DNA from: a virus
IMG/VR virus record: IMGVR_UViG_3300009132_000022
Location: 1 to 28,697 of that record
Strand: one strand, 5' to 3'
DNA: 28,697 nt
The position numbers were made by a program, and so were the translations under genes. Each line of letters begins with the position of its first letter. Positions within the stretch are counted from its first letter, which is position 1. Shown in pieces: positions 1-28,697 of the stretch. The notes beneath the pieces were generated by a model. That model had not been told where the DNA came from. It ran no database searches and saw nothing but the letters and a program-made list of their open reading frames with translations.

Positions 1-119
1 ATCATAAAACCATAGGTATCGTTACCTTCAAAATTAAATGTTTCTTTAGCAGAAGTAGCTACATAGCTGTCACTAAGAGGCGTTACTCCGTCTGAAGTAT
101 ACCACCTTAAAATTCCATC
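1..119. repeat. Direct terminal repeat, left copy
   Basis: These 119 bases are identical to the last 119 bases of the window (28579-28697). The reading frame that crosses them is the same in both copies, so the two ends join cleanly. Such an exact short overlap is what a k-mer assembler leaves when it walks around a circular or circularly permuted molecule, and 119 is a k value commonly used by assemblers. A genuine short terminal repeat cannot be excluded from sequence alone. Confidence 0.95.
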
Positions 120-1538
120 TGAAAATGATGGTATTTCAAATTCGGCTGTATACTCTGTATTTTTTTCTATTAAAAACTTCGTCTGTTTAAAATTGCTTCC
201 AAGCTGAGAAGAAACATAATTGCCTTTAGGGTCACTAGGGTCTGTTGTTATAAATATTTCTCCTCCAGTATTTGTTAAAATCCAATCGTCGTCAGGGTCT
301 ATTTGTTTTACAAACATAGAAGTAACATCACCAATAAAAGAAGACGAACAGCCTAAACCAGTTACCGTTCCAGAAGTTCCCACTAAATACTGGTAATGAG
401 TTCCGTTACTTGTTACATTATCTCCTTTCGTGTCTGATACAATTCCATAAATGTTTCCTTGTACGTAATTAGCTACTGTAAAAGTTAATTCATACGCCTT
501 AGTTACATTAGGTATACTTGGCTGTGTAGCTACTTCTCCGTCTCCTCCGTTTATTACAAGACCACCACTACCAAAAGAAGCTCCAGTTCCTAGAGTCCAT
601 TCATCGGTAGGGTCAAGTTGTTTAATTGATATGTTTGTAATTGTTGACGAATTTGCCGATGTAGTTGCTTCAACTGAAAAAGTAGTAACTTTTGCTTTTA
701 AATAGTATGTATTTGCCCCGTCTAATATTAACCTACTCGGAGCATCGCCATAAAAACTTCCTGAATCAAAATACAAAACACCTAAACCCGACTTAGTTAC
801 AGTAATTTTATAAAAAGCACCTGCAACTAATACACTCGTTTGTGATAAATCTGCATTAGTTCCGTTTGAAATTGCTTTATCTTCTCCAACACTCCACCCC
901 GTTCCAAGTGTCCAATTTTCGCCTAGTTTTTTAACTGATATGCTATCGAAATCCACTAAATCACCTATCACCGCACTTGCTAAATAAAAACGAAAAGTAG
1001 TAGAAGTTGAAACTACATAAAATTCATAATCTTGCCAATCAGAAGTCAAAGTTGGATTTGTAACAACTTCTCCAAGTTCCCCATTATCCCCTATCGAATT
1101 AAAAGCACTTCCTTGAGCAGTCACACCATCAGCCTTAGTACCTCGAACCCTCATATTCACTTTATAACTTGCGTTCAAAGTATGCCCAAAATTTGCGTAC
1201 AAAGCCGCCCCTGTACCTATGTCATAAGTTAAACGCATAAATTCTGCTGCATCCCAAGTTGGTGTCGCCCTATCAACACCCCCTGTTTCTGCCATTTTCC
1301 ATTGTGAAATATCTGAATTTGTAAAGTTTGGATATGTCACTTCTTCCGTTCCCGTAGCAGTAAAATCACCATTGGAAACTAACTCTGAACCTATAGCCTC
1401 AAAAGAGTAATTCTGAATTACATTAGCTCCAACTTGAGAGAAGTCACCATTTTGTACTAATTCAGGGTTAGAAGTCCCATCATAGTCGTCTAGCTTAATT
1501 GCAAATTTCTTTTCTGCTGTTGAATCTAATTGTATCAT
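1..1538 (-). CDS. Modular tail fibre / receptor-binding protein, N-terminal part (continues at 28578)
   Basis: An open frame starts at ATG 1538 (MIQLDSTAEKKF) and runs without a stop off the left edge. After circularisation it continues to the stop at 28230, giving 628 aa. Residues 199-216, 302-321 and 408-426 carry a recurring linker of the form [I/F]-[S/V]-[V/I/K]-K-[K/Q]-[L/I]...W, often followed by LGTG. It separates beta-rich modules of about 100-120 residues resembling carbohydrate-binding jelly rolls. The N-terminus has repeated L-V-x-N-G-D-F motifs (about residues 27-33 and 53-59). I infer a virion fibre or spike that binds surface polysaccharide. The gene lies between a metallophosphoesterase and the portal; its 3' end overlaps the portal start by four bases (ATGA). 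The family is not firmly recognised. Confidence 0.75.
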   Translation of the reverse strand, partial: MIQLDSTAEKKFAIKLDDYDGTSNPELVQNGDFSQVGANVIQNYSFEAIGSELVSNGDFTATGTEEVTYPNFTNSDISQWKMAETGGVDRATPTWDAAEFMRLTYDIGTGAALYANFGHTLNASYKVNMRVRGTKADGVTAQGSAFNSIGDNGELGEVVTNPTLTSDWQDYEFYVVSTSTTFRFYLASAVIGDLVDFDSISVKKLGENWTLGTGWSVGEDKAISNGTNADLSQTSVLVAGAFYKITVTKSGLGVLYFDSGSFYGDAPSRLILDGANTYYLKAKVTTFSVEATTSANSSTITNISIKQLDPTDEWTLGTGASFGSGGLVINGGDGEVATQPSIPNVTKAYELTFTVANYVQGNIYGIVSDTKGDNVTSNGTHYQYLVGTSGTVTGLGCSSSFIGDVTSMFVKQIDPDDDWILTNTGGEIFITTDPSDPKGNYVSSQLGSNFKQTKFLIEKNTEYTAEFEIPSFSDGILRWYTSDGVTPLSDSYVATSAKETFNFEGNDTYGFM

Positions 1539-1553
1539 ACCTATATATATAAA
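1535..1553 (-). promoter_or_regulatory. TATATATA leader of the fibre gene
   Basis: The minus strand reads TTTATATATATAGGTATGA across the fibre start codon. Apart from one base it matches the leader of the scaffold-like gene at 4526-4544. There is no Shine-Dalgarno sequence, as expected in Bacteroidota. It is probably a translation-initiation leader. A T4-like late -10 box is possible, but it would put transcription start at or inside the start codon. Confidence 0.45.
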
Positions 1554-1567
1554 TATTTGCTTTTCGT

Positions 1568-2314
1568 TTACAATACAGTAGCTTTTTTTACTGGCTCTCT
1601 TTTTCTACCTAGCTCTAAAGGTACGTTTATACAGGTGTTATTACCTAATATCACAGCAACCCCTAAAGCTTGTTTTTTAAAAGATTTAGCATAACTTAAA
1701 GCATAAGCATCTCTGTCTATACCGCATCCTACCTGACAAGAGAAAATTCTATAGTTCGCGCCCACAAACCAATGCGTTTCCATTTTTGTATGTATATGCC
1801 CCTGTACTGTAGACATTAAATCGTTTTTTGCTTTGGTACTTGCCTGACCTCCCTCTCCGTGAACAAATTGTATGTCCCCTATTACGAGCCTTTCTGTCCA
1901 CCTCCAGTTAGGGGTTTCTAAAACATCGTTATAATTTTTTATCCAGTCTTTAGGTATACCTGCTGTAAAAGCTTTCCTAGATACTATCCTGTCATGATTG
2001 CCTATTATAACGTCTGCATCTGGAAAAGCATTATACCACTTAGCTACATTTTTTTTGGCTTGTTTTAACTCGTCTCCTGCGCTCAATCCGTCAGGGTCGC
2101 TTTCGTGGTATGAACTCGCGTGTGAATCAATAATGTCACCTATAAAGACTACTCTTGTGCAATTATACTTACCATACGTCTCTACAGCGTGTTTAAGGTA
2201 CTTAGGATGGTCGAAAGGACAATGCAAGTCCCCTACTACCAATATACGCTCTTCGTCGCTTGTAAGGTGTTCAAAAGCCTTTAAACGGTTTCCCGATAAT
2301 CTTGGTCTAGTCAT
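1568..2314 (-). CDS. Calcineurin-like metallophosphoesterase
   Basis: This 248-aa protein has the full metallophosphoesterase motif set in order: GDLH (residues 28-31), GDIID (59-63), GNHD (105-108), a histidine in FVHGEG (152) and GHIH (172-175). These residues bind a dinuclear metal centre that hydrolyses phosphoesters. Substrates in this superfamily range from phosphoproteins to nucleic acids and cyclic nucleotides, so the target cannot be named. No signal peptide or membrane segment is seen, so it should act in the cytoplasm. The gene sits between the tail tube candidate and the fibre gene, just after a terminator, and has no obvious promoter. Such an enzyme among virion genes is unusual; DNA processing or removal of a nucleotide defence signal are both possible. 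Confidence 0.88.
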   Translation of the reverse strand: MTRPRLSGNRLKAFEHLTSDEERILVVGDLHCPFDHPKYLKHAVETYGKYNCTRVVFIGDIIDSHASSYHESDPDGLSAGDELKQAKKNVAKWYNAFPDADVIIGNHDRIVSRKAFTAGIPKDWIKNYNDVLETPNWRWTERLVIGDIQFVHGEGGQASTKAKNDLMSTVQGHIHTKMETHWFVGANYRIFSCQVGCGIDRDAYALSYAKSFKKQALGVAVILGNNTCINVPLELGRKREPVKKATVL

Positions 2315-2326
2315 CGTCTCTAAATT

Positions 2327-2356
2327 AAAAAGGGGCAGCCGTTAAGCCACCCCTTT
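2327..2356 (-). terminator. Rho-independent terminator after the capsid/tube genes
   Basis: Read on the minus strand, AAAGGGGUGGC pairs with GCUGCCCCUUU around a six-base loop, an 11-bp stem with two G-U pairs, followed by a run of U. It lies between the tail tube candidate stop (2383) and the metallophosphoesterase start (2314), so it should end or thin out the transcript carrying scaffold, capsid and tube. Confidence 0.85.
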
Positions 2357-2382
2357 CCATCTTTTATTATCAACAGGTTTAT

Positions 2383-2937
2383 TTACGATACTGTTACACC
2401 AGTTACACCGCTTAACGGTGAGGTGTTAGTGCCATCTGCTGCCTGTAGGAATACATCGCGCTCCTTTCCTTGAAGCTCGATAGTATAACCAGACATATCA
2501 CCCATTGCTGTTCCTGAAACTACAGTCCCTCCTGTCACATTCATACCATACTCAGCTCCTAGAAGATAAACGTGTGGCACTCCTGCCGTCTTTTCATCTG
2601 CTGTTTGAACCCAAATATTAGGTCTTCCTTGACAAAGGACTCGTATATCTGCTATATCAGTAGAATCTAACTTTTGGAAAACCAAAGAAAGATTTTGCTC
2701 AAAGAATGTTGTACCGTTTACAGCGTTAGCTTGAAAATTACAAGTCATACTTGAGGTTTCAGCGCGAACATCGAATTGGTAAAAAGTTTGAGCCTCAATA
2801 GCTGATACTACCCCTCCTGTTTCGGAATAAGCAGCTCCTGCAAGAATGTCAAGGTAATTGCCAATATATACTCTAACAATACCACCTATTCCATCTTTAC
2901 ATCCTACTGCTCTTCCTGAACTTAAATCACAAGCCAT
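2383..2937 (-). CDS. Putative major tail tube protein
   Basis: This 184-aa, beta-rich protein has no membrane segment. It begins MACDLSSGRAVGCKDGIGG and contains NGTTFFEQNL in the middle and GTAMGDMSGYTIEL near the C-terminus. The layout resembles a structural protein I recall encoded after the major capsid in many Bacteroidota phages and regarded as tail tube or main structural protein. It lies 27 bases downstream of the capsid gene and just before a terminator, which suggests high expression. A head decoration protein is the alternative. The assignment rests on resemblance and position, not on a diagnostic motif. Confidence 0.6.
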   Translation of the reverse strand: MACDLSSGRAVGCKDGIGGIVRVYIGNYLDILAGAAYSETGGVVSAIEAQTFYQFDVRAETSSMTCNFQANAVNGTTFFEQNLSLVFQKLDSTDIADIRVLCQGRPNIWVQTADEKTAGVPHVYLLGAEYGMNVTGGTVVSGTAMGDMSGYTIELQGKERDVFLQAADGTNTSPLSGVTGVTVS

Positions 2938-2964
2938 TTCGTTTTTATTTTAAAGGTTAAACAA

Positions 2965-4023
2965 TTAGTCGCCTATAACTGCGTCATAAGCACCTACCAC
3001 AACATCAGCAGGTAAGCCTACTTGACAACCTAAACCGAAACGCATTGCAATTTTAACATTGTCAGAACCATCATACTGCCAAGCGTCAATGTATTGAGCT
3101 GTGGTGTAATCTGTATTCAAGTTAGAACCTACCACTAAATTCTCTTCGTAAGTTAATACTAGAGCCTCGTCAAACATACCTTGACAAACGTGAATTGGAA
3201 TACCTAAGTATTGCAATGTATCAAACGCTTGGTTAGTAGACTGTAAATTCACACCTTGATAAGAACCGCTAGTAGATAATGCTTGCATATAGTTTCCTGC
3301 TGTCTTAGGAGAGCAGTAAAAAGCAATATCTGGACGGTTTAAAATAGCAGGGCAAGAAGCTAAAGCCTCATTGTAAACTTCGTGAAAAGCTCCATCGTTA
3401 TTAATGATATGAGGGTCTGCTGCTGTACCTGCGTTAAAACCGTTTGCTGTAACAATTTTCTCGTTAGTATTAGGTGAAGCTTCAGTACCTCCTGCTGCTA
3501 AGATAGAAGCTCTGTAACCTCCGTTATCAAAAGTTCCATCGTTAGAAAGGAATCCAGTTGCATAAACAGAAGAACCTTGCCAGATAGAAGTCTCTACTCC
3601 TTGAGCTGCGTAACCTGCTACAGTTGCCATAGAGAAGTTTACAAACTCAGGTGAACCTGCTGTCATAGTTTCTCTTGCGCCTGTCATTCCTGCCCACGTA
3701 GGTAGGAGTGTTTTACGACATAACTCTTCCATAACAGCTAAGTCAGTAAGAGTAAGAACTCTCTCTCCTAGTGTTAGTGAGTCGTTGTCATTCCAGTCAC
3801 AGTTACCTGCCTGAATAACGCCTGTAGACGAAAGGCTAGAAATTACGGCTTTGCTCTGAATACCGTCGATTTGTCGCACAAAACCTTGTGTTAAGGTATT
3901 GGCGAGTTTAAGAGCAGGAGCTACAAACGGTGCTGCGTGTACACCTGCGTAAGTTGTAGCAGGTGAAACAGTAGGGTTTGCGAACTCTCTGCGCTTTCTT
4001 GATAGTGAACGTGAATAGCTCAT
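2965..4023 (-). CDS. Major capsid protein (putative)
   Basis: This 352-aa soluble protein is rich in Ala, Thr and Gly. It directly follows a scaffold-like gene (stop and start share a base at 4023) and precedes a tube-like gene, which is the standard scaffold-capsid-tube order. A basic N-terminus (SRKRREF) leads into a region that could be the N-arm. The middle and C-terminal parts, for example PDIAFYCSPKTAGNYMQAL and the closing GLGCQVGLPADVVVGAYDA, look like the P and A domain pattern of HK97-fold capsids. No sequence motif proves the fold. A predicted structure would decide it. Confidence 0.75.
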   Translation of the reverse strand: MSYSRSLSRKRREFANPTVSPATTYAGVHAAPFVAPALKLANTLTQGFVRQIDGIQSKAVISSLSSTGVIQAGNCDWNDNDSLTLGERVLTLTDLAVMEELCRKTLLPTWAGMTGARETMTAGSPEFVNFSMATVAGYAAQGVETSIWQGSSVYATGFLSNDGTFDNGGYRASILAAGGTEASPNTNEKIVTANGFNAGTAADPHIINNDGAFHEVYNEALASCPAILNRPDIAFYCSPKTAGNYMQALSTSGSYQGVNLQSTNQAFDTLQYLGIPIHVCQGMFDEALVLTYEENLVVGSNLNTDYTTAQYIDAWQYDGSDNVKIAMRFGLGCQVGLPADVVVGAYDAVIGD

Positions 4024-4529
4024 TATTTGTTTAAATTTTTATTAATCATATTAAATGCCTGACTAGTAGCTTTACCCATTGTGGTATTGCTCTCCTCATT
4101 TTCTTCTCCAAAAGGAGCATTTCTGAGTGGCTTGGTTGCAGGCGACTGACCAAACTCACGAAGCTGCTTACGCAACTCTATGTTCTGACGACGTAAACGA
4201 CTTAACATACGAGCCTCACGACCCTCTTTACTAAGACCTCTACGAGTCCTTGAGCCTCTCCTACGTCCTCGACGCTGACGAGAAGCCTCTACTTTTTCTT
4301 CGATTTTTTCTTCTTTCACTTCTTCAGTTACTTCTATTTCGCCTTCGCTTGCTTCAATTAAGTCCATTGCCATTTGATGCACAGCTTCAGCTTGTTCAGC
4401 AGATAACCCCATCTCTACTAACAGATTTACAAAAACTTCGTGGGAGTCTGGGGTAGACTCCTCAACTACTGTGGTTTCTTCGACTTTCGTTTCCTCCACA
4501 ATTTCTTCTTCAAATTTATACTTACTCAT
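4023..4529 (-). CDS. Scaffold-like protein with Arg-rich segment
   Basis: The 168-aa protein has three parts. Residues about 5-80 are strongly acidic with repeated Glu-Val-Glu. Residues about 83-122 are extremely basic (SRQRRGRRRGSRTRR and following) and likely helical. The C-terminal part contains SPATKPLRNAPFGEE, like the tails of scaffold proteins in other Bacteroidota phages. The position immediately before the capsid gene supports a scaffold or assembly role. The basic stretch could bind DNA, RNA or the acidic half of another copy. It starts at ATG 4529 behind a TATATATA leader also found at the fibre gene. Confidence 0.6.
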   Translation of the reverse strand: MSKYKFEEEIVEETKVEETTVVEESTPDSHEVFVNLLVEMGLSAEQAEAVHQMAMDLIEASEGEIEVTEEVKEEKIEEKVEASRQRRGRRRGSRTRRGLSKEGREARMLSRLRRQNIELRKQLREFGQSPATKPLRNAPFGEENEESNTTMGKATSQAFNMINKNLNK

Positions 4530-4544
4530 ACTTATATATATAAA
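4526..4544 (-). promoter_or_regulatory. TATATATA leader of the scaffold-like gene
   Basis: The minus strand reads TTTATATATATAAGTATGA across the start codon, one base different from the leader of the fibre gene at 1535-1553. Both copies are preceded by GCAAATA a short distance upstream. It is likely a translation enhancer; a phage-specific promoter element is possible. Confidence 0.45.
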
Positions 4545-4564
4545 GGCGTTTATTTGCCTGTTTT

Positions 4565-4825
4565 TTAATAGCCATATTCGGCTTCGTCAATAATTTCTAA
4601 AAATAAATCTCTGTCTATATTCCTTATGGTATCTGGGGCGTATCTCTGGAATAAAAGGCGTGTCCTTTCATAATCTTCGTCGTATACAGCGTCTTCTATT
4701 TGACCTATAACAGCCAAGAATCTAGTATCGTACTCATAGTCAAACGCAAATTCTTCTAGCATAACAATTAACTCCTGTTGTGCTGAGTTAGTCCATACGT
4801 CCCATATTCTTCTAATTAAACTCAT
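4565..4825 (-). CDS. Small acidic protein, island gene 10
   Basis: This 86-aa protein has about 20 Asp/Glu against 8 Arg and is probably helical, with no membrane segment or recognised domain. The first 20 residues (MSLIRRIWDVWTNSAQQ) are amphipathic and the remainder is acidic, ending in EYGY. It is the last of a run of small acidic genes and lies directly before the scaffold-like gene. Its start shares a base with the stop of the preceding gene (TAATG), so translation is probably coupled. The charge and the nearby ArdA-like gene suggest a DNA mimic or an anti-defence role, but nothing in the sequence proves this. Confidence 0.7.
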   Translation of the reverse strand: MSLIRRIWDVWTNSAQQELIVMLEEFAFDYEYDTRFLAVIGQIEDAVYDEDYERTRLLFQRYAPDTIRNIDRDLFLEIIDEAEYGY

Positions 4826-5055
4826 TATACACCAAATACTTCATAACCTTCGTCTTCTACCCAACTGATTATCGCGTCTACTGCGCTAAGTTTGTTTCCA
4901 TATACGTAAATAATTACGTCAGCACCTTCTTGGAAAATCTCATAATCTACTGGTAAAGAAACTCCCCTACCAAAACTCTCGTTATTCCAATCTATTAAAT
5001 TTTCTATCTCTACTGCGTCTGCATCAAAGACTTTAAACCCTCCTAAATATTCCAT
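4825..5055 (-). CDS. Small acidic protein, island gene 9
   Basis: This 76-aa protein has about 16 acidic and 3 basic residues. Alternating beta and helix segments (FKVFDADAVEIENLIDW, then DVIIYVYGNKLSAVDAIISW) suggest a small alpha/beta fold. No family is recognised. Its start is preceded by AATAAAAAGAATATG, the same leader as the next gene upstream (5075-5341), so the pair probably arose by copying of a leader or a gene. Confidence 0.7.
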   Translation of the reverse strand: MEYLGGFKVFDADAVEIENLIDWNNESFGRGVSLPVDYEIFQEGADVIIYVYGNKLSAVDAIISWVEDEGYEVFGV

Positions 5056-5068
5056 ATTCTTTTTATTA
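5053..5068 (-). repeat. Leader repeat B, copy 1
   Basis: The minus strand reads TAATAAAAAGAATATG, ending in the start codon of the gene at 4825-5055. An identical 16-base copy precedes the gene at 5075-5341. The A-rich bases just before ATG fit translation initiation in Bacteroidota. Confidence 0.75.
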
Positions 5069-5074
5069 AGCTCA

Positions 5075-5341
5075 TTAGTTAGCGTGAAAATTTACCTCTA
5101 CGTGACCTTCAAAGTCTACTCCTGCTTCCATATACCAACCGCTATTTCTTTCTACATATTCAAGTGCTGACATTAATCTGTCTAAATCATTGTCTGGTAT
5201 AGGTATGTATGAGTCAATTCTAAGGTGGTAATCACTTACTGTTTCAAAGTCCCAATCTCTTCCACGTAAACCTACCTCAGCTTCAAATGCTTCAAAAATT
5301 CCGTCAAAGACAATTTCCCAGTCGTATTGATAATCGTTCAT
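5075..5341 (-). CDS. Small acidic protein, island gene 8
   Basis: This 88-aa protein is strongly acidic and aromatic, beginning MNDYQYDWEIVFDGIFEAFE. The C-terminal half (YHLRIDSYIPIPDNDLDRL, then VDFEGHVEVNFHAN) looks like a small mixed alpha/beta domain. There is no cysteine, signal peptide or membrane segment, and no family was recognised. It follows the ArdA-like gene and shares its leader type with the next gene downstream. A role in blocking host DNA-targeting defence is inferred from charge and context only. Confidence 0.7.
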   Translation of the reverse strand: MNDYQYDWEIVFDGIFEAFEAEVGLRGRDWDFETVSDYHLRIDSYIPIPDNDLDRLMSALEYVERNSGWYMEAGVDFEGHVEVNFHAN

Positions 5342-5354
5342 ATTCTTTTTATTA
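5339..5354 (-). repeat. Leader repeat B, copy 2
   Basis: This is an exact second copy of TAATAAAAAGAATATG. Its first three bases are the TAA stop of the ArdA-like gene and its last three the ATG of the next gene. Confidence 0.75.
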
Positions 5355-6083
5355 GTGGTTTCTCCAAACCCTGTCTTTAATTAAACTATAGTCATACTCT
5401 AAGTCTCTAGCAAATTTTTTGTAGTCAAAAAAATCTTTTACCTTGTCACCTAAAGCTGACTCTAAATCTCCAACTAAATCATATACATACCATTCGGCTA
5501 TAGCTTCGTTACGCATATCTGTTATTTCTTCGTAATACGCTTGTGCTTCTGCTTCAGTATCATACTGGTATTCCCAGTCGTCCATAATAAGGTTATATAC
5601 GTCACCGTTAGCAACTAAAGATAAACCCAAGTCATTCCAGTCAAAATAGCTTTCAGCTAGTTCTTTGGGTATGTTGTTTCCATAAACGTCGTCTATAAAG
5701 TTGTAAGCATAAGCGAGCATAGAATCATACTCTCCTGAGTAAGCCTCTTCTAAATAGTCTTTTGAAACGCCACCCATATCACTTGCCACTTTTAATATGT
5801 CGTAAAGGTCTAAACCTATATCTTCTCCAAATTCTCCTAACTCTTGTAGCTCGTCCCAATTATTTTCTGACATACCATAGCCGTCCATACAATAATCACT
5901 TATACCGTCTGAATCCACAAACTCCCATTCTTCAACTTCTGGTGGGTAGTTGTCGTATGATTCTTTTAAACCGTCTTGAAAATCGTCCCAAGAGTTAAAC
6001 GAAAAAGGGTATATGTAAAAACCTTGACCACGATAGTTATAATCGTAAGGCTCCATAAAAATCCAAATTTTATCTAGTTTCAT
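5352..6083 (-). CDS. ardA: ArdA-like antirestriction protein with duplicated C-terminal module
   Basis: This 243-aa, very acidic protein resembles ArdA, the DNA-mimic dimer that occupies the DNA-binding groove of type I restriction-modification enzymes. The end of the chain has the family signature FFDYKKFARDL (218-228) followed by a short beta hairpin. The N-terminal SFNSWDDFQDGLKESY (28-43) and acidic middle also fit. Typical ArdA proteins are about 165-180 aa. The extra length is explained by a degenerate earlier copy of the same module, ESYFDWNDLGLSL (144-156), preceded like the second copy by a helix. The gene is tightly packed between acidic genes. It lies in the late half of the genome, although antirestriction genes are usually early. 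The assignment is from memory of the family, not from a search. Confidence 0.75.
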   Translation of the reverse strand: MKLDKIWIFMEPYDYNYRGQGFYIYPFSFNSWDDFQDGLKESYDNYPPEVEEWEFVDSDGISDYCMDGYGMSENNWDELQELGEFGEDIGLDLYDILKVASDMGGVSKDYLEEAYSGEYDSMLAYAYNFIDDVYGNNIPKELAESYFDWNDLGLSLVANGDVYNLIMDDWEYQYDTEAEAQAYYEEITDMRNEAIAEWYVYDLVGDLESALGDKVKDFFDYKKFARDLEYDYSLIKDRVWRNH

Positions 6084-6084
6084 T

Positions 6085-6360
6085 TTAATTGTATAATTCT
6101 AAGTTATAGACTTCGTTATTTAGAGCGTCTATTAAATCTGTCTCAAAGCCTCTTCCAAACTCTCTTTCTGCTGTGTCGTAAGCCATATTTAAAAGCCTGT
6201 GCGTAGCATCTGTATCACCGTCTGCTAAAGTGTCTGAAGCTTCAAATAATAAATCTAAAAGCTTTCCAGAAGCTCCTATCTCTTCTAAAGCTATATCCAT
6301 TATTACTATGGGTAACTCCCAAGTTCTTAGGTAATCTTGTACTATTCTTTCAGCACTCAT
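6085..6360 (-). CDS. Small acidic helical protein, island gene 6
   Basis: This 91-aa protein is predicted to be almost entirely helical (for example IVQDYLRTWELPIVIMDIAL, then LLDLLFEASDTLADGDTDA). It is acidic and lacks cysteine and membrane segments. It lies one base upstream of the ArdA-like gene, and its start overlaps the preceding stop (TAATG), so the two are probably translated together. The helical pattern would suit a protein-protein adaptor or a small DNA mimic. No family is recognised. Confidence 0.7.
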   Translation of the reverse strand: MSAERIVQDYLRTWELPIVIMDIALEEIGASGKLLDLLFEASDTLADGDTDATHRLLNMAYDTAEREFGRGFETDLIDALNNEVYNLELYN

Positions 6361-6620
6361 TAGTCGTTAGAATGTACGTTAGCGTAAACATCATCAACCC
6401 ACTCCCACCACATACCATAAGCGTTCATTACGTCTTGTAATTCTTCGCTTCCTAATATACCAAAATCTGTGCTAGACCAATAAGAAGCGTGGTCGCTGTC
6501 TCCTACAGCCATCATAAATAATGCTCCTCCACTCCCATACGGTCTTGCTTCCATTACTTCTATACCAAGCCTTTCTAACTCTCGGATAGCTTGTTCTTCT
6601 CTGTTTAATTTATATCTCAT
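6360..6620 (-). CDS. Small acidic protein with MRYKLNR start, island gene 5
   Basis: This 86-aa protein begins MRYKLNREEQAIRELERLGI and then becomes acidic and aromatic (ALFMMAVGDSDHASYWSST, then MWWEWVDDVYANVH). The first seven residues and the leader are shared with the gene at 6898-7161 through a 39-base near-identical stretch, while the rest of the two proteins differs. This looks like a common start module attached to different bodies, or old paralogues that diverged. No known domain is seen. Confidence 0.7.
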   Translation of the reverse strand: MRYKLNREEQAIRELERLGIEVMEARPYGSGGALFMMAVGDSDHASYWSSTDFGILGSEELQDVMNAYGMWWEWVDDVYANVHSND

Positions 6621-6636
6621 TTTAACTTCCGTATTT
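6598..6636 (-). repeat. Repeat C, copy 1 (leader plus first codons)
   Basis: This 39-base stretch holds AAATACGGAAGTTAAAATGA and the first codons (MRYKLNR) of the gene at 6360-6620. It differs by one base from 7139-7177. It extends past the start codon, so it is a duplicated piece of gene rather than only a ribosome-binding leader. Confidence 0.85.
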
Positions 6637-6896
6637 TAATTTATTTTTTTTATATATGAAGTAACCATAGAGTAAAACTCCTCATCTTTAGTAAAATAGT
6701 ATATATCTTCAGATAGTGACTCCTCGTCTTCTGCCCAAACAGTAAACACTTCCGAGTCGCCAGTAGCATCGTCGTACATTTCAACTTCAAACATATAACC
6801 TCTCTCGAACGGGTTTCCTTGCGAATATGCGTCCCAATCGTCAAAGAATTTTATTAGTTCTCTGTTATCGTATATACTGTTAAATTTGTAACTCAT
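6636..6896 (-). CDS. Small acidic protein with MSYKFN start, island gene 4
   Basis: This 86-aa protein begins MSYKFNSIYDNRELIKFFDD and has a strongly acidic centre (YDDATGDSEVFTVWAEDEES) followed by a more basic tail ending IKKIN. The start MSYKFN and the leader GAAGTTAAAATGAG resemble those of the two MRYKLNR genes on either side, so all three may be related. Beta strands around FEVEMYDD and EVFTVWAE suggest a small alpha/beta domain. Function unknown; it belongs to the acidic island. Confidence 0.7.
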   Translation of the reverse strand: MSYKFNSIYDNRELIKFFDDWDAYSQGNPFERGYMFEVEMYDDATGDSEVFTVWAEDEESLSEDIYYFTKDEEFYSMVTSYIKKIN

Positions 6897-6897
6897 T

Positions 6898-7161
6898 TTA
6901 ACTTCTTATTACAACTTCCCATTGGTGTTCACCTCCTGCGTCATCGTAGTAAATATCGTCCTGCATACTCATACCGCTTCTAATTGACTCTTCAATAAAG
7001 TCAGGGTCTAAGTCTAAAGGAGCAAAGACCCACATTGATAACGAGCCGTTTTTTGGGTTATCTCTAATAACTGTTATCTCATCGTCGAGCCTTCTTATTG
7101 CCCACGCGAACTCTCCTGCCTCGTCAAATAAATCTTGGTCTCTGTTTAATTTATATCTCAT
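6898..7161 (-). CDS. Small acidic protein with MRYKLNR start, island gene 3
   Basis: This 87-aa protein begins MRYKLNRDQDLFDEAGEFAW and continues with beta-like (ITVIRDN, SLSMWVFAPL) and acidic segments (LDPDFIEESIRSG, then DDIYYDDAGGEHQWEVVI). It shares its leader and first seven codons with 6360-6620. It starts two bases from the stop of the prohead protease, so it is read in the same operon. No family is recognised. Confidence 0.7.
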   Translation of the reverse strand: MRYKLNRDQDLFDEAGEFAWAIRRLDDEITVIRDNPKNGSLSMWVFAPLDLDPDFIEESIRSGMSMQDDIYYDDAGGEHQWEVVIRS

Positions 7162-7177
7162 TTTAATTTCCGTATTT
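7139..7177 (-). repeat. Repeat C, copy 2 (leader plus first codons)
   Basis: This second copy of the 39-base leader and start segment (AAATACGGAAATTAAAATGA and following codons) differs from 6598-6636 at one base. It overlaps the end of the prohead protease gene, so part of the leader also encodes protease residues (CGGAAATTAA supplies the final Gly-Asn-stop). Confidence 0.85.
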
Positions 7178-8245
7178 AGCTTTTATTGAACCGCAAATCT
7201 TTTCTGCTGTTTCTTTGTTTCCGTAGCGTTTCATCTGGTCAGCTATACACTCGTCCCACGAGTAAGAAGCTAATTCAATATACTCTTCTTCTAGGTTGTT
7301 GAAGTTTTCGTAACTACCAAACATTCTTTTAAACCTTCCTTTAAGTAAGGCTTTGTAATACTTGACCTTTAATTGGTCTAATTCTACTTTTTCCATTTCT
7401 ACTTCTTCTGTCTCTTCAATTTTCTTTTCTATCTCTTCCACCTCACCATCGTACTCTATTAACACACCTTCAAAAACTTCTAGCTCTACACCCCCTTCTG
7501 TTTTATATTTTCCGTTATCTAGTTCTATAGGTAAACCTTCTTCGTCTAAAGTAAATACCTTTGCGCCTGCTTCTAAGGCTTCACCTTCAGTTGCAATTAC
7601 CTTGCCGTTGTCTAAGCTCACTTCTGCGTAGAACTTGCGCTTAAAGAACCCCCAGAGCTTTTTAACTACGTTAGACATACTTGAGCGTTTCACCTTAGTA
7701 GACATTTCTTGAACCGAGTCTACAAAATACCCTTCAATAGAAAATCCACGTATCTCACCTTCTTTTACTTGCTCCCACATCTCGTCGTTTCCTACGTGTA
7801 CACGCACCATCCAAGTACCTTCTGGAACGCTTAAACCGTAGTGCTTAGACTTATCCATTTCTGGGTCTTCAACTATCCACGACTCGACTACGCTTACACC
7901 ATCTACTTTTTCTTGGTGTTCAAACGTGTGTTCGTTGGTACGGTTAGATTTTAGGAATAACTCAGAAGCTAGTTTTACTGTGTCTTGAGAAAAGTATACG
8001 TCGTACTCTTCGTCATTCATCTCGTCGTAGCGTGGTATGTTCTTATCTGGAATTAGAGCAGCTCCTATTAGGGTGCGTTTCTCTTCATCTATAGCTGCTA
8101 GACTCAAAGCCTTTTGCTTCTTGTCTTTAGAGAAAAAGATAAAGTTCTCCTCTATTGCAGGAAACTTCACAAGGCTAATAGCCTCGACTCCAAAAGCGTC
8201 TTGGTCTTCTTCTATAAGTAGTTCTACTAATTTTCTGTTAGCCAT
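7163..8245 (-). CDS. Prohead protease, XkdF type (S78-like) with acidic scaffold-like tail
   Basis: This 360-aa protein has an N-terminal protease-like domain: AISLVKFPAIEENF (22-35), TLIGAALIPDKNIPR (58-72), NEHTFEHQ (104-111, candidate catalytic His) and IRGFSIEGYF (165-174, candidate catalytic Ser169). This pattern is that of phage XkdF-type maturation proteases, which cut scaffold and capsid N-termini in the prohead. Residues about 205-300 are acidic and repetitive and could act as internal scaffold. The C-terminus has WDECIADQMKRYGNKETAEK, a conserved tail motif in such proteins. It lies inside the island of small acidic genes, about 3 kb upstream of the capsid gene. Its start has the TAAAACAACTTAAAGATG leader shared with the two genes before it. 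Confidence 0.8.
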   Translation of the reverse strand: MANRKLVELLIEEDQDAFGVEAISLVKFPAIEENFIFFSKDKKQKALSLAAIDEEKRTLIGAALIPDKNIPRYDEMNDEEYDVYFSQDTVKLASELFLKSNRTNEHTFEHQEKVDGVSVVESWIVEDPEMDKSKHYGLSVPEGTWMVRVHVGNDEMWEQVKEGEIRGFSIEGYFVDSVQEMSTKVKRSSMSNVVKKLWGFFKRKFYAEVSLDNGKVIATEGEALEAGAKVFTLDEEGLPIELDNGKYKTEGGVELEVFEGVLIEYDGEVEEIEKKIEETEEVEMEKVELDQLKVKYYKALLKGRFKRMFGSYENFNNLEEEYIELASYSWDECIADQMKRYGNKETAEKICGSIKAKYGN

Positions 8246-8260
8246 CTTTAAGTTGTTTTA
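8243..8260 (-). repeat. Leader repeat A, copy 3
   Basis: The minus strand reads TAAAACAACTTAAAGATG, ending in the protease start codon and beginning with the stop codon of the gene at 8258-8491. The same 18 bases occur at 8489-8506 and 8738-8755. Confidence 0.85.
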
Positions 8261-8491
8261 TAGTTCTTCAATCCCAAAGTGAAATCCGTAGCTATCAAGA
8301 TAATCTATTATTTCGTATAGCTCACCATCTTCGTCCATAAAACCGATTGCTTCTAGTGTTGAACCATCGTTATATTGTTCTATTTCTGTGTATGGTACAA
8401 AACCCCACGTTCTAGTATCAAGGTGTTTTAACGCCCGTGCAAAATCGTTGTAATCGCTTTTGTCTACTTCGTAAATTCTAATTGGGTACAT
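8258..8491 (-). CDS. Small acidic protein, island gene 2
   Basis: This 77-aa protein has about 18 acidic and 5 basic residues. A strand-like start (MYPIRIYEVDKSDYNDFARA) leads to a helix, then FVPYTEIEQYNDGSTLEAIG and an acidic end (FMDEDGELYEIIDYLDSYG). It could form a compact alpha/beta fold. Leader repeat A precedes it. It lies between another acidic gene and the prohead protease. No family is recognised. Confidence 0.7.
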   Translation of the reverse strand: MYPIRIYEVDKSDYNDFARALKHLDTRTWGFVPYTEIEQYNDGSTLEAIGFMDEDGELYEIIDYLDSYGFHFGIEEL

Positions 8492-8506
8492 CTTTAAGTT
8501 GTTTTA
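8489..8506 (-). repeat. Leader repeat A, copy 2
   Basis: This exact copy of TAAAACAACTTAAAGATG starts with the TAA stop of the gene at 8504-8740 and ends with the start codon of the gene at 8258-8491. Confidence 0.85.
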
Positions 8507-8740
8507 GTATTCTCTATTAGGGTAAACTTCCCAAATTGGGTCTGAGTTATTTGGAAACTCTTGCTCACATACAAAAATACGGTAGCCATTTATACCTCCT
8601 TGTGGGTCTTCAAAACTAATAAAAACGCTATTGATATATTGAACCGAATCGTCATAACCAACATCATATAGGGTTTCTTCTATATCTCGCCTGTTAGTTA
8701 TTAGCTCGTAGTCGTTTCCTAATTCTCTTACTGTGTCCAT
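8504..8740 (-). CDS. Small acidic protein, island gene 1
   Basis: This 78-aa acidic protein begins MDTVRELGNDYELITNRRDI and continues with strand-like pieces (YINSVFISFEDP, NGYRIFVCEQEF) and an acidic-aromatic end (WEVYPNREY). It has one cysteine, no membrane segment and no recognised domain. It is the first gene of the acidic island, starting 36 bases after the tape measure stop behind leader repeat A. Confidence 0.7.
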   Translation of the reverse strand: MDTVRELGNDYELITNRRDIEETLYDVGYDDSVQYINSVFISFEDPQGGINGYRIFVCEQEFPNNSDPIWEVYPNREY

Positions 8741-8755
8741 CTTTAAGTTGTTTTA
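8738..8755 (-). repeat. Leader repeat A, copy 1
   Basis: This exact copy of TAAAACAACTTAAAGATG precedes the first island gene. With the copies at 8489 and 8243 it forms a set of three identical 18-base leaders on three consecutive genes with unrelated products. Confidence 0.85.
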
Positions 8756-8776
8756 TACTATTCTATATAAGGTCGT

Positions 8777-10618
8777 TTATCCACCTCCTAATGCTGTTTG
8801 ATTATAAAGTTGATTCGCCTGTAAGTTAGCACCTTCTAGGTCACTTTGCACCACAAAAGACTTACCAACTGATTCTGTCCTTGAAACTTGTTCTGGCACT
8901 AAAGCTCCTGTTGGAGCTACACCACCACCACCACCAAAACCTCCTCCACTTGCTCCTGCTTCTTCTAGTAATTGTCTTACTCCTACAAATGCAGAAACTA
9001 TAGAAGCTACTGCCACAATAATATTAGCTACTAGAGTATAAGGGTCTCCTGCTGCCTTAGAAGCTGCTACGATAGCATTAGCAGTAGCAACAGCCTGAGC
9101 TAACAAAACATCCGCTATAGCAAAGGCTTTAGCTTGTTCAGCGTTTTCTCCTGCTAATTCTTCCATAGCTCCAAATAGCTGTCTAGTTCCTTTAACCAAT
9201 AAATCCCTGCCCTGCTTTTTTATTGCTAACTCTTCGTCTGTTTCTTCTTGAGATTTATCTAACCTTTCTTGTGCATACTTGTCTGTTATAATTTCTAAGT
9301 CTTGTAAATACTCTTCCTGAACCTGTAGCAATAAGGCTACATTGCCCTTAGCCATTTCTAAACGGTTATTGTATATTCTTTCAGCACTCGCTTTCTCTCT
9401 TTCCTCTTCATTTAAAGAGTTTAAAAACAACTCTTCTTGTAAAGCTTCGTTGTCTGCTATCCTTTCGGCTTCGTTTCTTAGCTTTTCTGCTTCTTCTTCA
9501 TCTGTAAATCTTTTACGTAATTTCCGTAAATCATTTTGATAATCTTGTTCTATTAAAAAAAGTTGTGCTGCTGTAGCTCCTGCATCCTCCGCTTTTTTCC
9601 TCTGCTCCTCCATACGAATCTCTAAAACTTTCTCCTCTCTTAGCTGTTCACTTTCTATAGAGTTAAGTAAAATCTCTTCATTAAGTTTCTTTTCTAAGTC
9701 AGCTAAATATTTAGTGTTAGCTTCTTCCTGTCGTAAGCTTTCAGCTTTTAACCTAGCAGCTTCTTTTTCTGCATCTGCTCTGTCAGTTATTAATTGATTT
9801 GCTTCTCCTACCCTTTTGTTGTATTCTACAGTTTGATAAGTTAATTCCTCTGCCCACTTCGCTGCTTCCTTTTCAGCTTCTGCAACATCATCGGATAAAC
9901 GGTTAGCTGCATCTATTTTTGATTCAAACCATTGCGACTCTCTTTCTTGCTGTGCTGCTCTCGCTTTTTCTACTTTTTCTAAAGCTGCTGCATTCATTAT
10001 TTGAGCTTTTTGAAACCTCAAAGTAGCCTGTACCCCTATTCTAGCTTGTTCTTTTTGTGTTTCTAAATCCGCTTCTGTATCTATTAACCCGTTTAGACTT
10101 TCGTTTAGCTTATCTATAGCTACAGCTCTTTGTTCTTCCTTAGCAAGTTCATCGTCTAATACAGATAAATAAGCTTCTTGTTGCGCTATTAAACTGTTGG
10201 TTATCTCTTGTCTTTGCTCATTACTACGTTTAGTTATCTCAGCATTTCTTTTGTCTGCTGCTGAAGAAATACCTATAGCTTCAGATAGCTTGTCCCAATT
10301 TTCTATCAGTTGCTCTACAGCTATAATAGCAAGTCCTATTCCTACACTTGCCCAAGCAGCTTTTAATACTTTAAATGATTTTGACAGCCTACCTACAGAC
10401 CTAGAAGTAGAACGGAAAGACCTGACCGTTCTTTGCATACCTCTAGGTAAAAGAGTAGAAAATAAATCACCTAATCCACTCCAGTCTTTTTTTAATGATT
10501 TAGATGACTTAGCGTTTTTTGCAGTAAAGTTGTCTATGTTCTTTTGAGCAGAAGCTAACCCAACAGAGGTTTGGTCTTCTACTACAACGTCCATTTCTAT
10601 GTTGCTTCTACTTGCCAT
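8777..10618 (-). CDS. Tape measure protein
   Basis: This 613-aa protein has a basic N-terminus, a hydrophobic segment at about residues 87-106 (AAWASVGIGLAIIAVEQLIE), and a long coiled coil (about 110-470) dominated by Ala, Glu, Lys and Gln. A second hydrophobic stretch lies near 500-555 (Ala/Val/Ile rich), followed by a Gly-rich linker. This is the usual layout of a siphovirus tape measure, which sets tail length and is released into the host at infection. At about 1.5 angstroms per residue it would specify a tail of roughly 90 nm or less, so a short flexible tail is expected. The gene follows the large tail proteins instead of preceding them, an unusual order. Confidence 0.85.
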   Translation of the reverse strand: MASRSNIEMDVVVEDQTSVGLASAQKNIDNFTAKNAKSSKSLKKDWSGLGDLFSTLLPRGMQRTVRSFRSTSRSVGRLSKSFKVLKAAWASVGIGLAIIAVEQLIENWDKLSEAIGISSAADKRNAEITKRSNEQRQEITNSLIAQQEAYLSVLDDELAKEEQRAVAIDKLNESLNGLIDTEADLETQKEQARIGVQATLRFQKAQIMNAAALEKVEKARAAQQERESQWFESKIDAANRLSDDVAEAEKEAAKWAEELTYQTVEYNKRVGEANQLITDRADAEKEAARLKAESLRQEEANTKYLADLEKKLNEEILLNSIESEQLREEKVLEIRMEEQRKKAEDAGATAAQLFLIEQDYQNDLRKLRKRFTDEEEAEKLRNEAERIADNEALQEELFLNSLNEEEREKASAERIYNNRLEMAKGNVALLLQVQEEYLQDLEIITDKYAQERLDKSQEETDEELAIKKQGRDLLVKGTRQLFGAMEELAGENAEQAKAFAIADVLLAQAVATANAIVAASKAAGDPYTLVANIIVAVASIVSAFVGVRQLLEEAGASGGGFGGGGGVAPTGALVPEQVSRTESVGKSFVVQSDLEGANLQANQLYNQTALGGG

Positions 10619-10775
10619 TGTCTTTAATTAACATTAATTTTTCAAACACACTCGTATCTAAATCATACCTTCCATATATTACTTTATACAAAGGGTCTCC
10701 TTTATATATATAAGATTGTGCAAATCGTACAGAGTGAGGTATACTATATCCTACTGCGTTTATCCAATGTTCCAT
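10608..10775 (-). CDS. Small tail-operon protein (55 aa)
   Basis: A 55-codon frame starts at ATG 10775, sharing a base with the stop of the large tail gene (TAATG). It ends at TAG 10608, overlapping the start of the tape measure gene by 11 bases. The product begins MEHWINAVGYSIPHSVRF and contains SYIYKGDPLYKVIYGRYDLD, a polar, aromatic-rich segment with no membrane helix. The tight packing at both ends and lack of any other gene in this gap make it likely real. It may help in tail assembly. No family is recognised. Confidence 0.65.
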   Translation of the reverse strand: MEHWINAVGYSIPHSVRFAQSYIYKGDPLYKVIYGRYDLDTSVFEKLMLIKDNGK

Positions 10776-13700
10776 TATAAGTTCCAAGTTAAATAAGGTG
10801 TTCCTGAAAGGTTTAAGAAAATTATCTCATTATCTCTCAAGTCCCAAATTGCAGCATCTATTTTATTCGTAGAATCTGGAAAAGTTAGTTGTAGCATTTT
10901 AACCTCTAATAACCAAGTAATATCTTTATTTGTTTCTCCTGCACATAACACTTCCCAATTTGCTATCCTACCTGTATTGTCTTGTTTCTGGTTTATTGTT
11001 ACTGTGCGTGAAGCTCCTGCGTCTGCTTCAGAGTTTATTAGGGTGCTTCCTACACTCCTAGAAGCACCTGCTGAATTACCTAAAGTAGCTTGGTAACGCA
11101 TAGTCATAGTATCACCTATTGTCGCCGCGCTCCCTCCAGTATCGACGCTTATAACATCGGCTGTAACTAGATAAATACAATTAGGATTAAAGGCTAGATT
11201 GCTGTCTCCAGAAATTGTAGTGGCTGCTGTATTCGCGTTATCCGTAGTTTTACAAGTCATTAAAAACTCTTGTTTACTACCTATTACCCCTTCTGTATTT
11301 ATTGTCTTAGCCTCAGAGCTAGAGACATCACCTATAACTTTACCACCTGTATTACTTACCCCTGCGTTTTTTGTCCCATCTAATGCAGGGTTGCTTCCTC
11401 CTCCGTTGGGGTTTGGTGAGCCTCCTCCGTTAGTTGCCCAAAAGCAAACGCTATCTGTTTCGTCCCAAGTATACCCGAAGCTAGTACAACAGTATTCTGT
11501 TGGAGAAGCAGCAGAGCCTGTATCTAATTCTATAAAATTAACCGTTCCATCAGTATTGAAGCTTGTAGGAGCTAAATTACATAAAGGTGTAGAGTTATAA
11601 TTGCTAGAGTTAATCAACTTCACTAGCTCCAACGTACAAGGTAAAGAGCCTCCAGTAGCAAAATTAGAAATTTTAACTACCCTCCAAAATGTATCGTTTA
11701 TAAATATCTCATCTTGCCATAATAAATCGTATATGTCTAAAGGAGTTAAATAGGCTTTACAGGTCATTATCCTAGATTCACTAGAATATTCTTCGTGTAA
11801 TCTTCTTGCCCAATACTTTCTTACTATGTATAGATTTGTTATTCCTGCTGTTGTACCTGCGTTAATTAGTGGATGGTCTATATTATCTGGATAATCATAA
11901 CCCCAATTTAAAGCTACACTAGCAGTAGTAACGGGCGTGGTATTATACTGAGAAAAGAATGGGTACGTAGTTACGTCTTGGTATCCAGTCTGGTCTGCCC
12001 CTATTCTAAACTGCCCTCCGTTTCCTATATCCTCTGTTCCATGATAATACGCTAAAATAGGTTTGGCTTCTACTACGTCTTTAATACCTTGAGTGTCCCA
12101 TCCTACATCGTAAAGTCTAGGAATTAAAACATTGGGAATTACTGTTGTACCATTTTGAAAAGAGGATGGAATATGAGATAGTCTAAGAGGTTGAAACATA
12201 CCACCTATTCTTTGCTCTCCTGTGGCAAAGCTGTTGCTGTTTTCCTGTATCCACCTTCCTTTTACAAAATTATAATGCTGTTGCCACCAATCGTTTCTCC
12301 AGTCTTTACCCTCCCCATCTTCAAACCTAACTATCTTTTTTTGATACTTTAAAGTTGATTCAATCTCTATAGAGTCTATATCTACTTTGTCAGACCAGTC
12401 TTTCTGTTCTGTTCCAGAGTCTAATACATTATTGTATGTATCTAATTTAAGAATGGTAGGCTCTTGAGGTGTAGAATAAACGATTAAATTAAAACGGTTA
12501 AAAATCTCACCTAACCATTCACCTACCTTTACATCGGGAAAGTTAGCAGAGACATCAACAAAAGTCCCAGTAGAAGTATATTGCTGTAGCTCTACGTAGC
12601 TAGTATTTACTCCTGAGACAGATTTAACTATAACTGAGTTGTTTGGGTTTGTAGCTCCGATATACCATTTGATAGTATCATTTATAGAACAGGGAATTGT
12701 AATATTTTCTCCTATAAAATTGTATGCTACTCCATAAGTTAATGTCTGCGATTCATAAGCAACAAAAGACTCTACCCCTCCAGAAGTTTTATATGCCCAT
12801 ACCGTTACATCATATTCTCCTGTGTCTGGTGTAGCGACAGAAGAAATATAAAAGTTAAAATTAAATGTAAAAGAACCGTCAAAGGGAGCTGTAAAAATAC
12901 CTCCTGTAAATAACCCATCTACATCGTTAAATGGTGTGGATTCGTTTAGAAGTAACAGTTGGTTTTGTTGTACTGTTGTAGAGGTTGGAATGGTAAAATC
13001 TGAATTTAATCCTACTTTAGAACCGTATACAGGTCTTCCTGCTGTCCTATCTAACTCAGTAGCTAAAAACATATATAGGTGTCTAAATTCCGCTCCATCT
13101 AAAAAGGTAGATGAAATAGTAAATCCTGCTTTCTGAGCTATTCTTCTTAATAAATAAGGTACACTTATAGACGGTTTAAAGTTAAAGGCTCTAAGTTGCT
13201 CTCCTGCCCATCCTAACCCCATACCGTTTCCTCCTGCGCTATAATAGAAACCCCAACCCTGAACATCGTTACCACCTAAACCCCAATCGGATAAAGGATA
13301 TACTATTACTCCGTCTCCTACGTTTCCTGAAGTAATATCGTTAGCTAAATTCCAACTACTTACAATATTAGAAGCTGTTAAAGCGTGGTCTAAATCTGTG
13401 TCTACGTCTCCATTTTCATCTATAAAAACCTCGTTAAAAGTTATGTCTTTAACCGCATCGAAAAAAGAAGCCACTTCAGAAAGTATACTTACGCTATATT
13501 TTTTTAATGGTAAGTTTACAGAATGTAATTGTAATACACCTACCATTACCACAACCCCAGAGTCATATACTTCGACTTCAGTTTTTGTGCCTACATCAAA
13601 CTTTGCGCTTACAAAATTAACATTATAGAATTGACCGAAAAACTGATTGTTGTTATCGGTCATAGGCATATCAAACCTTAGAGAATGAGGGGCGCGAATA

Positions 13701-13813
13701 TGAGAAATATCTCTCATCTCCTGAATAGAGAAGTTGAACTCTACTGGAGACTCTTGGACATCTAAACTATATTGCGCTGCTCCTGTTTGAGCTTGTGCTA
13801 AAATTTCAATCAT
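10775..13813 (-). CDS. Large tail tip / hub protein with C-terminal binding module
   Basis: This 1012-aa protein opens with a beta-rich region (SPVEFNFSIQEMRDISH, about 22-38) resembling distal tail or hub proteins of Bacteroidota phages. The middle (about 280-790) is beta-rich with many aromatic and Asn residues. Near 770-815 there is a Cys cluster (YCCTSFGYTWDETDSVCFW) followed by a flexible linker NGGGSPNPNGGGSNP, and the last 200 residues form a separate beta domain, probably for receptor or sugar binding. It overlaps the next tail gene upstream by four bases. I infer a tail-tip structural protein carrying a host-recognition head at the C-terminus. Confidence 0.65.
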   Translation of the reverse strand: MIEILAQAQTGAAQYSLDVQESPVEFNFSIQEMRDISHIRAPHSLRFDMPMTDNNNQFFGQFYNVNFVSAKFDVGTKTEVEVYDSGVVVMVGVLQLHSVNLPLKKYSVSILSEVASFFDAVKDITFNEVFIDENGDVDTDLDHALTASNIVSSWNLANDITSGNVGDGVIVYPLSDWGLGGNDVQGWGFYYSAGGNGMGLGWAGEQLRAFNFKPSISVPYLLRRIAQKAGFTISSTFLDGAEFRHLYMFLATELDRTAGRPVYGSKVGLNSDFTIPTSTTVQQNQLLLLNESTPFNDVDGLFTGGIFTAPFDGSFTFNFNFYISSVATPDTGEYDVTVWAYKTSGGVESFVAYESQTLTYGVAYNFIGENITIPCSINDTIKWYIGATNPNNSVIVKSVSGVNTSYVELQQYTSTGTFVDVSANFPDVKVGEWLGEIFNRFNLIVYSTPQEPTILKLDTYNNVLDSGTEQKDWSDKVDIDSIEIESTLKYQKKIVRFEDGEGKDWRNDWWQQHYNFVKGRWIQENSNSFATGEQRIGGMFQPLRLSHIPSSFQNGTTVIPNVLIPRLYDVGWDTQGIKDVVEAKPILAYYHGTEDIGNGGQFRIGADQTGYQDVTTYPFFSQYNTTPVTTASVALNWGYDYPDNIDHPLINAGTTAGITNLYIVRKYWARRLHEEYSSESRIMTCKAYLTPLDIYDLLWQDEIFINDTFWRVVKISNFATGGSLPCTLELVKLINSSNYNSTPLCNLAPTSFNTDGTVNFIELDTGSAASPTEYCCTSFGYTWDETDSVCFWATNGGGSPNPNGGGSNPALDGTKNAGVSNTGGKVIGDVSSSEAKTINTEGVIGSKQEFLMTCKTTDNANTAATTISGDSNLAFNPNCIYLVTADVISVDTGGSAATIGDTMTMRYQATLGNSAGASRSVGSTLINSEADAGASRTVTINQKQDNTGRIANWEVLCAGETNKDITWLLEVKMLQLTFPDSTNKIDAAIWDLRDNEIIFLNLSGTPYLTWNL

Positions 13814-15207
13814 TTTACATTAGGCTTTCTTCGACTAATTTCTATGTTGATAGTGTAATTATCCACCTTGTTGTTTAAAGCTGTTTTGTAAGATACAGAA
13901 GTGTCGGTAACTACACACCTAAACCAGTTTTTTGTTTTACCTAAAACTGCTGACTGTTGGAACGCTGTGCTGTAAACATAAACTCTAGGACTGTTTACTA
14001 AAGACATAATTAAAGAGTTAATTACCTCTGGGTTTTCTTCTCTAGTGTTTAGTTGAACTGTCGTTACTGTTTGGTTTGTTGCTGAAATTAAACCGCCTTC
14101 TTGTGCGTCCCTGCTATATTCTAGTAGGCTAGAAGCTGAAAAAGTGTTACCACCTACTGTTCTATAATTGTTTCTTGTTACTTGCTGAGTAACTAAAGAA
14201 CCACCATCACATAAAAGGTTGTCTATACCTCCCAACTCATTCCACCAACTTAAAAAATACTCTCCTCTAAAAGTGTCTGTAGATAAACTTTTGTTATACC
14301 TAGTGTCACACAGTTTTACAAACTTGTATACCGCGCTAGATTCGTTGCCAGATAAAGTAGTGCTTCTTGCAAATTGAACTTCATAGTAGCTCCAGTTAGT
14401 GTTATTTGATGGTCGTAAGTCTGTATCTATATTTTGCTTCTCTAGATTCTCTGGAAAGCAACCTAAGTACAATAAAGATTGTGAGTCTGTTAAACTGGCA
14501 GCAGGAGCTTTACCTCCGTATGTACTGTTATTTGTAAAATACCCTGTGTTTATAGTAGCGTCACTAGAGTTCTTAAAAGTTACGTGTACATAGTCTGAGT
14601 CATTACTCCCAACATCGTCTCCATTTAAAAAAGCTAAAGCTCCAAATTGACCTTCTATTACATTTTGTACTGCTAATGAAGCAGATGGTAGTGGAACGGT
14701 TGAAAGGAATAATTTTGTGTCTCCAGTAATAGCAAAAACAGAAGCAGAATTACTATCGTTTGAATTAACTGTAAATGGTCTAAGGCTTCCGTTTATAGCT
14801 TTAAAAGTAGTTTGCAACCCTCCGTCAAATGTTTGGGTAGGAGCGTCGTCTGCTGTAGCTGCATATTCGTAACCAAAATCTACAGTAACAGTTTGGAGAG
14901 CTGTATTGTTAGTTGAAAATATAGTAGTTGTGCTTAAAGCATTACTACTGTTATACTGACCTAATCTTAAAATCTGTTCATCTTGGTGTACGTAATCTGA
15001 AACAATATCTTGTACTCTAAAGACAGCGCAATTCAAATTATTAGGTAGTTGTTTAAACGTACCTACAACCACGCTATCAATAGTTAGCTTGCAGAGGTAT
15101 CTATATTTCGGCTCTGCATAGTTTGTTGTATCTCGTACTTGAAAATATATGTCGTCTGCTACTCCTTGAACTCCTGTCCCAGAACTAAAGTCTACTGTAT
15201 AAGCCAT
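13810..15207 (-). CDS. Tail structural protein
   Basis: This 465-aa beta-rich protein has no membrane helix. It begins MAYTVDFSSGTGVQGVADDI and contains FRVQDIVSDYVHQDE (about 64-78), SYYEVQFARSTTLSG (about 275-290) and a C-terminal domain ending YTINIEISRRKPNVK. Proteins with this look occur next to the large tail-tip gene in flavobacterial phages, so a baseplate or distal tail role is likely. The start shares a base with the previous stop (TAATG) and the end overlaps the next gene by four bases, so the three tail genes form one translational block. No enzymatic motif is seen. Confidence 0.55.
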   Translation of the reverse strand: MAYTVDFSSGTGVQGVADDIYFQVRDTTNYAEPKYRYLCKLTIDSVVVGTFKQLPNNLNCAVFRVQDIVSDYVHQDEQILRLGQYNSSNALSTTTIFSTNNTALQTVTVDFGYEYAATADDAPTQTFDGGLQTTFKAINGSLRPFTVNSNDSNSASVFAITGDTKLFLSTVPLPSASLAVQNVIEGQFGALAFLNGDDVGSNDSDYVHVTFKNSSDATINTGYFTNNSTYGGKAPAASLTDSQSLLYLGCFPENLEKQNIDTDLRPSNNTNWSYYEVQFARSTTLSGNESSAVYKFVKLCDTRYNKSLSTDTFRGEYFLSWWNELGGIDNLLCDGGSLVTQQVTRNNYRTVGGNTFSASSLLEYSRDAQEGGLISATNQTVTTVQLNTREENPEVINSLIMSLVNSPRVYVYSTAFQQSAVLGKTKNWFRCVVTDTSVSYKTALNNKVDNYTINIEISRRKPNVK

Positions 15208-15815
15208 TATATTGTAATTTTCATTTCAAAGGTTTGGTCAAACTCTTTATAAAACCAAGCCTCGTAATCGTTTCTTAAAGCTTTAGAAAGCTTTCTTTTA
15301 TATTTATTATATGTCATCTGTAATGCTCCAGAATAAAAGTAAGAGCTTTCTATACCGTATAAATAAACTGACCTACTAATTAAGTTTGTCATCTGGTCAT
15401 AAGATAAAAACCTTCCAGACTTTTCACTTTTCCATTGCTTAATAGGTTTGTTGTCTATCCAACTTCTAATGCCTCTTCTAAGTCCTCCTGACTCTCCAGT
15501 TTTAGTTCCAAACTTAAACGGTGAATCTGGTGCTTTAGCGTCACTTATCTTACCTCTTACCCCATAATTTACATACTCCCAATATGGAGCTGTAGGAGCA
15601 TCAAAAGATAAAGTGATTTTACTGTTACCCACCTTCACGCTACTAGACAAACTGTCTGATAAATTGCCTGTTGAATTTTTCTTAGCTACAGCTAAAGAAA
15701 TTCTAGCGCGACGAATTACCTCCACAGCAAACTTGTTTAAAGCTTTTGTAAACTCTACCATAGGTATTTCACTATCGTCATATCCATATTCTATTTCAAG
15801 TAGTATAGGGCGCAA
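15207..15815 (-). CDS. Neck / tail-completion protein (HK97 gp10-like layout)
   Basis: The frame allows 202 aa from a TTG codon at 15815 (overlapping the previous gene by 20 bases). An ATG at 15761 giving 184 aa (MVEFTKALNKFAVEV) is an equally good start. The protein has an N-terminal helix rich in Lys and Arg, LSDSLSSSVKVGNSKITLSF, and WEYVNYGVRGK followed by GLRRGIRSWI. This layout (helix, S-L-x-S strand, Y-V-x-x-G strand, then an I-x-x-W-I helix) is that of gp10-like proteins, which join head and tail. The C-terminal third is extra. Confidence 0.5.
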   Translation of the reverse strand: MRPILLEIEYGYDDSEIPMVEFTKALNKFAVEVIRRARISLAVAKKNSTGNLSDSLSSSVKVGNSKITLSFDAPTAPYWEYVNYGVRGKISDAKAPDSPFKFGTKTGESGGLRRGIRSWIDNKPIKQWKSEKSGRFLSYDQMTNLISRSVYLYGIESSYFYSGALQMTYNKYKRKLSKALRNDYEAWFYKEFDQTFEMKITI

Positions 15816-16269
15816 TGCAGAGGTCTATTGCGTTAGGTACACTTATTTCAAAAGACGTACTCCAACCAGTTAACATATTAGAAAATCTTGCTGTAAAAGG
15901 TTCGCAAGAGAGAGGTGTTTCAAAACCCCAATGGTGTGTTCCGTTATCTAAAAAAGATTGACTATTCATACTCAAAACAAATTGCGCTATAACATCTTGC
16001 ATAATTAATAGCGTTTCTGCATATACTTCCGTAAGTAAGTCTGTCTGCTTTTCTATCACCAAGTCAGCAACTATAACTTCGTATGTAAAAATTGTCACTC
16101 CACCATCAATAGAGGCATTAGTACATTGAGCATATAGTAGTGGAAAAAGGTCAACAGTTATTTTATCAATATCTATTTCATCTAAGCTAAATGTATAAAA
16201 CTGTTTTAGTTGTATATGCTTAGTGACTATCTCTTGAAATATATTATTTATGTCTACTACTGTTTGCAT
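15796..16269 (-). CDS. Putative tail terminator / minor tail protein
   Basis: This 157-aa protein begins MQTVVDINNIFQEIVTKHIQ. It contains DKITVDLFPLLYAQC (about 35-49), a helical acidic centre (TDLLTEVYAETLLIMQDVIA) and GWSTSFEISVPNAIDLCIAP near the C-terminus. The closing G-W-x-x-x-x-x-I-x-V-P ... C-I-A-P signature recurs, as I recall, in a small structural protein of Bacteroidota phages placed beside the tail chaperone, most likely a tail terminator or completion protein. It lies just after the chaperone gene, overlapping its frameshifted end by 26 bases. Confidence 0.5.
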   Translation of the reverse strand: MQTVVDINNIFQEIVTKHIQLKQFYTFSLDEIDIDKITVDLFPLLYAQCTNASIDGGVTIFTYEVIVADLVIEKQTDLLTEVYAETLLIMQDVIAQFVLSMNSQSFLDNGTHHWGFETPLSCEPFTARFSNMLTGWSTSFEISVPNAIDLCIAPYTT

Positions 16270-17019
16270 TTAAATTTACGTTTTGATTAATTCTTATGTC
16301 TCTTTCATAAGCCATAAAAGTTAAAGCTTCTTCTATATATATAAGAGTTACCCTTTCCATTTTAGTTACGTCTCCTCCTGCTAGTTCGTACATTATACCA
16401 TACCACCCCCATTTGTTATGAATCTTATTTACTTCTTTTTCTTTTGCTGAAGAGAATAAAGGCGCGAATCTATTGCTAATCTCTTCCCTATACGATAAAA
16501 AAAAACAACAGCACCTATCACAATATCCATAGTACAATCTAGCATATCTTCCTGTTTTTTATGATGAGGAGAATAAGCCTCTATTCTATAGCTATCTACC
16601 TTCTTTTTTTCTATAGGTCTATAAAGAACAGCTAACGCTTTTTCTAAATTGTCAAATAAACTTTTACTACAATAAGTCTCTAAGTCTGCAAACTCTCCGA
16701 CTGTCAGTTTTGTCCAGTTAGGAATAAAACCATACTCCACACCTTTCATAGTAAATGTATTCTGAAGAGGTAAAGCCAAAGCTAAAGGGTCAGGCTCTTT
16801 AAGTAACCAACCTAATTTTTCAATCACCTTACTCAAGTCTTTCCAATTTGCGTGGTTAAGTTGTTTCCTGTCTATGTCACACAAAGCAGAGACAGCAGCT
16901 AAAGCAGCTTCTTTAGGGTCATCAACTCCGTTCCACCCTTCTAGCATTTTCTTATACTGTCTTACAGTTACATCTGAATAGTTATCGGGTATAAGTACCT
17001 CTACATTTTTTTTACTCAC
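16244..17019 (-). CDS. Tail assembly chaperone GT fusion, by -1 frameshift
   Basis: Reading the chaperone frame from GTG 17019 to codon 174 and then slipping back one base at U_UUU_UUU (16504-16498) joins it to a second open frame ending at 16244, giving a 258-aa fusion. After the slip the sequence reads FLSYREEISNRFAPLFSSAK, then NKWGWYGIMYELAGGDVTKM, which looks like real protein with a conserved pattern. The unshifted frame ends 22 codons later in a poor basic tail (SLQQKKKK). The second frame has its own ATG at 16537, but its first residues (MYYGYCDRCCC) are low quality. The arrangement next to terminase and a tail terminator candidate fits the G/GT chaperones that load onto the tape measure. 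Confidence 0.7.
16429..17019 (-). CDS. Tail assembly chaperone G (unshifted product)
   Basis: This 196-aa protein starts at GTG 17019, overlapping the terminase stop (GTGA). It is helical: VLIPDNYSDVTVRQYKKML (8-26) at the start, then KDLSKVIEKLGWLL, and a central PNWTKLTVGEFADLETYC (100-117), typical of phage tail chaperones in Bacteroidota. An alternative ending produced by ribosomal frameshift is described separately. Known siphoviruses make the short form in excess of the long form. Confidence 0.7.
   Translation of the reverse strand: MSKKNVEVLIPDNYSDVTVRQYKKMLEGWNGVDDPKEAALAAVSALCDIDRKQLNHANWKDLSKVIEKLGWLLKEPDPLALALPLQNTFTMKGVEYGFIPNWTKLTVGEFADLETYCSKSLFDNLEKALAVLYRPIEKKKVDSYRIEAYSPHHKKQEDMLDCTMDIVIGAVVFFYRIGKRLAIDSRLYSLQQKKKK
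16498..16504 (-). promoter_or_regulatory. Slippery heptamer U_UUU_UUU for -1 frameshift
   Basis: Within a run of nine U residues (16505-16497) the zero-frame codons are GUU UUU UUU UAU, so the heptamer U_UUU_UUU sits in the exact phase needed for simultaneous -1 slippage (X_XXY_YYZ). The -1 frame is open from here to 16244, and the zero frame stops at 16429. A weaker A_AAG run at 16446-16432 near the stop is an alternative slip point. Confidence 0.65.
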
Positions 17020-18170
17020 GATATGTAATATTTTCCTGTTTTCCTTAAAATCTTATTTAGACAAACATAACGCACCGCATCTATTAAATGGTTGTATGCG
17101 TCTACAGGGGTAGCTAACATTTTTCCATTCTTGTCTGTTTTCCACTTGTAGTTTCTAAACTCCTTTTGAGCGTTAAGGCTGTCATCTTTAATAAAGAGCT
17201 TGTGCCTACGCATTGTATCTATACCCACTCTAATGCTATCAGCTCCTTTCTTAGAGGGTTTAATATTAAAGTGGAGTCTATGTATAGTCTCTATACTTTT
17301 AGGCTCTGCTGAGTCAGCTATTATCTCGTCGTGTCTTCCTACTCCATACTCTGTTAGCTTCTCTGCTATGTCGCTATTGGTTAGACCACCTTGATAAATT
17401 ACTTCTTCTATGTATATTCCATTATCACATAAGTAAACCTTAGCCAGAGCAGTAGGGTCATTACTAAAACCAAAATCCAAACCATAAGCAACTAACTTAG
17501 CTTTGTCTGGTAGCTCTGTATAAATGCTAGTCTCAAATATCGTCTCTCTACTCTTACCCCTAATACCTAATCCATAAACTCTCCAGTAGTTTTCATCTGT
17601 TTCTTTCAGGCGTTCAATCTCGTTTATAGTGTCTTGACCTAAGAACGGATTGTCTAGGTATGTACTCCTGTAAAAGTTAGCATCCTCTCTTGGTATAACC
17701 TCATCGTAAATCCAATGGTATTCTTCTGATGGGTTATAGTCTAAAATCATTCTGTCTGTTGTACGTAGTATGAGTTGCCTAAAGTCTTCAAGATAAAGCT
17801 CGTTAGCTTCGTTTATAAAACAAAAATTCCGTTTCGCTCCTCTAATCTTTTGGGGTTGGTCTATGCTTATAAACTCCCATTTCGTACCCCATAAATCATA
17901 TACGTTTTCAGTCTTGTTATGGTATCTCTCATCGTACCAGTCATTGTCTTTTAAGATATGAATAAAATCTCTTAGGACAGAAGCTCTAAGGCTAGGAAAA
18001 GATTTGCGCACTACTGTGATAAGATAGCCAGAGTTAATATTTATATGCGACCACTCTATTAGAACTTGTATTATAGAATAGGTTTTACCACTACGAGTAC
18101 CACCCTGAAATACAGCTACCCTTTTCTTACACGATTTAAGGTCGTAATATGTTTTGGGTTGAATTTGCAT
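17016..18170 (-). CDS. terL: Terminase large subunit
   Basis: This 384-aa DNA-packaging motor has both expected domains. ATPase: Walker A GGTRSGKT (23-30), Walker B CFINEANE (117-124) and the coupling segment ILDYNPSEE (142-150). Nuclease: GLDFGFSNDP (230-239), IIADSAEP (283-290) and NHLIDAVRY (360-368), giving acidic residues D232, D286 and D364 for metal binding. The pattern is that of PBSX/XtmB-type terminases. Start ATG 18170 lies inside the -33 region of the plus-strand promoter, and its end overlaps the chaperone gene by four bases. No minus-strand promoter is apparent in front of it, so it is probably read from upstream genes through the antisense of the plus-strand gene. Confidence 0.95.
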   Translation of the reverse strand: MQIQPKTYYDLKSCKKRVAVFQGGTRSGKTYSIIQVLIEWSHININSGYLITVVRKSFPSLRASVLRDFIHILKDNDWYDERYHNKTENVYDLWGTKWEFISIDQPQKIRGAKRNFCFINEANELYLEDFRQLILRTTDRMILDYNPSEEYHWIYDEVIPREDANFYRSTYLDNPFLGQDTINEIERLKETDENYWRVYGLGIRGKSRETIFETSIYTELPDKAKLVAYGLDFGFSNDPTALAKVYLCDNGIYIEEVIYQGGLTNSDIAEKLTEYGVGRHDEIIADSAEPKSIETIHRLHFNIKPSKKGADSIRVGIDTMRRHKLFIKDDSLNAQKEFRNYKWKTDKNGKMLATPVDAYNHLIDAVRYVCLNKILRKTGKYYIS

Positions 18171-18195
18171 TAATATGGTTTTTACTCTATATTTG
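18165..18195 (+). promoter_or_regulatory. Bacteroidota-type promoter (plus strand)
   Basis: TTG (18165-18167), a 20-base spacer and TATATTTG (18188-18195) match the TTG/TAnnTTTG consensus of this phylum. The 13-mer TACTCTATATTTG and the spacer length are identical to the early promoter on the other strand at 24325-24355. The start codon lies 22 bases after the -7 element in both. Confidence 0.85.
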
Positions 18196-18209
18196 TATTA
18201 AATAATACA
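18194..18209 (+). promoter_or_regulatory. Inverted repeat, candidate operator
   Basis: TGTATTA-AA-TAATACA is a perfect 7+7 inverted repeat that begins in the last two bases of the -7 element and covers the expected transcription start. A repressor bound here would block the plus-strand gene. The half-site AATAATACA recurs at 24346-24354 and 21150-21158. Confidence 0.5.
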
Positions 18210-18217
18210 TAAATACA

Positions 18218-18406
18218 ATGGAAAATATAAAAGACGAGTTATACCAGTTAACAGAGAAAGTTCATAATATGGTTAGAGTTAAAAAAAGACAAGTACACAA
18301 ATTGTCTGACGACGAGTTTAAAGTGTATTTAGAAGAGGGTGTAGCTTTAGAGAGGGTCGCTACACTACTCTCTACAGCAGGATATATTCTTGACCGACTG
18401 AAGTAA
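18218..18406 (+). CDS. Lone plus-strand early protein (62 aa)
   Basis: This is the only supported gene on the plus strand. The 62-aa product is helical and mixed-charge: MENIKDELYQLTEKVHNMV, then a basic patch VKKRQVHKL and FKVYLEEGVALERVATLLST at the C-terminal end. There is no membrane segment or recognised domain. It has its own strong promoter and a likely operator, is divergent from the terminase, and ends one base short of the convergent stop of 18408-18554. No plus-strand terminator follows, so its RNA may run antisense into the neighbouring genes. A small regulator or host-takeover protein is plausible but unproven. Confidence 0.8.
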   Translation: MENIKDELYQLTEKVHNMVRVKKRQVHKLSDDEFKVYLEEGVALERVATLLSTAGYILDRLK

Positions 18407-18407
18407 T

Positions 18408-18554
18408 CTACCATAAGGAGGCTAAAAATCCTATCAAAGAAAATACTATACAGATACCGTTGTTAGTGTCTATAGCGTCGTACTCCTTAACTTTGTAAGT
18501 AAAGTCAGCAGTAGATAATATAAATATTACACCTAAACAAAATGATTGTATCAT
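18408..18554 (-). CDS. Small membrane protein (48 aa)
   Basis: A 48-codon frame starts at ATG 18554, overlapping the stop of the preceding gene by four bases (ATGA), and ends at TAG 18408. The product has a hydrophobic N-terminal segment (SFCLGVIFILSTA, about 4-16), a polar loop with YKVKEYDAIDTNNG, and a second hydrophobic segment (ICIVFSLIGFLASLW) at the end, suggesting a two-pass hairpin in the inner membrane. The translational coupling supports it as real. It could be a holin-like, superinfection or stress protein; nothing identifies it further. Confidence 0.6.
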   Translation of the reverse strand: MIQSFCLGVIFILSTADFTYKVKEYDAIDTNNGICIVFSLIGFLASLW

Positions 18555-18811
18555 AGGTCGTTGAGGTATATGGGTGCGTTACTCTGTTCAAATAAAGGCA
18601 TCCTTACTTCTAGCTCAAATTCTTTGAATGCTCCGTTCCTATCTGTTTTCTTTCTAGTCTTAATTAAGTCTATAATTTTAGATAAGCTGTAAATAGCTTT
18701 GGGGTTAGCTTCGTGAGTAATTCCAACTAAAGCGTTTTCATACCCTTTTAGCTGTAATACATTAAAGTCTTTCTGTTCTGTAAATTCTACCTCTTCTATA
18801 TTACTCATCAA
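18551..18811 (-). CDS. Hypothetical protein before the terminase
   Basis: This 86-aa protein begins MMSNIEEVEFTEQKDFNVLQ and contains NPKAIYSLSKIIDLIKTRKK and FKEFELEVRMPLFEQSNAP. It has mixed helices and strands, no cysteine and no membrane segment. It overlaps the small-terminase candidate by 11 bases and the 48-aa membrane gene by four, so it belongs to the same transcript. No family recognised. Confidence 0.65.
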   Translation of the reverse strand: MMSNIEEVEFTEQKDFNVLQLKGYENALVGITHEANPKAIYSLSKIIDLIKTRKKTDRNGAFKEFELEVRMPLFEQSNAPIYLNDL

Positions 18812-19112
18812 TTGTGTTTTTCTGGTCTTCTCGTTCTAATACTTCAGCAAACCAACTAGGTTCATTTCTTGGTTCGTTTACTGTTACTTGAGTTTCGGTT
18901 TGTTTCGGAATAATGTATGGTAAATATGTCGCTAATATTTTTAAATACTCCTTTCCATTAGATTCTCTAAGTAAATCAAATTCGTTTTCTACGTGTTGTA
19001 TCTGACCGTCCAGAAGTTTAAGCAGTATATTTCTAGCTGCTTCAGTAGTTTTACTCTTGAGACCTTTTGGTTTTCCTTTAGGGTTTCCTGACTGTCCTTT
19101 TTTAAATGGCAT
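18801..19112 (-). CDS. KKGQSGNPKG protein, candidate small terminase
   Basis: This 103-aa protein begins MPFKKGQSGNPKGKPKGLKS, the N-terminal signature of a widespread phage family (DUF5681-like) often found directly before the large terminase. A helical DNA-binding-like part follows (KTTEAARNILLKLLDGQI) and then a polar tail. It lies two short minus-strand genes and the plus-strand gene away from the large terminase. Small terminase is the most likely role because no other candidate is in this region. The similarity is to a domain of uncertain function, so this remains an inference. Confidence 0.5.
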   Translation of the reverse strand: MPFKKGQSGNPKGKPKGLKSKTTEAARNILLKLLDGQIQHVENEFDLLRESNGKEYLKILATYLPYIIPKQTETQVTVNEPRNEPSWFAEVLEREDQKNTIDE

Positions 19113-19114
19113 TT

Positions 19115-19273
19115 CTATTGTTTTTTATTGTTGTTTTCAGTTAATGCTTTTATTCTTCCCTCTAGTATTTTCATTTTTTCAGAACAGGGTAGAGGCTTAA
19201 TTATATAATGTAGCATCTCTAACTCTAAAATTACCATCTCTTCGGTTGTAGGTGCTTTTGGCAAATCACTCAT
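19115..19273 (-). CDS. Hypothetical small protein (52 aa)
   Basis: The preferred start is ATG 19273, which overlaps the stop of the winged-helix gene (ATGAGTGA), rather than an upstream ATG at 19309 inside that gene. The product begins MSDLPKAPTTEEMVILELEM, is helical and ends in NNNKKQ. A single cysteine lies in KPLPCSEKM. No domain recognised. It is packed tightly between the winged-helix gene and the small-terminase candidate. Confidence 0.55.
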   Translation of the reverse strand: MSDLPKAPTTEEMVILELEMLHYIIKPLPCSEKMKILEGRIKALTENNNKKQ

Positions 19274-19520
19274 CGAATATATTGTATTGCATTTTATTGA
19301 TATTATCAATGAGTTTGTATTCAGCTACTTTAGTAGTTGAACCAAATCTATTAGGTACTTCTACTGTTTTTGTTTCAAATATATGTCCCTCTTCTTTAAG
19401 GTTAAATATTGAAGCTGACAGTCTAGTGTTTCCTAAATCTCTTATTGCTTCTAGTGAGGTTATTGTCCTGTGCTTACGTAGGTAATCTAACAATCTACTT
19501 GTGTGTGTTGCTTTACTCAT
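19266..19520 (-). CDS. Winged-helix DNA-binding protein
   Basis: This 84-aa protein has a clear helix-turn-helix: RLLDYLRKHRTITSLEAIRD (9-28), then GNTRLSASIFNLKEEGHIFE (30-49), with recognition helix around RLSASIFNL and a wing after it (TKTVEVPNRFG). This layout is that of small phage regulators that recognise DNA through a single winged helix. It may regulate middle or late genes or repress the host. The operator at 18194-18209 is a candidate target but not linked by evidence. Confidence 0.75.
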   Translation of the reverse strand: MSKATHTSRLLDYLRKHRTITSLEAIRDLGNTRLSASIFNLKEEGHIFETKTVEVPNRFGSTTKVAEYKLIDNINKMQYNIFDE

Positions 19521-19878
19521 CTTTTAATTTATTTTTAAAGTGTTGTATTATCTCTTCTGTCTTTTGCTTATAGAATTTTTTATAGTCTCCTACCTCCCCT
19601 TGCTGTTTCCATAGAATATACAAAACATTTCTAAGTCGTTGAGATTGTGATTTAGGTTCGTCGTATAAATCTAAGTCTATATTATCTAACTCCTCTATTT
19701 CGTCTGGGTTCATTTTCTCCTCTCCTCTAAAATAGAGAATACCAAATTGGTCGAGAGCTGCATCTATATTCATAATCTCTTGGCTTGTCTTCTCTTGAGT
19801 TATAAATGTAATTGAAGCCGTCCTATCTTTGCGTCTTGAAAATCTGTCAAATATTACAGGGAAACACAATTTACTCAT
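19513..19878 (-). CDS. Hypothetical protein
   Basis: This 121-aa protein begins MSKLCFPVIFDRFSRRKDRT. It has a strand-rich N-terminal half (TASITFITQEKTSQEI, FGILYFRGEEKMN), an acidic linker and a helical C-terminal part with RLRNVLYILWKQQ and YKQKTEEIIQHFKNKL. I have a memory of the same C-terminal pattern in hypothetical proteins of other Bacteroidota phages. No catalytic motif is seen. It overlaps its neighbours by eight bases on each side. Confidence 0.65.
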   Translation of the reverse strand: MSKLCFPVIFDRFSRRKDRTASITFITQEKTSQEIMNIDAALDQFGILYFRGEEKMNPDEIEELDNIDLDLYDEPKSQSQRLRNVLYILWKQQGEVGDYKKFYKQKTEEIIQHFKNKLKDE

Positions 19879-20290
19879 CGCAAGCTGCTTCGTAAGCTTT
19901 TTCTATTTCTTTCATATAACTAAGCATACAAGAACCGCATCTAGTTTTCTTTTTACGTTGTGAAAATACCCTCTCATATACATCAATTACTAATTGCATC
20001 TCTCCATCATATAAACGGTTTCGATTCATAGCAGGTTTTAGGGTGTCTTCAAAATGTTTTTTATCTGCATCTGACATAGGTTTAGCGTAAGGAAAGCGTT
20101 TGTTTAACCATTCTTTACGCTTACTACATCCACAATCTTCTCCTAAGACTGTTTCAACTACCTTCTTAATTCCTGTCGCTTCAGTTATTTTCTCTATCGA
20201 GTCTCCTAAACCCTTTGATTTTTTCTTTGACTTCTTCTTGCGCTTTTTTGAGGGCGTTGTAGAGGGTGCTTTTGCTGATTCCTGTGGCAT
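19871..20290 (-). CDS. Cys-rich protein with Lys-rich N-terminus
   Basis: This 139-aa frame begins MPQESAKAPSTTPSKKRKKK, a disordered, very basic leader. It then has GLGDSIEKITEATGIKKVVE, a CGCSKRKEWLNKRFPYAK segment and a second cysteine pair in RCGSC. The CGC and CGSC pairs could bind zinc. The pattern 'GIKKVV...GDDCGC..RK..LN..FPY' is one I recall in phages of this phylum. The frame starts 110 bases inside the sigma-like gene, and no closer start exists before the conserved part. It therefore starts at an internal ATG (20290) or is reached from the sigma frame by frameshift. Function unknown. Confidence 0.6.
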   Translation of the reverse strand: MPQESAKAPSTTPSKKRKKKSKKKSKGLGDSIEKITEATGIKKVVETVLGEDCGCSKRKEWLNKRFPYAKPMSDADKKHFEDTLKPAMNRNRLYDGEMQLVIDVYERVFSQRKKKTRCGSCMLSYMKEIEKAYEAACDE

Positions 20291-20717
20291 TAGATAGTGT
20301 TTTTAGTGAGTGTGAATGGAGGTAATAAATGCGAAATACCTCTGCATTAAACCAATCCATATCCTGCAATATACTATTAATATGCTTCATAGTTTTAGCT
20401 GTATCGTATTCCTTTTCAACATTATCCTCCACACTTTTAAGTAAAAATGCAGGGTAGTTTACTATTTTTTCTGTGTGTTTTTTATACTTGTAATAGAATC
20501 TAGTAGTCTTACTAAAGCTGCAAATTGCCATAGTCCTACAAATGTATTTTTTTAACTCTCCTTTTTTACACATTTCTTCTAGGAGTGGTCTTGGTTCTTC
20601 TAAGTAATAAACAGCAAGGTCGTGAAGTAGGTCTCCTCCATAACCTTGAACATATCGTTTAGATACTTTGAGCAGCTCGTCGTAGTTTTCTTCTAAGAAT
20701 AGCCTAACGCAACTCAT
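20181..20717 (-). CDS. Sigma-70-like factor
   Basis: This 178-aa protein has a region-2-like N-terminus (NYDELLKVSKRYVQGYGGDL, then LHDLAVYYLEE) and a C-terminal helix-turn-helix (HSLKTLSNATGISKSTLYNA, about 136-155) followed by a basic helix, as in region 4 of sigma factors. Such truncated sigma-like proteins occur in Bacteroidota phages and could direct RNA polymerase to late promoters. The gene is transcribed after the replication genes and before the terminase, which fits a middle gene controlling late ones. Its start overlaps NinG by 14 bases. The classification is moderate and the promoter it would recognise was not identified. Confidence 0.6.
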   Translation of the reverse strand: MSCVRLFLEENYDELLKVSKRYVQGYGGDLLHDLAVYYLEEPRPLLEEMCKKGELKKYICRTMAICSFSKTTRFYYKYKKHTEKIVNYPAFLLKSVEDNVEKEYDTAKTMKHINSILQDMDWFNAEVFRIYYLHSHSLKTLSNATGISKSTLYNALKKAQEEVKEKIKGFRRLDRENN

Positions 20718-21102
20718 TAAATTTTCTCGTAAAATATTCTCTCATTTCAATCATTTCTTGTGTAGAAAACTTACGTGTTGTATTACTCATAATTTCAATC
20801 TTTTCGGCTGTACCCTTCCCAAACACTTCGTCTAAGCGTTTGCTAAAAATATACTGCTCCCCTCCTCTCATATTACACCGCTTACATTGTGGCATAACAT
20901 TGACTAAACCCTTTTCAGGTTCGTACAACCACCTTGTACTGTGCTTTGACCTGCTTTGAAAGTGACCGCAATCAGTTTCATACTTCCAGTCTTTTTTAGC
21001 ACCACAAGTAAAACAGCTTATAAAACCGTTTTCGTCTGCGTTGCTCTTACGCACGTACTTACTTAATGCGTCGTCTAGCTTCTTTTTTTCTCGCTTTCTC
21101 AC
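20704..21102 (-). CDS. ninG: NinG/Rap-like recombination protein
   Basis: The protein carries the NinG pattern: KLDDALSKYVRKSNADENGF, a CFTCG zinc pair, CGHFQSRSKHSTRW, then PQCKRCNMRGGEQY. NinG (Rap) of phage lambda is an HNH-like endonuclease that resolves recombination intermediates. The frame is open from a GTG at 21159, but the first 19 codons of that version are the terminator hairpin (21119-21144). I therefore prefer GTG 21102, which gives 132 aa starting VRKREKKKLDD right after the hairpin. It is read together with the sigma-like gene. Confidence 0.85.
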   Translation of the reverse strand: MRKREKKKLDDALSKYVRKSNADENGFISCFTCGAKKDWKYETDCGHFQSRSKHSTRWLYEPEKGLVNVMPQCKRCNMRGGEQYIFSKRLDEVFGKGTAEKIEIMSNTTRKFSTQEMIEMREYFTRKFNELR

Positions 21103-21118
21103 GGTGTAATATAAAAAG

Positions 21119-21144
21119 AAAGGAGAGGCATTTGCCCCTCCTTT
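21119..21144 (-). terminator. Rho-independent terminator between replication genes and NinG
   Basis: The minus strand has AAAGGAGGGGC, loop AAAU, GCCUCUCCUUU, followed by CUUUUU: an 11-bp stem with one G-U pair and a U-rich tail. It lies just downstream of the gene ending at 21189 and upstream of NinG. It could end the early transcript or act as a partial barrier controlling entry into the middle genes. Confidence 0.85.
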
Positions 21145-21188
21145 AAATAAATAATACACACAAATATTAAAACTCCTAGAATCAATAT

Positions 21189-21773
21189 CTAGTCCGAAAG
21201 ATACGTTTTATTTTTTAATCTAGCACCTACTCTAACAGGTTTTTTTAGTTTAGGGACAGGCTCATTTAAAACATCTTTTAAATATTCACCTAACGGTTTG
21301 TAATCTTTGGAGCGTTCTATAGGTTTATAGTCTTCTGCTTTTTTCTCTCTATGCAGCTTCTCCATTATTTCTGTCCTTACCTCCCCTTCATACCTTCGTA
21401 AGCATTCTAAAATCTCTGCTGTCTTTAGCCTCTCAAACAGTTTACCAAACTTCCCTTGCCTAATCATAATAAAGCAAGCTCTCATCTCTTCGAGTTTAAG
21501 AGTGGGGTGTTCTTCTAAAATACTCCTACAACAAAATTGTAGCTCTTCATCTGTTGATAGGGTTTTGTTAGCGTCTATCTCTTTTATTAACCTGCCTACC
21601 TCTGACATAATCCAACCACGTACTATAGCAGGGTTGTTTTTTACTGCTGTTCTAATGTTTGTGCCTTTTACCCAAGCATCTTTTGGAGAAATTATAGAGC
21701 TGCTATCCTTTAATAACGAAATCGTGTAAGGCTTCAGGTGTGAAGTTTTCTTTGTTAAATCCTTTTTTTCCAT
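21189..21773 (-). CDS. Replication-associated protein
   Basis: This 194-aa protein begins MEKKDLTKKTSHLKPYTISL and has a mostly helical core: ELQFCCRSILEEHPTLKLEE, then MIRQGKFGKLFERLKTAEIL and ECLRRYEGEVRTEIMEKLHR. A basic tail follows. I recall the motif 'HP.LKL.E....F.....G.YGK.F.R......I...L..Y' in proteins that follow the replication initiator in Bacteroidota phages, where a helicase-loader or initiator-partner role is plausible. Its start lies 71 bases inside the previous gene, so translation is probably coupled. No NTPase motif is present. Confidence 0.55.
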   Translation of the reverse strand: MEKKDLTKKTSHLKPYTISLLKDSSSIISPKDAWVKGTNIRTAVKNNPAIVRGWIMSEVGRLIKEIDANKTLSTDEELQFCCRSILEEHPTLKLEEMRACFIMIRQGKFGKLFERLKTAEILECLRRYEGEVRTEIMEKLHREKKAEDYKPIERSKDYKPLGEYLKDVLNEPVPKLKKPVRVGARLKNKTYLSD

Positions 21774-22356
21774 TTGTGTGTGTTTTATTTCTTCTTTTCC
21801 ATTGTCTAGCGCAAGCTTTCCAATCTTTTATTTTATTACCGCCTTTGACTTTCCATCCTACCCCGTCGTACCAATCTACAAATTTTTCTGCTTCTACTTT
21901 ATCCAAACCCAAAGAAAAAAAGTAATCTATACATTCTTCCAAAGAAGATGGTTTACCCTTCTTATTAGTAATATTGGTTAAAGTAGTATTGGTTATAGTA
22001 TGTCTCACTAAAGTCTGGGTGTCACCCGCACTAGATTCTGGGTGGGACTCGCACTTAATTGAGGGTGTCACCCTCAGTAAAGTATGGGTAGCTTTTAACG
22101 TCCTATGACTACCTCCCACTTTTTTTGTAACCTTCCTTTTTAGTAGTTTTTTCTTAACTAAACTAGCTATAGCTTTTTCTACTCCAGACTCACTTATACC
22201 TAATAAGTTAGCTAAATGAATATTGGAGACAAAACACTCTAAGTTGTTTTTAGAAAAAGAATCTACTTCTAAAAGAATTATTTTTTGCGTCCAAGAAATT
22301 GTGGTGTCTAAATATAGAGCAGCAGGAATCCATACGCCTTTAAAGTTTCTACCCAT
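21703..22356 (-). CDS. Winged-helix replication initiator / replisome organiser
   Basis: This 217-aa protein begins MGRNFKGVWIPAALYLDTTI. The N-terminal winged helix spans about 22-85 (SWTQKIILLEVDSF, then NIHLANLLGISESGVEKAIA and LVKKKLLKR). A Thr/Asn-rich linker (about 90-135) separates it from a C-terminal domain with EAEKFVDWYDGVGWKVKGG and IKDWKACARQWKRR. This is the layout of phage O-type replisome organisers, which bind the origin and recruit the helicase. No helicase gene is found, so the host helicase is probably used. The repetitive linker is a common place for iteron-like origins in such genes, but no repeats were identified in it. Confidence 0.7.
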   Translation of the reverse strand: MGRNFKGVWIPAALYLDTTISWTQKIILLEVDSFSKNNLECFVSNIHLANLLGISESGVEKAIASLVKKKLLKRKVTKKVGGSHRTLKATHTLLRVTPSIKCESHPESSAGDTQTLVRHTITNTTLTNITNKKGKPSSLEECIDYFFSLGLDKVEAEKFVDWYDGVGWKVKGGNKIKDWKACARQWKRRNKTHTNGKKGFNKENFTPEALHDFVIKG

Positions 22357-22444
22357 AAAATAAAAAGTGTGTTATTATTACTCCCAAAGTTAATATAATA
22401 AGCGTTACTATTTTGTTTTTTCTGGTGCTAGGATTGAACAACAT
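22349..22444 (-). CDS. Tiny membrane peptide (31 aa)
   Basis: A 31-codon frame starts at ATG 22444 inside the helix-turn-helix gene and stops at TAG 22349 inside the next gene, exactly bridging the gap between them. The product is a short basic N-terminus (MLFNPSTRKNK) followed by a hydrophobic helix (IVTLIILTLGVIITHFLFYG), giving a single-pass membrane peptide. A run of A precedes the start. The frame is short and could be chance, but its bridging position and clean membrane helix argue for it. Confidence 0.4.
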   Translation of the reverse strand: MLFNPSTRKNKIVTLIILTLGVIITHFLFYG

Positions 22445-22673
22445 TCTTTTTTTTCATTTCTTCTACATCTAACTGACGTTGTTGTATCATAGAAATAATA
22501 TCCTGCACAGGTTCATTGCTCCATTTTTGTAGCTCTGGTAGATACATAAAAAATTTCTTAGGGTCTTTGTTATACCATCTTGAAACAGTATTTTGACCTA
22601 ATCTTAAACACTCATCTAACCGTTTGTGAGTTTTAAAATGTACTTTAATAAATGCTCCCATCGACTTCATCAC
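22428..22673 (-). CDS. Small helix-turn-helix protein
   Basis: This 81-aa protein starts at one of several clustered Met codons (MMKSMGAFIKVHFKTHKRLD). A helix-turn-helix follows: RLDECLRLGQNTVSRWYNKD (18-37), then a helical region (PKKFFMYLPELQKW). The pattern resembles Cro or XRE-type phage regulators. It is early and overlaps the preceding gene by 29 bases. It is a candidate to bind the inverted repeat at 18194-18209 or related half-sites at the early promoter. Confidence 0.6.
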   Translation of the reverse strand: MMKSMGAFIKVHFKTHKRLDECLRLGQNTVSRWYNKDPKKFFMYLPELQKWSNEPVQDIISMIQQRQLDVEEMKKKNVVQS

Positions 22674-22851
22674 TTAATTGTTTTTTAGTTTTTAAAATAT
22701 TTAAAGCATAGTTTTTTACCCTTTCAAAATATACTGATTCAGGTTCGTGGTCTAATGCTCCTGTTGATTGTATTGCGCTATCTATTGCCCACTTTATATC
22801 CTCACTTGTTACAGGCATATAGTCATTTTCATAAATGTATTTTTTTTTCAT
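22645..22851 (-). CDS. Hypothetical early protein (68 aa)
   Basis: This 68-aa protein begins MKKKYIYENDYMPVTSEDIK. It is helical with an acidic middle and a basic C-terminal third (RVKNYALNILKTKKQ). No domain was recognised. Its start shares a base with the preceding stop (TAATG), so it is read together with its neighbours in the early operon. Confidence 0.65.
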   Translation of the reverse strand: MKKKYIYENDYMPVTSEDIKWAIDSAIQSTGALDHEPESVYFERVKNYALNILKTKKQLSDEVDGSIY

Positions 22852-23048
22852 TATATTCTTTTCTTAATTAACTTATTCAAGTCATCTATATGTATTTCTT
22901 TTAAAGAATCAACATAATGACTTTCCATAAAGTTTTGTACATCTTCTGGTTTTGCCCTTAAATAAACCTCAAAAGTTAAATCTGAATAATTGTTTTTTGT
23001 ATCGGTGTTTCCTGCTACAACCTCAATAGATAGCGTGTCTTTATCCAT
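22851..23048 (-). CDS. Hypothetical early protein (65 aa)
   Basis: This 65-aa protein begins MDKDTLSIEVVAGNTDTKNN and has a strand-rich N-terminal part (DLTFEVYLRAKPEDV) and a helical, charged end (YVDSLKEIHIDDLNKLIKK). No cysteine, membrane segment or recognised domain. It directly follows the SSB-like gene (two-base gap), so it may be functionally linked to DNA replication. Confidence 0.65.
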   Translation of the reverse strand: MDKDTLSIEVVAGNTDTKNNYSDLTFEVYLRAKPEDVQNFMESHYVDSLKEIHIDDLNKLIKKRI

Positions 23049-23050
23049 AA

Positions 23051-23581
23051 TTAAAAAGGTAAATCTTCTTGTGAAACCTCTTCTATTGGATAATTATTTT
23101 CTTTTTCTGCTTCTGCGTTTAACATATCTTCTTTAGTCCACTTACTAGAGGATAAGTCTTCAGACTCGCTGTAAGGCATTTTAACGATGCTGTCGCGTAG
23201 TTTTAAAAGTTTCTTAGCCATTACCTCCACTCGGTTTAAATAAGCGTCTTTATCACCGCTTAAATTGCCTAGAGCTAAAACGGCTGTGTTAATTGCCCAA
23301 GAGCTTTCTATTCTCTTTACCGTTTCTTCTTTATTAGAGCTAGATTTATTAGAGCTATAATTTACACTTTCTGGCTTTTTAACCTGACCCCAAGAAAAAT
23401 TATCTTTTGTTCCTTTTACTATTACCTCTACTTCGTCTCCACTTTTAAAAGGTGAAGTAAGTGTTTTGTGATTTGCTTTGATAGTTGAATCGTCTTCAAA
23501 AACGTATTCAAAAGAGTAAAGTGTTCCGTGCTGACTTTCATAAGTTCCTGCACCTTGTATTGAATCTATAATTTTTAGCAT
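23051..23581 (-). CDS. SSB-like single-stranded DNA-binding protein
   Basis: This 176-aa protein has a beta-rich N-terminal domain (about 1-70: MLKIIDSIQGAGTYESQHG, then YSFEYVFEDDSTIKA and SGDEVEVIVKGTKD) of the size and pattern of an OB fold. A Ser/Lys-rich linker, a helical middle and an acidic tip ending EEVSQEDLPF follow. A terminal acidic D-L-P-F is the signature by which SSB recruits partner proteins. The role would be to coat single-stranded DNA during phage replication. It is the third gene of the early operon. Confidence 0.65.
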   Translation of the reverse strand: MLKIIDSIQGAGTYESQHGTLYSFEYVFEDDSTIKANHKTLTSPFKSGDEVEVIVKGTKDNFSWGQVKKPESVNYSSNKSSSNKEETVKRIESSWAINTAVLALGNLSGDKDAYLNRVEVMAKKLLKLRDSIVKMPYSESEDLSSSKWTKEDMLNAEAEKENNYPIEEVSQEDLPF

Positions 23582-23590
23582 AATATAATT

Positions 23591-24046
23591 TTATGAATTT
23601 TTGTTTCTTACGTTTATCATTAATAACCTTCTAGCTCTTGGTAATTGCCTACCATAATAGAAGCTTAAATATCTTTCCTTGTCTCCTTTAGTATGAAAGA
23701 CCTCGTTATTTCTTTCTGTATTTAAAAGGTCTTCAACCTCTTTTCCTTGTAAACAGTATTGAAGCATCTGGTGAAACCTACACCCTTCATTACCCCAATA
23801 CGAAACATCTTTAAGTGAGCTGTCAAACATACCTTTAGTACAATAGTAATGAATAAAACTAGGTACTCCTGCCCAACCAACCCACTCACCATCTATTTTA
23901 GCTGTTATCACTTTGCCGTAGACTTTTGCTAAATCCTCATCGGTTAAACCTTTTGTCTTTAAAACGCAACCTCCAAACTCAAACCCCTCTGCTTCTACTG
24001 CTGCGTATTCTGTTCCGAAGTATTCTCTTATTTCTTTTCTTTCCAT
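23591..24046 (-). CDS. Hypothetical early protein with Cys-rich centre
   Basis: This 151-aa protein begins MERKEIREYFGTEYAAVEAE. It has aromatic and Cys-containing central segments (GWAGVPSFIHYYCTKGMFD, SYWGNEGCRFHQMLQYCL) and a basic end (YLSFYYGRQLPRARRLLMI). The scattered cysteines could bind metal but no regular spacing is seen. It is the second gene of the early operon, one base after the first. Early unknown genes often redirect the host, but no function can be assigned. Confidence 0.65.
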   Translation of the reverse strand: MERKEIREYFGTEYAAVEAEGFEFGGCVLKTKGLTDEDLAKVYGKVITAKIDGEWVGWAGVPSFIHYYCTKGMFDSSLKDVSYWGNEGCRFHQMLQYCLQGKEVEDLLNTERNNEVFHTKGDKERYLSFYYGRQLPRARRLLMINVRNKNS

Positions 24047-24047
24047 A

Positions 24048-24302
24048 TTAACAGTATAATGATGTTGGTATATTTTCCTGTAACTCTCGTATCTTCTCGA
24101 TATGTAGAAACCATAGACACGTTGTTTCCGCTTCCTTTAACATACCTTTCCAGTCCTCTTCGTTCATGCATTCGTCTATTGAATCTTGCAATCCCTGAAG
24201 TTGGTGTAGCATTTCGTCGTTGTAGTCATACCCTCCGTACTCTTCGAAGATGTCCCAACATTGACTGCTGAGTTTGTTTACTTTTTCTTTGTTTATATTC
24301 AT
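24048..24302 (-). CDS. First early protein (84 aa, acidic, helical)
   Basis: This 84-aa protein is the first gene after the strong early promoter, 22 bases downstream of its -7 element. It begins MNINKEKVNKLSSQCWDIFE and continues EMLHQLQGLQDSIDECMNEE, then CLWFLHIEKIRELQENIPT. It is mostly helical, acidic in the middle, with four cysteines in total. The leading position suggests an immediate role after infection, such as host takeover or anti-defence. No family is recognised. Confidence 0.7.
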   Translation of the reverse strand: MNINKEKVNKLSSQCWDIFEEYGGYDYNDEMLHQLQGLQDSIDECMNEEDWKGMLKEAETTCLWFLHIEKIRELQENIPTSLYC

Positions 24303-24324
24303 AGTATTATTTATTTATTTAATG

Positions 24325-24355
24325 CAAATATAGAGTATTTAATCTAATAATACAA
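24325..24355 (-). promoter_or_regulatory. Early promoter, Bacteroidota type
   Basis: On the minus strand TTG (24355-24353), a 20-base spacer and TATATTTG (24332-24325) match the TTG/TAnnTTTG consensus. Spacer length, the 13-mer TACTCTATATTTG and the 22-base distance to ATG are identical to the plus-strand promoter at 18165-18195. It drives the early operon and lies 47 bases past the lysis terminator. Confidence 0.9.
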
Positions 24356-24401
24356 ATACCGTAAATACCACCTTTTTTACCGCAAACAAATTACAGGGCA
24401 T

Positions 24402-24428
24402 AAAAAAAGGGCAACCCTAAAGCTGCCC
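24402..24428 (-). terminator. Rho-independent terminator after the lysis genes
   Basis: On the minus strand GGGCAGC pairs with GUUGCCC (one G-U pair) around a six-base loop and is followed by seven U. It insulates the early promoter from transcription coming from the lysis cassette. Confidence 0.88.
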
Positions 24429-24432
24429 TCAT

Positions 24433-24496
24433 CTTTTAACGAATATATGAAAGTATTAAATATCACCCATTACAATGAACAATTTCTCGTTAAAAG
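24433..24496. repeat. 10-bp inverted repeat with 44-bp interior
   Basis: CTTTTAACGA at 24433-24442 is the perfect reverse complement of TCGTTAAAAG at 24487-24496. The AT-rich interior holds no gene. The repeat lies between the stop of the small membrane gene and the terminator, so it could form a large hairpin at the end of the lysis transcript, be a protein-binding pair, or mark a replication or packaging site. Confidence 0.55.
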
Positions 24497-24497
24497 T

Positions 24498-24659
24498 TTA
24501 TTTACCTCTGCTTCTTCCTAACACTACTGCCTGAAGAATACGTGATAGTATGTTTACGATTCTGTCGTCTTTCGTGGTTTCAGTCAAAGCTGTATACGTT
24601 CCCAAAAAAGTGACTAGGGCGAGTAAAATTTCAACCCAGTTTCCTAAAAAAAATTCCAT
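24498..24659 (-). CDS. Holin-like small membrane protein (53 aa)
   Basis: A 53-codon frame starts at ATG 24659, four bases after the amidase stop. It begins MEFFLGNWVEILLALVTFLG, with one hydrophobic helix at about 8-25, and has a polar, basic end (DRIVNILSRILQAVVLGRSR). This resembles short proteins found beside endolysins in Bacteroidota phages. A holin or a membrane-anchored lysis helper is likely. There is a second small membrane protein on the other side of the amidase. Confidence 0.6.
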   Translation of the reverse strand: MEFFLGNWVEILLALVTFLGTYTALTETTKDDRIVNILSRILQAVVLGRSRGK

Positions 24660-24663
24660 TAGT

Positions 24664-25077
24664 TTATCTATTTAAAAATTTATATTTCTCTTGAACATCA
24701 AAAGATGGACAAGCTTTGTTTGAATATTCGTTGTGTCCGTGTAGTTCTAATTTACCAAAGGTAACTGATAATGACTCAACTAAATGAAAAAAAGCATTTT
24801 CTTGAAAAATTGACATAGTATCTTTAGGCTTTCCGTTTTCGTCTAATCCTCCTACGTAAGCTATTCCTATGCTGTCTTCGTTTTCCCCACTTGTATGCGC
24901 TCCCTGCGTAAATACATTACGTCCTAAAACTATTTCTCCATTAAGTAGTATAACATAATGATAACCCACATCTTTAAACCCCCTATCTAAATGCCAGTTT
25001 TTTATTGTTTCTAAAGAAACGTCTACACCTTCTTTAGTTGCTGTGCAATGTAGTATGATACGTTTAATATCTCTCAC
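24664..25077 (-). CDS. N-acetylmuramoyl-L-alanine amidase (endolysin)
   Basis: This 137-aa protein starts at GTG 25077, overlapping the stop of the gene before it (GTGA). It has the amidase_2/T7-lysozyme motif set: IILHCTAT (7-14) with His10, GYHYVILLNGEIVLGR (38-53), GAHTSGENEDSIGIAYVGG (59-77) and HGHNEYSNKACPSFD (113-127) with His115 and Cys123. Spacing of the last two ligands equals that in T7 lysozyme. The enzyme cuts the bond between muramic acid and the first alanine of peptidoglycan and lyses the cell. No signal peptide is seen, so a holin must let it through the membrane. Confidence 0.92.
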   Translation of the reverse strand: MRDIKRIILHCTATKEGVDVSLETIKNWHLDRGFKDVGYHYVILLNGEIVLGRNVFTQGAHTSGENEDSIGIAYVGGLDENGKPKDTMSIFQENAFFHLVESLSVTFGKLELHGHNEYSNKACPSFDVQEKYKFLNR

Positions 25078-25235
25078 TTTCTATTTTTTCTATGGGTTAT
25101 AATTCCCTCTACATTAAACCATATAAGAGTTATAGCTCCAACAATTCCTAGACCTATAGTAAGGTTTTCGCTAATGACCGCCCAAGACCATCCTGCCCAT
25201 AAAAAATTTATTCCCCAAAGCTTTCCGTTTTCCAT
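25074..25235 (-). CDS. Holin-like small membrane protein, Trp-rich (53 aa)
   Basis: A 53-codon frame starts at ATG 25235, sharing a base with the preceding stop (TAATG), and its stop overlaps the amidase start (GTGA). It begins MENGKLWGINFLWAGWSWAV and has a second hydrophobic helix, NLTIGLGIVGAITLIWFNV, then a basic end (HRKNRK). Two membrane segments plus a basic tail and direct coupling to the amidase make this the better holin candidate of the two small membrane proteins here. Confidence 0.65.
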   Translation of the reverse strand: MENGKLWGINFLWAGWSWAVISENLTIGLGIVGAITLIWFNVEGIITHRKNRK

Positions 25236-25795
25236 TATTCATCTAACATTACATAGTTAAAATATACATCCATTGTCCAACCTCCATTAAAAACATCTGT
25301 ACACCATATTTGAAAAGGCGTGTTTACTATTGACGTACTCCATTGTGAGCTACCACCTACACTAGAAGCTCCATTAAAAGCTGCTGAGATAGTTCCGCTA
25401 GATACTCCGTTCATCCAGTCCCTAGAGCTAGAATAGTAATCAGTTGTTCCTGCTGTTGCTGCGTCCCAACCTAGACGTAAGTCGTCAGAAGAAGATTCTG
25501 TGGACGCTCCATAAGTGGCTATACATAAAATACTAATAGGCATAACAATTTTACCTGCCTCTGCTGCTTTTAATGTTATAGGGGTGTCGTCATATTTCAT
25601 AGCCAGAACGTCTGCATTACTTAAAGATACTTTTACAAATTCCACTCTATTGCTACCCATTAAAGTTGAATACGATATCTTTTTGCTAGTTCCTGCTGCG
25701 CCCCCTGTAGTGTCGCTAACATCTACCAAAGTAAGCATATCTCCTGTTTCTGGTTCAGTTAGTAACTGTGTTAGGTCTGTGAGTTTTGTTGCCAT
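25235..25795 (-). CDS. Small tail fibre / structural protein
   Basis: This 186-aa protein opens with MATKLTDLTQLLTEPETGDM, then LTLVDVSDTTGGAAGTSKKI and SYSTLMGSN. The sequence 'L.DLT......GD.L.LVDVSDT....GTSKKISYS.L' is a familiar start of phage fibre or decoration proteins that fold against the virion. The rest is beta-rich with many Ser, Gly and Trp residues. It lies just before the lysis cassette. It may be a short fibre or side-protein. No cleavage or enzymatic motif was noticed. Confidence 0.55.
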   Translation of the reverse strand: MATKLTDLTQLLTEPETGDMLTLVDVSDTTGGAAGTSKKISYSTLMGSNRVEFVKVSLSNADVLAMKYDDTPITLKAAEAGKIVMPISILCIATYGASTESSSDDLRLGWDAATAGTTDYYSSSRDWMNGVSSGTISAAFNGASSVGGSSQWSTSIVNTPFQIWCTDVFNGGWTMDVYFNYVMLDE

Positions 25796-25828
25796 TTTTT
25801 AATGTACGCTTTTAATCTAGCGTGGTTT

Positions 25829-26404
25829 TTATGCGTTAAAATATTTGATACCGAGCGCACCTGCGAGTGCTTTGAGTTGGTTGTCGTCGGTAATTTTGGG
25901 ATATACGTTGAGTCCTCCAAAGTAATTGCGTTGTGATGGTGAAAGGTCTGAACCTGTATTTTGATTATATTCTGGTAGAGTAGCTGTATTGTTTTGGATA
26001 AAATCAATCATTCTCTCTCTATAAAACATAGCTATCTCGTTAGCTCTTTGTACTACTTCTTTAATATCAGAAATACTAGCAGGTGAGCCTTGCTCAGAAG
26101 TAGGTACAGTAACTGAGTTATTTGAAAATCTTAAACGTACTACGTAAGCCACTTCACAAAATGAAAACTGAACTAAAGCAGGTTGTATATAATCTTCTAC
26201 TAAGGTAAGATAAGAACCAGTTAAAGGCGTTCCTGCTGCTATTTGTGTTTTTAGATAATTGTCTAACTCCGTTCCCAGAGCAGGTAGAATTTGCCTGTCT
26301 TGAGCTATATTTATATACGGAGTTAATAGGTTGTCATCTACAGCAGAACCTAACGCTGTATCTCTTTTTAGCTTACTAGCTGAAATGTATAGTGTTGTTG
26401 CCAT
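25829..26404 (-). CDS. Head-tail connector-like protein
   Basis: This 191-aa protein begins MATTLYISASKLKRDTALGS and continues VDDNLLTPYINIAQDRQILP, then LTLVEDYIQPALVQFSFCEV and a long helix (KEVVQRANEIAMFYRERMI). The opening 'L.....LK..T.....VD..L..PYI..AQD..I.P.LG' is typical of a DUF6712-like family placed next to portals, where connector or head-completion roles are likely. It overlaps the portal stop by one base (TAATG). A connector role is inferred from position and helical layout. Confidence 0.55.
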   Translation of the reverse strand: MATTLYISASKLKRDTALGSAVDDNLLTPYINIAQDRQILPALGTELDNYLKTQIAAGTPLTGSYLTLVEDYIQPALVQFSFCEVAYVVRLRFSNNSVTVPTSEQGSPASISDIKEVVQRANEIAMFYRERMIDFIQNNTATLPEYNQNTGSDLSPSQRNYFGGLNVYPKITDDNQLKALAGALGIKYFNA

Positions 26405-28233
26405 TAGTTTACTGGATTAGGATATTTAAGAGAACCTCTTGACGGGGTGTCTATTGGTGCTATAGTTTCATAACCTTCGTTTACTACGTGAGGGTTATCA
26501 CCTACAGAGCGCATAACCGCATCAAAGTCGCCTTGAATCTCTACGTTTTGTTCTTCGCTAAATTCTGCTACCTCTCCGTCTGGAGCGTATATGTATATGT
26601 TTCTCTGGAATGCGTGTCTACAAAAGCAACCGCCTTTCCACTTTAATATGTCGTAATCGTTTTCACCTGTTGGTGCAAACTGTCCGTTTACTCCGTTTTC
26701 ACTCATATCAGAAATATCTTCATAACGATACATAGCACCACCCTTAGATAAATTCATCATAGCCACACAAAAATCTCTGCTCTTATAGTTAGGGTTTTCT
26801 GGTGGTGTCTTAGCGTTTTCTATATAGCTATAACGTACTGCAAATAAATATCCTTTAGGAGAAATTACATCGTAATCGGAATCCATATCGTAGTCTGCAT
26901 ATTTATCTACTCCGTCATAATCAAAAGCTCTGTGCATTTTCTTGAAAGAGTGAAACCACTTATCTTTTTCTGTGTCCTCTACCTCTTCTGTTTTCCACAG
27001 TTGCCAACCTTCTTTCATAGGTGAGCTTTTTTTAGCTAAGTGAAGCAACCAAGCGTCTGCATCTTTTTCAGGTATCTTATTAGGAGCTTCAGAAAAATAT
27101 CTTTTTTCTCTTACCTCCTCTACAACCTCTTCAGAATTTTCTTCTAAGAAAGAAGCAGGAACTAACTTTTTAAATTCGAGAGGTATAGTAATAGAACTAG
27201 CAGCTAGGATAGGTCGTAAACCATCTATAAAAAGTTCTTGCATAGGTTTAACAACAGTACGATAGAATAAATCGTAACCGTCTTTCATTTCGTCTGCATT
27301 GCTTCCAAAGCCTCCACCTTCGTTTCTAACTCCAAACAGCAGGGGTGTCGTTACCCTATGTCCTGAAAGGATTTTTGTTTGTACCTCTTTAGAAAGAAAG
27401 TCGTAAGTCTTGTGAGCTTCAGATAAATTTAACGGTTCTATCTGTGGCGCGCTTTCTGGTTCACTAGAAAAAGTCATTAAAATTTTTCCTGCGTTAGAAG
27501 CTCCACCGAATTTATTATAGATTAAACGCTCTAGTTCTGCTCTCTCCTCTTGTGTTGGAACTCCATCTCGAAAATTAATCATACAAGACGGAAACAAACC
27601 ATTGGTAATATTTGACTTATGGTAAGCCGAAAGGTCTGAATCTACCTGTATGTAATTGGTAGAAGATAGATAGTCAGGCAACCCATAGTAAAAACTAAGT
27701 GGAGAGTAAAGTTTAATATGTAGTAATTGACTAGCTGCTGTTCTGTCTGCTACGTTAAAAGCAGGAATAGGATTAGGTTCTTTATTAGAATACCAGTCAG
27801 TAGAATGGTAAAAAAGCTGTACGTTATCTTCATCGTCTGCTATGCCACATCGAATTGTACACGCTGGAATATGGTGTACCTCAGAAATAGTAGAACGGTC
27901 TTGACTCCATATTACGTTAAGATAGCATTGACCGTAAAGCTTTAAATCAAAAGTAGCTCTACGTAAACAATCACCACTTCCAAAAATTTGCTTTACTTTA
28001 AGCCATTGCTCTATATGTAAGTCTTTATCTGTTGAGTCTAACCCCTCTCCATAAATCATTTCTGCGCAACCCTTCACGACAGCACCATGAATAGAGCTAG
28101 ACGCAAACAACTGCTCTAAATAGTGAGGGTAATGGTTGTCTGCTCCCATCTCAATAAATTTCTTATTGTTGCTTTCAACAAAATGGGGTGTGTTAGTGCT
28201 TTGGTAATTTAATACCGATAAGTTTGTTTTCAT
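26404..28233 (-). CDS. Portal protein with C-terminal extension
   Basis: This 609-aa protein has a portal core at about residues 1-350: KGCAEMIYGEGL (54-65), FDLKLYGQCYLNVIW (95-109), LHIKLYSPLSFYYGLPDYLS (about 171-190), then DFLSKEVQTKILSGHRVTTP, and the stem helix after it. The portal forms the dodecameric ring through which DNA enters and leaves the capsid. Residues about 400-590 form an extra domain with KSRDFCVAMMN and ILKWKGGCFCRHAFQRNIYI. I recall this domain attached to maturation proteases or portal fusions in other Bacteroidota phages. The portal lies far from terminase and capsid genes, which is unusual. Confidence 0.85.
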   Translation of the reverse strand: MKTNLSVLNYQSTNTPHFVESNNKKFIEMGADNHYPHYLEQLFASSSIHGAVVKGCAEMIYGEGLDSTDKDLHIEQWLKVKQIFGSGDCLRRATFDLKLYGQCYLNVIWSQDRSTISEVHHIPACTIRCGIADDEDNVQLFYHSTDWYSNKEPNPIPAFNVADRTAASQLLHIKLYSPLSFYYGLPDYLSSTNYIQVDSDLSAYHKSNITNGLFPSCMINFRDGVPTQEERAELERLIYNKFGGASNAGKILMTFSSEPESAPQIEPLNLSEAHKTYDFLSKEVQTKILSGHRVTTPLLFGVRNEGGGFGSNADEMKDGYDLFYRTVVKPMQELFIDGLRPILAASSITIPLEFKKLVPASFLEENSEEVVEEVREKRYFSEAPNKIPEKDADAWLLHLAKKSSPMKEGWQLWKTEEVEDTEKDKWFHSFKKMHRAFDYDGVDKYADYDMDSDYDVISPKGYLFAVRYSYIENAKTPPENPNYKSRDFCVAMMNLSKGGAMYRYEDISDMSENGVNGQFAPTGENDYDILKWKGGCFCRHAFQRNIYIYAPDGEVAEFSEEQNVEIQGDFDAVMRSVGDNPHVVNEGYETIAPIDTPSRGSLKYPNPVN

Positions 28234-28697
28234 CGTGGTATATAAACGTGGTCTGGTGAATCGTCTCCAGTTGTGTATTCTTTGTATTCGCTTTCACTTA
28301 ATGGCGTGCTGCCTTTTGAAATATACGCTAAAGATTCAGCATAAGTAACCCCACCTCCTGTAAATCTTATTAAATACATACCTTCTGTAAAATCTGTAGC
28401 TTGGTACGTAAAGATAGCACATCTATCGTCGTGAGAGTCTGGGGTTAAATTTACAACAGTTTCTTTTTCTGTTAGTTGATTTATGAATCTTAATGTTATT
28501 TCTCCTGCGTATCTTCGTTTTACAGAAATATTTTTTATAGTAGCTGTTGTAATAGTAGCTCCTACAGAACTAGCTTGTATCATAAAACCATAGGTATCGT
28601 TACCTTCAAAATTAAATGTTTCTTTAGCAGAAGTAGCTACATAGCTGTCACTAAGAGGCGTTACTCCGTCTGAAGTATACCACCTTAAAATTCCATC
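28230..28697 (-). CDS. Modular tail fibre / receptor-binding protein, C-terminal part
   Basis: This is the 3' end of the gene whose 5' part is at 1-1538. The frame runs in from the right edge and stops at TGA 28230, overlapping the portal start by four bases. An in-frame ATG at 28583 (residue 512 of the joined protein) would give a separate 117-aa protein, but the uninterrupted frame across the junction makes it an internal methionine. The last 100 residues contain AGEITLRFINQLTEKE and a closing beta domain (ATDFTEGMYLIRFTGGGVTY), ending DHVYIPR. Confidence 0.8.
   Translation of the reverse strand, partial: DGILRWYTSDGVTPLSDSYVATSAKETFNFEGNDTYGFMIQASSVGATITTATIKNISVKRRYAGEITLRFINQLTEKETVVNLTPDSHDDRCAIFTYQATDFTEGMYLIRFTGGGVTYAESLAYISKGSTPLSESEYKEYTTGDDSPDHVYIPR
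28579..28697. repeat. Direct terminal repeat, right copy
   Basis: This is an exact copy of bases 1-119. Removing one copy gives a circular map of 28,578 bp and restores the 628-aa fibre gene. Confidence 0.95.

Follow-up and report, generated by a model that had tools for sequence, protein, structure and literature searches.

The locus analysed here raises the question of whether an anti-restriction protein of the ArdA family can carry its C-terminal module twice and, if so, what a second copy might contribute to its function. The stretch of DNA studied, in the following called the window, comprises 28,697 nucleotides of the IMG/VR virus record IMGVR_UViG_3300009132_000022, and this 28.7 kb virus contig encodes a terminase, a portal protein, a head protease and a tape-measure protein. 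The gene in question lies on the minus strand at the coordinates that an earlier note on this DNA had given (Table 1), and it is a member of the ArdA family. The Pfam model PF07275 (ArdA) matches the 243-aa protein with 47.7 bits (E 3e-12; curated cut-off 27), in agreement with the ArdA-like assignment made earlier, and its relatives score 48–56 bits. Moreover, the PHROG anti-restriction families 14321 and 2059 match the protein, and comparison with an ArdA HMM gives an E-value of 2e-16. Its net charge of -43 over 243 aa makes it highly acidic, as is expected of an ArdA. PADLOC gave no hit and a sequence search of the PDB with the window protein returned no match.

ArdA proteins usually, not obligatorily, have a single domain 3 and a length of 166–177 aa (PMC3906837). 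The window protein with its two copies exceeds this by 66–77 residues, close to the difference of about 70 residues that had been assumed before. ArdA also occurs within polyvalent proteins, fused to conflict domains such as ArdC-N (PMC5512222); as ArdA alone passes the Pfam cut-off in the window protein, it does not belong to this class. Similarly, it is a full ArdA and no sArdC, i.e., none of the small stand-alone ArdA proteins of approximately 114 aa, which comprise roughly the C-terminal third of ArdA (PMC12548430), since domains 1 and 2 are present.

The doubling of the C-terminal module, which corresponds to domain 3, was confirmed at the level of sequence comparison. The motif FFDYKKFARDL near the C-terminus had been proposed to have a counterpart about 72 residues upstream, and this is found in ESYFDWNDLGLSL, the F-D pairs of both motifs being exactly 72 residues apart. 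The self-alignment proposed in the earlier note is not significant: a BLOSUM62 local alignment of residues 125–170 against residues 197–242 yields a score of 31 compared to a shuffle mean of 24 (p about 0.10–0.14), and alignment of the two halves of the protein to each other results in p = 0.59, as the copies are too diverged in this single protein. A domain-3 HMM was built solely from 23 domain-3 units of single-copy ArdAs from bacterial genomes and each copy was scored separately, resulting in 31.1 bits for copy 1 and 27.5 bits for copy 2 with shuffle maxima of 10.7 and 11.8 (2000 shuffles each). Also the PF07275 model reports two separate stretches in the window protein and in several relatives. 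In two of these relatives, L004 and L005, the copies align directly to each other with scores of 57 and 55, reached by 0 and 1 of 2000 shuffles (p ≤ 0.0005). The profile scores together with these direct alignments establish that the doubling holds. That the two segments are unrelated and resemble each other by acidic, helical composition would fit the non-significant self-alignment of the window protein but is refuted by the profile test, in which both copies far exceed composition-matched shuffles, also in several relatives, and by the direct alignments in L004 and L005, so that this reading retains practically no probability.

Alignment with single-copy ArdAs indicates how the copies are arranged. 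The usual position of domain 3 is occupied by copy 1, and the terminal hairpin and the end of the protein, VWRNH, which matches the VFxNH ends of other ArdAs, follow copy 2. The protein can thus be regarded as a complete ArdA that has approximately 80 extra residues inside domain 3. Copy 1 is the degenerate one of the two, as proposed earlier, having lost the R-D and the terminal hairpin. The claim that it lacks F-A-R-D applies to the window protein and not to all relatives, as L004 and L005 still have SYFDWEHFGREL or TYFDWEHFGREL at this position and thereby keep F-G-R-E-L.

Table 1. Features of the doubled ArdA gene and of its surroundings (positions in the window; residues of the ArdA protein).
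Feature	Position	Strand	Basis
ArdA-family gene, 243 aa (243 codons + stop)	5352..6083	minus	ORF list, Pfam PF07275, PHROG, ArdA HMM
Domains 1 and 2, residues 1-108, net charge -20	5760..6083	minus	alignment with single-copy ArdAs, structure model, charge
Domain 3 copy 1, residues 109-158, usual domain-3 position	5610..5759	minus	domain-3 HMM 31.1 bits, alignment
ESYFDWNDLGLSL motif, copy 1, residues 144-156	5616..5654	minus	
Acidic linker between copies, residues 159-195, predicted helices 161-188, net -10 in 37	5499..5609	minus	model, charge
Domain 3 copy 2, residues 196-243, canonical FARDL and ArdA C-terminal end	5355..5498	minus	domain-3 HMM 27.5 bits
FFDYKKFARDL motif, copy 2, residues 218-228	5400..5432	minus	
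Predicted terminal beta hairpin, residues 232-241, after copy 2 only	5361..5390	minus	37-sequence structure model
Island of seven small acidic ORFs around ArdA, 76-91 aa, net -11 to -18 per 100 aa	4565..7161	minus	
Head maturation protease	7163-8245		
Scaffold and capsid genes	2965-4529		

A first structure model based on 10 sequences was poor (mean pLDDT 67) and was replaced by a model based on 37 sequences (mean pLDDT 85). In the latter, the region of copy 1 is predicted to form a strand (residues 115–118) and three helices (122–133, 140–145 and 149–158), followed by the linker helices, by helices 192–204, 207–218 and 221–228 and by the terminal hairpin. The strand that the earlier note had placed after copy 1 is replaced by acidic helices in this better model. 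Comparison with the PDB gives Tn916 ArdA (ORF18, PDB 2w82) in the top row as the sole clear match (Z 5.9, 4.0 Å, 146 of 162 residues; Z 2.4 in the row below), and the match spans residues 3–243 of the model and 3–164 of the chain. This match is rated as moderate since a plain Foldseek search of the PDB with the model returned nothing credible and did not list 2w82. The fold comparison with Tn916 ArdA proposed earlier, carried out with the single chain, thus resulted in a whole-length match, and the predicted fold is, with moderate confidence, the three-domain fold of Tn916 ArdA with an insert of approximately 80 residues. Strong negative charge and the domain-3 motif (Y-I-D-Y...G-R-D-L in Tn916 ArdA) are common to both proteins; Tn916 ArdA has 165 aa and only one domain 3, whereas the window protein has in addition the second domain 3 and the acidic helical linker. 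The best match among viral models is BFVD A0A516MA77, a viral protein of 233 aa, which aligns over the full length with TM 0.66/0.69 and 27% identity. Both models contain lone bridge residues at positions 147 and 219, which hold corresponding F residues of the two copies. They are the only lone bridge residues in the second model and, as all remaining strands or bridges of the first model are located in domain 1, the two residues probably bridge each other across the copies.

The doubled architecture is conserved among relatives. Both copies are present in the full-length IMG/VR relatives (L001, L003, L004, L005, L008–L012, L054 and L055) and also in L002, which the contig end truncates at residue 226; L059 breaks off at residue 151. 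All complete relatives found are 55–83% identical to the window protein (L004 62%, L005 57%) and keep both copies. In nearly all pairs dN/dS is below 0.4 in both copies, and the linker values are low as well in almost all pairs, indicating that both copies are under purifying selection; for the close pair of the window protein and L002 the value for copy 1 is 0.75, based on few sites. By comparison, all 62 of 62 other ArdA reading frames surveyed in Pseudomonadota genomes and viral contigs, a sample that includes some near-duplicates and has Bacillota genomes outside its range, are single-copy.

Judged from profile matches, the doubling is found in two Bacillota phage lineages besides the group of the window. 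The ArdA of the Clostridioides difficile prophage phiCDIF1296T (AKP44840.1, 237 aa) contains two Pfam stretches and likewise has two domain-3 copies, and the ArdA of Rossellomorea phage phiT1 (245 aa) is doubled with 36 and 28 bits; the C. difficile relative L109 (178 aa) contains one copy only. A search of the phage collection with the window protein as query gave nothing, matches appearing only with L004 as query, which finds the C. difficile protein by tblastn with E 4e-7. The C-terminal blocks of L004 and the C. difficile protein, comprising both copies and the linker, are 32.5% identical over 120 aa, yet their first domains belong to different ArdA types: domain 1 of the phiCDIF1296T protein is of the Tn916 type (NLGKYNEGELIGEW) and that of the window group is of the FMEPYD type. 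The doubled block may have been exchanged between lineages or may have more than one origin. In a tree of single domain-3 units the copy-1 clade has a support of 0.99 while its placement is unsupported; the units are too short for the tree to separate a tandem duplication from a fusion.

ArdA homologues with extensions were already known, and these were read as fusions and expected to stay active (PMC3906837). The doublings in the C. difficile prophage and in the Rossellomorea phage indicate that not every long ArdA is a fusion to another protein. The open-access literature searched yielded no account of an ArdA with its domain 3 doubled, and the doubled domain 3 is a real, conserved and, within that literature, so far unremarked architecture in a known family. 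Apart from this, a stand-alone 85-aa ORF of Clostridioides phage LIBA6276 annotated as hypothetical (L097, 2483–2740) consists of two units resembling ArdA domain 3 and lacks domains 1 and 2. Matches in Mycobacterium phages spanning two genes are weak. A short contig in a metagenome-assembled Pseudomonadales genome (L021, 4828–4977) belongs to a related phage; its presence there is probably a binning artefact and says little about the host.

As to the function, we give an even chance to the reading that the protein is an ArdA-type DNA mimic with a tandem domain 3 that blocks type I or related defence, the copies being packed within the chain. The window ArdA would occupy the DNA groove of the host's type I restriction-modification system, or of a related defence based on a methyltransferase, and thereby block it. 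More tentatively, copy 1 might pack on copy 2 within one chain as an internal ArdA dimer joint, and the centre of the mimic would then be provided by a single chain. In Tn916 ArdA, domain 3 joins the two subunits of the dimer, and mutations in it abolish antimodification but not antirestriction (PMC3906837); furthermore, type I enzymes can be blocked by small proteins that correspond to just the C-terminal part of ArdA (PMC12548430). The suggestion in the earlier note that the extra module might change the dimer is reasonable, as the doubled module is the one through which Tn916 ArdA dimerizes. The lone bridge residues present in both models fit a contact from copy to copy. On the other hand, those of the second model could pair with domain-3 strands instead, copy 2 carries little charge in the clade to which the window belongs, the dN/dS of copy 1 is raised, based on few sites, in the pair with L002, and a location among late head genes is odd for a protein needed at DNA entry. 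Since domain 3 carries the dimer joint and the antimodification activity of ArdA, a natural chain with two such domains offers a ready test of how far the mimic depends on dimerization.

It is possible, though rather unlikely, that the doubling results in a longer mimic, in which dimerization occurs via copy 2 at the C-terminus, with copy 1 and the linker making the arms longer and more negatively charged, so that the dimer would mimic more DNA than the approximately 42 bp of Tn916 ArdA. Copy 2 keeps the genuine C-terminal end of ArdA, hydrophobic residues occur in both copies at the position of the interface residue L134, and copy 1 and the linker are strongly acidic with -20 and -27 per 100 residues. 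Copy 2 itself is the least acidic part of the window protein (net -3 in 48 residues), compared to a mean domain-3 charge of -16.6 per 100 residues in single-copy ArdAs. With much of the added acidity residing in the helical linker, the simple lengthening of the DNA mimic suggested earlier is so far unsupported. The low charge of copy 2 does not strongly exclude a longer mimic, as copy 2 is more acidic in other relatives and the difference shrinks over the aligned core alone. The predicted bridge between equivalent residues points to packing of the copies within a chain, and the longer mimic is the weaker of these two ideas.

We regard it as unlikely that the protein is a DNA mimic with another DNA-binding protein as its target, such as BREX, a nuclease or RNA polymerase, or with a role in head assembly or packaging. 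In favour of such a change in target or timing, the gene has a fixed place in the head-gene cluster of the relatives, between the genes for head protease and scaffold. Moreover, phage P1 has two antirestriction proteins associated with the head, DarA and Hdf (PMC12810830), to which the window ArdA is likened by its gene position near head genes, and ArdA can alter gene expression (PMC13300388). Nevertheless, accessory phage genes are often placed among structural genes without having a structural role.

Finally, an ordinary ArdA might merely tolerate a duplicated and partly decayed domain 3 with its function unchanged, which we consider quite improbable. Tn916 ArdA with a broken dimer joint keeps antirestriction, the known extended homologues are expected to be active (PMC3906837) and the R-D motif is lost from copy 1. 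This is opposed by the retention of both copies in every complete relative, including those with as little as 55% identity, by the purifying selection acting on both, and by the occurrence of the doubling in three separate lineages.

Returning to the locus itself, the ArdA gene is part of an acidic-gene island that is flanked by the gene of the head maturation protease on one side and by those of scaffold and capsid on the other, and the gene order is the same in relatives; 4023–4529 is inferred to be the scaffold gene from its place before the capsid gene. Most other proteins of this phage have about -5 or less per 100 aa, considerably below the acidity of the island ORFs. No Pfam or PHROG family matches the island ORFs above chance, and a scan for promoters and terminators remained at chance level. 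That these ORFs are further pieces of domain 3 or ArdA was rejected, the best score with the ArdA and domain-3 HMMs being 1.9 bits. Comparable acidic ORFs of 61–93 aa, mostly unrelated to each other, are found in the window (4565–7161 and 8258–8740), L003 (2630–5373), L004 (2387–4802) and L005 (5708–8971). The content of the island varies among relatives, while the ArdA gene and an 86-aa ORF (4565–4825) stay.

Near-identical sequences that comprise a stop codon, a linker and a start codon recur at the junctions of successive small genes in these islands, far more often than chance would give. In L005, the island of which contains ten small acidic ORFs, TAAMCAACAGAGAYATG occurs in 7 copies without mismatch (6691–8204), none being expected by chance. 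In the window, TAAAACAACTTAAAGATG is present three times (8243–8260, 8489–8506 and 8738–8755), once before the protease gene, and TAATAAAAAGAATATG twice without mismatch (5053–5068 and 5339–5354). This suggests an exchange of cassettes via short homologous linkers or copied translation signals, and the island resembles an array of interchangeable cassettes. It would be a place to seek further counter-defence genes that are so far unrecognised. The ArdA with its double domain 3 might be the recognisable member of a cassette array making a counter-defence set of DNA mimics, possibly packaged in the head and co-injected with the DNA, although we consider this quite doubtful. The ORFs 6360–6620, 6636–6896 and 6898–7161 all start with M-[RS]-Y-K-[LF]-N, and the first and the last of them share 35% identity over 43 residues (E 0.004), which may reflect paralogy or recombination extending into the coding start.
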